Shown here piece by piece: positions 1-64,000 of a DNA stretch of 64,000 nt (position 1 is the stretch's first letter; the number at the start of each line of letters is the position of its first letter). The stretch lies in assembly GCF_005239135.1 (NCBI RefSeq), contig NZ_QKNX01000006.1, positions 62,001 to 126,000 of the forward strand, written 5' to 3'. Both the position numbers and the translations under genes were made by a program. Origin of the DNA: Natronomonas salsuginis. Its GTDB lineage: Archaea > Halobacteriota > Halobacteria > Halobacteriales > Haloarculaceae. The notes beneath the pieces were generated by a model. The model was not told the DNA's origin, did not search any database, and saw only the letters and a list, made by a program, of their open reading frames with translations.

Positions 1-1
1 A

Positions 2-775
2 CACGGCGCCGAACCGCCCGAACCGGTTGCGGCGGCGATCCGCGAGGCCGACGCCTTTCTCGCCCCAACGACGAAGAGCATCAGCCACACTCGAGCGCGC
101 TCGAACGCGACGGCCGAGGGCGCTCGCGGCGCGACGCTGCCCGGGATCACCGAGGAGGTGTTCACCGTCGGCCTCGACGCCGATTACGATGCGATCGCCG
201 CCGAGTGCGACGCGATGCTCGACCGCGTCGAGGGGGCCGACGAGATCCGCGTCACATCCCCGCAGGGGACCGACATCACCTTCGAGGTGGGCGAGCGCCC
301 CTGGAACGAGGACACGGGCATCGTCCACGAGCCCGGCTCCTTCTCGAACCTGCCCGCCGGCGAGGTGTTCGTCAGCCCCGAGTCCGCGACGGGGACGTAC
401 GTCGTCGACGGGACGATCCGTCCGCACGGCCTGCTCGCCGAGGGGCAAACGGTCACGATCGATGTCGAGGACGGCTATCTCACGCACATCTCTGACGAGG
501 CGATCCGCGCCGACGCCGAGGCGGCCGCCGAACAGGTCGGGGACGCGGCGTACAACCTGGCGGAGCTCGGCATCGGGACGAACCTTGGCGTCACCGAACT
601 CGTCGGAAGCGTTCTGTTGGACGAGAAGGCCGCGGGGACGGTCCATATCGCCTTCGGCGACGACGCGGGCATCGGCGGCGACACCGACGCGCCGATCCAC
701 ATGGATGGCATTCTCCGAGAGCCGACGGTGTACGTCGACGGCGAGGCGATCGAGCTGCCATCACCCGCGACCTGA
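2..775 (+). CDS. Aminopeptidase, M29-like (5' truncated by window edge)
   Basis: The reading frame is open from base 2 to the TGA at 773-775, so only the C-terminal ~257 residues are seen. The sequence resembles the C-terminal half of thermophilic M29 metallo-aminopeptidases: a conserved ELGIGTN stretch, a LLDEKAAGTVHIAFG stretch and a C-terminal HMDG just before the end. The same pattern (ELGIGMN, LFDEKMGDTVHMAIG, HVDM) occurs in the complete paralogue at 35649-36740. Family role is removal of N-terminal residues from peptides using two metal ions in the cytoplasm. The internal GTG at 158 is not the start because homology-like coding continues upstream of it. A zinc-finger gene follows 60 bp downstream. 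Confidence 0.85.
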   Translation, partial: HGAEPPEPVAAAIREADAFLAPTTKSISHTRARSNATAEGARGATLPGITEEVFTVGLDADYDAIAAECDAMLDRVEGADEIRVTSPQGTDITFEVGERPWNEDTGIVHEPGSFSNLPAGEVFVSPESATGTYVVDGTIRPHGLLAEGQTVTIDVEDGYLTHISDEAIRADAEAAAEQVGDAAYNLAELGIGTNLGVTELVGSVLLDEKAAGTVHIAFGDDAGIGGDTDAPIHMDGILREPTVYVDGEAIELPSPAT

Positions 776-835
776 CGCGGGCTTTCTGCACCCCAGAGCC
801 ACGGCCTTATACGGCTGGACGGTCAACTCCGCTCA

Positions 836-1486
836 ATGAGTCATCAGCGCGTCGCGGTCCGATGTCCGTCCTGCTCTCCCGCCGAGGAGACCGTCCACGA
901 GGTACTGAACCGCGGGGGCGGCGTCACCGTCAGGTGCAGCGAGTGCGGGCAGGTCCACAAGACGGCGCTCGAGGCGGAGGCGACCGTCGACCGCCGCGTC
1001 ATCGTCTCGCAGGGCGACGAGTCGATCAGCGCTCGGGTCGACATCCCACCGGCGGAACGACTCGTCGTCGGCGACGAGTTCCTCGTCGAGACCGACGAGG
1101 CCATCCTGACTGCACGGATCACCTCGCTCGAGAAATCCGACGGCTCCCGGGGCGACGGGGCCGACGCGGCGGACGTCGAGACGATCTGGGCCCGCGCCGT
1201 CGGCAACGTCACGGTCAACCTGACGCTGCACCCCAAAGAAGGGACGCACGACGAGTCCAGAAGCGTCCGCATCCAAGTACCCGGCGACGAGGAGTTCGTC
1301 ATCGGCCGCACCCACGAGTACGGCGGCGAGGAGTTCAGCGTCGAGCGCATCCTCGTCCGCGAGGACGCGACCGACTACGAGCGCACGGACTTCGACTTCG
1401 CCGGCGATTCCGTGCTCGCAAAGGACATCAAACGGATCTACGCGCGAGATGAGGACGCCCGAACCCGCGCGTGGTCGGGCTGGTGA
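836..1486 (+). CDS. HVO_0476-type zinc-ribbon protein
   Basis: A 216-residue acidic cytoplasmic protein. An N-terminal zinc ribbon is formed by CPSC (Cys10, Cys13) and CSEC (Cys34, Cys37), followed by a mainly beta region. It matches the haloarchaeal family usually annotated as HVO_0476 zinc finger protein, whose function is not established. The ATG at 836 sits about 30 bp after a TATA-like CTTATACGG (805-813), consistent with a leaderless or nearly leaderless transcript. The methyltransferase gene begins 17 bp after its stop, suggesting co-transcription. Confidence 0.85.
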   Translation: MSHQRVAVRCPSCSPAEETVHEVLNRGGGVTVRCSECGQVHKTALEAEATVDRRVIVSQGDESISARVDIPPAERLVVGDEFLVETDEAILTARITSLEKSDGSRGDGADAADVETIWARAVGNVTVNLTLHPKEGTHDESRSVRIQVPGDEEFVIGRTHEYGGEEFSVERILVREDATDYERTDFDFAGDSVLAKDIKRIYARDEDARTRAWSGW

Positions 1487-1503
1487 GTTCGGGGTGATCG
1501 AGC

Positions 1504-2157
1504 GTGTTCCGGCGTGACTCAGGCGTCGACTTCGAGGCGGCCCGCCAACGGATGGTCGATTCGCTCGTCGCGTCCGGGCGCATTGAGCGGCAGGCGACGG
1601 CGGACGCCCTCCGGGCGGTTCCGCGACACGAGTTCGTCCCCGAGTCGCGTCGCGCCGCGGCCTACCGCGACCGACCGCTGCCGATCGGCGCGGGACAGAC
1701 GATCTCCGCGCCGCACATGGTCGCGATTATGTGCGACATCCTCGCACCCGATCCCGGCGACGAGATCCTCGAGATCGGCACCGGCTGCGGCTATCACGCC
1801 GCGGTGACCGCCGAACTCGTCGGCGCAGAGCACGTCTACACCGTCGAGTACGTCGACTCGCTCGCGGCCGACGCCGAGCGCCGTCTCGACAGGCTCGGCT
1901 ACGGCGACGTCGCCGTCCGCGTCGGCGACGGTTGGGAGGGGTGGCCCGAACACGCCCCCTACGACGGCGCGTATCTCACCTGCGCCGCGCCGGAGCCCCC
2001 TGACGCCGTGCTCGACCAGCTCCGCGTCGGCGGGCGGCTCGTCGCGCCGATCGGGACGGGTCGACAGACGCTCATCGAGGCCGTCCGAACTGCCGAAGGC
2101 GTCGACAGACGGACCCACGGCCCCGTTCAGTTCGTCTCGATGCAAGGCGGCGAGTAG
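1504..2157 (+). CDS. pcm: Protein-L-isoaspartate O-methyltransferase
   Basis: This 217-residue enzyme transfers methyl from S-adenosylmethionine to L-isoaspartyl residues of damaged proteins so that they can be repaired. The family substrate-loop motif GAGQTISAPHM lies at residues 62-72, and the SAM-binding motif LEIGTGCGYHAAV at 89-101. The RxxFVP region (about 41-46) is also typical. The start is a GTG at 1504, since no ATG lies between the upstream stop and the conserved N-terminal helix. A diverged paralogue follows at 2235, and the zinc-finger gene is just upstream. Confidence 0.92.
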   Translation: MFRRDSGVDFEAARQRMVDSLVASGRIERQATADALRAVPRHEFVPESRRAAAYRDRPLPIGAGQTISAPHMVAIMCDILAPDPGDEILEIGTGCGYHAAVTAELVGAEHVYTVEYVDSLAADAERRLDRLGYGDVAVRVGDGWEGWPEHAPYDGAYLTCAAPEPPDAVLDQLRVGGRLVAPIGTGRQTLIEAVRTAEGVDRRTHGPVQFVSMQGGE

Positions 2158-2234
2158 CCCGGGCCTGGGGATCAGCGCTGGTCGAACCGTCGCCGGCCGC
2201 TCGATTCAATAGGATCGGGCACTGACCCTGGCGT

Positions 2235-2969
2235 ATGGATCCCGTGGTGCTCCGAGACGACATGGTCGACAGCCTCGAACACGAGGCCAAGGCCGTCGTC
2301 GGCTCGGAGCGGGTCAGCGTCGCCATGCGAACGGTGCCGAGGGAGCCGTTCGTCGACGAGGACGCCGCGGCCTACGCGGATCGCTCCTTCGAGCGGCTCG
2401 GAACGCGCGTCCTCTCGCCGAGTGCGGCCGGTCGTCTCTTCGAGGCGCTGGACGTTCGCCCCGACGACTCGGTGCTCGTCGTGGGCGTCGGCGTCGGCTA
2501 CACCGCCGCGGTGCTCGCCGAACTCACCGATGAGGCCAACGTCCACGCCGTCGACATCGCCCGCCGACTCGTCTACGAGGCCCGATCGAACCTCGATTCA
2601 GCCGGCTACGGCGGCGTCCTCGTCGACTGCCGCGACGGCGCTCGAGGGCTGCCCGAGTACGCTCCCTACGACCGGATCCTTCTGGAGGCCGCCGCCATCG
2701 AGCCGCCGCGAGCCCTGCTCGACCAGTTGGCCCCCGGCGGCCGGCTCGTGATGCCGCTCGGCGGTGCGGCCCAAGAACTCGTCGCCATCGAGGGCGGCGA
2801 GCGGATCGAGTACGGCACCGTCGCCTACCACCCGATGCTCGTCGACGGCGAGCAGGTCGATACGATCGAGCGAAACCGGACCTATCGCGAGGATCGCGAA
2901 CACGCCCGCCGAGCCGCCGAGCGACGGAAGGGGTGGGAGCAGACGTGGATCGACTGGGATCGGGTTTAA
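2235..2969 (+). CDS. Diverged isoaspartyl methyltransferase-like protein
   Basis: A 244-residue paralogue of the preceding pcm product. The SAM-binding segment survives as VVGVGVGYTAAVL (residues 82-94), and the LDQL-PGGRLV segment typical of PIMTs is present. The substrate-loop motif GAGQTISAPHM is instead GTRVLSPSAAG (56-66), so canonical repair of isoaspartate is doubtful. Haloarchaea commonly carry such a second PIMT-like gene beside pcm; its substrate is unknown to me. The last codons abut an inverted transposase remnant, and the TAA at 2967-2969 lies at or inside that junction, so the original C-terminus may have been altered. Confidence 0.8.
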   Translation: MDPVVLRDDMVDSLEHEAKAVVGSERVSVAMRTVPREPFVDEDAAAYADRSFERLGTRVLSPSAAGRLFEALDVRPDDSVLVVGVGVGYTAAVLAELTDEANVHAVDIARRLVYEARSNLDSAGYGGVLVDCRDGARGLPEYAPYDRILLEAAAIEPPRALLDQLAPGGRLVMPLGGAAQELVAIEGGERIEYGTVAYHPMLVDGEQVDTIERNRTYREDREHARRAAERRKGWEQTWIDWDRV

Positions 2970-3236
2970 CACCGCAAATACGGTCTCACTCATTGACCGG
3001 TGATTGTAGACACTATCGTCAATTCTGGCGTTGTGAGCTTTCTTGCGTGCGTTTTGCTCGCAGTGTTTGATCACTGGTCGCGTAGACCTGTCACGACAGG
3101 CTTCACGGAGATCACTCCACGAGTACATCTTGTCGGCCAGCAACGCTTGCAGGTCTTCGGCGTTCCGCCGAAAGACCTGCGGCCCGATATAGCTGTGATA
3201 TGTTTTTTGTGGTTAAATGAGTGTCCATGATAGCAA
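2966..3236 (-). pseudogene. IS5-type haloarchaeal transposase remnant
   Basis: On the minus strand, roughly 3200 to 2970 translates to QVFRRNAEDLQALLADKM followed by YSWSDLREACRD, RPVIKH, KAHNARIDDSVYNHRSMSET and VF. That is the C-terminal catalytic region of IS5-like ISH transposases. There is no intact N-terminus: an in-frame stop lies near 3222-3224, and the upstream segment that could encode MDTHLTTKN is in another frame, implying a frameshift. The 3' end is lost where the remnant meets the methyltransferase-like gene. It is a decayed insertion sequence, not a functional gene. Confidence 0.8.
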
Positions 3237-3258
3237 GTGACTCCGCGTCAACGAGCAG

Positions 3259-3352
3259 CGTCGACTACACTGGGGTGATCGCACGACCCGCCGAGTGACG
3301 ACAATCCGACGGAGCAACCATGGCGTCGACTACACTGGGGCGATCGCACGAC
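3259..3352. repeat. Pair of 29-bp direct repeats
   Basis: A 29-bp segment beginning CGTCGACTACACTGGGG occurs at 3259-3287 and again at 3324-3352 with one mismatch (T/C at the 18th base). The copies start 65 bp apart. They lie in the gene-poor stretch 3237-3500 between the transposase remnant and the next gene. No open frame there resembles a known protein. The repeats could be a small tandem duplication or the scar of a mobile element. Two copies are too few to call a CRISPR. Confidence 0.6.
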
Positions 3353-3500
3353 ACTGTTGTCTCGACGGTGGAAACGCAAGTCATCGGGAGCCGGAACGTC
3401 GCGAACCCTGTGCCGTCGGTGCTCTGGGGCTGACGGCGGTAGTGCGCTTTCCTCTCTCCGAGCGAACGAGTGCCCGAGAGGAACGTATTCAGCATCCTCG

Positions 3501-3950
3501 TCACCCGCTCACCACGAGCAACGCCGTGTTCCCCCGTTCGTCAGCGTACTCGCTTCCGGCCGGCGGCTTGACCTCGAACTCGATCGTCCCGTCGCCCTGA
3601 TTCGGGCGAAGCTCGGGTGTTAGCCGCAGCTCCGCGACGCCGTTTTGGTCGGTCGTCGCCGTCTCGACGCCGTCGAGTCGTGCCGAGCCCCCGCGGGCGA
3701 TGACCGTCGCGTCCGAGACGGTCTGGCCGTCGGGATCGACGACCGAAACCTCGATCGTCTGCTCGCCCGGCCCGACGACCTCCGGTTCTGGGTGAACGTC
3801 CAACTCGATGACCGCCAACCCCGAGATCCCCGAGATCATGTTCATCATCACCGAGAGACTCGCGACGCCGACGACCAACGCGATGACGAGTCTCACCGGC
3901 AGCCCTTCGATACCACGCGTATCCGATCTAAACCGCTGTATCCGTCGCAT
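3501..3950 (-). CDS. Membrane-anchored pilin-like protein with carboxypeptidase-regulatory-like fold
   Basis: A 149-residue protein with a charged N-terminus (MRRIQRFRSDTRGIEG), one hydrophobic segment at about residues 17-42, and an extracytoplasmic beta-rich domain. That domain has VSVVDPDGQTVSDATVIARGG and a TTDQNGVAELRLTP stretch typical of carboxypeptidase-regulatory-like or Ig-like folds. The RGIEGLPVRLVIALVVG junction resembles haloarchaeal type IV pilin-like leaders, so prepilin-peptidase processing is possible but not proved. The start was set at 3950 because a TATA box lies about 25 bp upstream; an upstream extension of the frame would contain that promoter. The function is unknown. 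Confidence 0.72.
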   Translation of the reverse strand: MRRIQRFRSDTRGIEGLPVRLVIALVVGVASLSVMMNMISGISGLAVIELDVHPEPEVVGPGEQTIEVSVVDPDGQTVSDATVIARGGSARLDGVETATTDQNGVAELRLTPELRPNQGDGTIEFEVKPPAGSEYADERGNTALLVVSG

Positions 3951-3968
3951 GGGTCGTTTGGCCCCGTA

Positions 3969-3982
3969 TTGGTATATAAACT
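3969..3982 (-). promoter_or_regulatory. TATA promoter for the pilin-like gene
   Basis: The minus strand reads CAGTTTATATACC here, a good haloarchaeal TATA match whose centre is about 25 bp before the ATG at 3950. This predicts a leaderless mRNA. On the plus strand the element is a weaker match and is far from the next gene. Confidence 0.55.
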
Positions 3983-4151
3983 GTCGCCCGGAACCCAGGG
4001 GTGGGCTCCAATACGCCGGCTCCCTGCGACGGTGAACGAACTGCGCCACCCGTCAGCGACTCGCGGGTGATCGAACGCGGCAGTTCCACTGCCCGGCGTA
4101 CCGCTTTCGATGCCCGAACCAGAAGCGACTCCAAGACAGGTCACGAACGAT

Positions 4152-5405
4152 ATGTCGATGGCGGCCCCCAACCGAAACCGGCGTTCCAGACGGGAGTACC
4201 TCCGGGACCTCGTCGCGGTCGGCGGAACGGTCGCGCTGACGGCGTGTCTCCAGGAGACAGATCCGACCGTTCCGACCGGCGACCCGGCCGAACGGCCGCA
4301 CCGCCAGCACGCTTGGAACGACGTGCTCCGGACCGACGAGCACGGGAATCGTCGCCCGCCGAAGCACCACGTCTTGGTGCCGCTTCGCCTCGTCGTTACG
4401 CCGACCGAGGAGCCCCGGACGCAGGTCGAGACGGCGCTTCAGTCGCTCGAATCCGCGTACGCTTTCGATCCGGAGGGCTTGCTTTTCACGGTCGGATACG
4501 CCCCGGCGTACTTCGAGCGAATCGGCGCTGAGCCGCCGATCCCGTCACCCGAACCGCTGACGCCGATGGAGTCGCCGACGCTCGACGCGTTCGACGCGCT
4601 CGTCCACCTTGCGAGCGACGCCCCATCGGTCGTCCTCGAGGCCGAGGAAGCCCTCCTCGGATCGGTCGACGAACCCAACGGCGTGTCGATGGACGCCACC
4701 TTCGAGGGCGTCTTCGAACGCGCCGAGCCGCGCCGAACCGGCTTCGTCGGCCCCGGACTGCCCGCGGCGCACACCGACGTCGACGGCGTCCCCGACTCAG
4801 TTCCGGAGGACGCGCCTTTCTTCATGGGATTTCGTTCCGGTCTCGCGGAGAGCCAGGCGTCCGAGGACCGCGTCACCATCGAAGAGGGCCCGTACGCCGG
4901 CGGGACGACAACGCACGTCGAGTCGCTGTCACTCCAGTTGGAGACGTGGTTCGAACAGGAGGGCCGCGCCCAGCGCGTCGCCCGGACGTTCAGCCCCGAG
5001 CACGACCCCGAATCGATCGGCGACATCGGTGAGGGACTCGGCGCGTCCACGGGCGTCGTCGGCGATATTGCCGAGAAGACGGCCGAACACGCTCGAACCC
5101 GCGGCGTGGTCGGTCACGCCCAGAAGGCGGCTCGCGCCCGCGACGAGGACGGGGCCCCGCTCCTGTTGCGACGGGACTTCAACACCGTCGACGGCGATCG
5201 CCCCGGAGCCCACTTTCTCGCTCACCAGCGACGCATCGAGGAGTACATCAGGGTTCGCCAGGCGATGGCCGGATTGGATCTCGCGGGCGAAGGCGTCGGG
5301 CAGCGCCACAACAACGGCCTCCTGCAGTATATTTTCGTTCGACGCCGTGGAAACTACCTGATCCCGCCGCGCGATCGGCGCGCGCTCCCCAACACACACA
5401 GATGA
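4152..5405 (+). CDS. Tat-exported Dyp-type peroxidase homologue (DUF7405-like)
   Basis: A protein of about 417 residues with a Tat signal (RRSRREYLRDL followed by a hydrophobic stretch ending TACLQ, a lipobox-like cysteine). The rest aligns by eye with Dyp-type haem peroxidases such as EfeB: a GFRSG segment at 4827-4841 where the family has GFKDG, GGTTTHVESLSLQLETWF matching the conserved beta strand, and LLLRRDFN plus HFLAHQRRIEEYI near the end. The distal Asp of GxxDG is replaced by Ser, so peroxidase activity is uncertain. ATG 4152 has AGGTCA upstream; ATG 4110 is an alternative. The stop overlaps the next start (ATGA), so the operon is translationally coupled. Confidence 0.75.
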   Translation: MSMAAPNRNRRSRREYLRDLVAVGGTVALTACLQETDPTVPTGDPAERPHRQHAWNDVLRTDEHGNRRPPKHHVLVPLRLVVTPTEEPRTQVETALQSLESAYAFDPEGLLFTVGYAPAYFERIGAEPPIPSPEPLTPMESPTLDAFDALVHLASDAPSVVLEAEEALLGSVDEPNGVSMDATFEGVFERAEPRRTGFVGPGLPAAHTDVDGVPDSVPEDAPFFMGFRSGLAESQASEDRVTIEEGPYAGGTTTHVESLSLQLETWFEQEGRAQRVARTFSPEHDPESIGDIGEGLGASTGVVGDIAEKTAEHARTRGVVGHAQKAARARDEDGAPLLLRRDFNTVDGDRPGAHFLAHQRRIEEYIRVRQAMAGLDLAGEGVGQRHNNGLLQYIFVRRRGNYLIPPRDRRALPNTHR

Positions 5406-6610
5406 CGAAACACACACGCCCACCCACACACCGGACGACGAACAGCTACTCACGCCGTGCGCTGCTCGCGGCGAGCGCGTCGATCGCGGCCGGAACGGCT
5501 GGCTGTCTCGGCGGCGTCGGCGGGAACAGCCCCGACGCGGCGCAGCCAGAACCGATCGAAACCGACGACGACCTGCCCGAGCGGCCGCAGGTGACGAACC
5601 CGCCGGATGCGGTGTACCTCCCCTCTCACCGGGAGTCGATGGTTATGCTGTCGCCTATCGAGGTGGGCGAGTACGCGATCTCACCGCACGTCTCGTTCCC
5701 CCACCACTTTTGGCTTGTCACGGGAACCGAAACCGAGGAGGTCGCCCCGAGCGAGTACGGCGTTCACCTCATGCTCGCTGTTCGGGACGCGGAGACCGGA
5801 CAGCTACTTCCGGTCGACACCGGGGCCGAAGTCATCGTTCGGCGCGACGGCGAACGAATCGACCAGCGGATCCCGTGGCCGATGATCGCCCAGCCGATGG
5901 GGTTTCACTTCGGGGACAACGTCGCCCTCCCTGGCCCCGGTACCTACACCGTCGAGGTGACGTTGAACCCGATCGGAGCCCGCAAGACGGGCGGCTTCGA
6001 GGGGCGCTTCGAAGAGCGCGTCTCGACGACCTTCGAGTTCACCTACGACGACGAGGTCCGTCAGGAACTGATCGAGGGCGTGACGTTCGTCGAAGAGGAC
6101 CGCTGGGGCACGCCCGGCGCGCTCGAACCGATGGGACACGACGGCGGCCACGGTGGGGGACACGACGGCGGCCACGGTGGGGGACACGACGGCGGAGGCA
6201 ACGGCCACAACCACGGTGGATCGCCGTCGGGAATGTTGCCGCCGGCCTCGGCGTACCCCGGTCGGGATCTCGGATCGCCGTCGATCAGCGACGCCGCCTT
6301 CGTCGCTCGCTATCTCGAACGTTCGCGGCTGAGCTCCGACGGCGGCGGTTACCTCCTCGTGTCGCCGCGTACGCCCTACAACCGGTATCCGCTGCCCGAC
6401 ATGGCGCTGTCGGTCGCCGGCTCACTCGATGGCGAGTTGGTCCAGACGATCGACGACGAACTCGGCCACCACTACGGTCTCGCGGCCGAGTTGTCCCCCG
6501 GCGACGCGCTCGAGTTGGTGGTTGAGACGCCACCGCAACTCGCCCGCCACCGCGGCTACGAAACCGCGTTTCTTGAGTCCGGATCGATGCGTCTGGAGGT
6601 GTCCGAGTGA
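5402..6610 (+). CDS. Tat lipoprotein, P19/Tp34-like iron-binding protein with His-rich loop
   Basis: A 402-residue secreted lipoprotein: SRRALLAASASIAAG signal with lipobox TAGC. The first half resembles periplasmic P19-type iron/copper proteins (PF10634): HLMLAVRD, then PMIAQPMGFHFGDNVALPGPGTYTVEV, matching the family's metal-site and GPGTY motifs. Near residues 240-270 is a low-complexity (HDGGHGGG)n loop followed by GHNHGG, likely metal binding, and a second beta domain follows. P19 proteins accompany FTR1/EfeU iron permeases, and the upstream Dyp homologue echoes EfeUOB, but no permease is seen nearby. The start overlaps the previous stop, and the TGA overlaps the next ATG. Confidence 0.75.
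   Translation: MTKHTRPPTHRTTNSYSRRALLAASASIAAGTAGCLGGVGGNSPDAAQPEPIETDDDLPERPQVTNPPDAVYLPSHRESMVMLSPIEVGEYAISPHVSFPHHFWLVTGTETEEVAPSEYGVHLMLAVRDAETGQLLPVDTGAEVIVRRDGERIDQRIPWPMIAQPMGFHFGDNVALPGPGTYTVEVTLNPIGARKTGGFEGRFEERVSTTFEFTYDDEVRQELIEGVTFVEEDRWGTPGALEPMGHDGGHGGGHDGGHGGGHDGGGNGHNHGGSPSGMLPPASAYPGRDLGSPSISDAAFVARYLERSRLSSDGGGYLLVSPRTPYNRYPLPDMALSVAGSLDGELVQTIDDELGHHYGLAAELSPGDALELVVETPPQLARHRGYETAFLESGSMRLEVSE
6137..6195 (+). repeat. 24-bp in-frame tandem repeat encoding a His/Gly-rich loop
   Basis: Two and a half perfect copies of a 24-bp unit (6137-6160, 6161-6184, partial 6185-6195) encode HDGGHGGG HDGGHGGG HDGG. The exact repetition indicates recent expansion by replication slippage, so copy number may vary between strains. 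Confidence 0.85.
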
Positions 6611-7155
6611 TGCGCGAAAACGAATGGAGTCGATCCCGGCGGCGAGTGCTCCGCGCCGCCGCCGGTGTCGGCACGCTCGCGCTCGCGGGCTGTGTCGGCG
6701 GCGACGAGCCGCCCGAGGAGCCGACGGAATCGCCCGACGCCGAAGATATCGACCCGGATCTCAGATTGAACGGTCGCGTGCTCGCGTCGTCGTTCCCGAT
6801 CCGGCTCCGCGATCCCGACGAGGAGGCGGTCGTCACCGAGGTCCACTGGCACGGCGAGGGGTGGAGTCACTGGCACTTCCAGCCGCTCGAAATCTCGCTC
6901 GATGACACGCGTACACTCCAAGTGGTCGCGTTGGATCAGGACCTCGAGCCGATACCGCTCGGCGAAGACGACGCGTATCAGGTGGTCGTCCGTCGAACCG
7001 AGGAGACGGCTGCGGATCTCCTCGAGGTCGGCGTGGCGGACGATCGGATCGAGTTCCGCGGGACGACCGCGGGCGAGGGACAGCTAGTCTTCGAGCTGCG
7101 ACACGACGGCGAGCGAGCGTGGCTCTCCCCACCGCTCGAAACCGCCGTCGAGTAG
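6610..7155 (+). CDS. Small Tat lipoprotein with a His/Trp-rich motif
   Basis: A protein of about 181 residues with a Tat signal (SRRRVLRAAAGVG) and lipobox LAGC, then an acidic linker and a single beta-rich domain. Its striking feature is the cluster EVHWHGEGWSHWHFQPLEI near residues 76-94, with four histidines and three tryptophans, suggesting metal binding on the outer face of the membrane. I do not recognise a named family. It is the third gene of a translationally coupled operon (TGATG overlap with the P19-like gene), so a role in the same metal-acquisition process is inferred. GTG 6607 is a near-identical alternative start. Confidence 0.68.
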   Translation: MRENEWSRSRRRVLRAAAGVGTLALAGCVGGDEPPEEPTESPDAEDIDPDLRLNGRVLASSFPIRLRDPDEEAVVTEVHWHGEGWSHWHFQPLEISLDDTRTLQVVALDQDLEPIPLGEDDAYQVVVRRTEETAADLLEVGVADDRIEFRGTTAGEGQLVFELRHDGERAWLSPPLETAVE

Positions 7156-7459
7156 CGATGCGAAGCGGCATTGGGAGTATTACGCCGCGTGGTTCAATCT
7201 CTGTAGCCTGCCAACGATTTCGAGCGCGGCGATACTGGGTGCGGTTAGCGGAGTTCAAACAAATCTCCAACGTGTCTGTGCCCCGCGATTGAATTCGTGG
7301 GATTTCTCCTCGCACTGACGTTAGCAACCTGTCCCGCGTGACCGGCCCTGCGAGGACATCACTGACGGGGATTTCGACCGAGCCCTCGGTTCACTCAAAC
7401 CTCCGTTGTACCGTACCCTAGAATGATACTCGTGATACCGCTATATCCGAGCGGTCAGC
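7156..7459. other. Intergenic region without recognisable gene
   Basis: About 300 bp between the lipoprotein operon and the next secreted protein. No convincing coding frame, RNA or repeat was found. A short frame just before 7425 reads FDRALGSLKPPLYRTLE and could be the tail of a lost gene, but this is weak. CTATATCC at 7440-7447 is a possible promoter element for the gene at 7460. Confidence 0.5.
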
Positions 7460-8176
7460 ATGGACGTTTCCACGAAGCGCTCTCTCCCACTTTGCGTGGG
7501 CATACTCGTGATCCTCCTCGCAAACCCAGCGACCGTCTCCCCGGGGATGGCCAAGGCCCCGCCGGAGCCCGTCTGTGGCGTTTGTACGAGCGCGCTCGAC
7601 GAGGCTGCAGGTGATCACGGGGTCTCCCTCCAACGCGGCGAGAGCAGGATGACGATCCAGTTGTCGCGAAACGGACGTGCGGAATTTGTCGCCCACGTCG
7701 AGCTAACGCAGGGTGCGGATCGACTCCGAAATGACTCGCTTCGAGACACGATCGTCCGAGACGTCTCCTACATTCTCGTCGACGATCGAGTAGATCTCCG
7801 GACCGCGATAGTTGACGGCGACCTACGTGTTCGATACGCGTCTCGCGACGTTGCGCACACGACGCTCGGCGTCGTACAGTTCGATGCGTTCCACACCCGA
7901 GGCGCACCCCCGCTTGCCACCGGTGGGGAGGGGAGTCCGTACCCGGGAGCCGATCGGTTGACACTGCGGGCACCCCCCGGATACGAACTCCACGGTTCCC
8001 ACGGCGATTTCACCAACGAGACATCGGCCCGCTGGCACGGAGACAGCCACGAGCGATATTCGGGCCACATCGAAGAGGACGTCACCATCTCGTTCAGTCC
8101 CGAACAGTCGCGTTTCCCGAACGTCCGGATTGCAGCGGCAAACTTCCTCGACTGGGTGGGTTCTCTCGGTGGCTGA
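7460..8176 (+). CDS. Secreted hypothetical protein with CxxC motif
   Basis: A 238-residue protein with a Sec-type signal peptide (positive N-terminus, hydrophobic residues about 9-28). Immediately after it is PVCGVCTSALDEAA, a CxxC resembling redox or metal-binding sites, followed by a beta-rich acidic domain. It ends in NFLDWVGSLGG with no membrane anchor, so either it is fully secreted or a C-terminal anchor has been lost. I do not recognise a characterised family. It lies alone between the iron-type operon and a PRC-barrel gene. Confidence 0.65.
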   Translation: MDVSTKRSLPLCVGILVILLANPATVSPGMAKAPPEPVCGVCTSALDEAAGDHGVSLQRGESRMTIQLSRNGRAEFVAHVELTQGADRLRNDSLRDTIVRDVSYILVDDRVDLRTAIVDGDLRVRYASRDVAHTTLGVVQFDAFHTRGAPPLATGGEGSPYPGADRLTLRAPPGYELHGSHGDFTNETSARWHGDSHERYSGHIEEDVTISFSPEQSRFPNVRIAAANFLDWVGSLGG

Positions 8177-8392
8177 GCTGTGTCGACTTGGCCTCGCTAA
8201 GCTCGTCTGGCCCGTATCTCTCGGCGATGCGTGAATCTCCATCCCGATGAACGGTTGGATATTGAACTGCCATCCCCGCACAGTTTGTAAAGCGGTTTCG
8301 AATACAAGCGGTATCTCATCTACTCGAACACGAGTGATCGATCGTCAGCGCACCCTCATTTTTTACTCCGACCGCGCTGTACAGCCTCCCGT

Positions 8393-8635
8393 ATGCCCGA
8401 GGTCCTCGCAAGCGCCCTCCCCGAGAAGCCCGTGCTGAGTTCCGATGGCCGAGAGATCGGCGTCGTTCACGGTCTCACGATGGACGTGCGGACCGGTTCG
8501 CTCGACGCGCTCATCGTCAAAACGGATCGCACCGATATCGACGCGCTGGAGACCACCGACGACGGCCATCTCCGCGTTCCCGCGAAGATGATTCGCGGGA
8601 TGAACGATCAGGTGATCGTCACGCTCTCGGACTAG
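8393..8635 (+). CDS. PRC-barrel domain protein
   Basis: An 80-residue protein that is almost entirely a PRC-barrel: LSSDGREIGVVHGLTMDVRTGSLDALIVKTD followed by LRVPAKMIRGMNDQVIVTLSD. PRC-barrels are small beta domains found in photosynthetic reaction centre H subunits, RimM and many archaeal stand-alone proteins of about this size. In archaea they have been linked to cell division and RNA metabolism. Which role applies here cannot be told from sequence. The TATA-like TTTTTTACT at 8358-8366 lies about 30 bp upstream of the ATG. Confidence 0.85.
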   Translation: MPEVLASALPEKPVLSSDGREIGVVHGLTMDVRTGSLDALIVKTDRTDIDALETTDDGHLRVPAKMIRGMNDQVIVTLSD

Positions 8636-8663
8636 GTGGCCGATTGAGCGCAGCGATCCGCGC

Positions 8664-9110
8664 TTATCCGGTTGGTAGCGCCAAAACGAGCGCGAAAAGC
8701 GCCAGCGGGAGCACGAACACGGCGACGTACCAGACGGTCGCACCGACGAGAAGCAGCCACGTCCCGAGGCCGTATCCGGTGGGATCCCAATCGACGCCGA
8801 GGCGGGGCAGTCCGACGCCGGCGAGCGCCGGCGCCGCGAGGAGGTATGCGATCGTCAACAAGAACGCCGTGTTCAAGAGCGCGTTCGACAGCGTCGCCCC
8901 TTCGACGCTCGTCGTGGCGAGTACGGCGACCGTACCCAGCACGAACGGTACCGACAGGCCGACCGCGACGAGGACGTAGGCGAGACCCACTGATCCCGTC
9001 GGCGGCACTCGCGCGAAGAGAGCTCGAAACCGGCGGACGAGCAGAATCGGGCTCCACAGGATCGTGACAAAAAGCCCCGGTCCGAAGAGCAGCATCAGGA
9101 GATCGAACAT
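8664..9110 (-). CDS. Four-helix membrane protein of unknown function
   Basis: A protein of about 148 residues with four hydrophobic segments (residues about 3-25, 43-65, 72-98, 118-145), a short basic loop RRFRALFARVP after the first helix, and no soluble domain. No characterised family is recognised. The start is set at ATG 9110; an in-frame GTG at 9128 would add six residues. It is divergent from the FNT-type channel gene and convergent with the PRC-barrel gene. Confidence 0.6.
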   Translation of the reverse strand: MFDLLMLLFGPGLFVTILWSPILLVRRFRALFARVPPTGSVGLAYVLVAVGLSVPFVLGTVAVLATTSVEGATLSNALLNTAFLLTIAYLLAAPALAGVGLPRLGVDWDPTGYGLGTWLLLVGATVWYVAVFVLPLALFALVLALPTG

Positions 9111-9225
9111 CGGAACGTGGGACGCCACTCGTTCATACCGTCACGTCAGTCCGGAGCGTAAAACGTGCTCGGGTCGGTCAAGCGGCGCTTTGAGTTATTC
9201 CCCGTACCTTCTGGTGAAGAGGTAT

Positions 9226-10071
9226 ATGCGCTCGAAAACAACGGTGAATGGGTGCTCACTCGTGGACGACCCAGAGGACGAAACGGTCGCCGTCGTGGAT
9301 CAGATGCCGACCCGAGCCGTTCTCGATTCGCTGATCGAGAGCGGGCTTCACGAGATCAAACGCGAGCGATCCGGGCTGTTGCTCTCGGGGCTCTCGGCCG
9401 GGCTCGACATCGGATTCGGACCGTTGCTGATGGCGGTCATACTCACGCTCTCGCCGGGGGGCTTCGGCGACCTCACGACCGAGCTGCTGCTGGCGAGCGC
9501 GTACTCCGTCGGATTTGTGTTCGTGATTTTGGGTCGCTCGGAACTGTTCACCGAACACACCACGCTGGCCGTGATACCGGTTCTCGACGGGCAGGCGTCG
9601 CTCCCGCAACTGGCCCGTCTCTGGGGTCTGGTGTACGTCGGAAACATCGTGGGAGGAGCGCTTTTCACCTTGCTGGCGGTGATTTTGATGCCCGGACTCG
9701 GCGTCGTCTCGCCGGCGGCGTTCGAGACGATCGCGCTCAAGCTCGTCACGCACGAGCTGCACTGGCTGTTCGTGGCGGGACTGTTTGCCGGTTGGTTGAT
9801 GGGCTTGTTGGCGTGGTTGATCACGGCTGCCCAGGGGACGTTCGGACGGGTGGCTCTCATCTGGATCGTGACCGCGACGATCGGCCTCCTTCATCTCCCG
9901 CATTCGATCGCGGGCAACGTCGAGGTGCTGTTCGGACTGTTCATGTCCGCCGTGATCACGCCCCTCGATTACTTCACGTTTCTCGTCTTGGCGACGGCCG
10001 GAAACGCGTGTGGCGGCGCGATCTTCGTCGCCGTCCTCAAATACGGACACGTCGTCCGGGGGGCGAAGTGA
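9226..10071 (+). CDS. Formate/nitrite transporter (FNT) family channel
   Basis: A membrane protein of about 280 residues with six hydrophobic segments in the FNT arrangement. Family features include LLSGLSAGLDIGFGPLLMAVI in the first helix and the loop LGRSELFTEHT that follows helix 2. Later segments are YVGNIVGGALF, LHWLFVAGLFAGWLMGLLAWL and LDYFTFLVLATAGNACGGAIF. FNT proteins are pentameric channels for formate, nitrite or similar small anions. This one resembles the YfdC-like branch, whose substrate is unclear. The start is ambiguous: ATG 9226, or GTG 9262 if TATATG at 9223-9228 is the promoter. Confidence 0.82.
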   Translation: MRSKTTVNGCSLVDDPEDETVAVVDQMPTRAVLDSLIESGLHEIKRERSGLLLSGLSAGLDIGFGPLLMAVILTLSPGGFGDLTTELLLASAYSVGFVFVILGRSELFTEHTTLAVIPVLDGQASLPQLARLWGLVYVGNIVGGALFTLLAVILMPGLGVVSPAAFETIALKLVTHELHWLFVAGLFAGWLMGLLAWLITAAQGTFGRVALIWIVTATIGLLHLPHSIAGNVEVLFGLFMSAVITPLDYFTFLVLATAGNACGGAIFVAVLKYGHVVRGAK

Positions 10072-10156
10072 TCGCCGCCGGCCCGTCGACCGTCGTCGTC
10101 GGGCCTCACGAGTGCGCATCGGATCGGTTGATCAAATCCGAGTCTCACCCACCGGA

Positions 10157-10166
10157 TATATTATAA
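10157..10166 (+). promoter_or_regulatory. TATA promoter for the halofilin-like gene
   Basis: TATATTATAA lies 38 bp before the ATG at 10204 and is the only strong A/T-rich element in the 130-bp intergenic region. It predicts a transcript with a short leader. Confidence 0.5.
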
Positions 10167-10203
10167 CCGTCCCGGGTTCCGGTTGTAATTGTGAGCCCTG
10201 AGT

Positions 10204-11325
10204 ATGGTGTCCACCTCCAACGAGAGATTCGGCGGACCTGCTGTATTCGTGATCGTCGGACTGCTGTGCCTGTCGATAACTCCGGGCGTCGTCGGCGCAC
10301 AGGAGCAACTGACGGGTGGCTCGGTCGTGATCGGCCCCGAGGAGACGCACAAGGGCGATCTCGAAGCCACGGCCGGTGACGTTCGCATCGAGGGGACGGT
10401 CGATGGCGATTTGACGGCGACCGGCGGGACGGTGACCATTACGGGCGACGTGACCGGTGACGTGACGGCGACCGCGGGGTCGGTGATTATCGAAGGCACC
10501 GTCGCGGGCGACCTGACGGCCACCGGCGGTGACGTCCGCGTTCGAGAGTCCGCAGCGGTCGACGGGATGGTTCGGACGACCGGCGGGGCAGTCACGGTCG
10601 ACGGGACGGTCGAGGACGACACGCGGCTCGATGGTGACACCGTTCGGGTCGGCCCGACGGCGGCGATCGGCGGCGATCTCACGTACAGCGCGGACGAGGC
10701 GACGATCTCGGGAGACGCCGAAATCACGGGCACCGTGACCGAGACCGATCGCGACGAACTCGGGATGGGCCCGTTCTCGGGCGCGTCGCTGCCCGACGTT
10801 CCCGATGCGGTCGTGACGCCGCTTTTCGGGCTGTACCTCTTCTGTGCGAACTTCGCGCTCGGAGCCGTCCTCCTCGTGGCCGCGCCCAGATTCAGCGCTC
10901 GCGTCTCCGAGCAGGGTACCGACCGACCACTCCTCAGCGGCGGTGTCGGACTGCTGACGCTGCTCGCGATGCCGTTCGCTCTCGGCGCGCTGTTTCTCTC
11001 CATCATCGGGATCCCGCTGGCGTTCTTCGCCACCTACGGCTTCGTTTTCGTTCTGTGGATCGGCCTCGTCTACGGGGCGTTCGCACTCGGGACGTGGGGG
11101 CTATCCGCGTTCGACCGCGGCCATCGATGGAGCGGGCTCGCGCTCGGGTTGGCGATTGTGAGCCTCGCCAACGCGCTTCCCTACGTGGGATTCTTATTGG
11201 TCTTGATCACGTTATTCGGGCTCGGGGCGTTTGGCCGAGCGCTGTACGACTGGCGGCTCGATCGTGGCGACGACGACGCGCAGAGACCGCCCCCGTATCC
11301 GGCCCTCGAGGCGGCCGACGAGTAG
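10204..11325 (+). CDS. Bactofilin-domain membrane protein (halofilin A-like)
   Basis: A 373-residue protein: signal peptide or first helix (about 14-33, ending VVGAQ), then about 140 residues of a right-handed beta-helix built from repeats such as GDVRIEGTVDGDLTATGGTV and GDVTATAGSVIIEGTVAGDL, the bactofilin (DUF583) signature. Four hydrophobic segments follow between about residues 205 and 345, then a short acidic tail. Bactofilins polymerise without nucleotide. In haloarchaea, TM-fused bactofilins (halofilins) are reported to affect cell-shape transitions, so a cytoskeletal or envelope role is inferred. The beta-helix is predicted to lie outside the cell if the N-terminal segment is a cleaved signal, which is worth testing. 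Confidence 0.8.
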   Translation: MVSTSNERFGGPAVFVIVGLLCLSITPGVVGAQEQLTGGSVVIGPEETHKGDLEATAGDVRIEGTVDGDLTATGGTVTITGDVTGDVTATAGSVIIEGTVAGDLTATGGDVRVRESAAVDGMVRTTGGAVTVDGTVEDDTRLDGDTVRVGPTAAIGGDLTYSADEATISGDAEITGTVTETDRDELGMGPFSGASLPDVPDAVVTPLFGLYLFCANFALGAVLLVAAPRFSARVSEQGTDRPLLSGGVGLLTLLAMPFALGALFLSIIGIPLAFFATYGFVFVLWIGLVYGAFALGTWGLSAFDRGHRWSGLALGLAIVSLANALPYVGFLLVLITLFGLGAFGRALYDWRLDRGDDDAQRPPPYPALEAADE

Positions 11326-11453
11326 GTGGCTGAATTCGCGCCTCCGAGATGTGGCGCGGGCTGCCAGAAGGTGGGACGCGCCTTCGCGAGTTCCACGCCG
11401 ATACAGCGGTCGGTACCGATTCCCATTTAACAGCGGCGACTGATTGTCCCGGT

Positions 11454-14400
11454 ATGAGCAGGTTCGCCGAGGTCGACGACCAGTACGACCCCCACGCGGT
11501 CGAGGAACAGGTTTTCGAGTACTGGGACGACGTCGACGCCTACGAGAAAACGAAACGCCACCGCGCCGACGGCGAGAACTTCTTCTTCGTTGACGGGCCG
11601 CCGTACACCTCCGGGGCCGCCCACATGGGGACGACGTGGAACAAGACGCTGAAGGACGCCTACATCCGCTACAAGCGGATGTGCGGCTACGACGTGACCG
11701 ATCGCCCCGGCTACGACATGCACGGGCTGCCGATCGAGACGAAAGTCGAGGAGAAGCTCGGTTTCGAGAACAAAAAGGACATCGAGGCCTTCGGCGAGGA
11801 GAACTTCATCGACGAGTGCAAGCAGTTCGCCGACGAGCAGCTCGAAGGCTTACAGAACGACTTCAAATCCTTCGGCGTCTGGATGGACTGGGACGACCCG
11901 TACAAGACGGTCGACCCCGAGTACATGGAGGCCGCGTGGTGGGGGTTATCGAAGGCACACGACCGCGGCCTGGTCGAGCAGGGCAAACGCTCGATCAGCC
12001 AGTGTCCGCGGTGTGAGACGGCGATCGCGAACAACGAGGTCGAGTACGAACACGTCGACGACCCCTCGATCTACGTGAAGTTCGCGCTGGAAGACCGCGA
12101 CGGCTTTCTCGTCATCTGGACGACGACACCGTGGACGATCCCGGCGAACACTTTCGTCGCAGTCGACCCCGAGGCGACGTACCTGGCGGTCGGGGCCGAG
12201 AAGGGCGGCGAAACGGAGGTGCTGTACCTCGAGGAGTCCTGCGTCGAGGACGTGCTCGACCGCGGCGGCTACAACGCATACGAGATCCGCGAGGAGCTGT
12301 CCGGCGAGGACCTCGTCGGCTGGCGCTACGAGCACCCCCTGCGCGAGGAGGTTCCGGATGCGCCCGCCTTCGAGGGAGCGCTCGAGGTCTACGGCGCGGA
12401 GTACGTCGAGGCCGATCGGACCGGGCTGGTCCACTCCGCGCCGGGCCACGGTGAGGTCGACTTCGAGCGCGGGGAGGAACTCGGGCTGGACGTCTTCTGT
12501 CCGGTCGGTCCCGACGGCGTCTTCGAGGCCGCCGCGGGCGAGTACGCCGGGCAGTTCGTCAAGGACGCCGACGACGAGATCATCGCCGACCTCGACGCAA
12601 ACGGGCTGCTGTTGGCCAGCGAGGAATACCACCACGACTACGGCCACTGCTGGCGCTGCGATACACCGATCATCCAGATGGTCACGGACCAGTGGTTCAT
12701 TACCGTCACGGATATCAAAGACGAACTGCTCGCGAACGTCGACGACAGCGAGTGGTATCCGCAGGAGGCCCGCGACGTTCGGTTCAAGGATTTCATCCAG
12801 GACTCCCCGGACTGGAACGTCTCCAGACAGCGCTACTGGGGGATCCCGATCCCGATCTGGACGCCTACTGACTGGAGCGGCGACGTCGCCGACGCCATCG
12901 TCGTCAGCACGCGCGACGAACTCGCCGAACGCGTCGATCAGGAGATCGACCCCGAGACGGTCGACATCCACAAAGACACCGTCGACGAGCTCACGATCAC
13001 CGAAGAGGGCGTCACCCACACTCGCGTGCCCGACGTCTTCGATGTGTGGCTCGACTCCTCGGTTGCCACGTGGGGGACCATCGGTTATCCGAAGAACGAG
13101 GCGGCCTTCGAGGAGCTGTGGCCGGCCGATTTGATCATGGAGGCCCACGATCAGACCCGCGGATGGTTCTGGTCGCAACTCGGGATGGGCAGCGCCGCGC
13201 TTGGCGAGGTGCCGTACAAGCGCGTGCTCATGCACGGGTGGGCGCTAGCCGAAGACGGTCGCAAGATGTCGAAATCGATTGGCAACATCGTCGCGCCCCA
13301 GGAGGCGATCGACCGCCACGGTGCGGACCCGATGCGGCTGTTCCTGCTCAGTCAGAACCCACAGGCCGACGACATGCGCTTCTCGTGGGACGAGATGGGC
13401 AACCGCGAGCGCGATCTGAACATCCTCTGGAACGTCTTCCGGTTCCCGCTGCCGTACATGCGGCTCGACGAGTTCGACCCCGAGTCGGCGTCGATCGACG
13501 GCGTGGAACTCGAGACCGTCGACGAGTGGATCCTCTCGCGGCTGCAGTCGGTCACCGCCGAGATGACCGACCACTGGGAGGCGTACCGACAGGATAAGGC
13601 GCTCGACGAACTGCTCGGTTTCGTCGTCGAGGACGTCTCTCGCTTTTACATCCAAGTCGTTCGCGAGCGGATGTGGGACGAGTCCGACTCCGCGAGCAAG
13701 CGCGCCGCCTACGCGACGCTGTATCACGCGCTCGTCGAGACGACGAAGCTGCTCGCCCCCTACGCGCCGTTCGTCGCAGAGGAGATCTACGACACCCTGA
13801 CCGGCGAGTCGGGCCATCCGACGGTCCACATGTGCGAGTGGCCGACAGTCGACGAGCGATTCCACGACCCCGAACTCGAGACGGACGTCGAGATCGTCGA
13901 CGCGGTCGAGGAGGCCGGCTCGAACGCCCGCCAGCAGGCCGAGCGGAAGCTCCGATGGCCCGTCACGCGGGTCGTCGTCGCAGCGGACGACGCCCGGACG
14001 GCTGAGGCGGTCGATCGCCACCGCGACCTCCTCTGTGACCGCCTCAACGCCCGCGAGATCGAGCTGATCGACCCCGACGCCGACTGGGAGGAGCTCTCCT
14101 ACAGCGCCCGCGCGGACATGTCGATCCTCGGGCCGACCTTCGGCGGCGAGGCCAGCGAGGTCATGAACGCGATCAACGCAGTCTCCGTCACCGATCCGAC
14201 GCTCGAATCGCTGTCCGCGGCGGTCGCCGACGAACTCGGCCACGAGGTCGAACTGACCGACGAGATGATCTCGTTCAACACCGAGACGCCCAAGCGCGTC
14301 GAGGGGACCGCCTTCAGCGTCGACGGTGACGATCTCGGCGTCGTCTACGTCGACACGACGCTCACCGAGGACATCGAGAGCGAGGGGTACGCCCGCGAGG

Positions 14401-14639
14401 TCGTCCGGCGGATACAGGAGATGCGCAAGGAGCTCGACCTCGACATCGAGGCCGAGATCCGCGTCGAGTTAGACGTTCGCGACGACCGCGTCGCCGCCCT
14501 CGTCGACGAGCACCGTGACCTCATCGCCGGCGAGGTCAGAGCCGCCGAGTTCGGCTCCGTCGAGGACGGTCACGAGCGCGTGTGGGACGTCGAGTCGGTC
14601 GACATGTTCATCTCCATCGAACCCGTCGAAAATCGGTAA
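11454..14639 (+). CDS. ileS: Isoleucyl-tRNA synthetase
   Basis: A class I aminoacyl-tRNA synthetase of 1061 residues that charges tRNA-Ile. The HIGH-type signature is PPYTSGAAHMG (about residues 45-55), the editing domain contains WTTTPWTIPAN, and the KMSKS loop is GRKMSKSIGN. The C-terminal anticodon-binding and zinc regions follow. Full length for the archaeal/eukaryal type. ATG 11454 was chosen because MSRFAEVDDQYDPHAVEE is the usual haloarchaeal N-terminus and ATTTAA lies about 30 bp upstream; the frame's upstream extension is not conserved-looking. The stop overlaps the next start by one base. Confidence 0.97.
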   Translation: MSRFAEVDDQYDPHAVEEQVFEYWDDVDAYEKTKRHRADGENFFFVDGPPYTSGAAHMGTTWNKTLKDAYIRYKRMCGYDVTDRPGYDMHGLPIETKVEEKLGFENKKDIEAFGEENFIDECKQFADEQLEGLQNDFKSFGVWMDWDDPYKTVDPEYMEAAWWGLSKAHDRGLVEQGKRSISQCPRCETAIANNEVEYEHVDDPSIYVKFALEDRDGFLVIWTTTPWTIPANTFVAVDPEATYLAVGAEKGGETEVLYLEESCVEDVLDRGGYNAYEIREELSGEDLVGWRYEHPLREEVPDAPAFEGALEVYGAEYVEADRTGLVHSAPGHGEVDFERGEELGLDVFCPVGPDGVFEAAAGEYAGQFVKDADDEIIADLDANGLLLASEEYHHDYGHCWRCDTPIIQMVTDQWFITVTDIKDELLANVDDSEWYPQEARDVRFKDFIQDSPDWNVSRQRYWGIPIPIWTPTDWSGDVADAIVVSTRDELAERVDQEIDPETVDIHKDTVDELTITEEGVTHTRVPDVFDVWLDSSVATWGTIGYPKNEAAFEELWPADLIMEAHDQTRGWFWSQLGMGSAALGEVPYKRVLMHGWALAEDGRKMSKSIGNIVAPQEAIDRHGADPMRLFLLSQNPQADDMRFSWDEMGNRERDLNILWNVFRFPLPYMRLDEFDPESASIDGVELETVDEWILSRLQSVTAEMTDHWEAYRQDKALDELLGFVVEDVSRFYIQVVRERMWDESDSASKRAAYATLYHALVETTKLLAPYAPFVAEEIYDTLTGESGHPTVHMCEWPTVDERFHDPELETDVEIVDAVEEAGSNARQQAERKLRWPVTRVVVAADDARTAEAVDRHRDLLCDRLNAREIELIDPDADWEELSYSARADMSILGPTFGGEASEVMNAINAVSVTDPTLESLSAAVADELGHEVELTDEMISFNTETPKRVEGTAFSVDGDDLGVVYVDTTLTEDIESEGYAREVVRRIQEMRKELDLDIEAEIRVELDVRDDRVAALVDEHRDLIAGEVRAAEFGSVEDGHERVWDVESVDMFISIEPVENR

Positions 14640-16567
14640 TGAAGCGATCGGCGACCGCTCGCCTCATCGTTCTCTTTTTCCTCCTCGTCGGCTGTCTAGT
14701 CGGCGCGGCCGCGGTCGCCGGGCCAGTCGCCGGTGCGGACGGCGCGATCGAACTCGAAAACGCCCTCTCGCAGTCGGAGACGCCGGATCGAATCGACGTC
14801 GAGACGCGGCTGTCGATCCCCGCCTCGACCGTCGGCCTCGAAATCACGCTCCCGGAGGGCGTCGAGGTTCGAGAGACGGACGGCTTCAGACGGGTCGGCG
14901 ATCGGACGTACGAGTGGACGCGAACCACGTCGACGCCAAGCGTGACCTACGAGTTCGAGGGGACGGTGTACGGGACGCGCGGCGATCGGGAGGGCCACTC
15001 CTTCGTCGTCGCCGACGAGTGGGCGCTGGTCCGGACGCCGGGCGTCGACGTCTCGTGGACCGGGACGCAGCCCGATCTCGTCCGCGAGAACACCGTCGAG
15101 GGCGCGGGGATCGCCAGCACGCACATGGCGTACCTCGGCCCCTACATCGAGCACACCGGCGCGGCCGCTGGTCAGGAGTTCCGCCTCGTCGTCCCCGACG
15201 CGGCCGACCTCGAAGCGGATCTCGAAGATATCCTCGTCGCGCTCGAAACTGCGGCCGAACGACTCGCGATCGGCGAACCGACCGACGAGGTGTTCGTCGT
15301 CGCTGCCCCCACCGCTGAGCACAGGTGGGCTCCTGCCGGTCTTCAGCGCGGCGACGGCGGCGACATGTGGGTCAGGGACGTCGAGCGGCTCGGGACGAAC
15401 CGCGATACGTGGGTTCACGAGTATGTACACACGCGCCAGCGCTACGAGCCGACCGACGCCACTCGCTGGACGATCGAGGGGATGGCCGACTACTACGCCG
15501 CCCTCATCCCCTACGAGGCCGGCGACATCACGTATCGACAGTTCCGAACCAAACTCGAAGATGGGGCGGGTAGCGAGTACGACGACGTGCGACTCGCCGA
15601 ACCGGAGAGCTGGGACGACAGCAGCGCCGACTACGACCGCGGCGCGCTCGTCTTCGCGCACCTCGACCGGCGGCTTCGCGCCGACGCCGACACCACGCTC
15701 GACGCCGTCGTCGCACGGGTGAACGAGCCGGGCGCGGAGCTGACGCAGCGGGCGTTCCTCGACGCGATCGAATCGGCCGGCGGCGACGAGATCCGAGCCG
15801 ACGCCGAACGGTACACCGAGACGACGGCCGTTCCGCCGATCGCGACGCAGAGCGAACACGTCGACGCCTTCGGCGGCCCGGACATCAGGTACGCGATCGA
15901 GGAGACCGGGGTGTCGGGGCCGTATCGGTCGGCCGCGCTCGACGAGCCGCGAATCGTCGCCGAGGAAACGCTCGAGTGGCGCGTGCGGGCCGAAAACGTC
16001 GGCGACGACGCGGGCTCCTTCGAGGCCGAACTGCGCGTCGACCGCGAGTTAGTCGCGATCGAAACCGGACGCCTCGACCCGGGCGAATCGACGACGATCC
16101 GGTTTTCGCACGCGTTCGATTCGCCGGGCGAGTACGAGGTGGAGGTCGGCGACGAGCGAGTGACGGCCATCGTCGAGGAACCGGCCGACACCGAGGCGAC
16201 GGTGCTCGAAGCGGCGCGGACGACCGTCGGCCCCGGCGATTCCGTCACGGTTCGAGTGACCGTCGCGTCGGCCGCGGATCGCCCCGCGACCGGTGAGGTC
16301 GTGTTCGACGTGGACGGTACCCCCGTGGCGACCGAGTCAGTCCGGGTCGGCGAGGGGACGGCGACCGTCGAGGCGGCGATCGAGTTCGAGGGGCCGGGGA
16401 CGTACACCGTCTCCGCGGGCGGGCGGACGGCGACCATCACCGTCGAGGCTGAAGCGACCGGGCCGACTGTCCCCGACCCCACGGCGATCGACGACCAGTC
16501 CGGCTTCGGACCGGCGGTGGCGGTCGTCGCGCTGCTCGTCGCGTCCCTTCTCTCGCGGCGTCGTTGA
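14639..16567 (+). CDS. Secreted gluzincin-type metallopeptidase with C-terminal sorting signal
   Basis: A 642-residue exported protein: signal peptide (about 1-33), a beta-rich N-domain, then a zinc peptidase core with HEYVH at residues 260-264 and the third ligand Glu280 in IEGMADYY, as in gluzincins (M1/M61-like). Two CARDB/Ig-like repeats follow (about 440-545 and 545-615). The end, SGFGPAVAVVALLVASLLSRRR, resembles PGF-CTERM signals (hydrophobic helix plus basic tail), implying archaeosortase anchoring to the cell surface. The ATG overlaps the ileS stop (TAATG), so it is probably read from the same mRNA although unrelated in function. The substrate is unknown. Confidence 0.8.
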   Translation: MKRSATARLIVLFFLLVGCLVGAAAVAGPVAGADGAIELENALSQSETPDRIDVETRLSIPASTVGLEITLPEGVEVRETDGFRRVGDRTYEWTRTTSTPSVTYEFEGTVYGTRGDREGHSFVVADEWALVRTPGVDVSWTGTQPDLVRENTVEGAGIASTHMAYLGPYIEHTGAAAGQEFRLVVPDAADLEADLEDILVALETAAERLAIGEPTDEVFVVAAPTAEHRWAPAGLQRGDGGDMWVRDVERLGTNRDTWVHEYVHTRQRYEPTDATRWTIEGMADYYAALIPYEAGDITYRQFRTKLEDGAGSEYDDVRLAEPESWDDSSADYDRGALVFAHLDRRLRADADTTLDAVVARVNEPGAELTQRAFLDAIESAGGDEIRADAERYTETTAVPPIATQSEHVDAFGGPDIRYAIEETGVSGPYRSAALDEPRIVAEETLEWRVRAENVGDDAGSFEAELRVDRELVAIETGRLDPGESTTIRFSHAFDSPGEYEVEVGDERVTAIVEEPADTEATVLEAARTTVGPGDSVTVRVTVASAADRPATGEVVFDVDGTPVATESVRVGEGTATVEAAIEFEGPGTYTVSAGGRTATITVEAEATGPTVPDPTAIDDQSGFGPAVAVVALLVASLLSRRR

Positions 16568-16576
16568 TCCGCCGGG

Positions 16577-17410
16577 CTACAACGCGTCGGCGATCGCCGG
16601 CGCCACGCTGACCGACGAGACCGCGCGCTCGATCGTGTCCGTGCCGTACACCGCGTCGACGCCGGCGTTCGCCAGCTTGGTTCGGGCGTTCGCGGCGAGC
16701 ATCGGATGGACGCAGGTGACGAAGACGCGATCCGGCCCCGAAAGCTGGGCGATCGCCGTGCTCATCGTCGAGCCGGTCGCGATGATGTCGTCGATCAACA
16801 CCACGTCGCGGCCCGTCGTCGACGCGTCGCTCGGCTTGATCTCGACCGCCGTGTCGGAGTGCCGGACTTTCTCGAAGTAGTCAGCCTCGCCGCCGCCGTA
16901 GGCGTCGCGGATCGCCTCGGCGAGCTCGATCGCGCCGGAGTCGGGGGACACGAACAGGGGATCCGAAAGCTCTGGGAGGGGGGCCGCCAGCCGACCGGCG
17001 GCGTCGACGGACGAACACGGGACGTCGAAAAAGCCCGTAACCGCCTCCTCGTGGGGATTGACGGTCACGACCCGATCGGTTCCGGTGGAGATCGCCCGCG
17101 CCATCGCCCGCGCGGAGACCGGTTGACCGGGGGCGAACGCCTCGTCCTGTCTGCCGTAGCCCATGTACGGCAGGACGGTGACCACCTCGTCGGCTCGCTG
17201 TCGGGCGGCGTCCTGTAACTGCAGCAACTCGACGTGCGCGTCCGAGGAGACCGTCGAGGCGACCACGACCGCCCGGTCGTCGGTCTCCGGAACGCGGACC
17301 AGCGTCTCCCCGTCGGCGAACCATTCGTACTCGACGGACGCGAGCGGTTCGTCGAGTTCGGCCGCGAGTTCGGCCGCGACCTCCTGTGATGCGGACCCCG
17401 GTACTATCAT
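16577..17410 (-). CDS. prs: Ribose-phosphate diphosphokinase (PRPP synthetase)
   Basis: A 277-residue enzyme making phosphoribosyl pyrophosphate from ribose 5-phosphate and ATP for nucleotide, histidine and tryptophan synthesis. Visible motifs are the N-terminal WFADGETLVRV region, LPYMGYGRQDEAFAPGQPVSAR (ATP loop), the metal/flexible region VNPHEE, and the PRPP-binding loop VVLIDDIIATGSTM. The length fits the short archaeal class III type. It is convergent with the metallopeptidase gene (9 bp gap) and lies downstream of the prenyl synthase gene on the same strand. Confidence 0.95.
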   Translation of the reverse strand: MIVPGSASQEVAAELAAELDEPLASVEYEWFADGETLVRVPETDDRAVVVASTVSSDAHVELLQLQDAARQRADEVVTVLPYMGYGRQDEAFAPGQPVSARAMARAISTGTDRVVTVNPHEEAVTGFFDVPCSSVDAAGRLAAPLPELSDPLFVSPDSGAIELAEAIRDAYGGGEADYFEKVRHSDTAVEIKPSDASTTGRDVVLIDDIIATGSTMSTAIAQLSGPDRVFVTCVHPMLAANARTKLANAGVDAVYGTDTIERAVSSVSVAPAIADAL

Positions 17411-17482
17411 GGGCGGATCTGTGAGTCCCGGGGGTAAACGCGTTTTCGTTCGGGGTTCGAGCGAGCCTCCGATCGAACCAAC

Positions 17483-18379
17483 TTAGCGCTCGCGGACGAC
17501 GACGAACTCCGCGAGGTCACGCAGATACTCGACCGCGGGCGACTCACCGGGGTCGGCCGCCGACAGCGCTGAGAGGGCGGCCTCGGACTCCTCGCGAGCG
17601 CGGTCGTTGATCTCCTCCGGCGTCAGATCCGTGATCTGGACCAGCGAGGGTCGTTCCATCGCTTCGTCCCGGCCCGCCGGCTTTCCGAGGGCGTCGGCGT
17701 CGGCCGTCGCGTCGAGCACGTCGTCGCGGATCTGAAAGGCGATCCCGACGCGTTCGGCGTACCCGCCGAACGACTCGACGGTGTAGGTATCGGCGTTTGC
17801 GGCGATCGCGCCAAGTTCGGCGGCGGCCCGGAACAGCGCCCCGGTCTTCCGGCGGGCCAGTTCCATGTACTCCTCCTCGGTCGCCGGCTGTGCGACGAGT
17901 TCGGTCGCCTCGCCCTCACCTAGTTCGACCATCGCCTCGGCGACCGCTCGCATCGCCCGGTCGTCGCTGCCGAACAGCGAGAATGCCTCGCCGAGCAACC
18001 CGTCGCTCACTGCGATCGCCGGACCGTGTCCGAACGCCGTCCAGGCGCTGTCGACGCCGCGTCTGAGCGCCGACTCGTCGATGATGTCGTCGACGACGAG
18101 CGAAGCGTTGTGTACCAATTCGATCCCGACGGCAAACTCGAGCGCCTCGGCGGCCGGCGTCGACCCGTCGCCGTCGTCGCCGACGAGCGATCCGGACTCG
18201 TCGACGAGTCGACCGCCCGCGGCTTCGAAGGCGAGCAGCGTCACCATCGGTCGGACGCGTTTGCCACCCGACAGCGAGACGTGCTTCAGCCGGTCGCACA
18301 TTGCCTCCGGCCCGGTGGCGTCGAGCACGGCGGTCAGCCGCGACCCGACAAGCGCCCGACGGCGCTCGAGATACTCCAT
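17483..18379 (-). CDS. Geranylgeranyl/farnesyl diphosphate synthase-type polyprenyl synthetase
   Basis: A protein of about 298 residues of the trans-isoprenyl diphosphate synthase family, condensing isopentenyl diphosphate onto allylic primers. GGKRVRP binds IPP, the first Asp-rich motif is VVDDIIDES and the second is IRDDVLDA. In haloarchaea these enzymes supply C20/C25 chains for ether lipids and carotenoids; chain length cannot be read from sequence alone. ATG 18379 is chosen because MEYLERRRALV begins the conserved domain. prs lies downstream on the same strand. A squalene/phytoene synthase that could use its products lies at 32201-33274. Confidence 0.92.
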   Translation of the reverse strand: MEYLERRRALVGSRLTAVLDATGPEAMCDRLKHVSLSGGKRVRPMVTLLAFEAAGGRLVDESGSLVGDDGDGSTPAAEALEFAVGIELVHNASLVVDDIIDESALRRGVDSAWTAFGHGPAIAVSDGLLGEAFSLFGSDDRAMRAVAEAMVELGEGEATELVAQPATEEEYMELARRKTGALFRAAAELGAIAANADTYTVESFGGYAERVGIAFQIRDDVLDATADADALGKPAGRDEAMERPSLVQITDLTPEEINDRAREESEAALSALSAADPGESPAVEYLRDLAEFVVVRER

Positions 18380-18470
18380 ACTCTTCGTAGGGTCGGTGTT
18401 CGGAAGTACGTGACGAATACGGCGGACGCGGATCGCGTGGGTATAAATCGCCGGACGACGTAACGCGGGC

Positions 18471-19193
18471 ATGGAGGTTCTCGGCGATGCGATCGCCCGC
18501 GATCGGCGATCGGACGCGACCGCGCTGTCGGCACCGGCCGTCGGGCGAGCGTACGACTACCGTCGCTTCTGTACGAGTGCGTGGAAGACGGGCAACTTTC
18601 TGCGGCTGCTCGGCGTTCGAGGCGGCGTCACCGTCGCGATCGCCGACGACCCGATCCCGGAGCCGGTGTTGACGCTCTTTGGGGCGGCCGCCCTCGGCGC
18701 GACCGTGCGGTTCGGGCCGCCGTCACCCGTCGGCGACGACACGCGCGCGCTAGTCGTGCCGACGGCCTCGCTCGACGAGTACGACGCCGGCCCGGCCACG
18801 AAACGGGTCGTCTACGGCGATCCCCCGGCTACCCCGGACGTCTCGTACTTCGAGCGCGACGTCTGGAGCGAGAACCCGACCGAACCGCCCGACCGCGTCG
18901 ATCCGGATGATCCGTTGCTTCGGACCGCCGACGAGACGTACTCCCACCGCGAGGTCCTGCGGTCGGCTCGGTCGATCGTCGAGCGGAACGGCCTCGACGC
19001 CGAGAGCGCCGTCGCCGTTCGCAGTTCGTTCGCGGACCCGTCCGTCGTCGTCGCGGGGCTCGTCGCGCCGATCGTGGCCGGCGCAACCGTCGCAATCGGT
19101 CCGGCGGCTCCCGGCGAGTTCGTCGTCGGCGGCGACGCGGGGGGTGACGCCGTCGCGCTGGCGTCGTCGCCGGATAGTCTCGGTTCGAAGTGA
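18471..19193 (+). CDS. ANL (AMP-binding)-like protein, N-terminal-domain only
   Basis: A 240-residue acidic protein resembling the N-terminal part of acyl-CoA synthetase-like (ANL) proteins: YDYRRFCTSAWKTGNFLRLLGVRGGVTVAIADDP and GAAALGATVRF look like the usual substrate-domain opening. It lacks the C-terminal adenylation domain and the P-loop-like TSGTTG motif, so it is unlikely to activate acids itself. Proteins of this size and pattern occur in other haloarchaea, so it is probably not a local truncation. TATAAA at 18442-18447 lies 29 bp before the ATG, predicting a leaderless message. Function unknown. Confidence 0.65.
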   Translation: MEVLGDAIARDRRSDATALSAPAVGRAYDYRRFCTSAWKTGNFLRLLGVRGGVTVAIADDPIPEPVLTLFGAAALGATVRFGPPSPVGDDTRALVVPTASLDEYDAGPATKRVVYGDPPATPDVSYFERDVWSENPTEPPDRVDPDDPLLRTADETYSHREVLRSARSIVERNGLDAESAVAVRSSFADPSVVVAGLVAPIVAGATVAIGPAAPGEFVVGGDAGGDAVALASSPDSLGSK

Positions 19194-19318
19194 GTAGAGT
19201 GGTGCATCCCACACCTGAAGCGCCATCGGGAACCCGAGATTGCCGCGTTTTGGGCCTCTCGCGGGTTTGCATTGGGGATTGTAGCACAAAAGCACAGGTG
19301 CTATCATAATAGCTCTCG

Positions 19319-19606
19319 ATCGGTTTGTCGCCCGGGCTTGCTGGCGTCGGCTCCCAAAACAGGCAGATCGCGTTCCCCTGTGGCCAGTAGGCGAGCGCGC
19401 CGGGCTCGACCTCCGACCGCGTCGACTCCGCGGGCGCGTCGACGTCGATTCTGACGTATAGCTCCGCGCCCCAGCGGGACGCGCGCCCCTCGATCGGCAA
19501 CGCGTCGGCGACGGCGGCGCACGTCTCCGGGTTCTCCTCGGTCCACTCGGCGGGCAGTTCCTCGCCGTCGACGGTGACACGGAACTCGTTCGTGGGTTCG
19601 TAGCGA
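19319..19606 (-). pseudogene. Cyclophilin-like domain protein, truncated at both ends
   Basis: The minus strand from about 19606 to 19319 encodes FRVTVDGEELPAEWTEENPE, TCAAVADALPIEGRASRWG, AELYVRIDVDA, GALAYWPQGNAICLFWEPTPASPGDKPI. This is the core of a small haloarchaeal cyclophilin-like fold protein. No start codon precedes the domain: the frame runs back into a mobile-element scar at 19607 onward. After GDKPI the frame leaves recognisable homology near 19318. Both ends therefore look cut by insertions. A TTG at 19500 is available but would start mid-domain. Confidence 0.65.
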
Positions 19607-19633
19607 CGTTTTCGGCATAATTCGAGGTGGAGC

Positions 19634-19686
19634 CTCCGGCCTCAAGGAGCGACCGAAGCGTAGCGAAGAGAGCGAGTAGGTCGGAG
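19634..19686 (+). mobile_element. IS200/IS605-type (TnpB element) right-end hairpin remnant, copy 1
   Basis: CTCCGGCCT (19634-19642) can pair with AGGTCGGAG (19678-19686) with one G-U pair, enclosing TCAAGGAGCGACC...GAGCGAGTAGG. The combination CTCAAGGAGCGA...GAGCGAGTAGG with a closing stem is the characteristic 3' end of haloarchaeal TnpB-carrying IS elements, where the omega-type RNA scaffold ends. No tnpA or tnpB remains nearby. The family assignment is from memory of these ends. Confidence 0.5.
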
Positions 19687-19847
19687 AGGAACCCGACATG
19701 GTACGACACAACCGGCATACTCCGACCGACCGACTCCCAAACGTATGAGTACCGTCGGGTACTCTCTGATGTATGGGCGTGCGTCGAACTGCTAACGTGA
19801 AACTCGCTATTGCCGGTGCCTGATTGCCGGGCGTCCACATCAAAGCC

Positions 19848-19904
19848 CCACCCTCAAGGAGCGAACGGCGTCAGCCGTGAGCGAGTAGGGTGGAGTAGTT
19901 TACA
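19848..19904 (+). mobile_element. IS200/IS605-type (TnpB element) right-end hairpin remnant, copy 2
   Basis: CCACCCT (19848-19854) pairs perfectly with AGGGTGG (19887-19893). The interior reads CAAGGAGCGAACGGCGTCAGCCGTGAGCGAGT, which itself holds a perfect ACGGC/GCCGT hairpin, and AGTAGTTTACAC follows the stem. This is the second and better-preserved TnpB-type right end within 220 bp; the transposase and nuclease genes are absent. The surrounding 19194-20002 region otherwise contains only the broken cyclophilin-like gene. Confidence 0.55.
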
Positions 19905-20002
19905 CGACCGATATATACCTTCCTGCCCCAACGCATCGTCGCACGCGCCGTCCTCGTCCGCTGTCAGAAAGGGTTTGTAGCCCCCGCCGCTACGGACGGG
20001 CG

Positions 20003-20422
20003 ATGGCTACCGCGCGACGGATTGCCGCGACGAACGATGTGCCGGCCGAAACGACGCTCGTGTTCACGCTCCGGGAGATCGATTCGGGGGAGAAACGCGA
20101 GGGCATTCTCGTCCGAACCGACGACGACCTCCACGCCTGGTTCAACTACTGCCAACACTACACCCACATCAAGATCGACAAGGGAACCGGCGCGGAGATG
20201 CGCAACGGCGAGCTCATCTGCGAGAACCACGGCGCGTACTTCGAATCGGACACCGGTTTCTGCAACTTCGGCCCCTGCGAGGGCGCGTACCTGAACGAAG
20301 TCGAGATCGAGGTCGAGGACGGTGACGTATATCTTGTCGACGACGACTACGAGTTCGTCCGCGAGGGGCCGATCGAGGCCGACGACGCGGATCTGGAATC
20401 GAAATCGAACTACAAGTTCTGA
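20003..20422 (+). CDS. Rieske-type [2Fe-2S] protein
   Basis: A 139-residue soluble protein that is essentially one Rieske domain. The cluster ligands are Cys50-x-His52 (NYCQHYTH) and Cys73-x2-His76 (CENHGAYF), and FESDTGFC...GPCEGAYL follows as in ferredoxin-type Rieske proteins. There is no membrane anchor or signal, so it probably acts as a cytoplasmic electron carrier, perhaps for an oxygenase. No partner is encoded nearby; the next gene is a SnoaL-like protein, a fold also found in oxygenase beta subunits. TATATA at 19911-19917 is a distant promoter candidate. Confidence 0.88.
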   Translation: MATARRIAATNDVPAETTLVFTLREIDSGEKREGILVRTDDDLHAWFNYCQHYTHIKIDKGTGAEMRNGELICENHGAYFESDTGFCNFGPCEGAYLNEVEIEVEDGDVYLVDDDYEFVREGPIEADDADLESKSNYKF

Positions 20423-20570
20423 GCGGCGTGCGCCGTCCACCGACGTGGTGTTCGAGCGCCCTCGGTGATCGATGGTTCTCCTACCGTCGTCCCGCGATAC
20501 AGGGACTGTGTGCGACAATAGCAAGACCTCTCGCCGCAACCCTTAAGACCGACCTGCGTGCCCCCCACGC

Positions 20571-21053
20571 ATGGACCTCGAAGACAGGGTGCGAGCGCTC
20601 GAAGACAGAGGCGAGATCGAGCGGCTGAAATACGAGTACGCCCGCCGACTCGACGACGACGAGTTCGATAGCGTGGTCGAGCTGTTCACCGAGGACGCGA
20701 CGTACGCCCTCGAGGGCTGGGGGACCCACGAGGGCCACGCGGAGATCGCGGCGTTCATCGAGACGACGCTCGCGGATGCCTTCGAGTACACGGCGCACGT
20801 GATGCACCACCCGACGATCGACGTCGACGGCGACACCGCGAGCGCCGAGTGGTACCTCGAAATCCACTACGCGCTCGCCGACGGCACCGCCGGCTGGCGG
20901 CAGGGCCGCTACTTCGACGAGTACGAGAAGGTCGACGGCGAGTGGCTGTTCTCGTCGATGTCGCACACCATCCTCGCCAGACAGCGCTCCGAGTACGAGG
21001 TCGTCGAGGACGAGCGCTACGGCGAGATCATCGAGTACGGCGCCCCCCGATAG
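20571..21053 (+). CDS. NTF2/SnoaL-like protein
   Basis: A 160-residue protein of the nuclear transport factor 2/SnoaL_4 fold. It starts with a helical section EIERLKYEYARRLDDDEFDSVVELFTEDATYAL, then VMHHPTIDVDGDTASAEWYLEIHY and YFDEYEKVDGEWLFSSM. Members include small-molecule isomerases, dehydratases and ring-hydroxylating dioxygenase beta subunits; the catalytic role here is not known. CCTTAAG at 20540-20546, about 25 bp before the ATG, may be the promoter. It is convergent with pabC (18 bp gap). Confidence 0.85.
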   Translation: MDLEDRVRALEDRGEIERLKYEYARRLDDDEFDSVVELFTEDATYALEGWGTHEGHAEIAAFIETTLADAFEYTAHVMHHPTIDVDGDTASAEWYLEIHYALADGTAGWRQGRYFDEYEKVDGEWLFSSMSHTILARQRSEYEVVEDERYGEIIEYGAPR

Positions 21054-21071
21054 CGTCCTCGTCCTGTCAGA

Positions 21072-21980
21072 TCAATCGTAGCAGCGCCGTTCGACCAGCT
21101 CGTCGTAGGCCGCCCGCAGGCGCTCCGTGATCGGTCCGCCGCCCGCCGTTCCGTCGCCATCGCCCGCCGTCGCGTCGCCGCGACCGACCGGCTTGCCGTC
21201 GATTCGGGCGATCGGGCGCAACTCCCAGGTCGTGTTCGTACAGAACGCCTCGTCGGCGTCCCGCAGGGCCGCCGGCTCGTATCGCCCCATCTCGACCGGA
21301 ATGCCGACCGAGGCGGCCAGTTCGACGACGCGTTCGCGGGTGATGCCCGGCAGGATCGTCCCCGTCGCGGGCGTCCGCAGCGTCCCGTCGTCGACGAAGA
21401 ACACGTTGCTCGTCGCGCCCTCCGCGAGGAAGCCGTCGGTGTCGCGCATGATCGCCTCGTCGGCGTCCGACTCTCGCAGCTCCAGCCGCGCGAGGATGCC
21501 GTTGAGGTAGTTGTGTGTCTTCGCGTCGACGGGGACGGCGGCGTCGGGTATCCGACGCGTCTCGACGGTTTCGACGGTCGCGGGGCCATCCCAGATCGGC
21601 TCGCCGCCGACGCCGCCTCGGCACAGCGGTCTGACGTAGACGGCGACTGTCGGATCGACCTCAGCGGCGGGCGTCAGTTTCCCGGGCTGGACGCCCCGGC
21701 TGACCGACACGCGGACGTAGGCTTCTTCGAGCTCGTTCGCCGAGAGCGTCGCCTCGACGCGGGATTCGAGGTCGTCGGGGACCGCCTCGGCCATCCCGAG
21801 CGTCTCGCAGGTCGCCTCGAGCCGGTCGCGGTGTCGGTTCCACTCGAACACCCTCGCGCCGTAGGCGCGGCAGGTCTCGAAGGCGGCGTCGCCGTACCGA
21901 AAGCCGCGGTCGTCGACGTGAACGGTCGCCTGCGCGCGCTCGACCAACTCGCCGTTCAGGTGGTACAAAAGCGACATCAT
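21072..21980 (-). CDS. pabC: Aminotransferase class IV / 4-amino-4-deoxychorismate lyase
   Basis: A 302-residue fold-type IV PLP enzyme. RGFRYGDAAFETCRAYG is the N-terminal family motif, KTHNYLNGILARLE holds the PLP lysine, EGATSNVFFVDDGTLRTPA and LPGITRERVVELA are the usual cofactor-phosphate and active-site loops. The reaction is release of pyruvate from aminodeoxychorismate to give p-aminobenzoate, inferred from its position as last gene of a pabB-pabA-pabC unit; branched-chain or D-amino-acid aminotransferases share the fold. The ATG at 21980 overlaps the pabA stop (TGATG). Confidence 0.85.
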   Translation of the reverse strand: MMSLLYHLNGELVERAQATVHVDDRGFRYGDAAFETCRAYGARVFEWNRHRDRLEATCETLGMAEAVPDDLESRVEATLSANELEEAYVRVSVSRGVQPGKLTPAAEVDPTVAVYVRPLCRGGVGGEPIWDGPATVETVETRRIPDAAVPVDAKTHNYLNGILARLELRESDADEAIMRDTDGFLAEGATSNVFFVDDGTLRTPATGTILPGITRERVVELAASVGIPVEMGRYEPAALRDADEAFCTNTTWELRPIARIDGKPVGRGDATAGDGDGTAGGGPITERLRAAYDELVERRCYD

Positions 21981-22573
21981 CAGGTCCGACAACGCCGACA
22001 GAACGTCTCGATCATCCGCTCGCCCACGTCCGTGAGGATGCTCTCGGGGTGGAACTGGACGCCCTCGTGGGGTTTCTCGCGGTGGCGGACGCCCATGAGA
22101 ACGGCGCGCTCGTCTTCGGTCCCGGCCTCGGTTCTCGCTGTCTCGACCAGTTCCGGCGGCAGCGCCCCGGTTTCGGCGGCCAGCGAGTGATACCGGCCCA
22201 CGTCGAAGCGCTCGGGGAGCCCCTCGAAGACGCCCGCTCCGTCGTGGGTAATCGTCGAGGGTTTCCCGTGGACGACCTCCGGTGCGTACCCAACGGAGAC
22301 GCCGTGGGCCGCACACAGCGCCTGGTGGCCGAGACAGACGCCGAGCGTCGGGTACGACAGCGACTCGAAGATCGCGGTCGAGACGCCCGCCTCAGCGGGG
22401 GTTCCGGGGCCGGGCGAGACGACGATCCCGTCGGGATCGAGTCGCTCGATTCCCTCGACGGAGATCGCGTCGTTGCGCCGGACAACCACCTCGGCGTGCG
22501 TGCCGACGTACTGGACGAGGTTGTAGACGAACGAGTCGTAGTTATCGACGACGAGTACTGTTGGCCGGGTCAT
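21980..22573 (-). CDS. pabA: Glutamine amidotransferase, anthranilate/aminodeoxychorismate synthase component II
   Basis: A 197-residue class I glutamine amidotransferase that hydrolyses glutamine and channels ammonia to the chorismate-binding partner encoded upstream. The nucleophile is the Cys in [10 protein letters not shown], and the His/Glu pair is in [16 protein letters not shown] and [14 protein letters not shown] are the oxyanion-hole and N-terminal motifs. TrpG and PabA cannot be separated by sequence at this level; the neighbouring pabC favours p-aminobenzoate synthesis. The start overlaps the upstream stop by four bases (ATGA). Confidence 0.88.
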
Positions 22574-24087
22574 CGCGCCGCCTCCAGCGTGAACGTCGCC
22601 CGGTCTTCGAGCGCGGCGTCGATCGCGTTGACGAGCGCCCGGCCCTTCGCGAGCGTCTCCTCGTACTCGACGTCGGGGTCCGAATCGTGGACGATCCCCG
22701 CCCCGACTCGGAGGTCGTAGCGATCGCCGTCTCGGACGAGCGTCCGGATGACGATGTTCAGCGTCGCCCGGTCGTCGAACCCGAAGATGCCGATGCTGCC
22801 GGTGTAGGGGCCGCGTCGCGTCCGTTCGACGTCGTCGATGATCGCCATCGTCTTCGGCTTCGGCGCGCCCGTGATCGTCCCGCCGGGGAACATCGCGCCG
22901 ACGGCGTCCGCGACCGAGCGCTCCGGGCGCAATCGCCCCTCGACGAGGCTGACGAGGTGCATCACCTCCGAGTAGCGGTCGACCCGGCGGTACTCCGCGA
23001 CGTCGACGCTGCCGTACTCGCTCACCTTCCCGAGGTCGTTTCGTTCGAGATCGACCATCATCGCGTGCTCGGCGCGCTCTTTGTCGTCGGCCAGCAGTTC
23101 GGCTTCCAGCGCCCGGTCCGCCTCGGGCGTCTCCCCGCGCGGGCGGGTGCCCGCGATCGGTTCGGTCAGGAGTCGATCGCCCTCGACGTCGAGGAGGAGC
23201 TCGGGGCTCGCGCTCACCAGATCGATGCCCCGGAACTCGAGGAGGGCGGAGTAGGGTGCCGGATTGACGCGGCGCAGGGCGGCGTAGGCCTCGACGGGGT
23301 GGACGGCCGCCGGGGCCGACAGCCGCTGGGAGACGTTCGCCTGGAACGTGTCCCCGTCGCGGATCGATGCTTTGATCGCCCGAACTCGGTCCGCGAACGC
23401 CGCCCGTCCGCAGCCGCTCTCGAAGGCGGCCCGCTCGCCCTCGGCAGGCGCGCGCCCGGCGGAGCGGTCCCCGGCGACGATCCTGGCGAGGAGGTCGCGG
23501 GCGCGCCCGAGCGCCCAGTCGTAGGCCGCATCGACCGATTCGTGCTCGTCGAGTCGCGGACAGGCCGTGATTCGCAGTTCGACCTCGTTGCCGCGGGGCT
23601 CCCTCCAGGCGGCGATCCGGTCGTACTTCGCGAGCTGCAGGTGGGCAAGACCGCGGTCGTCGTCGGTCTCCTCCGGAATCGCTTCGAGCTCCCGCGCGAC
23701 GTCGTAGGAGAGCCAGCCGACCAACCCACACGGATACGGCGTCTCGCAGTCGCCGCGCGCGAGGTTCTCGGCGCGCAACGCGGCGTCGAGCGTCGCGAGC
23801 GACGGCGAACTCGCGTGCCGGCCGCGTTCCGCGCCGCTCTCGTCATCGAGTGCGACCGCGTCCGACGACACCGTGACGCGTTCGATCGGATCGGTCGCGA
23901 AGTAGCCCCAGCCGGACTGACCGCCGCTCGTCTCCAAGAAGACGTCGCCGCCGTCGCCGCGCCGGGCGCGGCGATACGCCTCGAAGGGGTCGGAGACCCG
24001 GGTTCGAAGTTCGACCGGCATCCGCGCCGTTTCGGCCGCCTCGGCGGCCACGGCACGGAACGACTCCCGGTCGGTGATCACTCGCAT
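22570..24087 (-). CDS. pabB: Chorismate-binding synthase component I (PabB or TrpE-like)
   Basis: A 505-residue chorismate-utilising enzyme working with the amidotransferase downstream. The C-terminal catalytic half has [40 protein letters not shown] and [12 protein letters not shown]. At residue 312 (PIAGT) it has Ala, as in TrpE and some PabB proteins, not the Lys of E. coli PabB. FLETSG near residue 50 is close to the tryptophan-binding LLES of TrpE. The adjacent pabC supports aminodeoxychorismate synthesis for folate, but anthranilate synthesis remains possible. First gene of a tightly overlapping three-gene operon. Confidence 0.82.
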
Positions 24088-24168
24088 TGCCCTACTGAGG
24101 GGGACCGAAGAATAACGGTTTTGCGGTCCGGGCGGTTCTCCGGGGGCTCCGAGTCGGGGCTCAGTCGC

Positions 24169-24657
24169 TCACTCCGTCGCGCTCTCCTGCCAGCGGGTGA
24201 TCCGCTTTGCGGAGATCTCCGTCGCGTCGGCGACCGCGTCGGCGTCCGCGTCGAGGAGGTCGGCGACCGTCTCGACGCCCGCGGCGGCCAGCCGCTCGGC
24301 GTACGCCGGGCCGATCCCGCTGACCGTGTCGACGGGGTCGGCGTCCGTTTCGCCGTCGTCGGCCGCGTCGTCCGTTTCGCCGTCGTCAGCTTCGTCGGCA
24401 GCGTCGGCCTCGTCCGTGTCCGTCGATTCCTCGTCTTCTTCGTCTCCGCCCGCTTCGGTTTCGAGTCCGTCTTCGTCGACCGACGCGTCCGACTCGGCAG
24501 ATTCGGCGGCCGGCGCGTCCGTCCCCGCGGCGGCTTCGTCGGCCTCCGTCGTCTCCTCGTCCTCCTCTCGTTCACGCGCCACGGCGACGTTCGTCCCCTC
24601 CGACTCGTCGGAGCCGCTGAGGCCGAGCATCGCTCGGATAATGTCGAAAACGCCCAT
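24169..24657 (-). CDS. Acidic protein with C-terminal helix-hairpin-helix domain
   Basis: A protein of about 162 residues. A short N-terminal segment (MGVFDIIRAMLGLSGS) is followed by a long Asp/Glu/Ala/Thr-rich disordered linker (about 20-105). A C-terminal helix-hairpin-helix domain follows, with VSGIGPAYAERLAAAGVETVADLLDADADAVADAT. This domain is like the DUF4332/HhH unit found at the C-terminus of the PhaC protein at 50815 in this same window. It probably binds DNA or protein; the role is unknown. The ATG at 24657 gives the conserved MGVFD start. Confidence 0.75.
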   Translation of the reverse strand: MGVFDIIRAMLGLSGSDESEGTNVAVAREREEDEETTEADEAAAGTDAPAAESAESDASVDEDGLETEAGGDEEDEESTDTDEADAADEADDGETDDAADDGETDADPVDTVSGIGPAYAERLAAAGVETVADLLDADADAVADATEISAKRITRWQESATE

Positions 24658-24797
24658 ACGTCTTCGATGCACGGGGGTGTACTTAAAAACAACCACCGCC
24701 GCGACGTGCATCATACGCTCCGCGGTCGCACAGCCCCACCGACGCGACCCACTGTCCCGAACGCATCGCTTATAAACGAGCGTCCGAACGGACGGGT

Positions 24798-25511
24798 ATG
24801 GACTCCCTCGAAGTCGAACTCGACCGGGCGCGCGCGCTCTCGGTCGCGGACCTCGCCGACGCCATCGAGTCGATCGGCTTCGAGTGCACCCGGTGTGGTG
24901 CCTGCTGTAAGGCCGCCGATCCGGTCGACGGTGACGGCGACCGCGAGCCGCACACCGCCACGGTGTTCCCCGACGAAGTCCGCCAGTTACGGGCGTCCGA
25001 GGCGGCCCGCGACCGCGAGTACGACTGGCGCGACGTCGCCCGCCCGATGCCGTACGGGCTCGCCGAAACCGACGACGGCGATCTCGCGGGCGAAACGTTC
25101 GAGTGGGCGATCCAGACCGACGACTGCGGCGACTGCACGTTTTACACCGAGTCAGACGACGGCACCGGCGCGTGTACGGTTCACGAGGACCGACCGCTCG
25201 TCTGCCGGACGTACCCGTTTTCCGTCGCCACCCCCGACGCCGGCGGTCTCGGGACTACGGAGCCGATGGGCGGCGTCGTCGAGCGGGCGGGCGCGGTTCG
25301 CGCCCACGAGTGCGAGGGGCTCGGACGCGACATCACCCGCGAGGAGGCGGAGGAACTGGCGCACGCGCTCAAAGAACGGGCCGTTCGGGAACTCGAGGAG
25401 GCCATCCGTGTCCGGGACAACTACGAACCCACGGACGCGCCCGGCGTCGTCGTCCACGATTCGGAGGGTCAAAAGCGCCCGGACGGCACGCCGCTCGACG
25501 GGTCGTCGTGA
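24798..25511 (+). CDS. YkgJ-family cysteine cluster protein
   Basis: A 237-residue protein with the CxxCxxCC signature (CTRCGACC, Cys30, 33, 36, 37) followed by DDCGDCTFY, GACTVHEDRPLVCRTYPF and a last Cys in HECEGLG, the UPF0153/YkgJ zinc- or iron-chelating pattern. The molecular role of the family is not established, though some members are linked to metal-cluster or methyltransferase systems. TTATAAAC at 24769-24776 lies about 22 bp before the ATG, predicting a leaderless transcript. Flanked by the HhH gene (divergent) and the TRAM gene. Confidence 0.85.
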   Translation: MDSLEVELDRARALSVADLADAIESIGFECTRCGACCKAADPVDGDGDREPHTATVFPDEVRQLRASEAARDREYDWRDVARPMPYGLAETDDGDLAGETFEWAIQTDDCGDCTFYTESDDGTGACTVHEDRPLVCRTYPFSVATPDAGGLGTTEPMGGVVERAGAVRAHECEGLGRDITREEAEELAHALKERAVRELEEAIRVRDNYEPTDAPGVVVHDSEGQKRPDGTPLDGSS

Positions 25512-25570
25512 CGTTCGCGGCTCGAACGTCCCGAGTTCATAATAAACGGAGAAGACGGAGCATGGGATAT

Positions 25571-25608
25571 ATAAATAACTGCGGCACGCGGAACGGAGTG
25601 TATATAAA
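25571..25608 (+). promoter_or_regulatory. Two closely spaced TATA elements upstream of the TRAM gene
   Basis: TATATAAATAA (about 25568-25578) and TATATAAATG (25601-25610) lie 125-165 bp before the TRAM start. A third, CTTCTATACG, at 25690-25699 is at the usual distance (about 35 bp) for that gene. The upstream pair may drive a longer leader or a small transcript from 25608 (an ATG is there, but its frame runs through the TRAM gene and looks non-coding). Confidence 0.4.
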
Positions 25609-25732
25609 TGTCACCGAAGCGAACGGGTCGAACGGCCGCTTCACCCGTCGCTCCCGGCGCGCGCCCGACAGTCACGTTCGACCCAGCCGATAGCTTCTAT
25701 ACGCGGGGCCGACATGTCGAAACAGAAGCTCT

Positions 25733-26125
25733 ATGGAAATCTCTGAGAAGCTCCTGTGTCTGTTTAGCGCGGAGATCGAAGAAACCGATGACCGCTTCGT
25801 CGTCGAGGTACCCAAACGCGAGATCGAGACCGGTTCCGTCGGTGCCGGCGAGACCTACCGCGTCGCGCTCATTTCGGGCGATGGCGAGGTCGCCTCGTCG
25901 GACGCGGAGGTCTCCGAGGCCCCCTCGGACGAACCACAACCGCCCGTCGAGGCCGGGGAGATCCGCTACGTCGAGATCGAGGATCTCGGCAAGCAGGGCG
26001 ACGGCATCGCGCGCGTCGAGCGCGGGTACGTCATCATCGTCCCCGGCGCGGAGGTCGGCGAGCGCGTCAAGATCGAAGTCTCGGAAGTCAAGTCCAACTT
26101 CGCGGTCGGCGAGATCATCGAGTAG
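25733..26125 (+). CDS. TRAM domain RNA-binding protein
   Basis: A 130-residue protein ending in a TRAM domain: RYVEIEDLGKQGDGIARVERGYVIIVPGAEVGERVKIEVSEVKSNFAVGEIIE. The first 70 residues carry a short segment MEISEKLLCLFSAEIEETDDRFVVEVP common to haloarchaeal members. Stand-alone archaeal TRAM proteins bind RNA and act as RNA chaperones, probably in translation or cold adaptation. No operon partner is seen; the next gene starts 240 bp downstream with its own TATA element. Confidence 0.9.
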   Translation: MEISEKLLCLFSAEIEETDDRFVVEVPKREIETGSVGAGETYRVALISGDGEVASSDAEVSEAPSDEPQPPVEAGEIRYVEIEDLGKQGDGIARVERGYVIIVPGAEVGERVKIEVSEVKSNFAVGEIIE

Positions 26126-26365
26126 CGACGACGGTCGGCGATCGATTTCGACCGGACGATGCGTCTCGTACTGCGCGAATTAATTTACATATTCCGACGA
26201 GTCCACCGACCCATAACCGCGATTCGTCTTCTCGTTTTCGATCCGTACCAACCGACGTTCTTCTGTCCGGTCGCTGCCCCCGATAGAACCACAAAAGCGC
26301 ATGAATGCGGCGTGTTGGCCGACTGTACCAAACCGCCTTTTATCATCCCTACCGTTGGGTGTGGT

Positions 26366-26608
26366 ATGAGCGCGACCGCACCGGCAGCGGCGACCGAACT
26401 CACGGACAAACAGCGGCAGATCCTGACGTATCTGCGGCGCGAGGGCCGGACCAAGACGTACTTCAAGTCCCGGCTCATCGGCGAGGAGCTCGGGCTGTCG
26501 GCCAAGGAGGTTGGCGCGAACATGAGCGCTATCCGCGACGGAGCGCTCGACGTCGACGTCGAAAAGTGGGGCTACTCCTCGGGGACGACCTGGAAGGTCA
26601 GCGTCTAG
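26366..26608 (+). CDS. Small winged-helix-like protein (DUF7123-like)
   Basis: An 80-residue protein with a predicted winged helix: LTDKQRQILTYLRREGRTKTYFKSRLIGEELGLSAKEVGANMSAI, ending KWGYSSGTTWKVSV. The size and sequence fit a conserved haloarchaeal family of unknown function (DUF7123 by memory); DNA binding is inferred from the fold. CTTTTATC at 26336-26343 lies about 25 bp before the ATG. The stop TAG (26606-26608) interlocks with the stop of the convergent regulator gene in a CTAG palindrome. Confidence 0.8.
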   Translation: MSATAPAAATELTDKQRQILTYLRREGRTKTYFKSRLIGEELGLSAKEVGANMSAIRDGALDVDVEKWGYSSGTTWKVSV

Positions 26609-27204
26609 GGGGCGTAGCGGACGAACTCGTCGGCCGCGTCAGCGAGCTCGACCGCCTCGGGCCCGAACGAGTCAGCGTACCGTACGACGAGGACGAGCAG
26701 CGCCTCAGGCCGTTCGACGCTGTAGCCGCTCGTCCGGGAGAGCAAGCCCGCGGACTCGAGTTTCGCCGCGTACTTCGAGACCGTCGATCGAGACACGTCC
26801 GCCGCCGCCGCAATCTCGCTGCCCGTTGCCTCGGGATCACGGAGCAGCGCCACGAGCATCCGCCGCGGCGTCTCCCGACGGAGGTAGCCGAGCGCCCGCT
26901 GTTCGAACGCGGAGAACCGCCCGGCGGGGAAGTAGCGCTTGTACTCGCCGTCCTTTCGGTGCTCGATCGCGCCGTTGCGCTCGAGCCGCCGGAGGTGGTG
27001 TTGGGTCTCGCCCGTCCCCAACTTGAGGTCGTCACGGAGCTTCGAGAAGTGCGCGCCGGGGGTCGCCGCGAGGTAGCCGACGATCGCCTCCCGGACCTCA
27101 CTCGCGTCGTCGTCGGAGAGCCTGACGAGCGGCGTCGCCGCCCCCAAGGCAGCGAAGCGCTTCAGCGTCGCCCGCTTTCCCTCGTCGACACCCCCGTCGG
27201 TCAT
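26605..27204 (-). CDS. Double winged-helix transcriptional regulator
   Basis: A 199-residue predicted DNA-binding protein with two winged helices: residues about 36-95 (IVGYLAATPGAHFSKLRDDLKLGTGETQHHLRRLERNGAIEHRKDGEYKRYFP) and 105-160 (LGYLRRETPRRMLVALLRDPEATGSEIAAAADVSRSTVSKYAAKLESAGLL). This arrangement is common in haloarchaeal regulators, often annotated MarR- or ArsR-like. Its targets are unknown; it may control the neighbouring SPFH gene, which lies downstream on the same strand. Its stop codon TAG shares the CTAG at 26605-26608 with the convergent gene. Confidence 0.82.
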   Translation of the reverse strand: MTDGGVDEGKRATLKRFAALGAATPLVRLSDDDASEVREAIVGYLAATPGAHFSKLRDDLKLGTGETQHHLRRLERNGAIEHRKDGEYKRYFPAGRFSAFEQRALGYLRRETPRRMLVALLRDPEATGSEIAAAADVSRSTVSKYAAKLESAGLLSRTSGYSVERPEALLVLVVRYADSFGPEAVELADAADEFVRYAP

Positions 27205-27270
27205 TGCGGATGGTAGGTGCGAGCGTGATAAAACAGCTTCGGGACGGCGAACCGTCGGGTCGCGTGACGG

Positions 27271-28425
27271 TCAGTTCGTCTCGGTTTCGAGGTCGTCGCC
27301 GTCGCCGGCCGCTTCGGTCTCCAACTCCCCGTCCATCTCCGCGATGACCTCGTCGGGGTCCTTGATCTTCGCGGGGTCCGCGCCGGTCTTAATCGCCTCG
27401 GCCTCGGCCTCCATCGACTCGACGTCCATCTCGGCCTCCTGATCGATCTGGCCAAGGATCTCCTCGATATCGTCCAAGCCGAGCATCTCGCGGGTCTCCG
27501 CGTCGAAGTCGAGCCCCTCGAGCAGTTGGCCGTCGCTCGTCACGTCACCGCCGGTGAGGTGTTTGCCGTAGCGGCCGACGAGGGAGGTGAGTTCCTGGGG
27601 GAGGACGAACGTGGTCGACTCGCCCTGGCCGATGGCTTCGAGCGTTTCCATGCCGCGTTCGATGATGGCGCGCTCACCCATCGACTCGGCGGATTTCGCT
27701 CGGAGGACCGTCGAGATCGCATCACCCTGCGCCTCGAGGATCTGGCTCTGCTTTTCACCCTGCGCGCGGATAATGTTGGACTGCTTGTCACCCTCGGCCT
27801 TCTCGACGGCGGAGCGGCGTTCACCCTGCGCTTCGAGGATCATCGCACGGCGCTTCCGTTCGGCGGAGGTCTGCTGTTCCATCGCCTGCTGGACGTCCTT
27901 CGAGGGGTTGACCTCTCGGACCTCGACGCTCTCGACTCTGATCCCCCACTCGTCGGTGGGTTCGTCGAGCTCCTTTCGGATCTTCGCGTTGATCTCCTGG
28001 CGCTTGTTCAGCGTGTCGTCGAGTTCCATGTCGCCCAGAACGGCGCGAAGCGTGGTCTGTGCGAGGTTCGAGACGGCCTTCTTGTAGTCGTCGACCTCCA
28101 AGAACGCCTTTCGGGCGTCCATGACCTTGATGTAGACGACGGCGTCGGCGGTCACCGGCGAGTTGTCGCGAGTAATCGCCTCCTGCCGGGGCACGTCGAG
28201 CGTCTGCGTCCGCATGTCGAAGGTGTACGTCCGCGAAACGAACGGCGGGATGAAGTTGATCCCGGGCTCGAGCAACTTTCGATACTCGCCGAACACCGTC
28301 AGCGCGCGCTTCTCGTACGCGTTGACGATCTCGACGGCCTGGTACACCGCGACGATCGCGATCGCGAGCAGGAGGAGGGCAACGAGTGGGAATACCGTTC
28401 CACCCAACTGGAGCGGAGCGAACAT
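27271..28425 (-). CDS. SPFH/Band 7 membrane scaffold protein (stomatin/paraslipin-like)
   Basis: A protein of about 384 residues with one N-terminal transmembrane helix (about 9-30), then the SPFH domain (YEKRALTVFGEYRKLLEPGINFIPPF through REVNPSKDV). A long Glu/Ala/Lys-rich coiled coil follows (MEQQTSAERKRRAMILEAQGERRSAVEKAEGDKQSNIIRAQGEKQSQILEAQG), then an acidic tail. Family members oligomerise on membranes and organise proteases or transporters; NfeD-type partners are usual but none is encoded next to it. Start 28425 is preferred over 28452 because GCTTATGC lies about 28 bp upstream. Confidence 0.9.
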   Translation of the reverse strand: MFAPLQLGGTVFPLVALLLLAIAIVAVYQAVEIVNAYEKRALTVFGEYRKLLEPGINFIPPFVSRTYTFDMRTQTLDVPRQEAITRDNSPVTADAVVYIKVMDARKAFLEVDDYKKAVSNLAQTTLRAVLGDMELDDTLNKRQEINAKIRKELDEPTDEWGIRVESVEVREVNPSKDVQQAMEQQTSAERKRRAMILEAQGERRSAVEKAEGDKQSNIIRAQGEKQSQILEAQGDAISTVLRAKSAESMGERAIIERGMETLEAIGQGESTTFVLPQELTSLVGRYGKHLTGGDVTSDGQLLEGLDFDAETREMLGLDDIEEILGQIDQEAEMDVESMEAEAEAIKTGADPAKIKDPDEVIAEMDGELETEAAGDGDDLETETN

Positions 28426-28479
28426 ACCACCAATTTGGGGCGACGCGTGCATAAGCGTTCGGCCGGGCGATTTGCGCCG

Positions 28480-28884
28480 CTACTCGATCGGGCGGCCGTC
28501 TTTCGTCTCCGGCGCGATGTGGTCGATGAACGACTCCACGTCGGGATCGTTCACCCGAACCCGGACGTGGATCTCGCCCAGCTCGCTCCCACCGCCGACG
28601 GCGAAGTTGACGACGCCGCGGAACGCCGCCTGCTTTTTCAGGTCGAAACTGAACGTGTCGCCGTCCTGGCCCGAAAAGAAGGCCCCGCGGGCGGTGTCGA
28701 GGATCGCCTGCTCGTGGAGACGTTCCGAAAAGCGATCCATCGAGTGAGACGTCGCCAGCAGCTCGCCCGGATGCGTCTCGATCTCCGCCTCCGGAAAGAG
28801 GTTCGAGATCGCGTCGGCGACCCGATCGGTGACCTCGGTGTCGTTGACCGGCGCGGTGATCTGCACGTCGACGCTGTAGATCAC
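28480..28884 (-). CDS. UPF0201-family RNA-binding-like protein
   Basis: A 134-residue protein that reads VQITAPVNDTEVTDRVADAISNLFPEAEIE, with HSMDRFSERLHEQAILDTARGAFF and GEIHVRVRV later on. It matches the archaeal UPF0201 (COG1325) family, which has a ribosomal-protein-L5-like fold and is thought to bind RNA. The start is GTG at 28884, overlapping the stop of the upstream kinase-like gene by four bases (GTGA). The pairing with the UPF0200 gene is conserved in many archaea and suggests a shared, still undefined, role. Confidence 0.85.
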   Translation of the reverse strand: MIYSVDVQITAPVNDTEVTDRVADAISNLFPEAEIETHPGELLATSHSMDRFSERLHEQAILDTARGAFFSGQDGDTFSFDLKKQAAFRGVVNFAVGGGSELGEIHVRVRVNDPDVESFIDHIAPETKDGRPIE

Positions 28885-29417
28885 GCCTCGAGCACCTCCC
28901 GAACGCGTTCGCGGAACGCCGCCAGCGTCCCGGTGTTCTCGATCGTCACGTCGGCGCGCTCCAGCGCCGCGCCCAGCCCGAAGCCAAGTTCGCGCTCGTC
29001 GCGGGCCGCGAGCGATTCGCCGCCCTCGACGTTGTCGCGGCCGCGCTCGGTGATCCGCGCCTTTCGGAGTTCGAACGGCGCCTCGACGCCGACGAGCGTG
29101 AACGCCTCGCCGAAGCGCTCCTCGAAGACGTCGACCTCGGCGTCGGACCGGATCCCGTCGACGACCACGGTGTCGCTCTTCTCCAGCGCCGCCTCGATGT
29201 GCGGCAGCGAGGCCTCGGCGATCGCGGTGGGGCCGTTCTCCTCGCGCAGCGCGCTCGCGACCTCGCCGTGGTGGTTGGCCGGGTCCAGCCCGCGATCGCG
29301 GCACTCGGCGCGGATCACGTCGCCCATCGTCACGACCGGCACGTCGGCGCGCTCGGCGACGGCGGCGAACTCCCCTTTGCCGCTGCCCGCCAGCCCGACG
29401 GTTGCGATGACTCGCAT
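28881..29417 (-). CDS. UPF0200-family nucleotide kinase-like protein
   Basis: A 178-residue P-loop protein: Walker A GLAGSGKGE near the N-terminus, then VVTMGDVIRAECRDRGLDP, VVVDGIRSDAEVDVF and RKARITERGRDN, as in dephospho-CoA kinase or adenylate-kinase-like enzymes. This is the archaeal UPF0200 group; its phosphate acceptor is not established. It forms an operon with the UPF0201 gene downstream (4-bp overlap). Confidence 0.87.
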   Translation of the reverse strand: MRVIATVGLAGSGKGEFAAVAERADVPVVTMGDVIRAECRDRGLDPANHHGEVASALREENGPTAIAEASLPHIEAALEKSDTVVVDGIRSDAEVDVFEERFGEAFTLVGVEAPFELRKARITERGRDNVEGGESLAARDERELGFGLGAALERADVTIENTGTLAAFRERVREVLEA

Positions 29418-29520
29418 TCAGCGGCGATACGACGAGCGCGCGTTTGAAGGCTTTGTTGTGCGTTCGAAGCGGGGGCAAACCCGTGTCGTTTTTGAGGGGG
29501 CCACGACTATCCGCATCCGA

Positions 29521-29624
29521 GGGCACGTAGCTCAGCTAGGACAGAGCGTCGGACTTCTAACCGCGCCGGTGTTCCGGTGTGGGGGGATATCCGATGGTCG
29601 TGGGTTCGAATCCCACCGTGCTCG
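29521..29624 (+). tRNA. tRNA-Arg (anticodon TCT) with intron
   Basis: The acceptor stem GGGCACG/CGTGCTC, D-arm GCTC...GAGC, anticodon stem TCGGA/TCCGA, T-arm GTGGG-TTCGAAT-CCCAC and discriminator G all fold. The anticodon TCT is at 29556-29558. Between the anticodon loop and the 3' half of its stem lies about 29 extra bases (about 29560-29588, ±1), consistent with an intron at the canonical 37/38 position. It contains a 9-bp hairpin CCGCGCCGG/CCGGTGTGG with a TGTT loop. CCA is not encoded. Extra copies of the 3' end follow downstream. Confidence 0.9.
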
Positions 29625-29917
29625 CTGCTGCGAACGACAGTGAGCAGCGCGAGCGCCGGGATTCGAATCACGGCAGACCGAGCGAAGCGAGGTCTGGCAT
29701 CGGGTTCGAATCCCACCGTGCTCGCTCCCCCTTTTTACTTCGTCGGGTTCGTCTCCGGCGAACCACTCCTATTAAAAAATTTGGGGGAACAACTGCCGGA
29801 CGCTCCCTCCGGTCACGTCCGGAGAACTGCGTTCGCTTCGCTCGCGCGGATGCTCTCTTCAGAGCCAAGCGCCGCAAGCGAACGGGAGCGACCGCAGTTC
29901 GAATCCCACCGTGCTCG
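29602..29917 (+). repeat. Three direct copies of the tRNA-Arg 3' end (att-like)
   Basis: The 25-bp sequence GGGTTCGAATCCCACCGTGC TCGCT lies inside the tRNA at 29602-29626 and is repeated identically at 29702-29726, exactly 100 bp on. A third copy, 21 bp identical, is at 29897-29917. Repeats of a tRNA 3' end downstream of the gene are typical attL/attR scars of tyrosine-integrase elements. The intervening 75 and 170 bp hold no integrase and no convincing gene. Confidence 0.85.
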
Positions 29918-29966
29918 TGGTAATGCTGGGCTCGAAAGAGCGGAGCGACGGGAGCCGCCCACTCGT

Positions 29967-30262
29967 TCAGTCGAACCCGTAGCGTTTGTGCGCTTCGTCG
30001 ATGTCCAGAATCTCGATCATACGGACCTCCGCATCGGCTCCGAGAACGTCGTAGAACGCGGTGTGGGTCCGACCGATATGTATCGGGTATAATCCTTCGC
30101 CGTCGACGACCAGCTTTTGTTTGTCACCGGATCCGGACCCCGGCCTCGGATACGAGTCGTCTGATAACTTCCGAAGGTCATCCTTCACGATCGTCTGCTC
30201 TTTTCATCCAGTGCGGCGACGTACTTGCGGGCCGCCTCCGCGAGGAGGACCTGATAACTCAT
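29967..30262 (-). pseudogene. RelE-type toxin, frameshifted
   Basis: From ATG 30262 the minus strand encodes SYQVLLAEAARKYVAALDEK SRR, then stops at a TGA (about 30186). The following RelE core (VKDDLRKLSDDSYPRPGSGSGDKQKLVVDGEGLYPIHIGRTHTAFYDVL...EILDIDEAHKRYGFD) continues in another frame to 29967. A single missing base near 30190 explains the break. Intact relatives are RelE/ParE-type mRNA interferases of about 90 residues that cleave mRNA at the ribosome. The toxin is therefore probably inactive, unless the second frame is translated alone from a GTG at 30188. The antitoxin gene precedes it. Confidence 0.72.
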
Positions 30263-30449
30263 CGAGCGATGTCAGTTCCTCGCTGTCCGCCTCCCGGACC
30301 TCTTTGACTCGCTCGGCGAGCTGTCGCCGCTGGTGTTCTCGGATCAACTCCGCGAGCAGGTCGTCGTACGTCTCGCCTGCCCCTTTCAGTTCGTTCAGTT
30401 CCTTCCACCGTTCCTCTGTGACCGGGATTCGCTTGCTGGCGTTGGACAT
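30204..30449 (-). CDS. Antitoxin of a RelE-type toxin-antitoxin pair
   Basis: The frame starts MSNASKRIPVTEERWKELNELKGAGETYDDLLAELIREHQRRQL, a small ribbon/helix-rich antitoxin pattern common in haloarchaea, and encodes 81 residues. Related antitoxins are about 65 residues; here the frame runs on past LDEL across the toxin start before reaching TGA at 30204-30206, suggesting a lost stop or a small indel. It lies beside the tRNA-Arg att scars, consistent with carriage on an integrated element. Confidence 0.68.
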   Translation of the reverse strand: MSNASKRIPVTEERWKELNELKGAGETYDDLLAELIREHQRRQLAERVKEVREADSEELTSLDELSGPPRGGGPQVRRRTG

Positions 30450-30574
30450 GTGTCTTGGTTCCTGTCAATCCTTACAACGCTTACAAGGAAACGTCTTCGG
30501 CGGTCGGCTTCCATACGACAATATCGGAGTCGCTATTTCGAGAACGTCAGCCCTCACCGTGCTCGTGAGACTGC

Positions 30575-31228
30575 CTACTCCACCCGCTCGACCCCTGCTC
30601 CCCGAACGTTCGACTGCACGCTCCGCATCCCCTGTTTCGCCTTCTGCTTCGAGGCGTAGCCCTGCCCGCTGTCGGCGACGATGTTACCGTTGTCGTGGAC
30701 CAACCGCCACCGCCACTTCCCGCCCGAATCCTCGAACAGTTCGAACGTGGCGTCGCTGCCGCCCTCCGAGACGACGCCGTCGTCCTCTTTCGACGTATCG
30801 ACGACGTACGCGCCGGGGGCGTTCGCCTTGACGCTGTCGAGTCCCTGTTCGGCCTTCTGTGCGGAGGCGTACCCCTCGCCCGAGTCGGCGATGATGTTGC
30901 CGTTGTCGTGGACGAGTCGCCAGCGGTATTTCTCCGCGGCGTCCTCGAATAACTCGAACGTCGCCTTGCTGGCGTCGGCGTCGAGGTCGATGTCGTCCTC
31001 GCCCTCCGTCCACGCCAGTTCGAGTTCGAGGGTGACTTGATCGCCCTCGCGCTCGACTTCGACCTCCATGGTGGGGTCGGCCGGCGGCGTCACGGTCACC
31101 GTCTGCTCCTCGTCGGCCGGCACGGGCTCGCCGCGGCTGAGCGCGTTCGCCAGCCGCCGGAGGTACGTCGCGATCCCCCGTCGGCTCCGCTTCGTCTCTG
31201 CCTCGTGGACGGTCTCCTCGTCGGGCAT
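30575..31228 (-). CDS. Amphi-Trp domain protein with two DUF1508 (YegP-like) repeats
   Basis: A 217-residue protein. An N-terminal amphi-Trp-type domain (RRGIATYLRRLANALSRGEPVPADEEQTVTVTPP...EVEVEREGDQVTLELELAW) is followed by two near-identical DUF1508 units of about 50 residues (TFELFEDAAEKYRWRLVHDNGNIIADSGEGYASAQKAEQG and TFELFEDSGGKWRWRLVHDNGNIVADSGQGYASKQKAKQG). HVO_2922-type proteins have this architecture; function unknown. ATG 31228 is about 25 bp from the TATA element CTATATGG at 31250-31257 (minus), so it is probably leaderless. Upstream ATGs at 31237 and 31240 are possible. Confidence 0.82.
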   Translation of the reverse strand: MPDEETVHEAETKRSRRGIATYLRRLANALSRGEPVPADEEQTVTVTPPADPTMEVEVEREGDQVTLELELAWTEGEDDIDLDADASKATFELFEDAAEKYRWRLVHDNGNIIADSGEGYASAQKAEQGLDSVKANAPGAYVVDTSKEDDGVVSEGGSDATFELFEDSGGKWRWRLVHDNGNIVADSGQGYASKQKAKQGMRSVQSNVRGAGVERVE

Positions 31229-31281
31229 ACGGTGCATCATCGTTCGGGAGCCATATAGTGGTACTCCCGGCGAAAGTGCGT

Positions 31282-32136
31282 TTACAGCGCCGTGATGAGC
31301 GATTTTTCGCCCTCGATCGCGACCGAATCGCCGACCGAGATGCGCTTGCCCCACTCCGAGGTCGGGATACGCGTCACGACCGCGAGGTAGTAGTCGCCGG
31401 CGTCCAACTCGTCGTGGGCGCCCAGCAGCGTCGGATCGCCCCACGGGGGGAACGTCTCCTTGCGTTTCCGCGTGAACTCCTTGACGAACGTCTTCAGCAG
31501 TTCGCCACTGTCGGGGTTCTGTGCGGGGACCGAACAGCGCGGCAGCGGGCGGAGCCCCTGCATCGACACGTCGCCGATCTCGAAGGTGACGAGGTGGTCC
31601 TCGTCCGCGTAGAGGCGGTCCTCCCAGAACGGCTCGACGCCGTCGACGACGATGTTCGGCCGCGCGCGTCGTCGCATCTCCTCGGGCCCGTCGATCAGGT
31701 CCGGGAACCACGACGCGACCGTTTCGAGCGTCGCTTTGCTCACGATTGACGGCCCCGTGGTGGTGATCATCTTCCGCGACAGCGCACCGGCGTTGTCGGT
31801 GTAGTTCGTGTTCGCCTTCTCCAGTCTGACCGGCTCGTCGAAGAAGTCGCTGAACCACGCTTCGACCCGTTCGGTCTCGTCGTCGAGAACGAACCGAGCC
31901 CTGTCGTCGTCCGCGTCCGTCCACAGCGTGACGGCTCCCTCCTCGAGGTCGAACGACGATCGAACCCGCTGGATCTCGGGGTTCCGCCGCCCGTTGACGT
32001 ACTCGTCGTCCTCGCTGAACAGCGCGTACTTGCGGTCGTAGCGAAGGGAACCGGACTCCGCGACCTCGACCGCGTCGGGTTCCTCGGGTCGAAGCCCCTT
32101 GATCGGGTACACCGAGATGTTCGAAATTGTGGCCAT
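31282..32136 (-). CDS. MOSC-domain protein
   Basis: A 284-residue protein with the MOSC N-terminal beta-barrel (ISVYPIKGLRPEEPDAVEVAESGSLRYDRKYALF) and MOSC domain containing FWEDRLYADED, MQGLRPLPRCSVPAQNPDSG and FPPWGDP. The Cys in PRCSVP corresponds to the conserved Cys of molybdenum cofactor sulfurase C-terminal and mARC-type proteins, so handling of sulfur or a molybdenum cofactor is likely. The substrate is not known. ATG 32136 is about 25 bp downstream of TATATATG (minus, about 32160-32167). Confidence 0.88.
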   Translation of the reverse strand: MATISNISVYPIKGLRPEEPDAVEVAESGSLRYDRKYALFSEDDEYVNGRRNPEIQRVRSSFDLEEGAVTLWTDADDDRARFVLDDETERVEAWFSDFFDEPVRLEKANTNYTDNAGALSRKMITTTGPSIVSKATLETVASWFPDLIDGPEEMRRRARPNIVVDGVEPFWEDRLYADEDHLVTFEIGDVSMQGLRPLPRCSVPAQNPDSGELLKTFVKEFTRKRKETFPPWGDPTLLGAHDELDAGDYYLAVVTRIPTSEWGKRISVGDSVAIEGEKSLITAL

Positions 32137-32200
32137 GTTCGGCGACATTCGCGAAGCCGGCATATATACGTTCGTGCGACCGTCGCGTTCGACGCTCCGC

Positions 32201-33274
32201 TCAGTCCCCGCCGCTGACGCGGTGGAACGGCCCGTGAGCGATGGTCTCTCGGAGATCGGCGACCGTCTCCCGGCTGGCGGTGGAGGCGGCTTCGAGCACC
32301 GCGAACACCTCCAACCGCGAGACCTTCACGTCCGCTTGGGTCAGCGCGTCCTCGGGTCGCTCTTCGAGTTCGCGCAGCGTGCCGACGGCCAGCACGTATG
32401 GGACGAGCCACGCTGAGAGGGTGTTCCCCCCGTGCAGCGGCATCGCCTCCAGATACGCCTGCGCCTCGTCGAGACACGAACGGGCGAGATCGGCCGTTCG
32501 GGAGACGACTCGCGCCGATCCGGCCCGGTGTTTCGGGTCGGTGACGGCGTCCTGCGGAACGCCTTCCGCGGCGAGCCACTCCGCGGGCAGATAGACGTTG
32601 TTCTCCTCGCTGTAGTCGTCGTACACGTCCTTCGAGACGTTGACCAACTGGAGGAGCAGCCCGAACGTCTCGGCGGTGTCGTGCATCGTCTCGGCGCGCG
32701 TCTCCGGAACGTCTTCGCGCGTGAGCAGGTTCGTGATCAGCGCCCCGACCGTTCCGGCGGCGTAGTAGCAGTACTCCTCGAGTTCGTCGCGGTCGCTGAT
32801 CCGGAGTCCGCCCTCGTCGGCGTACCGTTCGACGAACATCGCCATCCCGCCGATCATCTCCCGAACCGGCGGGAGAACGGCCTCTCGAACGTCCTCGGGC
32901 AGCTCCGCGAACGTTGCGGCGATCGTCGGTATCCCGGCGACGACGTCCCAGTCCGCGCTTCGCTCTCCCGCCGGCGGGAGCCACGGGTCGACTGCTGCGC
33001 GGAACTCGGCGATCGTCGTCTCCGAGTCCGGATCGAGCGCCGCTTCGTACAGGTACAAGAGGGCGGCTTGGCGGCGCGTCTTGATGTGTCCGGCGTCCTC
33101 GATGGTGTCCGCGACCCGACAGAGCAGGTAGCCGAGACAGATGTGGCTCGACATCGGCTCCTCGAGCACGTCGACGGTCAGCGCAAACGTTCGCGAGACG
33201 CGCTGGACCGACTCGTGACACCATTCGTAATCCGGATCCGGTGGCTCCAACGGCTGTGACGACGCGCGCGTCAT
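32201..33274 (-). CDS. Squalene/phytoene synthase family protein
   Basis: A 357-residue head-to-head prenyl synthase. Asp-rich region 1 is CRVADTIEDAG and region 2 is VNVSKDVYDDYSEENNVYLP; FGLLLQLVN and YCYYAAGTVGALI are further family segments. Products could be squalene (from farnesyl-PP) or phytoene (from geranylgeranyl-PP, the first step to bacterioruberin); the sequence does not decide by eye. The N-terminal CHESVQRVSRTFALTVDVL resembles the squalene synthase side. No other carotenoid gene is adjacent. ATG 33274 was taken as start. Confidence 0.9.
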   Translation of the reverse strand: MTRASSQPLEPPDPDYEWCHESVQRVSRTFALTVDVLEEPMSSHICLGYLLCRVADTIEDAGHIKTRRQAALLYLYEAALDPDSETTIAEFRAAVDPWLPPAGERSADWDVVAGIPTIAATFAELPEDVREAVLPPVREMIGGMAMFVERYADEGGLRISDRDELEEYCYYAAGTVGALITNLLTREDVPETRAETMHDTAETFGLLLQLVNVSKDVYDDYSEENNVYLPAEWLAAEGVPQDAVTDPKHRAGSARVVSRTADLARSCLDEAQAYLEAMPLHGGNTLSAWLVPYVLAVGTLRELEERPEDALTQADVKVSRLEVFAVLEAASTASRETVADLRETIAHGPFHRVSGGD

Positions 33275-33522
33275 TGGGGCTCGCTCGGATCGTCGTCACG
33301 TTGTTGCGGGAACGTCGATCCCGTTCGGTCCAGTCGGTTCCTCGATCGCTGATCGAATCTGATGGTACTCATTGCTACACGCGGGGAGATCGGCTTCTAT
33401 CGGGTCGGTAGGCGTTCGATCAACAAATAACCCGTGCAGATTATCGCCCCGCCGCACCGACCGTGGTGACTCCACCTCCGTCTCGCCCCAACGTTGATGC
33501 GCAACGGGGGTGATCGTGGCGT

Positions 33523-34389
33523 ATGTTCACAAACTTCACCGACGAGCGGATCGACGTCGGCGACGCGACGTTGCGGGTGCGACGCCACGGTGAGGGGCCG
33601 CCGCTGTTGCTCTTACACGGCTATCCGGAAACGCACGCGATGTGGCACGCGGTCGCGCCGGAACTCGCGGACCGATTCTCCGTCGTCTGTCCCGATCTGC
33701 GCGGCTACGGCGACAGCCGCGGTCCGGATGATCCCGTGACCGAGGATTACTCGAACCGATCGATGGCAGGCGATATGACCGCGCTGATGGCCGAACTCGG
33801 CCACGACACATTCCGACTCGTCGGTCACGATCGCGGCGCTCGCGTGGGGTATCGACTGACGCTCGATGCGCCCGAGCGCGTCGAGCGCTTCGTCGCTCTC
33901 GACATCATCCCGACGCTCGAGACGTTCGAGGCCATGGACTACGAGTACGCCGAGTCGATGTACCACTGGCTGTTTCTCGCCCAAGCGTACCCGCTGCCCG
34001 AGACGCTCATCGGGGCCGACCCGACGTTCTACCTCGAGCACATGATGGAGCGGTGGAGCGCCTCCATGGACGGGTTCACCGACGAGGCGCTCGCCGAATA
34101 CCGCCGGTGCTTCGAGCAGCCGAGCGTCGTCCGCGCGAGCTGTGCGGACTATCGTGCGGGCTTTCACGTCGACACGGCCCACGACCGCGAGTCCCGGGCC
34201 ACGGGCGACAAAATCGAGTGTCCAATGTTGGCGCTTTGGGGGGCCGGGTCGGGGACCGTCTCCTTCGATCCGCTGGACGTCTGGGAGCGGTGGGCGAGCG
34301 ACGTTCGCGGGCGCGGACTCGACTGCGGGCACTTCCTGCCCGAGGAGGCCCCCGAGGAGACGCTCGCGGCGCTCGAGACGTTCCTCTGA
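33523..34389 (+). CDS. Alpha/beta hydrolase, haloacetate (fluoroacetate) dehalogenase-like
   Basis: A 288-residue alpha/beta hydrolase. The nucleophile elbow is GHDRGAR with Asp103 rather than Ser, giving a dehalogenase or epoxide-hydrolase type enzyme. Residues matching fluoroacetate dehalogenase are Asp103, Arg104, Arg107, a His-Trp pair at 148-149 (MYHWLF), Tyr210, acid Asp127 and catalytic His270 (CGHFLPEE). The family removes halide from 2-haloacetates by attack on the C-halogen bond. The full set suggests defluorination or dechlorination of haloacetate, but epoxide hydrolysis cannot be excluded. The SDR gene starts 51 bp downstream. Confidence 0.82.
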   Translation: MFTNFTDERIDVGDATLRVRRHGEGPPLLLLHGYPETHAMWHAVAPELADRFSVVCPDLRGYGDSRGPDDPVTEDYSNRSMAGDMTALMAELGHDTFRLVGHDRGARVGYRLTLDAPERVERFVALDIIPTLETFEAMDYEYAESMYHWLFLAQAYPLPETLIGADPTFYLEHMMERWSASMDGFTDEALAEYRRCFEQPSVVRASCADYRAGFHVDTAHDRESRATGDKIECPMLALWGAGSGTVSFDPLDVWERWASDVRGRGLDCGHFLPEEAPEETLAALETFL

Positions 34390-34440
34390 GTCGTCCGCTC
34401 GCCGCAAACTGTTAACACCGTCGCGGGCGACGCCGATACC

Positions 34441-35184
34441 ATGGCAGAGACGACTTCGACGCTTTCGGGTGACGCGGCCATCGTGACCGGCGCGAGTTCG
34501 GGGATCGGCCGCGAAACCGCGCTCGCGCTCGCCCGCGAGGGTGTGGACGTGACGCTGGCTGCGCGTCGCGAGGAACGACTCGACGCGCTCGCCGACCGGA
34601 TCGAGCGCGAGACCGACGCGACGGCCATCGCCGTCCCGACCAACGTCCGCGACGAGGACGGCGTCGAGGCGCTCGTCGAGACCGCAGTCGATCGGTTCGG
34701 CGGGCTCGATATCCTTCTCAACAACGCGGGGGTGGTCGTCGGCGGGGACATCGAGGAGCTGTCGACCGAAAAGTACCGGCTCATGATGGAGACGAACGCC
34801 GACGGGATGTTCTTCGCGACGCGAGCGGCCCTCCCGCACCTCCGCGAGTCGGGCGGGACGATCGTGTTCATCGGGAGCTTCGCGGGCCAGTACGCCCGGT
34901 CGTACAACCCCGCCTACGCCGCGACGAAGTGGTGGGCCCGCGGGTTCGCCCAGAGCGTCGCCGCCCAGACCGGCGGCGACATCGCGGTCACCACGATCAA
35001 CCCCTCCGAAGTCCGCACGGAGATCGCCGCCGAGACGGGCCGGAGCTTTGCCGAACGCTTCGACGAGGACGAGGCCATCGAACCGGAGGACGTCGCCGAG
35101 GCCGTCGTCTTCGCCGCCGGCCAGGAGAACGCGATGGTGAGCGAGCTCGATCTGTACCGACGCGACAAGTTCTCCGTGCTTTGA
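34441..35184 (+). CDS. Short-chain dehydrogenase/reductase
   Basis: A 247-residue classical SDR oxidoreductase. The cofactor motif is TGASSGIGRETAL (about 17-29), followed by AARREERLD, which with its Arg pair suggests NADP preference. NNAG is present, and the catalytic residues are Ser in FIGSFAGQ and Tyr/Lys in YNPAYAATKW. The substrate is unknown. It may be co-transcribed with the dehalogenase-like hydrolase (51-bp gap), although GTTAACA just before its ATG could be an independent promoter element. Confidence 0.9.
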   Translation: MAETTSTLSGDAAIVTGASSGIGRETALALAREGVDVTLAARREERLDALADRIERETDATAIAVPTNVRDEDGVEALVETAVDRFGGLDILLNNAGVVVGGDIEELSTEKYRLMMETNADGMFFATRAALPHLRESGGTIVFIGSFAGQYARSYNPAYAATKWWARGFAQSVAAQTGGDIAVTTINPSEVRTEIAAETGRSFAERFDEDEAIEPEDVAEAVVFAAGQENAMVSELDLYRRDKFSVL

Positions 35185-35268
35185 GTCGCGCTGGATGGAT
35201 GTCCAGTATCCGCCGCTGATACTGACCGGGCGACAGTATCGGATCGCAAATATTTCAAAATAAGCAAG

Positions 35269-35276
35269 TTTTATAA
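35269..35276 (+). promoter_or_regulatory. Strong TATA element upstream of a possible small transcript
   Basis: TTTTATAA lies 27-34 bp before an ATG at 35303, in an AT-rich island (35246-35276) unlike its surroundings. It is not positioned for any annotated large gene. Confidence 0.5.
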
Positions 35277-35302
35277 CGTATCGGGGTATACGTGTGGTTG
35301 TA

Positions 35303-35416
35303 ATGCCCGGAACAACCGACGTGCGTTCACCCCGTTCGCGAGAAACTGGACGGTGCGGCGTACGGATACCGCCCGGAAGGCCCCGCTCGACGGAGGTGTC
35401 TCGTCACAGACCCTAG
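35303..35416 (+). CDS. Candidate small protein (37 aa)
   Basis: A short frame MPGTTDVRSPRSRETGRCGV... ending SRHRP, basic and Arg/Pro-rich, with one Cys. Its composition is unlike the acidic haloarchaeal proteome, so it may not be translated. The reason to list it is the well-placed TATA element upstream and the hairpin with T-run at 35587-35618, which together outline a transcript of about 310 nt. It could equally be a non-coding RNA. The rest of 35185-35648 holds nothing I recognise. Confidence 0.3.
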   Translation: MPGTTDVRSPRSRETGRCGVRIPPGRPRSTEVSRHRP

Positions 35417-35586
35417 CACAGATTCGGCTCAGACACCGCGGCTCCGCGGCCGGCTCCGTCCCGAACCGGCATCCATTGGCATGTGTGCCGGCCGCGACAC
35501 CTTTCGACGGTGACCATCGACGGCTCCTCGTGGCTCAGACTCCTTTGGGCCGTCGTCGGTTCACGACCTGTCATTCGGATCGACTG

Positions 35587-35618
35587 GAGCGCCCCGATGG
35601 GCGCTCCGTCGTATTTTT
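35587..35618 (+). terminator. Hairpin followed by T-run
   Basis: Perfect 8-bp inverted repeat GAGCGCCC/GGGCGCTC (35587-35594 and 35599-35606, loop CGAT), followed by CGTCGTATTTTT. It is oriented for plus-strand transcripts and could end a message starting near 35300. It lies just outside the 3' end of the convergent aminopeptidase gene. Confidence 0.5.
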
Positions 35619-35648
35619 CGCCCGTCAGCTACGCTTCGATCGGCTACG

Positions 35649-36740
35649 CTATTCTCCGAAGTCGTCCTCGAAGCGGAACGTGCCGTTCCGTTGGACGATC
35701 TCCCCGTCGACCTCGATGAACGACTCTTCGGCCATGTCGACGATCATGTCGACGTGAACTGCCGACTCGTTGGCCTCCCGTCCCTCCCCCACGCACTCGT
35801 CGTAGGCCCGTCCGATCGCCATGTGGACGGTGTCGCCCATCTTCTCGTCGAACAGCATGTTGTACGTGAAGCGGTCGATGTCGCGGTTCATCCCGATCCC
35901 CAACTCCCCGAGCCTGCGCGCGCCGGGATCGGTGTTCAACACCTCGGTCAGGAGGTCCTCGTTGTTATCGGCCGCGTGCTCGACGACCTCGCCACCCTCG
36001 AAGACCAGGTGTGCGTTCGTGATCTCGCGGCCCTGGTGGTACAGCGGCATGTCGAACAGCACCTCGCCCTCGACGCTGTCGGGAACGGGTGCGGTGAACA
36101 CCTCGCCGCCCGGCAGGTTCTTCTCGGCGTGATCGTTGAGCGTCTTCATCCCGTCGACGGACATCGTCACGTCGGTCACATCGCTGCTTTTGATCCGCAC
36201 CTCGCTCGCCGGGTCGAGAACCTCGACCATCCGCGCTTGGTACTCCCGCTGGGCGTCCCAGTCTTTGTTGATCGCGTCCCAGACGAAGTTCTCGTAGCCC
36301 TCCGTGCTCATCCCGGCCAGTTGGGCGTTCGCCTGCGAGGGGAACTGCGTGAGACACCACCGCTTCGAGAGCGCGACCTCCTGCACCGGCTGGCGGGCCT
36401 TCGCGTGCGCGGCCTGTTTTTCGGGTGGAACGTCGCTCTGTTCGGTTGCGTTCGCCTCCGCGCGGACGCGGATGAGCACGTCGCTCTCCTCGTAGAGGGC
36501 CTTCGCGTGCGTGGGCGTGTCGAGGTTCTCCGCATCGACCGACCGGAGGTACGCCCGCTGGGCGCGGCTGTCGCTCGCGAGGTGGATCGGCGTCGCGCCC
36601 CGATCGCCGACGACCTCGTGGAGGGCGACGGCGAGATTCTCGGCGACGGTCGGCGCGCTGATGACGACGTTGTCGCCGGGCTCGACGTTCGTCGAGTGAT
36701 CGACGACGATCTCGGCGTGTTCTCTGATTCGCGGGTCCAT
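35649..36740 (-). CDS. Aminopeptidase, M29 (thermophilic metalloprotease) family
   Basis: A 363-residue enzyme of complete length. N-terminal IVVDHSTNVEPGDNVVISAP is typical, then MPLYHQGREITNAHLVFEGGEVV, the metal-site segments ELGIGMNRDIDRFTYNMLFDEKMGDTVHMAIG and HVDMIVDM. The predicted activity is metal-dependent removal of N-terminal amino acids in the cytosol. It is a paralogue of the partial gene at the start of the window. It is divergent from the small zinc protein gene at 36849. Confidence 0.92.
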   Translation of the reverse strand: MDPRIREHAEIVVDHSTNVEPGDNVVISAPTVAENLAVALHEVVGDRGATPIHLASDSRAQRAYLRSVDAENLDTPTHAKALYEESDVLIRVRAEANATEQSDVPPEKQAAHAKARQPVQEVALSKRWCLTQFPSQANAQLAGMSTEGYENFVWDAINKDWDAQREYQARMVEVLDPASEVRIKSSDVTDVTMSVDGMKTLNDHAEKNLPGGEVFTAPVPDSVEGEVLFDMPLYHQGREITNAHLVFEGGEVVEHAADNNEDLLTEVLNTDPGARRLGELGIGMNRDIDRFTYNMLFDEKMGDTVHMAIGRAYDECVGEGREANESAVHVDMIVDMAEESFIEVDGEIVQRNGTFRFEDDFGE

Positions 36741-36848
36741 ACGCTACCGTCCTCACGCGCGCATCTATACGCTTGTGGTGGCGGTCGTCATTCTCGATCT
36801 CCGAACACGGGTGCTACGCCTAAGTGCCCGCCCGCCGAAGTCACTCGC

Positions 36849-37154
36849 ATGTGGAGTCGGCGCGATCGAACCGAGGTCGTCTGCATCGCGTGCGGCGACA
36901 CGCTCGACCGCACTGAGGCCCGCGAGTACGACAAACACGGCGACCGGTGGGATCGCCTCGACAAGGCGTTCGAGTACGTCTGTAAGCCCTGTCACCGCGA
37001 TCTCTGCCACCAACCGCGCCGCGGCCTTGAATCGTTGCTCGTCGATCTCGATGGCGCCTCCGTCTCCGCTCGCCGGTTCGTCGAGCGCTACTACGACGCC
37101 CTCGATTTGACGCGCGGTCCCGACGAGGGCGACGAACGCGAGCGAAGCCCCTGA
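36849..37154 (+). CDS. Small zinc-binding protein (DUF7562-like)
   Basis: A 101-residue protein with two zinc-ribbon half-sites: CIACGDTL near residue 12 and CKPCHRDLCHQ near residue 45, giving four or more Cys plus His. The remainder is helical (ARRFVERYYDAL). It belongs to a conserved haloarchaeal family without known function (DUF7562 from memory). The ATG at 36849 was chosen for the MWSRRDRTEVVCIACG start. The RNB nuclease gene follows 65 bp downstream with the same orientation. Confidence 0.78.
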   Translation: MWSRRDRTEVVCIACGDTLDRTEAREYDKHGDRWDRLDKAFEYVCKPCHRDLCHQPRRGLESLLVDLDGASVSARRFVERYYDALDLTRGPDEGDERERSP

Positions 37155-37219
37155 GACCGGAGGCGGCTCCGAACCGGTGGCCTCGCAACGCCTAACTGTC
37201 CGACCGCTCAAGGTCCGGC

Positions 37220-38524
37220 ATGACTGACCGCGACGAACAGGCGTACGCCGGCACCGCTGAGGGGCAGGGTCCCGTCCGGATCGACGAGGAACTCGCCCGC
37301 CACCTCGCGAACAAACGCGAGGAGCTCTTCGAGGAGTTCGAGATCCGCGACGAGTTCCCGAGCGAGGTGCTCGAGGAGGCCGAAACCCGCGCCGCCGACC
37401 CCGAGGGCGACATCGAATCCGAACTCGAGGAGCGCCGCGACCTCCGCGAGCTGACGACGTGGACCACCGACCCCGCCGACGCACAGGACTTCGACGACGC
37501 GATCTCGATCGAACGCACTGAGAAGGGGTACCGACTGTGGGTCCACATCGCCGACGTGACCCACTACGTGACGCCGGACACCGCGATGTGGGAGGAGGCG
37601 ACGAAGCGCGGGAACACGGTCTACCTCCCCGCCTGCACGATCCATATGCTGCCACCCGTGTTGGCCGAAACCGTCTGTTCGCTCGTTCCCAACGAGGATC
37701 GGCTCGCCCACACCGTCGAGATGCACATCAACGGCGAGACGCTCTCGCACGAGTCGATCGAGATCTACAAATCGGTCATCCACTCGGACGCCCGCCAGAC
37801 GTACAACGACTGCGAGGACCGCCTCGACGACTCCGACGCGCCGCTGCACGCCGAGAACAACCTGGCGTACGAGCTCGCGGAGCGACTCCACGAGCAGCGG
37901 AAGGAGGACGGCTCGCTCGTCCTCAACCCCAAGCGCGATCGCGCCCACACGATCATCGAGGAGTGCATGCTGAAGGCGAACAAGGCCGTCACGCACGAAC
38001 TCCAGTGGAGCCGCGGCCTCGAGGCGATGTTCCGCGTTCACCCCCAGCCGACGCCCCAGGAGTGGGACGAGGCGCTCACGGAGATTCAGGAACTCGACGG
38101 CGTTTCGATCCCCGGCGACGCGTGGGACGATCCTCGGAAGGCCGTCAACGCCACGCTCGAAGAAGCACCCGGCCGACAGCTCAACAAGATCCAGTGGGCC
38201 GTGATGAAGGTGATGCCGCGCGCGAAGTACATGTCCGATCCGTTCGGCGGGCACCACGCGCTGAACTTCGAGATCTACGGCCACTTCACCTCGCCGATTC
38301 GCCGACTTTCGGATCTCGTCAACCACTGGATCATCTACACGAACGACGTGCCTGAGGGAGTCGCAGAGCTCTGCGACCACGCTAGCGACAAACAGAAAGA
38401 CGCCGAGACCTGCGAGCGCATCTACAAGGACTTCCTCGAGGAGGTCGGGCTCGATCCCCACGCCGTCAACAACCGCGGTATCGAGGTCGTCGAGGACGCC
38501 GAAGACGCTCAGTACACGGCCTGA
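37220..38524 (+). CDS. RNB-domain ribonuclease (RNase II/R family)
   Basis: A 434-residue protein that is mainly an RNB exonuclease domain: DPADAQDFDDAISIERTEKGYRLWVHIADVTHYV with the Asp cluster that binds Mg2+, then LPPVLAETVCSLVPNEDRLAHTVEM and SPIRRLSDLVNHW. The family degrades single-stranded RNA 3' to 5'. It lacks the cold-shock and S1 domains of bacterial RNase R, the short form known in haloarchaea, where it is reported as RNase R-like. It probably follows the DUF7562-like gene in transcription. Confidence 0.93.
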   Translation: MTDRDEQAYAGTAEGQGPVRIDEELARHLANKREELFEEFEIRDEFPSEVLEEAETRAADPEGDIESELEERRDLRELTTWTTDPADAQDFDDAISIERTEKGYRLWVHIADVTHYVTPDTAMWEEATKRGNTVYLPACTIHMLPPVLAETVCSLVPNEDRLAHTVEMHINGETLSHESIEIYKSVIHSDARQTYNDCEDRLDDSDAPLHAENNLAYELAERLHEQRKEDGSLVLNPKRDRAHTIIEECMLKANKAVTHELQWSRGLEAMFRVHPQPTPQEWDEALTEIQELDGVSIPGDAWDDPRKAVNATLEEAPGRQLNKIQWAVMKVMPRAKYMSDPFGGHHALNFEIYGHFTSPIRRLSDLVNHWIIYTNDVPEGVAELCDHASDKQKDAETCERIYKDFLEEVGLDPHAVNNRGIEVVEDAEDAQYTA

Positions 38525-38544
38525 AACGCGTCGCTACCCACCGA

Positions 38545-38994
38545 TCACTCGATGTCCGCCATCCGTTCGGAGAAATCCCAGGTGTAGCACTTCTTCGGCT
38601 CGATCCGAATGTGGACCTCCCGACGATCGGCGGCGAGCAGCCCCGTCGCCAACTCGTTATCCGTGCCGCCGAGATACCGAGTCAGTAGCGTTTCCAACAG
38701 TACCTTGTCGTCGTCCGGTTCGATCGTCACCGTGCCGGACCCGCGAACGCCCCGGTAGGGTGGCTCGTTGTCGGAGATCTCGAACGCCACGCCGGGATCG
38801 GCGCGGAGGTACTCGACGACGTCAGCGTTGGCGCCCGTCGCGCAGTGGAACGCGCCGTCGTCGTAACGATACCACAGCGATAGCATCCACAGTCCACCGG
38901 ACGGGGTCCGGCAGGCGAGTCGGATCGGAACCGTCGCCTCCGCTAGGTAGCGCTCTGCCTCGGCTTCGGGCCACGCGCCGGTCCAAGTTGGCAT
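38545..38994 (-). CDS. Pyridoxamine 5'-phosphate oxidase-like flavin/split-barrel protein
   Basis: A 149-residue split beta-barrel protein: EAEAERYLAEATVPIRLACRTPSGGLWMLSLWYRYDDGAFHCAT, VVEYLRADPGVAFEISDN and YRGVRGSGTVTIEPD are PNPOx-fold patterns (F420- or FMN-binding). WDFSERMAD at the end is also typical. The substrate is unknown; many archaeal members bind F420 or haem. ATG 38994 is about 25 bp downstream of GTATTATAAC (minus, about 39015-39024), predicting a leaderless message. Confidence 0.85.
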   Translation of the reverse strand: MPTWTGAWPEAEAERYLAEATVPIRLACRTPSGGLWMLSLWYRYDDGAFHCATGANADVVEYLRADPGVAFEISDNEPPYRGVRGSGTVTIEPDDDKVLLETLLTRYLGGTDNELATGLLAADRREVHIRIEPKKCYTWDFSERMADIE

Positions 38995-39024
38995 GTGCGA
39001 ACTACGATCCGCGGCGTTATAATA

Positions 39025-39406
39025 CACGTCGAGAGCGCACTCGACCGTCGATTGTCACTCGGTGCGCATCGACTCTCGATCACGATCGTCGCTCGAAATC
39101 CACATCGAATGCCGGCGGCTCCGCGCTGTGCGGTTCGGGATTTTGGACTCCTCGGCGTAGTCGTCACATCACACCGTCGGGCGATCATGTAGACAGAAAT
39201 ATCGGTCTACACTATCCAGCGTCTCGGTGGTTTAGGCGTCACGCCGAGTTCGACGGTCCACCGCTCTGCTCATCGAAAATACGACTGAGGCGGTATTTAA
39301 ACCGAAAGAGGACGGCCGCTCACTTCGCTCGCATCCGATACCCGCACTCTGCTCCGAGTGCTCGCCACACAGCAAACCGGAGACTCGCGAGTTGGAATCA
39401 AAGAGG
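39025..39406. other. Gene-poor region upstream of tRNA-Asp with a degenerate tRNA-end copy
   Basis: No convincing coding frame. At 39287-39303 the plus strand reads GAGGCGGTATTTAAACC, matching 15 of 17 bases of the tRNA-Asp T-arm region at 39412-39428 (GAGGCGGGATTTGAACC). It could be an old attachment-site copy or chance. The remainder shows no repeat or RNA fold I recognise. Confidence 0.45.
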
Positions 39407-39479
39407 CGCCCGAGGCGGGATTTGAACCCGCGTCACGACCGTGACAGGGTCGTATGATGGGCCACTACACCACCCGGGC
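39407..39479 (-). tRNA. tRNA-Asp (anticodon GTC)
   Basis: On the minus strand the acceptor stem GCCCGGG/CTCGGGC (one G-U pair), anticodon stem CGACC/GGTCG with loop CTGTCAC (anticodon GTC at 39443-39445), T-arm GCGGG-TTCAAAT-CCCGC and discriminator G form a standard intron-free tRNA of 73 nt. CCA is not encoded. Confidence 0.95.
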
Positions 39480-39578
39480 TCCCTGCATCCGTCCGTAGCC
39501 GGGTTTGTACCTTAAGGCTTTCCAAAGGACGGCGCCGCGGTTCGTTCTCACACACCGACGGCGTTGGGTCGTGCCGGC

Positions 39579-40616
39579 TTACTCGGGTTTCAGTCCAGCG
39601 CCCTCGACGCGCATGACCGCCTCCCCGTCCGGGAGGTTTGGTGCGTCGACGAGTTTGACGATCCGCTTGTTCCCCTTGGACTTCTTGAGGTACATCCGGA
39701 ACGTCGATTTGTGCCCGAGGATGTTGCCGCCGATCGGCTTCGTCGGGTCACCGAAGAAGGCGTCTGGGTTCGACTGCACCTGGTTCGTGACGACCGTCGC
39801 GGCGTTGTAGAGGTTGCCGACCCGATCGATGTCGTGGAGGTGTTTGTTGAGCTTCTGTTGGCGGTTCGCGAGCTCGCCGCGGCCGACGTACTCCGCACGG
39901 AAGTGCGCCGTCAGCGAGTCGATACAGACGAGCCGGACGGGGTACTCGTCATCCTCGTACTCCGCGGCAATCTCTTTGGCCTTCTCGGCGAGCAGGATCT
40001 GGTGGTTCGAGTTGAACGCCTTGGCGACGTGGATCTTGTCGAGGAACGCCTGAATCAGCTCGTCCATCGCGTCGTCGTCGCTCGGGCCGCCCTCGATCTC
40101 CTGATCTTCCATCGCGGCTTCGAGGACCTCATCGGAGAGTCCGCGGACCATCTCTTCGATCCGCTCGGGGCGGAAGGTGTCCTCGCTATCGATGAAAATG
40201 CACCGCCCGTGGAGGCCACCGGCGTCGTTCGGCAACTGGACGTTCACTGCGAGCTGGTGGGTAATCTGGGACTTTCCGGCCCCGAACTCGCCGTACACCT
40301 CGGTGATCGATTGCGTCTCGACGCCGCCGCCGAGCATGTCGTCGACCTCCGGGATGAGCCACTTGAGCTTCCCGATCTGTTCGCGGCGCTCGAGCACGTC
40401 CGCCCCCGTTTCGAAGCCGCCGATATCTGCTGCGCTTCTGGCGGCTTGGATGATGTCGTTGGCGTTCGATTCGCCGATATCCGCCGTGTTCGAAAGCTCG
40501 GCCGGTCCGGCGACTGCGATACTCTGGTACGAATCGTATCCGTTCTCGCGCAGTTTGTCCGCGGTCGCGGGACCGACTCCCGGAAGCTCCTCCAGGTTCT
40601 CCGTGCTTGCTGCCAT
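39579..40616 (-). CDS. radA: DNA repair and recombination protein RadA
   Basis: The archaeal RecA/Rad51 recombinase, 345 residues, forming filaments on single-stranded DNA for strand exchange. The N-terminal HhH domain ([27 protein letters not shown]) is followed by Walker [22 protein letters not shown], Walker [12 protein letters not shown], the L2 region [22 protein letters not shown] and a C-terminal [17 protein letters not shown]. No intein is present. ATG 40616 gives the conserved [13 protein letters not shown] start and is about 25 bp from a TTTATG element on the minus strand. Confidence 0.97.
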
Positions 40617-40748
40617 ACTCTTCCCTGTGACCGCCCGATACATAAAGCCTCGTCAACAGCTAGGTGAAAGTAAAACCGCGCGAGTGCGGTGGGGGAGATT
40701 CATTGCATTTCCGAACGTTTAGGTACGACTCCGCGTTCGAACGCGGGG

Positions 40749-41351
40749 TCAGCCCCAGGGGTGGCTATCGCCTTCGGGCCACATCGGGTACCAGTACGAG
40801 GTGTCGTCCTCCACGTCAAGTTCGCCGTCGAGATTGCTTTCGAGTTTGAACTCGAGGGTGCCGTCTCGCTCGCGTCCCCCTGTCGGAACGAACGGATAGT
40901 ACGCTCCACGTCGGAACGAGTAGATCCAGTACGCCGTCGTGTCGTCCCGTTCAAACGAAAACAGCGCCGCCAGCAGTCTGGAGCCGAACCCCTCCTCGAT
41001 GAGCGTATCGGAAGCGAAGTGGACGCTCGTGACGAGGTTCTCGAAGTCGGAATCTCGCAGTACGATCCAGTTGTAGCCGTGGCTGTCCTCGATGAACGAC
41101 GCCGAGGTCCCCGTCTCTTCCTCGCCGAGTTCGAGCACCGCCTCGACTTCCCGGCGAGCGTCACGGAACGCGGTGCTCTCGACGTTCCCAAAGCAAAGCG
41201 CCGCGTCCCCCGTGGGGACGAAATCCAGATCTGCCTCCATCGTCACGTACGCCGTGGACATCCCGAAGAGATCCTCAGGGTCCGCATCGCGAGTCGCGTC
41301 CGTCTCCGCGCTCCACCCGAGCGCCTGTCGAACTGCATCGAAGAGCCCCAT
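40749..41351 (-). CDS. pspAB: PspA-associated protein PspAB
   Basis: A protein of about 200 residues whose sequence (MGLFDAVRQALGWSAETDATRDADPEDLFGMSTAYVTMEADLDF, then GFGSRLLAALFSFE, YWIYSFRRGAYYPFVP and LEFKLESNLDGELDVEDDTSYWYPMWP) fits the haloarchaeal PspAB family. This family is named for genomic association with PspA stress proteins. No pspA gene is adjacent here; radA is downstream. Role unproven, probably membrane stress or protein quality control. Two consecutive ATGs (41354, 41351) are available. Confidence 0.75.
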   Translation of the reverse strand: MGLFDAVRQALGWSAETDATRDADPEDLFGMSTAYVTMEADLDFVPTGDAALCFGNVESTAFRDARREVEAVLELGEEETGTSASFIEDSHGYNWIVLRDSDFENLVTSVHFASDTLIEEGFGSRLLAALFSFERDDTTAYWIYSFRRGAYYPFVPTGGRERDGTLEFKLESNLDGELDVEDDTSYWYPMWPEGDSHPWG

Positions 41352-41570
41352 CATCGAGTAGCGGGGGCGCGAACCGCATAGGCGTTATCGTCGACTCGTA
41401 CCTGACGTCCCCGACCGCGCAGTACGCGCGCCACCCGGCAGTTCATATACGGAGACGAAGCCAGCGCCCGTATGTCCTGAGCGACCGTCGGTGGTCCGCC
41501 GAGGCGGGAGAGCGCAAAGCGTTATCGCGGAGCACGGGTCACCGGTCGACGCGTTCCGCCTGTTCGCCAG

Positions 41571-44835
<3,265 letters not shown>

Positions 44836-44913
44836 GGGAGTCACCTGTTAGGTACGATGTCGTGGGGACAACGCATGGTAGTTTTGATCCGCAGGCGGCT
44901 CGCCCCGATGGGG

Positions 44914-46104
44914 TCACTCCCTCGTTCGAAACGCCGCCGTCGGGTCCGGAACGACCCTGATCAACACCGGGAGCGTGACGACCGCGATGGCGATCTCGAT
45001 CCCGCCGGCGACGACGAAGGCGACGAAATAGTCGTACCGGGACGCGAGCCACCCGCCGCCGACGATCCCGCCGAGGAATCCGAGACTGCCGAAGATGTTG
45101 AACCCGCCCATCGCCGCGCCGCGCTCCGTCGCGTCGACCAGATCAGTGACGAGCGCCATCGTCGCGGGCGCGACGAGCGCGCCGAGCACCCCGACCGCCA
45201 CCATTCCGACGGCGGCGGTAAGGACAGTCGGTGCCATCCCGACGCCGACGATCGCGGCGCCGAACCCGGCCGAACCGGCGACGATCGGAACGACCCGTCC
45301 GATCCGATCGGAGAGCGATCCGAACGGGTACTGCAACAGCGCGAAGGGGACAAAAAAGCACGCGAGTAACAGCCCGATGCCGGCCGGATCGAGGCCGAAC
45401 GCGTCGCGGAAGTAGAACGTCCCGATGAGGCCGAAAAACCCCGCGGCGAAGCGGTCGGCGAAGCCGAACGCGAACGGGACGATGAGTACGGGCGTCCGCC
45501 GGAGGCTTCCGAGGGTCTCCCGCAGTCGCCGACCGTCGCCTCGCGCTCGGTCGGGGACCGTCGTGACGACCGCGGCGGCGAGCAACAGCAGGACGGCCGA
45601 GGCGAGGATCGGCGCGAGCGGACCGAACGCGTATAGCTGTCCGCCGACCGGCGCACCGAGTGCGGCCCCCCCGCCGATCGCGATGCCCGCCGCGCCCATG
45701 TTCTTGCCGTGTCCCCCCTCGAGATCCATCAGCATCGTGATCGCGAGCGAGAACGCGCCGATGGTGAACGTCCCCTCGACGAACCGAAGGACCAGCGCCG
45801 TCCGGAAGTCGCCGAATCCGAACAGCACCGTCGCCGACAAGACGAGGTACGTCGTCGCTCCACCGATCGCCCCGAGGACGATGAACGGCACGCGCCGTCC
45901 GGTCCGATCCGACACCGCACCCCAGACGACCGAAAACAGGACGAACGCCAGCAGCTGGACGGCCAAAAACGCGGTCCCCGCGTCGATCGACGGCGCGCCG
46001 CCCAGCGCTTCGACCAGCCGATCGACGCCGGGGTAGACCAACAGCTGCGTGAAGAGCACGACGAAGACGACCGCGGCGAGCCGGGCACGCTCTGTGTTTC
46101 CCAC
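44914..46104 (-). CDS. Major facilitator superfamily transporter
   Basis: A 396-residue membrane protein with about 12 hydrophobic segments. The loop after helix 2 reads GAVSDRTGRRVPFIVLG, the MFS signature, repeated as GSLSDRIGRVVPIVAG in the second half. The substrate is not evident; drug efflux or sugar/organic acid export are both common for this type. It lies between the aminotransferase and the XPD-like helicase, all on the minus strand, but gaps of about 75 bp suggest separate transcription. Confidence 0.88.
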   Translation of the reverse strand: MGNTERARLAAVVFVVLFTQLLVYPGVDRLVEALGGAPSIDAGTAFLAVQLLAFVLFSVVWGAVSDRTGRRVPFIVLGAIGGATTYLVLSATVLFGFGDFRTALVLRFVEGTFTIGAFSLAITMLMDLEGGHGKNMGAAGIAIGGGAALGAPVGGQLYAFGPLAPILASAVLLLLAAAVVTTVPDRARGDGRRLRETLGSLRRTPVLIVPFAFGFADRFAAGFFGLIGTFYFRDAFGLDPAGIGLLLACFFVPFALLQYPFGSLSDRIGRVVPIVAGSAGFGAAIVGVGMAPTVLTAAVGMVAVGVLGALVAPATMALVTDLVDATERGAAMGGFNIFGSLGFLGGIVGGGWLASRYDYFVAFVVAGGIEIAIAVVTLPVLIRVVPDPTAAFRTRE

Positions 46105-46178
46105 GCGAGCCGATTGGGCCGGGGACTACTTGTACGCAGTTACATTCGATGGGTCGGGAGCGCCGCGACGCGCCGTCG

Positions 46179-47927
46179 CTAGCCGTCGCCCCACACGTCG
46201 GACAGCGGGTGGTCGTCGATGTTCCGCGTCGCGTTCGAGCGGCGTCGGCCGCGGTTCGTTCGGTCGGCGTCGCCGAGCGCCAGCGCGGGATCGAACGGCG
46301 GTAGATCGGGGGCTTCGAGCCGGTCGACCTGCGCTTCGAACCACGGCGGCATGTCGGTTCGCGCCCGATCGAACAGGTCGAGCAGCGAGCTGTCGGCGAG
46401 GTACGTCGCCCCGTAGTCGTCCGGTGCCCGGACGACCCGACCGCACGCTTGGATCACCGTCCGGAGCGCCGCCCGGTAGTACCAGCCCCACTGACCGTCC
46501 TCCAGCCGGCGGGCGACCCGCGAGTCGTTCGTGTTCGGATAGGGAGCCTTACAGAGCACCTGCCACCGACAGAGGTCGCCACGGAGATCCAGCGCCTCCT
46601 CCATCTTCACGGAGATGAACACGTCCGGATCGCCGTCGCGCTTCCACCCCGACAGCGCGGCGTCGCGGTTCTCGGTGTCGTGTCTCCGGATCCGATCGCC
46701 GACGCCGAACTCCTCGAGCAACTCGAAGAGGCGTTCGGCGATGGCGTACGAGTGGGCGTGGATCAGGCCTTTCTCGTCGTCGTGTTTCGCTATCAACCGG
46801 ACGATCGTTCGGGCCACCTTCGGCAGCGTCTCGTCGCGGTGCTCGTAGGTCATCTTCCCGCGCGTCACGTCGTACAGCGGGCGGTTCTCGACCGGAAACG
46901 TGTGGGGGACGTCGACCATCGTGACCGTCGCTGGATCGAGCCCCGCCCCGCGACAGAACGCCTTCTTGTCGAGCATCGTCGCCGACAACAGCGCGAACTT
47001 CGCTCCGCGGTTCCAGACGGTGTGGTGGAGATATCTGGCCGGATCGAGCGGTTTGATCTGAACCGCGCCGCCGCGCGGGTCCTCGTGGGTCCCGCGCTCG
47101 GACTGGTCGGCGACCCAGACCGTCGGACTGTCGGCGTCTCTGAGATCCTCGAGGAACCACCCGAGATCGCGGATCAGCTCGGCCAGCTGGTCGCGCTCCT
47201 CGGCTTCGGATTCGCTCAACTCGACGCGCCCGCGGAGCTCCTCCTGTCGCCGGCCGCAGGCGTCGATCAGCGTCTCGGCGTAGGGTTCGACGTCCGACAC
47301 ATCCTCTATCTCCGGCGGCCGGTGGGATCCCCAGACAGGCACGGTTGCCGGCGACAGCTCGATCGTCGCGTACATCTCGGCCCACTCGGAGAGCCCATGC
47401 GCCTCGTCAATGACGACCACGTCGCGCTCGCCGAACACCTCGCTGCCGGCGGTCTGCATGAAGTACGCGAGCGTCATCGCCGCGATCGAGCCGTTCGAGG
47501 CCGTCGCCCGGTCAGCGAAGTACGGACAGCGGTGCGTGACAGGGCAGTTGAACCCCCGCTCGCGCGCACAGGGAGCGCGGTTGACCGGCGTCGAAGTGTC
47601 CCCCGGCAGGATGCACGAGTAGTTCGACTTGCCCCGAACGATGTTCAGATCCTCGAGCAGCTCGTCGCCGGCGACGTCGTCCAGTTGGGAGACCTGCGGC
47701 GTCGTGTAGTACGCGCCGGTCGGCAGGCTCGGCGCGTCCTCGCCGTCGCGTCGCGCACAGCCCGCGATGGCCCGCGCCAGCAGCGACTTGCCGCTCCCGG
47801 TCGGCGCTCGGACCAACACGACGTCGTTGCCGGCCTCGAAGGCGTCACGGATGTCACTCAGCGCCTTCTCCTGTGCGCCTCGAAACGACGGGGCCGGAAA
47901 CTCCGCGGCGATGCGCGATGCGTCCAC
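46179..47927 (-). CDS. XPD/DinG-type ATP-dependent DNA helicase
   Basis: A 582-residue superfamily 2 helicase moving 5' to 3' on DNA. Walker A APTGSGKS is at 41-48 and the Walker B box DEAH at 174-177. The iron-sulfur cluster cysteines Cys105, 120, 128 and 134 are in place (NYSC...APC...FNC...HRC). Motif VI reads ALRTVIQACGRVVRAPDDYG. This fits archaeal XPD/Rad3 relatives involved in repair, somewhat shorter than canonical XPD. ATG 47927 is about 20 bp before the small membrane protein gene end region. Confidence 0.92.
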   Translation of the reverse strand: MDASRIAAEFPAPSFRGAQEKALSDIRDAFEAGNDVVLVRAPTGSGKSLLARAIAGCARRDGEDAPSLPTGAYYTTPQVSQLDDVAGDELLEDLNIVRGKSNYSCILPGDTSTPVNRAPCARERGFNCPVTHRCPYFADRATASNGSIAAMTLAYFMQTAGSEVFGERDVVVIDEAHGLSEWAEMYATIELSPATVPVWGSHRPPEIEDVSDVEPYAETLIDACGRRQEELRGRVELSESEAEERDQLAELIRDLGWFLEDLRDADSPTVWVADQSERGTHEDPRGGAVQIKPLDPARYLHHTVWNRGAKFALLSATMLDKKAFCRGAGLDPATVTMVDVPHTFPVENRPLYDVTRGKMTYEHRDETLPKVARTIVRLIAKHDDEKGLIHAHSYAIAERLFELLEEFGVGDRIRRHDTENRDAALSGWKRDGDPDVFISVKMEEALDLRGDLCRWQVLCKAPYPNTNDSRVARRLEDGQWGWYYRAALRTVIQACGRVVRAPDDYGATYLADSSLLDLFDRARTDMPPWFEAQVDRLEAPDLPPFDPALALGDADRTNRGRRRSNATRNIDDHPLSDVWGDG

Positions 47928-47970
47928 GGCGGACCGACGGGCCGCGCGGTTCTAAAGTGATCGGATCCGG

Positions 47971-48150
47971 TCAGGCGTCTTCGCCCTCTGCCTCGGTGGC
48001 CTCGATGTCCGTCGTCTCGGTCCCCATCGTTTCGACCCCCGCGTCGCGCTCGGACCGGATCTCGATGGCGACCAGATACAACACCGCGATCACCATCAGC
48101 ACCGTCGCGAGCACCGAGACCGTCCCGACTACCGTCACTGCGTCGACCAT
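47971..48150 (-). CDS. Small single-TM membrane protein
   Basis: A 59-residue protein with one N-terminal membrane helix (AVTVVGTVSVLATVLMVIAVLYLVAIEI) and an acidic tail (TETTDIEATEAEGEDA). No characterised family recognised. TTTATTG on the minus strand near 48171-48178 lies about 25 bp upstream of the ATG at 48150, supporting a real leaderless gene. Located between rfcS and the XPD-like helicase on the same strand. Confidence 0.65.
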   Translation of the reverse strand: MVDAVTVVGTVSVLATVLMVIAVLYLVAIEIRSERDAGVETMGTETTDIEATEAEGEDA

Positions 48151-48206
48151 ATATGAGTGGCATCGCCGACGACAATAAACGTATCTCCGGTCGTTAACGA
48201 TCGGCG

Positions 48207-49181
48207 CTACTCCGCTTCGAGGGCCAGCGACGCCAACAGCGCCTCCAACTGGATCTGCTCGTTCGCGCCGGCGGTGATCCGGTAGTCGGCCTCGCCGATC
48301 CGCTCCATGAGCCGGACGGCCTCCCGGTCGCCGATCTCGAACTCCCAGACCGAGCGGTGCATCTGGTCGATCACGTCGCCGCCGGCGATGCCGACGTCGG
48401 TCAACAGCGTGTCGAGCTGGGCGCGCGCCGCGGTAAAATCGCCTGCGAGCGCGGTCGTCACCATCTCCTGGATCTCCTCGGGCCGGGCCGTCGAGGTGAT
48501 CGTGTAGACGGCCTCCTCGTCGACCACGTCGCCCATGACGGCGGCGGCCTGCAGCCCGTTGATCGCCTTTCGCATGTCGCCGTCGGCGGCGTAGACGAGC
48601 GCGTCCATCCCGCCGTCGGTGATCTCGATGCCCTCCGCCTTCGCGATGATCTCGATCTGCGTTTCGATCGCCTCGTCGCCCAACGGCGAGAACCGAAACA
48701 CCGCACACCGCGACTGGATCGGATCGATGATCTGTGAGGAGTAGTTACACGAGAGGATGAACCGGGTGTTATCGGAGAACTGCTCCATCGTCCGCCGAAG
48801 GGCTGACTGGGCGTCGGACGTGAGCGCGTCGGCCTCGTCGAGGAAGATGATCCGGTGGTCGTAGCCGCCGAATGAGGCCCGCGCGAAGCTCTTGATCCGG
48901 TCGCGGACCACGTCGATCCCGCGCTGATCTGAGGCGTTCAACTCCAGGAAATTCTCGCGCCAGTCGTCGCCGTAGATCTCCTTTGCGACCGCGATCGCCG
49001 AAGTAGTTTTCCCGGTTCCGGCCGGCCCGGCGAACAGAAGATGGGGCAAATCTTGCTGGCTAATGTACTGCTGCAACCGTTCCGTGATCGCCTCGTGGCC
49101 GACGACGTCGTCGAGCGTCTGGGGGCGGTACTTCTCGATCCAGATCTCCCGCCCACGGTCCTCGGCAGCGGCCTCGCTCAT
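48207..49181 (-). CDS. rfcS: Replication factor C small subunit
   Basis: A 324-residue AAA+ clamp-loader subunit that opens and loads PCNA onto primed DNA. The N-terminus [18 protein letters not shown] is the RFC box, Walker A is GPAGTGKTT, Walker B FLDEADAL, then the SRC motif ([12 protein letters not shown]), sensor 2 MRKAINGLQ and the collar domain. No intein interrupts Walker A, although many haloarchaeal RFC genes carry one. It is divergent from samp2. Confidence 0.96.
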
Positions 49182-49279
49182 ATCCGGACGTGGCTCCCGT
49201 CGGGCATAAAGCCCCCGAGATGGCCGCCGTTGCGGTGGACAAACGGCACGCTGAAACCGCTCGCCGTTGTAGCGAGCGC

Positions 49280-49480
49280 ATGGACGTGACGTGTGAAGTC
49301 CTCGGCGAGGGGACTCACGAACTCGACCTCGCCGCGGATGCGACCTACGGCGACGTGCTCGCCGCCGTCGGCCTCTCGACGCACGAGGCGTCGGTCCTCG
49401 TCGACGACCGCCCGGTCCCGGAGGATCGTCCCGTCGACGCGGACTCGGTTCGGGTGATCCGGCTTATAAAGGGTGGATGA
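49280..49480 (+). CDS. samp2: Ubiquitin-like small archaeal modifier protein SAMP2
   Basis: A 66-residue beta-grasp protein ending in Gly-Gly (RVIRLIKGG), the group activated by the E1-like UbaA in haloarchaea. SAMP2 is attached to lysines of target proteins and also supplies sulfur for thiolation of tRNA wobble uridine. Start ATG 49280 gives [17 protein letters not shown]; upstream in-frame sequence to 49190 is not domain-like. The stop overlaps the GNAT gene start by four bases (ATGA), coupling the two. Confidence 0.9.
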
Positions 49481-49842
49481 CCGACGCCGAGTCTTCCGTG
49501 ACGGTCCGAGCCGCGACCCCCGACGAGTACGTCCCCGTCCGGTCGATCCTCGAGGCCGCGCTGCTGGAGGTCGATCGCGGCCTCGTGAGACGGTCCGCCG
49601 TCCTCGTCGCCGTCGCGGATGATCGGATCCTCGGTGCGCTCGCCCTCCGCGGTCCGGAGATCGAGGCCGTCGCCGTTCGCCCCGGCCGCCGCGGACAGGG
49701 GATCGGCAGGCGACTCATCGAAGCGGCGGCACGGCGGCGGCCTCACTTGATCGCTGGCTTCGATCCGGCGGTTCGGCCCTTTTATACGGCGCTCGGGTTC
49801 GAGGTTCGGTGTTCGGCCGGCCGATGCCGGGGGTGGCTATAA
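49477..49842 (+). CDS. GNAT-family N-acetyltransferase
   Basis: A 121-residue protein with a short GNAT fold: VRAATPDEYVPVRSILEAALLEVD, ILGALALRGPEIEAVAVRPGRRGQGIGRRLIEAAARR containing the acetyl-CoA pyrophosphate loop (RGQGIG), and AVRPFYTALGFEV at the end. The acceptor is unknown. Its overlap with samp2 suggests co-expression, so a link to protein lysine modification is conceivable but unproved. Confidence 0.88.
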   Translation: MTDAESSVTVRAATPDEYVPVRSILEAALLEVDRGLVRRSAVLVAVADDRILGALALRGPEIEAVAVRPGRRGQGIGRRLIEAAARRRPHLIAGFDPAVRPFYTALGFEVRCSAGRCRGWL

Positions 49843-49934
49843 ATCGTGATGAGCCTCGCCCCCGCGTCTGTGGCGGGGATCACCCAACGACGAACCCAGA
49901 ACGTTGACATTCGACCCCCCGCTACGACACGGTA

Positions 49935-50855
49935 ATGACCGATAGAGCGGACGAGCGTTCAGCGGACGACTCGTCCGACGCCGATCCGTTCGAATACCCT
50001 GCCGACGCCGAGCCACGAGGTGAGTCCGAACCATCCCCAGTGCGCTCTCGTCGACGGCCCAACGACGACGCCGATACGGCTGACTCGCCGACGGGCGTTA
50101 TCGGCTGGATCCGGTGGTTCTGGCGGGGCGATACGGGCTCGCTGGTGTACGTGCGCGACGCCCTGACGAGCCTCGTTATCGTCGTCGCAATCGGCCTTCT
50201 CCTGTTCGCCGCCAGCGGCGTTTGGCCGCCGATGGTCGCCATCGAATCTGGGAGCATGGAACCGAACATGGAGCGCGGAGATCTCGTCTTCCTCGTCGAC
50301 ACCGATCGGTTCGTCCCGGACGGGGCCATCGTCGCCGACGGCGTCTCGACGGGCGTTGTCCCCGCCGACGTGGCCGAGCGAAACGGTCGGACAGAGTTCA
50401 ATCGCCCCGGCGACGTGATGGTCTTTCGGCCCAACGGCAACACCGCGGACACTCCGATCATCCACCGCGCGATGTTCTGGGTCTCGGCCGACGAGAACTG
50501 GTACGATCGTGCCGACCCCGCCCGGATCGGTGACGCCGAGAACTGCGAGGAATTAAACCACTGTCCCGCCCCCCACGCCGGGTTCATCACGAAGGGCGAC
50601 AACGAACTCACGAACAGACACTACGATCAGGCGTCCCGGCTGTCGGCGCCGGTTCGTCCCGACTGGATCATCGGAACGGCTGAGCTGCGGGTTCCGTACC
50701 TCGGCTACGTTAGACTGCTGCTCTCCGGCGTCATGGTGACGCCGGTCGAACCGGCGGTCGCCGATCCACTCGAGCCGTCCGCGACGCGGGACACCTCTCC
50801 CGCAAGCGCGAACGTTACTGCCGCGCCTGTTCGAGCCACCCCTCGGCCCGCTTGA
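49935..50855 (+). CDS. Signal peptidase I (S26B, Sec11-like)
   Basis: A 306-residue membrane protease cleaving Sec signal peptides. A disordered acidic N-terminus of about 75 residues is followed by a TM helix ([23 protein letters not shown]), the catalytic Ser in [18 protein letters not shown] and the catalytic His in [11 protein letters not shown], which replaces the bacterial Lys as in archaeal/eukaryal enzymes. [15 protein letters not shown] is the third conserved block, and YVRLLLSGV near the end may be a second TM. The 3' end overlaps the convergent phaC gene by 41 bp. Confidence 0.9.
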
Positions 50856-52194
50856 CGCCGACCCCGGCAGCCTCAGCGACCGCCGCGGCGTCAGCGTCAC
50901 GTAACGCCTCGACCGTGCCGAGCCCCGCGTCTCTGAGCCGCTCGGCGTAGGTCGGCCCGATCCCGTCGATCGCCTCGACGTCGGTGCCCTTCGCGTCCGA
51001 CTCGGCGACGCGCTCGTCGTCGCCGGGGGATTCGATCTCGATCTCGACCGCTTGGTCGCGCTCGTCGCCCGCCCCTTCCGCGCCGTCCGTTGCGGCCGGT
51101 TCGTCGGGCGAGTGCTCGACGTACCACTCGGCGACCTTCGGCCAGAGCGCCTGGTGGCTCGATCCCGAGACGGACAGCCCGATGTGCCCCGTCGGATGCT
51201 CGAAGATATCCGTCTCCTCGGAGGCGACCACGTCGTTGAACGGCTTGCTCGTCTCCGGCGGGATCAGGTGATCGTACTCGCCGACGATCTGCAACACAGG
51301 GATGTCGATCGACCCGACGTTGACGTGCTCGTCGCCGAGGTACATCTCGTTGTCGTGGAGCTTGTTCGACTGGTAGATCTCCTCGAGGAACTGGACGTAC
51401 GTCTCGCCGGCGAGGTCGATCCCTTCGGAGAGCCACCGCTCCATGCGGGCGAAGTTCTCGACGAAGTCGTCGTTCTCGAGGTTGTCGTAGAGGCGGACGT
51501 ACTTCGAGACGAAGTTCGCGACTGGATCCATGAGCGCGAACCCGATATCGAGCATCTCGGCGGGGACGTTTCCGTAGGCGTCGACGACGTCGCGGGGGTC
51601 GTAGAACTCGTCGTCACCCCACAGCTCGAGGACGCCGCCCTCGCCGTCGAAACAGAGCCCAGCAGCCATGAGCCCCAGCGCCCGAACCTTCTCCTGGTGG
51701 AGGGCGGTGTAGATCGCCGACATCGTCCCGCCCATGCAGTAGCCGAGGACGTTGATGCGGTCGACTCCCGAGCGTTCGCGGACGACGTCGACGCAGTTGT
51801 CGATGTAGCGGTTGACGTAGTCGTCGAGCGTGAGGTGGCGATCGAGCCGCGAGGGCTCGTTCCAGTCGATGAGGTAGACGTCGTGGCCGGCGTCGAGCAG
51901 CCGCCTGACGACGCTTCGGTCGGGCTGGAGGTCGAGGATGAACGGCTTGTTGATCAGCGCGTACACCGCGAGGATCGGCGTCCCGTGCTGTTCGTCGGTT
52001 CGCGCCTCGTAGTGCAGCAGTTCGAGTTTGTTCTCCTCGTAGACGACCTCGCTTGGGGTCTGTCCCACCTCGACGTCCTGTATCCGTTCGACCTGTTCGC
52101 CGGCGACCGCGCCGCGTTGGACCGATCCGACCGCCGTTTCGAGCAGTTCGCGCTGGACGTTCAACGCGAACGAAAACGGGTTGTTGGCGCTCAT
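50815..52194 (-). CDS. phaC: Class III polyhydroxyalkanoate synthase, PhaC subunit
   Basis: A 459-residue alpha/beta-hydrolase-fold polymerase joining hydroxyacyl-CoA units into PHA. The lipase-like box is GYCMGG with catalytic Cys153; Asp308 (GEYDHL) and His337 (TGHIGL) complete the triad. After about residue 365 comes an acidic linker and a C-terminal helix-hairpin-helix-like unit ([36 protein letters not shown], about 408-459), absent from bacterial PhaC. It acts with PhaE; the start overlaps the phaE stop by four bases. Confidence 0.94.
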
Positions 52195-52736
52195 TCGAGA
52201 CTCTCTATGATGCGATCGAGTTTCTCCTCGACGCGGTGCTGTCTGCGCTCCAGTTCGACGAGCCGCTCGCCGACCTCATCGATGTCCGAGCGGGTCGGCA
52301 TGCCGAGCTGGACGAGGGTCTCCTCGCCGATCTCGTCTGCCTGCTCGCGCATCTCCATCATCGCGTTGACCAGCCGGCCGTTCGCCGCGGCGAACGCCGA
52401 CGTCCCCATCACTTGTTTGAACGCCTCGTTGGCGCTCTGGAGCCAGATGTCGCGGAACTCCGTCACCGAGACCTCCTCGCCCTCGGCGGCGTCGGCCGTC
52501 CGATCGAACATCTCCTCGGTGGCGTCCATCCACACCTCGTAGGCCTCGTTGTACCCCTCGACGCTGCTCGCCCACTCCGTTTCGGTCGGCATCGAGTCCT
52601 CGACAGCGTCTGCCCACGACTCCATGAACGCCGCGCTCGCCTCCATGTTCTGCTCCATCGACGCCGCGACCGCCTGGTTCATGTTCTCGACCAGTTCGTT
52701 CCACTCCACCTGTACGTCCTTGGTATATTCACTCAT
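52191..52736 (-). CDS. phaE: Class III polyhydroxyalkanoate synthase, PhaE subunit
   Basis: A 181-residue, mostly helical protein ([88 protein letters not shown]). It matches haloarchaeal PhaE in size and in the C-terminal [20 protein letters not shown] segment equivalent to the PhaE box. It activates PhaC in a heteromeric synthase at the granule surface. Located directly upstream of phaC with ATGA overlap, and 69 bp downstream of the AbrB-type gene. Confidence 0.9.
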
Positions 52737-52804
52737 TATTGGTGTATCCTCGGCTGGGCCACAAAAATCCGGGCATTACTCACGACGCGTTGACACGTCC
52801 CGCC

Positions 52805-53134
52805 TCACTCGTCGTCTCTGTTCCGCTTGACCGGGACGATGACCGTCTGGACGATGTCCCCCTCGCCGATGTCGAGCGCCTCGCGCTCGGCGTCGGGAAT
52901 CGAGATCCGGCCACCGCTTTGGATCCGCGTCTTGAACGTCGCCATCTGCGTCATCGTCCCAAGCTGTTCGGAGATGGTCCCGAGATCAGGCGTCCCCGAC
53001 GCTCCACCACCCATGAACAGGTTTCGTAGCGCCTCTTGCTGTTGTCGCGTCGCCTTCTCGGACGTCTCCTGCATCGCTTTCAGCATGTTCGGCGGCCACA
53101 GTATCCCGTCTTGCGTTTCGTTTTCGTCGGCCAT
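52805..53134 (-). CDS. AbrB/SpoVT-type DNA-binding protein of the PHA locus (PhaR-like)
   Basis: A 109-residue protein: an amphipathic helical N-terminus (WPPNMLKAMQETSEKATRQQQEALRNLF) and a C-terminal swapped-hairpin AbrB domain (MATFKTRIQSGGRISIPDAEREALDIGEGDIVQTVIVPVKRN). In Haloferax an AbrB-type regulator called PhaR sits in the same position upstream of phaE-phaC and controls granule gene expression; this protein is its likely counterpart, but I have not aligned them. TTTTATT on the minus strand near 53163 is the probable promoter, about 25-30 bp from the ATG. A palindrome nearby may be its site. Confidence 0.78.
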   Translation of the reverse strand: MADENETQDGILWPPNMLKAMQETSEKATRQQQEALRNLFMGGGASGTPDLGTISEQLGTMTQMATFKTRIQSGGRISIPDAEREALDIGEGDIVQTVIVPVKRNRDDE

Positions 53135-53187
53135 TGGCTGTACGTGAGCGGACGAACGAGAATAAAACTTCTGATGAATGGTGTCAA

Positions 53188-53204
53188 ATGGTTATAAAAA
53201 CCAT
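53188..53204. promoter_or_regulatory. Palindrome in the divergent PHA promoter region
   Basis: ATGGTT-ATAAA-AACCAT, a perfect 6-bp inverted repeat, lies between the TATA-like elements of the AbrB-type gene (minus, near 53163) and the MaoC gene (plus, CTTTTAGTA near 53238). AATGGTG at 53177 and AATGGTT at 53187 also form a 10-bp-spaced direct repeat. The position suits an operator for the AbrB-type protein. Confidence 0.4.
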
Positions 53205-53270
53205 ACGAGACCTATCAGAACCTACTCGGTCACCACCTTTTAGTATCAGAAGCCCGTACAGTGTCCAGAG

Positions 53271-53927
53271 ATGACTAACGATTCGTATTCGATGCCGTTC
53301 GAAACGTGGGCGGCGGCATCCTCTCGCGTCTTCAACACCTTCCTCGAGGCCAACCGAGCGGCCAATCAGGCCGCGATCTCCATGCTCGGCTCCCGGCAGG
53401 CGACGAACGGCAAGCGAACGACGAACGGCACCCGAAACGATGTCGCACTCGGCGCGGCCGAGGAGCGCCGTATCGAAGCTGGCGAGGACCTTGACGAGTG
53501 GGCGGCCCATCGAGAGATCGACGGCGAACTCTCGGTGGGCGATTTGGTCCGGTTCACGAAGACCATCTCCCAGCGGGACATCGAGCGATTCGCCGCGGCC
53601 TCCGGCGACACGAACCCGATCCACCTCGACGACGAGTGGGCCGAGGAAACACGGTTCAACGGCCGCATCGCGCATGGCATCCTCGTCTCCGGGCTGATAA
53701 GTGCTGCCCTCGCCCGCTTCCCCGGTAGCGTCGTGTACCTCTCACAGGATCTGGAGTTCCGCGCCCCCGTCCGGATCGGTGATCGCGTCACGGCCACCGT
53801 CGAGATCGTCGAGGATCTCGGCGGCGATCAGTTCCGCATCCGGACGAGCGTCGCGAAGGACGACGATCCCGTCATCGACGGCGAAGCCGTCGTGCTCATC
53901 GACGACGCGCCGATCGACGACGCCTGA
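53271..53927 (+). CDS. MaoC-family (R)-enoyl-CoA hydratase with helical N-terminal extension (PhaJ-like)
   Basis: A 218-residue protein. The C-terminal hot-dog domain has the hydratase-2 motif SGDTNPIHLDDEWA (catalytic Asp and His) followed by GRIAHGILVSGLI. It would convert trans-2-enoyl-CoA to (R)-3-hydroxyacyl-CoA, feeding PHA synthase from fatty acid oxidation. The first 45 residues (MPFETWAAASSRVFNTFLEANRAANQAAISMLG) form an amphipathic helix reminiscent of phasins, then a short linker. It is divergent from the AbrB-phaE-phaC operon and shares its regulatory region. Confidence 0.88.
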   Translation: MTNDSYSMPFETWAAASSRVFNTFLEANRAANQAAISMLGSRQATNGKRTTNGTRNDVALGAAEERRIEAGEDLDEWAAHREIDGELSVGDLVRFTKTISQRDIERFAAASGDTNPIHLDDEWAEETRFNGRIAHGILVSGLISAALARFPGSVVYLSQDLEFRAPVRIGDRVTATVEIVEDLGGDQFRIRTSVAKDDDPVIDGEAVVLIDDAPIDDA

Positions 53928-53957
53928 GGTCTCAACTTTTCTCCGAGCGACGACGTC

Positions 53958-54299
53958 TCAGTTCAGTATCGATCCGACATCCGCGTCGCTTTCTAACGCT
54001 TTACGAAGCTCCGCAGCGTTCGCATCGAGCGCGTACTGCGGTCGTCCCTTACCGACCGGCGATCGGTCCTCGGGGCGCTGCTCGTCGAGCATTCCCGCTT
54101 CGGCCAATCCGCCGAGCGCGCGCACCGTATCCGCTTCCGAGAGCCCGCCGATCGGCTGGCCGTCCGCCCGTTCGAGCAGATCTCGCGCTGCCGATCGGAT
54201 CGCGGCGGCGTCGACCGGCGTCCGACCTCGCTCGGCGAGATCCACCATGCAACAGAGGATGATCCGCTGTGCGAACGTCGTCGAGTCGGGATCGTACAT
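53958..54299 (-). CDS. Hypothetical winged-helix-like protein in the PHA locus
   Basis: A protein of about 113 residues, mostly helical with a short final wing: MYDPDSTTFAQRIILCCMVDLAERGRTPVDAAAIRSAARDLLERADG, TVRALGGLAEAGMLDEQRPEDRSPVGKGRPQYAL. The layout suggests a winged-helix DNA-binding domain, but I recognise no named family. It sits between the MaoC gene and phaB, so regulation of PHA genes is an inference from context. GGATTTATCC on the minus strand near 54327 lies about 28 bp before the ATG. Confidence 0.65.
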   Translation of the reverse strand: MYDPDSTTFAQRIILCCMVDLAERGRTPVDAAAIRSAARDLLERADGQPIGGLSEADTVRALGGLAEAGMLDEQRPEDRSPVGKGRPQYALDANAAELRKALESDADVGSILN

Positions 54300-54396
54300 A
54301 TATAAGCAGATACCCGCGGGCGGGATAAATCCTCTCCACGCTCCGGGCGACACCGTATTTTATATTCTCTCCCGAAGACATGCTATATGTTATCGC

Positions 54397-55140
54397 ATGA
54401 CTCTTGCAGAACGGACGTGTCTGGTCACGGGCGCATCGCGGGGAATCGGGCGGGCGATCGCTGAGGAGTTGGGCGCACACGGTGCGGACGTGGCGGTCAA
54501 CTACCGATCGTCGTCAGACGAGGCGCGGGCGGTCAAGGAGCGAATCGACGACGGCGACGGGCGGGCAATGCTCGCGCAGGCTGACGTCTCGAACCGCGCG
54601 GCGGTCGGGTCGATGTGCGAAGCGATAACGGATGAGTTCGGGCCGATTGAGGTGTTGGTGAACAACGCGGGGATCACGGTCGACAAGAAGTTCGAGAACA
54701 TGACTCGCGAGGACTGGGAGCGCGTCATCGACGTCAACCTCGGCGGTGTGTTCAACTGCACGAAGACGTGTTTCGACGACATACGATCGGCGGAGGAGGG
54801 GCGGCTGATCAACATCTCGAGCGTGGTGGGCCAGCAGGGCAACTACGGGCAGGCGAACTACGCGACCACCAAATCCGGGCTGTTCGGCTTCACCCGCACC
54901 CTCGCGCTCGAACTCGCCTCCGAAGGCTCCACCGCCAACTGCGTCGCCCCCGGCTTCGTCGAGACGGACATGCTCTCCGACGTTCCCGACCGGGTCAAAG
55001 AGCACATCCTCAAGCGGATTCCGCTGGATCGGTTCGCGACGGTCGACGATATCTCCGGTATCGTTCGCTTCCTCGCCAGCCACGATTCGAGCTACATGAC
55101 CGGCCAGGTGCTCGGCGTCAACGGCGGTATGGAGTGGTAG
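54397..55140 (+). CDS. phaB: Acetoacetyl-CoA reductase / 3-oxoacyl reductase (PhaB/FabG-type SDR)
   Basis: A 247-residue classical SDR: VTGASRGIGRAIAEEL cofactor motif, VNYRSS at the ribose-binding loop, NNAGITVDKKFENMT, catalytic Ser in ISSVVGQQGNYGQANYATTKSG with Tyr and Lys, and C-terminal MTGQVLGVNGGMEW as in PhaB enzymes. It reduces acetoacetyl-CoA to (R)-3-hydroxybutyryl-CoA, monomer for the PHA synthase nearby. ATTTTATATT at 54356-54365 lies about 35 bp upstream. A 42-codon zinc-type gene begins immediately after its stop. Confidence 0.9.
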   Translation: MTLAERTCLVTGASRGIGRAIAEELGAHGADVAVNYRSSSDEARAVKERIDDGDGRAMLAQADVSNRAAVGSMCEAITDEFGPIEVLVNNAGITVDKKFENMTREDWERVIDVNLGGVFNCTKTCFDDIRSAEEGRLINISSVVGQQGNYGQANYATTKSGLFGFTRTLALELASEGSTANCVAPGFVETDMLSDVPDRVKEHILKRIPLDRFATVDDISGIVRFLASHDSSYMTGQVLGVNGGMEW

Positions 55141-55269
55141 ATGTCGGGACGCGCCGGCTCGAACCGTCCGGAGTGCGACGGCCAACTGGCGTCGGAGGAC
55201 GGCGGGATGACCTATCGGTGTCGCGATTGCTCGCAGTCGTTTGATCCCGCCGATGTCTTCTTGCTGTGA
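55141..55269 (+). CDS. Tiny zinc-ribbon-like protein (42 aa)
   Basis: ATG at 55141 follows the phaB stop with no gap and the frame ends at TGA 55267-55269. The product contains PECDGQL and MTYRCRDCSQSFDPADVF, resembling small haloarchaeal zinc-ribbon proteins. Only three Cys are present (Cys12, Cys27, Cys30) instead of the usual four, so zinc binding may use another ligand or be lost. Translational coupling to phaB is likely. Confidence 0.65.
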   Translation: MSGRAGSNRPECDGQLASEDGGMTYRCRDCSQSFDPADVFLL

Positions 55270-55296
55270 CTTTCTCGCCTCGCTCCTCGCGGTTCG

Positions 55297-55803
55297 TCAC
55301 CGATCGATGACGAGCAGCGCCACCCGTTCGAGGACGAGCGATTCGAGATCCGCGTCGGTCGCGTTCAGTTCGACATCCTCGATATCGTAGAACGCACGCA
55401 CCAGACGTTCGTCGTAGTCACCGAGCGTCTCCGCCGGCGCGAGCAGTTCGCGAACCGCTTCGCCGGCGTTCGCTTCGTCCCCAGAGCCGTCGACGAGGAC
55501 GACGGCCGGCGTCTCGCCGGTCGAGATACCCATCTCCAGAGCCCGATCGATCTGTCGCCGCCCCGCCGCGTACAGCGTGATCTCGACGGCGCGGTCGCGC
55601 GCGACCGCCTCGCCGCGGTCGCGCGCCCTGTCGGCGAGCTCGACGGCGCGTTCGAGATGCCGTTCCGAGACGACGTATCGGGCGTCGAACGCCTGCACCG
55701 TCACGCCGTGCTCGTCGCCGATTCGACCGAGCGCCGCGACGAGTTCGCCGACGTCCTCGAACCGGTCGCCATCCACGTTCGCGATCCCCTCGATCAGGCG
55801 CAT
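55297..55803 (-). CDS. cgi121: KEOPS complex subunit Cgi121
   Basis: A 168-residue protein, MRLIEGIANVDG, VQAFDARYVVSERHLERAVELADRARDRGEAVARDRAVEITLYAAGRRQIDRALEMGIS, with the long-helix and GRRQI segment typical of Cgi121. KEOPS makes the universal t6A modification at position 37 of ANN-decoding tRNAs; Cgi121 recruits tRNA and activates Bud32. It lies just downstream of hel308 (10-bp gap), a linkage frequent in haloarchaea. ATG 55803 excludes a non-homologous upstream extension. Confidence 0.92.
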   Translation of the reverse strand: MRLIEGIANVDGDRFEDVGELVAALGRIGDEHGVTVQAFDARYVVSERHLERAVELADRARDRGEAVARDRAVEITLYAAGRRQIDRALEMGISTGETPAVVLVDGSGDEANAGEAVRELLAPAETLGDYDERLVRAFYDIEDVELNATDADLESLVLERVALLVIDR

Positions 55804-55813
55804 GCCATCACCA

Positions 55814-58078
55814 TCAGAAATCACCGAGATTCGATTGGTCCGGCCCCGCCGGTCCGGCGGTCGCTCCCTCGCGGTCGTCGTCTCGGTCCGGAACCGCCGT
55901 CGCATCCGGTTCGATCCCGTCCATATCCGGGTCGCGGTGGCCGGCGGCTTCGAGCACGTTTTCGGCCGTCTTCTCGCGGCCGCGGAGGGCGGCCAGAACG
56001 ACCGCCTTCTCGGCCTCCCGGAGTTCGGCGCGCGTCTCGATACCCGCGTCGTGGAGCCGACGGGCCCGCTTTCGTCCGACGCCACGGACCCCCGCGAGAT
56101 CGATCAGCTCCTCTCGGACGCCGTGTTTGACGCGCGTTCTGGCCTCCGCGATCGCCCGCACGCTGTCGAGGCCGAGCTCGCTCGCCAGCGACTCCGCAGC
56201 GCCGAGCAGCCACTCGGCGGTGTCGACCTTCCCGCGGATGTCACCCGGCCCGACCCCGTAGCGCTCCGCGATCTCGCTCTCGTCGATCTCGCTCGCCCAG
56301 TCTTCGAGCATCCGCGCTGTCTTCAGCGCCGACAGCCAGTCATCGAAGCGTCCCTCCTCGAACTCGCTGGGCATCTCGCCGAGGAACGTCGATTCGCGCT
56401 CGTAGGCCAACATCGTGTACTCCTCGCGGTCGCCCGACCGGAGGTACAGCTCGTACATGTCTGGGGTCCGCGAGACGAGGTGGTACAGCCCCATCGCGGT
56501 CGGCGTTCCCCCCGCTTCGAGGCCGTCGATGATCTCGGCGGCGCTCATGGGATCGAGATACAGCCGCGAGACGGTGTGGCCGAGGTTCGTCGCTTCGATC
56601 GTCTCCCCGCGGTCGACGAACCCGTTTCGCTCCAGATACTCGAGGGTCGTCTCGACGATCCGCTCGAGGTTGTCGCCCCCGTCGGAGCCGTGGCGGTACT
56701 GCGTCGCGTAGAGCGTCTGATCCAGAAACTCCAACAGCGCCTCGCGCGAATCGGCGAAGCCGGAGGCGACCGTCGCGAGCAGGTGCGTCCGCATCGAGGG
56801 CTCGCGGGCCAGTTTCGACTCGACCGGCTCGGGGTCGGCCCAGACGTAGCGATCGAGCAGTTCGTCCAGTTCGTCGTGGCTGTTCGCGAGCAGCAGCGCC
56901 TCGCCGTAGGGATCGCGCCCCGGTCTGCCCGCCCGACCCATCATCTGGTGGACTTCGAGGACCGAGAGTGGCTGCATCCCGCCCGCCTCCCCCGAGTACC
57001 GCCGCCAGTCGCGGACGACGACGCGTCGGGAAGGAGTGTTGACGCCCGCCGCGAGCGTCGGCGTCGCGCAGACGACCTTGATGAGCCGGTCGCGAAAGGC
57101 GTCCTCGACGATCGACCGGTGTTGGCTCGAACAGCCGGCGTGGTGGAACGCCGCGCCCTCCTCGACGCAGTTCGCGAGGTCCTCGCTCGTCTCGGTGTCG
57201 GAGACGCCTCGGATCTCCTCGGCGAGTTCGGCGAGCCGCTCGCGCTCCTCGTCGTCGAGCCCGTCGCGGCTCGTGTTCGCCAGCCGCTTTGCGGCCCCCT
57301 CGGCGTTCCGCCGCGAGTTGACGAACACGAGCGTCGAACCGCCCTCCGCGAGCGTGTCTCGGACGATCGCCTCGGTGGGTTTCTCGTTCGACCCGACGCG
57401 CAACTCGCGTTGGGATCCGTCGCCGAAGTGCAGCGCCTGTCCGTACTGAACGCCCGTCTTGAGCTCGATCGGCCGCCACGCCGAGTCGACCAATGCGGCG
57501 TCGAGCCACTCGGCCATCACCTCGGCGTTGCCGACGGTCGCCGAGAGCGCGACGACCTGTAGGCTCGGGTTGATCCGGCGGAGCTTCGCGAGCGTCACCT
57601 CCAGCGTCGGCCCCCGGTTCGGGTCGTTCACGAGGTGGACCTCGTCGCTTACGACGCAGTCGAGTTCGTTGACCCACGGCGCGCCGTTTCGCACGAGCGA
57701 GTCGACTTTCTCGCTCGTCGCGACGATGATATCCTTCCCGGAGAGCCACTCCCCGCTCTCGTCGTAGTTCCCGGTCGAGACGCCGATCGAGACGCCGTGG
57801 GCCTCGAAGGCGGAGAACTCCTCGCGCTTCTCGCTCGCCAGCGCCCGCAACGGGACGATGTACAGCGCCTTCCCGCCCCGCTCGACCGCCGACAGCATCG
57901 CAAGCTGTGCGATAAGCGTCTTGCCGCTGGCGGTCGGGATCGACGCCACCAGACTGTCGCCGTCGGCGACGCCCGCCTCGACGGCCTCCGCTTGCGGCGG
58001 ATACAGCGACTCGATACCCTCCTCCTGGAGGTGATCCGCGACCCACGGCGGTACCCCGGAGACCTCGGCAACGTCCAT
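55814..58078 (-). CDS. hel308: ATP-dependent DNA helicase Hel308
   Basis: A 754-residue superfamily 2 helicase acting 3' to 5' at stalled or damaged replication forks. Walker [11 protein letters not shown] is near residues 47-55, motif II is [14 protein letters not shown] and [12 protein letters not shown] are motifs IV-VI, and the winged helix, ratchet and HhH regions follow ([26 protein letters not shown]). The protein ends QSNLGDF, a short PCNA-interacting-like motif. Full length. ATG 58078 is the conserved [10 protein letters not shown] start. cgi121 follows directly. Confidence 0.96.
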
Positions 58079-58171
58079 TGGTCCCCGCTTGTGCGTCACC
58101 GAATGTAAATGATCGTATCGGCGACCGAACCCTGGATCCGTTTTAACGACTAATGGTGATAACACGCCTTC

Positions 58172-59995
58172 GTGCTCGACGCGCGCGCGATACGTGCCGA
58201 TCGACGGACGGTGCGTGTCCTCCACGTTGACGACAATCGATCGATTCTTGATCTCACTGCGGCGTTTCCCGACCGGGAGTTGGCCGACGTCTCCGTCACG
58301 TCCGAAACCACCCCCGACGACGCCCTGTCGCGACTCGAGACGGAGTCGTTCGACTGCGTCGTGAGCGAATACGAAATGTCGGGACGAAGCGGACTGGAAC
58401 TGTTCGAGGCGATCCGCGAGGATCACCCGCTGCTCCCGTTCGTCCTCTACACGGGCAAGGGGTCCGAGGAGATCGCGAGCCAGGCCGTCAACGCCGGCGT
58501 CACGGGCTACTTCCAGAAGGGCGGTCCGGACCAACAGCGCCGGCTCGCCAATCGGGTCAGACAGGCGGCCGAGAAGTATCACACGCGGATCGAGGCCGAT
58601 CGCTACTCGACCGTCCTGCGCGCGCTCGACTACCCGATATACGTCGTCGACGAGACCGGCGTGTTCTCCTACGTCAACGACGCGATGGTCGAGCTGACCG
58701 GCTACGAGCGCGAGGAGATAATCGGCGCTTCGACGGACATCATCAAAGACGACGAGGCCGTGGCGGCGGCCGAGCGCGAACTTGGCGACATTCTCTCACA
58801 CGAGGGCCCCGACACCACTCAGTTCTACGTCGATGTCGTCCCGAAAGACGGCGACCCGATCCCGTGTCGCGATCACATGGCCGTGTTGCCGTACGAGGGC
58901 GAGGAGTTCCGCGGGAGCGTCGGCATCCTGCGCAACGTCTGCGAGGAAGTCAGCCGCGAGGAGACGCTCGAACGCCGCGAGCGAGAACTCGAGCGGAAGA
59001 CGCGGGCGATGGACGAGGCCCCGGTCGGGATCACGATCACCGATCCGAGCCGCGAGGACAACCCGATGATCTACGTCAACGGCCGGTTCGTCGAGATGAC
59101 CGGCTACCCGCGATCGGACTCGATCGACGAGAACTGTCGTTTCCTCCAGGGCCCTGAGACAGACGAGCAGTCAGTGAACGAACTCCGCCAAGCGATCGAT
59201 ACCGGCGAGGCGACGACGGTAGAAATCAAGAACTACCGCAGGGACGGCGAACCGTTCTGGAACCGGGTCAGCATCAGTCCGCTGTTGTCCGAGGACGGCG
59301 AGGCAGAGTCTTGGGTCGGCTTCCAGCGCGACATCACGGCGTACAAGAATCGCGAGCGGGAGCTCGAGCGACAGAACGACCGGCTCGAACGGTTCGCTGG
59401 CATCGTCAGTCACGACCTCAGATCGCCAATGAGCGTCGCAGCGGGGCGGATCGAACTGGCGAAGGCCGAGGGCGAAGCCGACAGGGCGGCGAACCTCGAC
59501 GCCGCCCTCGACGCGCTCGATCGGATGGATACGATCGTCGACGACACGCTCACGCTGGCCCGGCAGGGCGACACCGTCGGCGAGCCGGAGACGGTGTCGC
59601 TGTCGTCGGTCGCCGAGGAGTGTTGGCGGACGACTGAGACGGACGACGGTTCGATCGAAGTCGCCGGCGACTTGCGGTTCCGAGCGGACCCCGATCGGCT
59701 CCGGAACCTCGTCGAGAACCTCCTCGGAAACGCGATCGAACACGGCGGCGAACGCGTCACCGTTCGGATCGGTGCGCTGGACGACGGCTTCTACATCGCC
59801 GACGACGGCCCGGGGATCGACGAGGCCGAACGCGAGTCGGTGTTCGATCCCGGCCACACGAGCGCTGAGGACGGGACCGGATTCGGCCTCGCGATCGTCA
59901 ACGAGATCGCCGAGGCCCACGGCTGGACCGTCTCGATCGGCGACGCCGAGGTCGGCGGCGCGCGGTTCGAGATCCGCGACGTTACGACCGTCTGA
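58172..59995 (+). CDS. Receiver-PAS-LOV histidine kinase
   Basis: A 607-residue cytoplasmic sensor kinase. Domains: receiver (about 14-130), PAS (about 143-262), LOV-type PAS (about 280-390), HisKA with phospho-acceptor His414 (SHDLRSPM) and HATPase ([25 protein letters not shown]). The LOV core has the flavin-adduct Cys322 in NCRFLQ plus Asn354, Asn364 and Gln385 in NYRRDG, FWNRVSI and GFQRDIT. In the receiver, the acceptor Asp is Glu66 (VVSEYEM), with Asp20/Asp21 and the TGKG Lys retained. Blue-light sensing with a phosphomimetic receiver is inferred. GTG 58172 lies about 25 bp after TTTTAACG. Confidence 0.9.
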
Positions 59996-60084
59996 GCCGA
60001 CCGTTTGACCGTCGGAGTCGATCAGTTTCCGCACCGCTCGCACTTGTCGTCACCTCTTTGATCCCCTCGCCCGAATCGGGGGGT

Positions 60085-60324
60085 ATGCACGTGCGATTCG
60101 ACCGCGACACCTGTATCGGGATGTTCCAGTGCGTTGCCGAGTGGGACGCCTTCGAGGAGAACAAAGACGAGGGAAAGGCCGATTTGGCCGACGCTGAGGA
60201 GGTCGAACCGAGCGTTTTCGAACGCGAGATCCCGGAGGACGCCGAATTCGACGCGAAGTTCGCGGCGAGGGTCTGCCCGGTCGACGCGATCGAGATCTAC
60301 GACGACGGCGACCGGATCGTGTGA
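60085..60324 (+). CDS. Ferredoxin, probably [3Fe-4S] single-cluster type
   Basis: A 79-residue acidic electron carrier: CIGMFQC (Cys10, Cys16) and VCPVDAIEI (Cys64) supply exactly three cysteines, fitting a [3Fe-4S] cluster with the C-x5-C...CP spacing. The wide acidic insertion between the motifs is typical of halophilic ferredoxins of this group. The redox partner is not identified. ATG 60085 was selected for the MHVRFDRDTCIG start. Confidence 0.85.
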   Translation: MHVRFDRDTCIGMFQCVAEWDAFEENKDEGKADLADAEEVEPSVFEREIPEDAEFDAKFAARVCPVDAIEIYDDGDRIV

Positions 60325-60398
60325 CCGTCGGATTGAAGACATTAGACGAAACGATTATATGGGTCGATACTGTCGTCTCTACGCGACGGTGTACCACG

Positions 60399-60512
60399 AT
60401 GTCTGATAACGACAGTCTCGACGCCCGCCGACTCCGCGAGTGGGCATCGCTGACGGGCGATCGACTGCCGGAAAAATATGGCGTCGCCGGCCCCGAACTC
60501 GACGGCGAGTAG
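60399..60512 (+). CDS. Small acidic protein (37 aa)
   Basis: The frame MSDNDSLDARRLREWASLTG...GPELDGE is acidic and helix-prone, like other haloarchaeal microproteins. GATTATATG at 60352-60360 lies about 40 bp upstream. It sits between the ferredoxin and mdh genes, convergent with mdh. No family recognised; it could be spurious. Confidence 0.45.
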   Translation: MSDNDSLDARRLREWASLTGDRLPEKYGVAGPELDGE

Positions 60513-60525
60513 TCCTCGCGCTCGG

Positions 60526-61440
60526 TTAGCTGATCTTTCGGTACTGCTCCGTGAGCTTCTCGGCCGCCTCGTCCATCAGTTCGGTCTCGTACGCGTCGAG
60601 ATCCCACTCGACGACCTCCTCGACGCCCCCGGAACCGAGCTTGACCGGCACGCCGAAGGCGGTGTCCTCGTAGCCGAACTCGCCGTCGAGGACGATCGAT
60701 CCTGGAAGCACCTCGCCGGTGTCGCGCAGCACCGCCTCGACCATGTGGGCGACGCCGGTCGCTGGGCCCCACTGGGTCGCGCCCTTCCGCTCGATGACGT
60801 CCATCGCTGACTCTTGGAGGTCACCGAGGATCTCCGCTTTCCCGTCGTCGGTGAACTCGGGATCGGTTCCGTCGACGCGGACCTTCGAGAAGACGGGCAC
60901 CTGCGCGTCGCCGTGCTCGCCGAGGATGGTCGCCTCGACGTTTCTGACGGGGACGTCGAAGCGTTCCGAGAGGACGTATCGGAACCGAGCCGAATCGAGT
61001 CGGCCGCCGAAACCGATGACCGAGTGGCGGTCGCGGTCGCTCGATTCGTAGAGATGTCGGTTCAACAGGTCGACTGGGTTCGAGGTCGTGATCGAGACGT
61101 AGTCGTCGTTGTACTCGTCGATCGACGAGCCGATGTCCTCCATGATCGGCGCGTTGTCACCCGCGAGATCGATCCGGGTCTGTCCCGGCTGGCGTGGGAT
61201 CCCGGCGGTGATGACGACGACGTCAGAGCCGGCGGTGTCCTCGTACTCTCCCTGTCGAATCTTCGTGTTGGCGTCGTAGGCGACCCCGTGGTTCGTGTCG
61301 GCGGCTTGCCCGATGGTCGTCTCCCGCTGGTCCGGAATGTCGACGAACACCAACTCGTCGGCGATGTCGCGCAATGCGATATTGTAGCCGGCAGCGGCGC
61401 CGACGGTCCCCGCGGCTCCGATAATGCTAACCTTCGTCAT
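60526..61440 (-). CDS. mdh: Malate dehydrogenase (LDH-like type)
   Basis: A 304-residue NAD(P)-dependent enzyme interconverting malate and oxaloacetate. The N-terminal dinucleotide motif is [11 protein letters not shown], the substrate loop is [14 protein letters not shown] with its Arg pair, and the catalytic His is in [16 protein letters not shown]. It belongs to the lactate-dehydrogenase-like group known from Haloarcula marismortui MDH. The high Asp/Glu content suits a high-salt cytoplasm. Convergent with the ferredoxin region and divergent from uvrA. Confidence 0.96.
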
Positions 61441-61679
61441 AACCGTTCGAAAGGGGGTGTGGAAGCCGATTAACTCTTGTCCTTCTTCGTTGGGTGCCTG
61501 TTCGTTCTAACCCCGCGGCAGCGGCCCAAAACGAGCCATTTTCGCCTTCCGTCGAACTGCCTCACGTCAACCGGCGTACGTGGGAACGGCTTCGCCACTG
61601 CGACCTCACTCAACCACGAACCGTTCAGACGAGCGCCGCAACCGACAGCATTTCACGCTCGCGCCCCCTTCGGCCGACA

Positions 61680-64000
61680 ATGACCGACGACATCGTCGTC
61701 CGAGGTGCCTCCGAGCACAACCTGAAGGACATCGACGTGTCCATCCCGCGCGAGGAGTTCACCGTCGTCACCGGCCTCTCCGGATCGGGCAAATCATCGC
61801 TCGCGTTCGAGACCGTCTACGCCGAGGGCCAGCGGCGCTACATCGAGTCGCTCAGCGCCTACGCCCGGAACTTCCTCGGGCAGATGGACAAACCGCAGGT
61901 CGAGACGGTCGAGGGCCTCTCGCCCGCGATTTCGATCGACCAGAAGAACGCCGCCAACAATCCCCGATCGACGGTCGGGACCGTCACCGAACTCCACGAT
62001 TACCTCCGCTTGCTGTACGCTCGCGTCGGCACGCCACACTGTCCCGAGTGCGGGCGAGAGGTCGGCGAACAGAGCGCCCAGCAGATGGTCCGTCGTCTGC
62101 TCGAACTTCCCGAAGGGACCCGCGCGAAGCTCTGTGCGCCCGTCATCCGCGACCAGAAGGGTGCCTTCGAGGACCGCTTCGACGAGTTCGTCGGTGAGGG
62201 GTACACCCGCGTCGAGGTCGACGGCGAGGAGTTCGACCTCTCGATCGACCGCCCGGATCTCGACGAGAACTACGACCACACCGTCGACATCGTCGTCGAC
62301 CGCGTGAAACTGACCGACGACGCCCGCTCGCGGATCACCGACTCGGTCGAGACCGCCCTCGACGAGGCCGACGGCGTCCTGAAGATCATCTTTCCGGATC
62401 CGCCCGAAGACGCCGACATCGGTTCGGAGACGCGAAGCACCGGCGATCTCGCGGGGGACGGTGACGACCGACTCGTCGTCGAGTTCTCCGAGGAACTCGC
62501 GTGTACGCACTGTGGGATCGATCTCCCCGAGATCGAGACCCGGTCGTTCTCGTTCAACTCCCCGCACGGAGCCTGTCCCGACTGCGAGGGGATCGGCGAG
62601 ACGAAGGAGGTCGACGAGGACCTCGTCGTTCGCGACCCCGACAAGCCGATCAAGGACGTCTTCGAGCCGTGGAGCTACAACCGCTCGTACTATCGGACCC
62701 GCCTCGACAGCGTGGCCGCACACTTCGACGTGAGCGTCGAGACGCCCTTCTCGGAACTCGATTCGGACGTCCAGCGGCAGTTCCTCTACGGCACTGAGCG
62801 GGAGGTCGTCTTCGAGCGGCGGACGAAAAACGGCACCCGGCGGAAGCAAAAGCGCTTCGAGGGCGTCGTCCCGAACCTCGACCGCCGGTACCTCGAGACC
62901 GACTCCGAGAGCACGCGCGAGCACATCGAGGACTACATGGCGACGACGACGTGCCCGTCCTGCGAGGGGACACGGCTGAAGCCCGAATCGCGGGCCGTCC
63001 TCGTCGCCGGCACGTCGATCACCGAGGCCAACCGATTGTCGATCGGCGACGCCCTCGACCACTTCGAGGATCTGAACGCCGATCTCGACGAGCGCGAACG
63101 GACGATCGCCGAGGAGATCATCAAGGAGATCCGCGCCCGACTCGGCTTCATGGACGAGGTTGGCCTCGAGTACCTGACGCTGGACCGCGAGGCGTCGACG
63201 TTGTCAGGCGGCGAGAGCCAACGGATCCGGCTCGCGACGCAGGTCGGCTCCGGTCTCGTCGGCGTGCTCTACGTGCTCGACGAACCGTCGATCGGGCTCC
63301 ACCAGCGCGACAACGACAAACTGCTCGACACCCTCGAAGGGCTCCGGGATCTCGGCAACACGCTCGTGGTCGTCGAGCACGACGAGGAGACGATGTGGCG
63401 CGCCGACACCGTCATCGACATGGGCCCCGGTCCCGGCAAGCGCGGTGGCGAGGTCGTCGCCAACGGGAGCGTCGAGGATGTCATCGACGCCGACGGGTCG
63501 ATCACCGGCGCGTATCTCTCGGGCGAGCGCACAATCTCGGTTCCCGAGACGCGCCGCGACCCCGATGGCTATCTCACCGTCCGCGGGGCGCGCCAGCACA
63601 ACCTCGCCGATGTCGACGTCTCCTTCCCGCTCGGGTGTTTCACCGCAATCACCGGCGTCTCCGGCTCCGGCAAGTCGACGCTGTTGCACGAGATCCTCTA
63701 CAAGGGGCTGGTCCGCCGGATGAACGACACGGACGTGTTCCCCGGCGAGCACGACACCATCGAGGGGATCGACGAGATTGAGACCGTCCGCCTCATCGAT
63801 CAGTCACCGATCGGCCGGACGCCCCGCTCGAACCCCGCGACGTACACGAACGTCTTCGATCACGTCCGCGAGCTGTTCGCCGAGACGAAGCTCTCGAAAC
63901 AGCGCGGCTACGAGAGGGGCCGATTCTCGTTCAACGTCAAGGGCGGGCGGTGTGAGTCCTGCGGCGGGCAGGGGACCGTCAAGATCGACATGAACTTCCT
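61680..64000 (+). CDS. uvrA: Excinuclease ABC subunit A (3' truncated by window edge)
   Basis: The frame opens at ATG 61680 (MTDDIVVRGASEHNLKDIDV) and is still open at 64000, so about 774 of roughly 980 residues are visible. First ATPase: Walker A GLSGSGKSSL, a zinc site CPECGREVGEQSAQQM, UvrB-binding region, second zinc site CPDC, and ABC signature LSGGESQRIRLATQ with Walker B YVLDEPSIGL. Second ATPase: Walker A GVSGSGKST and zinc site RCESCGGQGTVKIDM at the window end. UvrA recognises bulky DNA lesions in nucleotide excision repair with UvrB and UvrC, of bacterial type. Confidence 0.97.
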   Translation, partial: MTDDIVVRGASEHNLKDIDVSIPREEFTVVTGLSGSGKSSLAFETVYAEGQRRYIESLSAYARNFLGQMDKPQVETVEGLSPAISIDQKNAANNPRSTVGTVTELHDYLRLLYARVGTPHCPECGREVGEQSAQQMVRRLLELPEGTRAKLCAPVIRDQKGAFEDRFDEFVGEGYTRVEVDGEEFDLSIDRPDLDENYDHTVDIVVDRVKLTDDARSRITDSVETALDEADGVLKIIFPDPPEDADIGSETRSTGDLAGDGDDRLVVEFSEELACTHCGIDLPEIETRSFSFNSPHGACPDCEGIGETKEVDEDLVVRDPDKPIKDVFEPWSYNRSYYRTRLDSVAAHFDVSVETPFSELDSDVQRQFLYGTEREVVFERRTKNGTRRKQKRFEGVVPNLDRRYLETDSESTREHIEDYMATTTCPSCEGTRLKPESRAVLVAGTSITEANRLSIGDALDHFEDLNADLDERERTIAEEIIKEIRARLGFMDEVGLEYLTLDREASTLSGGESQRIRLATQVGSGLVGVLYVLDEPSIGLHQRDNDKLLDTLEGLRDLGNTLVVVEHDEETMWRADTVIDMGPGPGKRGGEVVANGSVEDVIDADGSITGAYLSGERTISVPETRRDPDGYLTVRGARQHNLADVDVSFPLGCFTAITGVSGSGKSTLLHEILYKGLVRRMNDTDVFPGEHDTIEGIDEIETVRLIDQSPIGRTPRSNPATYTNVFDHVRELFAETKLSKQRGYERGRFSFNVKGGRCESCGGQGTVKIDMNF

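Follow-up and report, generated by a model that had tools for sequence, protein, structure and literature searches.

A haloarchaeal operon for three Tat-exported lipoproteins, with DyP-like and P19-like members and a possible role in copper handling

The window analysed here, a stretch of 64,000 nt from a contig of Natronomonas salsuginis, contains a genuine operon at positions 4152-7155 of its plus strand. It is composed of three genes, all with open reading frames, which we named P1, P2 and P3. P1 (4152-5405, plus strand; alternative start ATG at 4110) encodes a DUF7405 protein of 417 amino acids with the predicted fold of dye-decolorizing peroxidases (DyPs). P2 (5402-6610, plus strand) encodes a P19/FetP-like domain (about residues 78-224) and a DUF7350 domain (residues 284-398), and P3 (6607-7155, plus strand; start codon GTG at 6607 or ATG at 6610) a protein with an HxH...HWH motif. 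P1 and P2 share the sequence ATGA at 5402-5405, and P2 and P3 the sequence TGATG at 6608-6612, in line with the translational coupling proposed in a first-pass annotation of this DNA. Twin-arginine lipoprotein signals are predicted on all three proteins, as expected from the Tat export suggested there. The Tat signal of P1 is followed by a lipobox Cys, which is found in 58 of 60 relatives, and therefore all three proteins are predicted lipoproteins.

The arrangement recurs elsewhere. Among 50 stretches containing P1 (four redundant plasmid islands and the locus L045, where the gene caller missed P1, were left out), P2 lies on the same strand at a distance of less than 1.5 kb in 19 and somewhere within the stretch in 26, and the order P1-P2-P3 is repeated in 7 of the 15 fetched P3 loci of related genomes. 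Thus, the arrangement is not due to chance. Genes of the fetched loci were called by a simple ORF chooser which missed some of them, for example P1 in L045 and in L137; in the latter it was recovered by tblastn.

P1 is a clear member of the Pfam family DUF7405 (PF24152; 478 bits). The Pfam model Dyp_perox did not match it, the NCBIfam EfeB model TIGR01412 gave 11.5 bits with a cut-off of 428, and PF04261 was absent from the genome of the window, the only one searched for it. The closest PDB structures to the AlphaFold model of P1 (pLDDT 86) are DyP/EfeB chains, with Z of about 26 over about 290 residues; Foldseek against DyP/EfeB gave E of about 1e-14, and hhalign of the P1 profile with nine DyP/EfeB sequences a probability of 97.9 and E of 4.7e-13. 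P1 is predicted to adopt the two-domain alpha+beta barrel fold of DyPs, and the Dyp homology claimed earlier is borne out by these comparisons.

The conserved residues of DyPs are retained in P1 only in part. In alignments including that of hhalign, GFRSG (4827-4841, plus strand) is the counterpart of the DyP motif GxxDG (GFxDG), with Ser229 in place of the distal Asp, exactly as had been noticed at the first reading. In the 60 relatives this column contains Ala (30), Ser (28) or Thr (2), and Asp in none. The residues Arg340-Arg341 (5169-5174, plus strand) correspond to the distal Arg of DyPs (R347 of EfeB), the P1 sequence LRRDF being aligned with LRRGY of EfeB, and are kept in 60 of 60 relatives. 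Equally invariant (60/60) is His322 (5115-5117, plus strand), the candidate proximal haem ligand. It is located 18 residues before Arg340, the spacing between H329 and R347 of EfeB, while hhalign places it three residues out of register with the proximal His of DyPs. The first-pass annotation suggested that P1 may bind haem or iron without peroxidase chemistry. This was correct as to the lost Asp, but only in part as to the consequence: the distal Arg is invariant, and one bacterial DyP in which this Asp had been changed to Ala is described as retaining the formation of Compound I, at a rate about 1000-fold lower (PMC6153280). Arg is described as the key residue in some DyPs (PMC8197335). Since the distal Arg is kept and the candidate proximal His is invariant, the peroxidase chemistry of P1 may be slowed and not lost.

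P2 is a clear member of DUF7350 (146 bits), and its N-terminal part matches the Iron_transport/P19 model PF10634 with 28.3 bits at a cut-off of 21; the same model matches 29 of 33 P2 relatives at E 0.01 or better. The AlphaFold model (pLDDT 84.7) resembles FetP (3nrq) with Z 13.4 and rmsd 2.5 over 134 aligned residues, in agreement with the P19 homology proposed previously. For both P1 and P2, structure prediction hence returned the anticipated fold. The residues H122, M124, M161, M166 and H169 (5765-5908, plus strand), each present in 33 of 33 relatives, align with those of the HLE, PM and GPHYG sequences of the P19-family protein FtrA, and H101 is likewise invariant (33/33). In all 33 relatives HxM replaces the HxE of P19, which was read residue by residue in FtrA (HLE) and taken from PDB entry titles for FetP and P19. 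In addition, the position of the His in the P19 motif GRH is mostly Phe. The His-rich loop of P2 mentioned in the first-pass annotation exists, at about 6131-6226 (plus strand), but we rejected it as a hallmark of the family. This linker contains 7 His in the window, 14 in L075 and 28 in L079; none of the remaining 30 relatives has more than two there, and most of them have several Met instead.

P3 belongs to neither DUF7405 nor DUF7350 and has no Pfam or NCBIfam match above the cut-off. Relatives were found at 16 places in 116 genomes at E<1e-23, its own place counted. The His/Trp-rich stretch described before is present as HWH-x5-HWH (6844-6876, plus strand) and provides the candidate metal ligands H80, H82, H88 and H90. 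In an alignment of 14 sequences, H80, H82 and H90 are found in all and H88 in 13.

P1 and P2 are co-inherited in the class. Of 391 Halobacteria genomes, 346 harbour P1 and 337 harbour P2; according to a table compiled by hand from two listings, 336 carry both, 10 carry P1 alone, one carries P2 alone and 44 carry neither. Haloferax volcanii, a laboratory strain, matched DUF7405 as well as DUF7350 in the control searches. The lack of a permease gene nearby was already known from the first reading, and a search for FTR1 gave no match in any of the 391 genomes, that of the window included, with a control in which 4 of 14 known genomes matched. Since FTR1 was found in none of them although P1 and P2 are so frequent, the system is permease-less class-wide and not by local loss. 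A membrane protein of about 500 aa beside some copies was considered as the missing permease; it was not found in this genome by a search run without positive control.

The neighbourhoods of P1 and P2 were inspected for metal-related genes. Sco (SCO1-SenC) is located less than 10 kb from P1 in 7 pairs from three genera (0.38 expected) and less than 10 kb from P2 in 2 pairs (0.30 expected), counted for the best 150 places per family, with a uniform genome size and uncorrected for relatedness. According to Pfam, Sco adjoins P1 in L034 and L067, while in L057 NosL and a NosD-NosL protein are encoded near P1-P2; NosL makes up 2 of the 144 neighbours in the neighbour set A4. Copper-chaperone genes for Sco or NosL thus adjoin P1 or P2 in several genera other than that of the window. 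In most P1 loci read, no copper gene is adjoining, a motif scan of the first 20 kb of the window revealed neither a Sco nor a NosL motif, and the best Sco of this genome is encoded on another contig. Plasmid copies adjoin the gene of a metal-efflux ATPase and that of a CDF transporter, and universal-stress genes are found near one of these copies. The CPC and C-terminal GDAG motifs of the heavy-metal ATPase in the pNG600-type islands are presumably of the Zn/Cd type, which weakens it as evidence for copper. A 671-aa neighbour in L097, taken by eye for a copper amine oxidase, was not supported as such by Pfam or by a PDB sequence search.

The change of HxE to HxM in all 33 P2 relatives and the repeated occurrence of copper-chaperone genes close by in other genera are no less suggestive of copper than of iron. 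We tentatively propose that P1, P2 and P3 constitute a module of Tat-exported lipoproteins that serves redox and chaperone functions for metals on the cell surface and most likely handles copper. P2, and also P3, would hold metal ions outside the membrane at their His/Met and His sites, and the metal would be passed on to copper enzymes via partners such as Sco, not inward through an FTR1 permease. In this proposal we infer haem binding, the identity of the metal, electron transfer and the client enzymes. In Streptomyces, the Tat-exported DyP DtpA is described as working together with Sco and ECuC in copper trafficking (PMC4736821). The similarity lies in a Tat DyP with lipoprotein partners and in the Sco genes next door in several haloarchaeal genera. 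Differences are that P2 is P19-like, that the operon in the window has no Sco beside it and that P1 has lost the Asp of GxxDG. It is tempting to go further and to speculate on trafficking of copper instead of iron throughout the haloarchaea, in which a P19 iron protein would have become a Cu(I) site by replacement of acidic ligands by Met, and a DyP haem protein naturally devoid of the catalytic Asp would act as a cuprous oxidase feeding both Sco- and NosL-dependent enzymes. This extension is doubtful.

Iron acquisition, in which P1 would oxidize or strip iron like EfeB, P2 would deliver it and a carrier other than FTR1 would import it, is somewhat unlikely. The DyP/EfeB homology of P1 and the P19 homology of P2, on which the first-pass annotation based its EfeOB/P19-like iron uptake, have stood up; uptake itself is not established, given the class-wide lack of FTR1, the invariant HxM and the copper chaperones nearby in other genera. 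P1 resembles the DyP component of EfeUOB as a Tat-exported DyP-fold protein with distal Arg beside metal-binding surface proteins, but the GxxDG Asp is lost in its family, its own score falls below the NCBIfam EfeB cut-off, and an FTR1/EfeU partner is missing. Likewise, P2 shares with P19/FetP/FtrA, which act with an FTR1-type permease (FetMP, FtrABCD), the profile and predicted fold of its N-terminal domain, the site Met and one His; it differs by HxM, by the mostly Phe-substituted GRH, by the additional DUF7350 domain, by a Met/His-containing linker and by the absent permease. Relatives of P2 are labelled "iron transporter" by NCBI, and ferritin or Dps genes are neighbours in a few loci, whereas the 25 most frequent families listed for each of the two neighbour sets include no iron importer. 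A DtxR-like palindrome, as recognized by an iron regulator, is not enriched upstream of P1 (9 of 79 with at most 2 mismatches, compared to about 12% of 310 controls). In favour of iron, P19 and FetP are described as iron proteins although they carry copper, P19 is reported to need a copper site for iron transport, and in Campylobacter, too, the iron system with P19 has thioredoxins beside it (PMC10783030). On balance, we favour extracytoplasmic copper handling, similar to that by DtpA, ECuC and Sco in Streptomyces, over iron uptake.

Peroxide or haem handling only is distinctly unlikely. Here P1 would be a surface haem protein against oxidative stress, and P2 and P3 would hold P1 or sequester metals protectively, with no delivery. 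The distal Arg of P1 and its candidate proximal His, both of them invariant, would fit such a role, as would the universal-stress, metal-efflux ATPase and CDF genes at plasmid copies, but P1 is strictly paired with the P19-like P2, and the Asp is gone in 60 of 60 relatives; in a DyP investigated for this, the loss is described to make Compound I form more slowly (PMC6153280). That P1 no longer binds haem and serves as a structural or metal-binding scaffold is very improbable. The altered GxxDG and the shifted register of His322 against the proximal His of DyPs agree with it, but the invariance of His322 and Arg340-Arg341 would be hard to explain without the cofactor.

The P1 and P2 families and their names are already known. 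We found no paper on DUF7405 by name, and no study of these genes among the papers listed on haloarchaeal iron uptake and P19, DyP/EfeB, Haloferax siderophores and lipoproteins, and HVO_0163. The P1-P2 pair is present in nearly nine of ten haloarchaeal genomes searched, and yet its families are listed as being of "unknown function", and P2 is called an iron transporter in databases, although the 391 genomes of the class that were searched gave no FTR1. If the copper reading is true, this annotation would be wrong in hundreds of genomes, and the haloarchaea would offer a natural family of Asp-less DyPs for testing the roles of DyPs in cells.

The predicted Tat lipoproteins P1 (417 aa; 4152-5405), P2 (402 aa; 5402-6610) and P3 (182 aa; 6607-7155) are encoded on the plus strand by three genes joined by an ATGA overlap (5402-5405) and, at the P2/P3 boundary, by a TGATG overlap, in line with the translational coupling proposed in the first-pass annotation. 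The haloarchaeal genome comprises 2.9 Mb in 12 contigs and is 99.9% complete. The operon is flanked by genes for a DUF7382 protein on the opposite strand (3501-4049) and for a 238-aa protein without family (7460-8176, plus strand), neither with an evident metal link. That P1 and P2 belong to named families is already known: P1 matches DUF7405 (478 bits), and P2 matches Iron_transport/P19 (28.3 bits, cut-off 21) and, in its second domain, DUF7350 (146 bits), while the Pfam scan revealed no family for P3. Plasmid-borne P1 relatives are annotated as "Dyp-type peroxidase domain-containing protein" in some records and as "Tat pathway signal protein" in others, and many P2 relatives as "iron transporter".

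The confident AlphaFold model of P1 (pLDDT 86, built with 50 relatives) has as top PDB matches dye-decolorizing peroxidases (DyPs; Z about 25-26, rmsd about 3, about 290-310 residues), among them A-type enzymes of Bacillus subtilis and Streptomyces and several entries of the iron-uptake protein EfeB, and Foldseek led to the same outcome (E about 1e-14). Comparison of sequence profiles alone gave a probability of 97.9 (E 4.7e-13) against nine bacterial EfeB/DyP sequences and of 98.2 (E 6.2e-14) against a 17-member set including a Streptomyces plasmid relative. The first domain of P2 resembles FetP/P19 as a model (Z 13.4; Foldseek E 2.5e-5), and its profile retrieves the P19-family protein FtrA (E 9e-7). 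Thus, the DyP and P19 homologies claimed for P1 and P2 both hold.

In the first domain of P2, H101, H122, M124, M161, M166 and H169 are each invariant among 33 relatives and M80 is present in 32; in the second domain, H383 is found in 33/33 and H357 in 32/33. In the alignment with FtrA, the P19 motif HLE is changed to HLM, the site Met and the second His are retained, and the position of the GRH His is mostly Phe (F203 in 31/33). According to PDB entry titles, E44/E46, M88/M90 and D92 are the P19/FetP residues mutated by others. The replacement of acidic ligands by Met suggests that P2 may bind a softer metal ion, for example Cu(I). The His-rich loop noticed before does exist in P2, but it is shared by two close relatives only (33 compared); in most of the others the linker is short and carries Met runs resembling MEMxM, and that of L039 contains 17 Met.

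P3 is a real, lineage-limited partner which also occurs without P1. Its relatives were found at 16 places, including its own, in 116 genomes of the family (E<1e-23). P2 lies immediately upstream in 11 of the 15 other fetched loci, seven of which have the complete P1-P2-P3 order, two end at contig ends and two have P2-P3 without P1; in the remaining four P3 is solitary, and those genomes lack both P1 and P2. All 14 sequences aligned have H80, H82, W89 and H90, and 13 of them have H88.

DUF7405 was detected in 346 and DUF7350 in 337 of 391 Halobacteria genomes. As compiled by hand from the two genome lists, 336 genomes have both, 10 only DUF7405, one only DUF7350 and 44 neither. In seven of the 10 (G013, G017, G102, G217, G278, G306, G337) the DUF7405 matches are weak and diverged (E 1e-35 to 1e-115), which would fit a decay of P1 after the loss of P2. 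A Streptomyces plasmid relative (L110:11992-13065; 38% identity over 88% of the query) has neither signal peptide nor nearby P2, and its surroundings are rich in oxidoreductases.

In 39 non-redundant loci, 284 neighbour proteins within 4 kb were scanned; eight belong to the winged-helix regulator family HTH_HVO_0163_N. P2 is present in 26 of 50 P1 stretches read, in 19 of them on the same strand and within 1.5 kb. Pfam-confirmed Sco (SCO1/SenC) adjoins P1 in L034 and L067. Considering the best 150 places per family, seven P1-Sco pairs within 10 kb were observed in three genera (0.38 expected), and two P2-Sco pairs (0.30 expected). In L057 the genes around P1-P2 include NosL, a NosD-NosL protein and others that are nos-like, a NosL-like gene lies nearby in L067 (NosL being counted in two members of a set of 144 neighbour proteins, A4), and DsbD_2-type membrane proteins stand beside P1 in L001 and L067. 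A role of the operon in extracytoplasmic copper handling is the reading which we tentatively favour. Against it, most P1 loci lack copper-type neighbours (Sco, NosL), and the motif scan revealed no Sco/NosL motif in the first 20 kb of the window.

Several further neighbours were observed. Near-identical P1-P2-P2 islands of the pNG600 type (L111) in five genomes (L058, L061, L071, L072, L073), which adjoin a heavy-metal ATPase and a CDF transporter, indicate recent horizontal spread. In several genera, a membrane protein of about 500 aa without Pfam match is encoded no more than about 8 kb from P1 (L058:4720-6270, with relatives in L046, L052, L053, L068, L070 and L031); its last membrane segments contain conserved His. 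It is a candidate membrane partner; a search without positive control gave no match in the window's genome. In a congener, a Tat lipoprotein of 671 aa that fits no known family (L097:9305-11317, minus strand) is encoded a few bases upstream of P1, and no P2 was found in that stretch.

The main rival is iron uptake through an unknown carrier, which we consider unlikely. No permease had been seen near the operon, and the extended search detected FTR1 (PF03239) in none of the 391 Halobacteria genomes, whereas the control search was positive in four of 14 known genomes, so the absence of the permease characterizes the class as a whole. Against copper also stand two ferritin-like proteins in A4, Dps beside one copy, and the pNG600 island, where the ATPase, which from its motifs looks to be of the Zn/Cd type, is accompanied by the CDF transporter. 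In favour of iron, P19 proteins are described as iron proteins despite their copper site, and thioredoxins as accompanying them too (PMC10783030).

GFRSG of P1 aligns with GFKDG of EfeB, and the Asp of GxxDG, already reported as Ser in P1, is absent from all 60 relatives (Ala 30, Ser 28, Thr 2). Arg340-Arg341, aligned with LRR of EfeB, and His322 are invariant (60/60), and the distance of 18 residues from His322 to Arg340 is identical to that between H329 and R347 of EfeB. Since the profile alignment places His322 three residues out of step with its DyP counterpart, it is a likely, not proven, proximal haem ligand. The Asp-to-Ala variant of KpDyP forms Compound I slower by three orders of magnitude, but still does so (PMC6153280), and Arg is the key residue in other DyPs (PMC8197335; PMC8463360). 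The earlier suggestion of haem or iron binding without peroxidase chemistry is thus supported in part only: P1 is more probably a haem protein of slow or specialised activity than an inactive one. Peroxide or haem handling alone seems rather improbable. A haem-free scaffold would accord with the lost Asp and is, with His322 and both Arg invariant, very improbable.

In our searches of the literature on DUF7405, haloarchaeal iron uptake/P19 and DyP we found no description of an Asp-less DyP combined with a Met-for-acid P19 protein, a third HxH lipoprotein and no permease. The nearest studied arrangement is DtpA, ECuC and Sco of Streptomyces, where GlxA needs the Tat-exported DyP DtpA in order to be loaded with copper, and DtpA has been proposed to oxidize Sco-bound Cu(I) (PMC4736821). 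If the haloarchaeal operon functions in copper handling, the metal would be bound outside the membrane by P2 and P3, P1 as a haem protein would shift its oxidation state or clear peroxide, and the metal could then be handed to surface copper enzymes via Sco-type partners.

Follow-up and report, generated by a model that had tools for sequence, protein, structure and literature searches.

REC-PAS-LOV kinases and aspartate-less receivers are both kinds of protein already known. A locus in Natronomonas salsuginis raises the question of which inputs still control a sensor histidine kinase that appears to unite the two, with a glutamate at the phospho-acceptor position of its N-terminal receiver and a predicted light sensor further along the chain. 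We analysed this gene within the window (the whole stretch of 64,000 nt examined), which comes from a genome of 12 contigs and 2,904,418 bases. The open reading frame encodes 607 amino acids from a GTG start and contains zero internal stops, and orthologues with the same REC-PAS-LOV-HisKA-HATPase architecture were found in several families within the order. Profile searches placed Response_reg at residues 16-118, PAS at 144-255, PAS_9 at 284-390, HisKA at 405-465 and HATPase_c at 506-601. By eye, a T-rich element precedes the ATG of three relatives at a distance of 32 nt. The promoter-like CCGTTTT of N. salsuginis lies at nearly this spacing, which supports a leaderless start. The features are collected in Table 1.

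Table 1. Features of the kinase gene, in window coordinates.
Feature	Position	Strand	Basis
Promoter-like element CCGTTTT	58138..58144	+	34 nt upstream of GTG; by-eye comparison
Sensor histidine kinase gene, REC-PAS-LOV-HisKA-HATPase	58172..59995	+	No stop inside; same-architecture orthologues
REC domain, residues 14-125	58211..58546	+	Pfam PF00072, E 2.4e-15; CheY/DctD matches
Codon GAA, Glu66 at phospho-acceptor position (CheY Asp57)	58367..58369	+	Alignments, pattern counts, AlphaFold model
First PAS domain, residues about 135-262	58574..58957	+	Without LOV cysteine motif
Seven-residue (one heptad) insertion, PAS1-LOV linker helix	58949..58969	+	Exact placement within repeat ambiguous
Left copy of 25-nt direct repeat (linker helix RERELER)	58976..59000	+	Spacing 375 nt, 84% identity
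LOV domain, residues 277-392	59000..59347	+	Domain calls; YtvA/YF1 matches; Foldseek
Codon for Cys322, flavin-adduct cysteine, in NCRFLQ	59135..59137	+	Alignment to orthologues and YtvA
Right copy of 25-nt direct repeat (J-alpha linker RERELER)	59351..59375	+	Spacing 375 nt, 84% identity
HisKA (phospho-acceptor His414) and HATPase_c	59357..59983	+	Domain calls; invariant motifs

The initial annotation had read VVSEYEM in the receiver as an acceptor motif in which Glu66 stands in place of an aspartate. This assignment held. A phmmer alignment to 1ab5 set 'cvvSEYEM' over 'fviSDWNM' of CheY, with Glu66 on Asp57, and in the AlphaFold model Glu66 directly follows strand b3. No substitute acceptor aspartate was found near Glu66, where D22 and E68 occupy separate columns, and in the CheY alignment no other aspartate takes the acceptor place. 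Asp20/Asp21, Thr94, Tyr113 and Lys116 are retained in the alignment. The domain thus has a receiver fold without the acceptor aspartate, as in aspartate-less receivers or pseudo-receivers, and with glutamate at this position it cannot take the usual aspartyl phosphate.

Aspartate is the normal residue here, as had been proposed. Among 23 orthologues at 53-69% identity, one (L027) is broken before REC, and all 22 that include the receiver have Asp at the acceptor. The same holds for the syntenic orthologues of three Natronomonas relatives and for all remaining receivers of the N. salsuginis genome. With patterns of matched degeneracy, the Asp form of the motif occurred at 345 places in 146 Halobacteriales genomes and the Glu form at 3, namely the N. 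salsuginis kinase and two REC-bearing multidomain proteins, one from another Natronomonas and one from a genome of family f5. By these counts the Asp-to-Glu change is real, rare within its motif class and, as far as sampled, private to the N. salsuginis lineage. Two sequences fetched with the pattern CVVSEYEM (L041 and L042, Haloarchaeobius) were selected for the motif and were therefore excluded from the frequency estimates. They are more distant REC-PAS kinases without the LOV cysteine motif, and their EYEMSG stretch likewise combines a Glu acceptor with loss of the D+4 proline, apparently as an independent occurrence. Across archaea, about 10-15% of receivers lack the aspartate (PMC12632262), and glutamate is the commonest substitute in such domains (PMC4395418). 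In a census of archaeal REC-kinases, the majority kept Asp57 but some did not, and up to 40% may escape phosphorylation (PMC5847659).

A sequencing or assembly error at Glu66 might be suspected, as GAA is one base from GAC or GAT and the residue was seen in one genome. It is hardly credible, given the 352x coverage reported for the N. salsuginis F20-122 assembly (PMC9895928) and the nearby lineage-specific D68E and P70S, which require independent changes.

We then considered the light-sensing part. The claim that the second PAS region keeps a full LOV residue set proved correct, numbering included. Every residue checked (N321, C322, R323, Q326, R339, N354, N364 and Q385) is identical to YtvA, and these include the four named earlier, Cys322, Asn354, Asn364 and Gln385. 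In the profile search the 280-390 segment matched PAS_9, and the best PDB match of the domain was the LOV domain of Bacillus subtilis YtvA (2pr5, E 4.9e-32). Across LOV and kinase together, the best solved match was the LOV kinase YF1 (4gcz, E 1.6e-39). All 39 LOV columns that do not vary among the other orthologues have the same residue in N. salsuginis. The Gly of GxNC is replaced by Asp (DENC), as it is in the orthologue L031, and the YtvA-family profile NF052652 scored 181 bits, below its curated cut-off of 250, with residues 278-408 as the best stretch. From these residues we infer that the domain binds flavin and gates the kinase by light. A LOV domain can in principle also respond to the redox state of its flavin, so the domain could report redox state, or bind no flavin in vivo, and light would then not be the signal; for archaeal LOV kinases, no output was found in the literature searched. 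We consider this unlikely, because all the flavin-contact residues checked are kept and because ALovD-1, also a haloarchaeal LOV domain, has been proven to act as a slow-cycling receptor for blue light, functional in salt up to 3 M (PMC12202551).

The NCRFLQ motif also occurs at two other places in the N. salsuginis genome, G000:C1:830415 (L155) and G000:C2:265235 (L156). The first belongs to a REC-PAS-LOV kinase with an Asp acceptor and offers a control for the Glu variant within one genome. Five NCRFLQ motifs occur elsewhere in the genome of N. moolapensis.

The kinase motifs are intact. PF00512 and PF02518 scored above cut-off, and the His box (His414), the N box (N516/N520) and the G1, F and G2 boxes (DDGPG 544-548, GTGFGL 568-573) are present; H414, D415, N516, N520, D544, G546, G548, G570 and G572 are invariant in a 25-sequence alignment. 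In HisKA kinases the residue at His+4 is linked to phosphatase activity. The H-box (window 59411-59425, residues 414-418) reads HDLRS in N. salsuginis, HDLRS or HDLQS in Natronomonas relatives and HDLRN in most orthologues of other families, and the phosphatase side of the kinase may differ on account of this residue. The AlphaFold model had a mean pLDDT of 84 and a pTM of 0.38, so its single domains are usable and their mutual arrangement is not. It contains a helix at 119-151 after REC and a J-alpha helix at 389-433. In the model the receiver would connect to the kinase core by way of a helix, as in the Rec-controlled kinase LvrB, though with PAS1 and LOV interposed; Foldseek ranked YF1 first and LvrB 46th. 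The sign of the light response was sought in linker length. Gln385 and His414 are 29 residues apart, and the LOV-DHp linker of YF1 is 9 residues longer, a difference of neither 7n nor 7n+1, which gave no prediction (PMC6798134).

Together, these observations suggest, with a probability of about 0.6, that the gene encodes a haloarchaeal Rec-controlled LOV histidine kinase whose N-terminal receiver became an aspartate-less pseudo-receiver, independent of phosphate and more likely active-like. In such a kinase the receiver would stop switching with phosphate and sit in one state. That state would more likely be active-like, because the retained switch of Thr94, Tyr113 and Lys116 could read Glu66 as it does the D56E residue of LvrB. 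Phosphorylation of His414 would then be controlled by the LOV domain, through the Cys322-flavin adduct, a Gln385 flip and the coiled-coil J-alpha helix, and by the first PAS domain, and phosphate would pass from the kinase to a response regulator encoded elsewhere. In LvrB, D56E was constitutively active and D56A stayed basal (PMC13269768). This behaviour makes locking plausible, and the retained Thr94, Tyr113 and Lys116 would permit it. An Asp-to-Glu change by itself often fails to activate receivers (PMC4395418).

The pattern of substitution in the receiver raises a second explanation, in which the phosphate input became useless in this lineage and Glu66 is one among several substitutions under loose constraint, without effect on signalling; REC would persist only as a cap for structure or dimerisation. 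Three of the 50 REC columns invariant elsewhere are changed (D22N, D66E and D68E), and the lineage-specific cluster as a whole comprises D22N, L33P, I64V, D66E, D68E and P70S, of which L33P falls within helix a1, whereas the proline at D+4, after b3, is lost through P70S. In relative-rate tests against N. moolapensis, the N. salsuginis REC evolved faster with two of five outgroup sets (17:2, p=0.001, with G305; 10:1, p=0.012, with both Natronomonas outgroups), and the excess was not significant with the three others (10:5, 11:4 and 9:7). PAS1 and kinase showed no rate excess, and the contrast between REC and the rest gave p=0.002 to 0.03 with the G305 and both-Natronomonas outgroups. Against decay, pairwise REC dN/dS was low (about 0.15-0.27), which indicates continued constraint on the domain, Asp20/Asp21, Thr94, Tyr113 and Lys116 are intact, and D22N and D68E are states of working receivers. 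We therefore regard decay as quite possible but short of probable, and a locked receiver as somewhat ahead of it. Under locking or decay, the usual phosphate input would be lost, and light and the first PAS domain would remain.

The intact switch residues also fit a receiver that works by another route, with Glu66 neutral or differently modified, or with REC binding a partner, so that two regulated inputs are kept. Every non-acceptor switch residue is in place and phosphorylation-independent receivers exist (PMC12632262). We judge this improbable, as no partner is visible at the locus and no bacterial signalling through a modified Glu at that position was known to the authors of PMC4395418.

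The gene is flanked on one side by the divergent hel308 (start near 58078) and on the other by a ferredoxin gene, after which come mdh and uvrA. The same order including the kinase was found in N. aquatica (G241), G305 and N. moolapensis (G043). Five other Natronomonas genomes, N. pharaonis among them, have no kinase there, and hel308 abuts the ferredoxin gene; the locus thus does not always include the kinase, which is optional there, and a functional tie to hel308, ferredoxin, mdh or uvrA was rejected on the same ground. As first described, no response regulator is adjacent: the window contains no other receiver, and the nearest ones on the contig lie at distances of about 52 and 60 kb. The Asp-bearing relatives likewise have no neighbouring regulator at this locus among the genes checked, so its absence is unconnected with Glu66. 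Elsewhere in the window, a polyhydroxyalkanoate synthase-like gene pair was recognised by eye (50815-52736, minus strand); it is not tied to the kinase.

The syntenic kinase of N. moolapensis offered a direct comparison. It has 485 amino acids and a canonical Asp receiver, and it is without exactly the LOV domain. In a maximum-likelihood tree of REC, PAS1 and kinase, with site 66 excluded, this copy was sister to the N. salsuginis gene inside a LOV-bearing clade (split support 87.7/90), and such nesting indicates that LOV was lost in N. moolapensis. PAS1 and the phospho-acceptor His are separated by 166 residues in N. salsuginis and by 41 in N. moolapensis, a difference of 125 codons, which equals the 375-nt spacing of the direct repeats that flank LOV in N. 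salsuginis. LOV was thus probably removed by recombination between the flanking linker-helix repeats. The remaining 41 residues exceed by one heptad the 34 found in paralogues that naturally have no LOV, which keeps the coiled coil in phase. In this post-loss linker (L065:6820-6870, approximate) we observed a perfect tandem repeat of 21 nt, two copies of CGCCGCGAGGCCGAACTCGAA with one heptad in each.

A further heptad distinguishes the linker in front of LOV. The spacing from GSVGIL to APxGI is 34 residues in N. salsuginis and 27 or 28 in LOV-bearing relatives, and from length and context the seven-residue insertion appears to be common to the N. salsuginis and N. moolapensis genes. Since YF1-type kinases rely on heptad phase (PMC6798134), a full-heptad insertion should leave transmission intact. 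Comparison of the two sequences suggests that the sister species lost opposite inputs, phosphate in N. salsuginis and LOV in N. moolapensis. The locus might then be described, tentatively and with less than even confidence, as an allelic series: REC(Asp) with LOV in N. aquatica and G305, REC(Glu) with LOV in N. salsuginis, and REC(Asp) without LOV in N. moolapensis. Opposite inputs would be disabled in the two sister species, with Glu66 freezing the active form, so that light and PAS1 would gate the kinase of N. salsuginis and phosphate and PAS1 that of N. moolapensis.

Among known systems, LvrB of Leptospira (PDB 8vc9; PMC13269768) is similar in having an N-terminal REC and a long helix to HisKA-HATPase. 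Its studied D56E is the same acceptor change as the natural Glu66, and the Thr switch residue is kept in both. It differs in being bacterial, in lacking PAS and LOV, in its known partner LvrC and in its natural Asp; a phosphorylatable Asp in REC is shared with LvrB by the Asp-bearing orthologues and not by the N. salsuginis kinase. Archaeal REC-(PAS)n-HisKA-HATPase kinases, none of them characterised, form the same architecture class (PMC5847659), but the N. salsuginis kinase adds to it a canonical LOV domain and a Glu among otherwise intact switch residues. The haloarchaeal RR/PAS-LOV kinases and ALovD-1 also join a canonical LOV with REC/PAS and then a histidine kinase (PMC4844311, PMC12202551); in the work on ALovD-1 the LOV domain was examined on its own, and we found no report on the receiver-acceptor state of these proteins. 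The pseudo-receivers CmrT, AtvR and ChxR share Glu at the acceptor (PMC12548384, PMC4395418, PMC12632262), and CmrT also lacks the D+4 Pro, as does the N. salsuginis receiver through P70S. These three are response regulators, whereas the N. salsuginis receiver is the input domain of a predicted light-sensing kinase. YF1 and YtvA, the closest solved structures for the LOV-histidine kinase part and for LOV, have no REC.

The authors of a 2025 review are aware of no functional work on any aspartate-less receiver from archaea (PMC12632262), and full-length structures of LvrB, put forward as the prototype Rec-controlled kinase, came only in 2026 (PMC13269768). Collectively, our comparisons provide natural syntenic alleles with differences at the acceptor residue, in the presence of LOV and in one linker heptad, which makes the integration of two inputs in one kinase testable through parts that evolution has already swapped.
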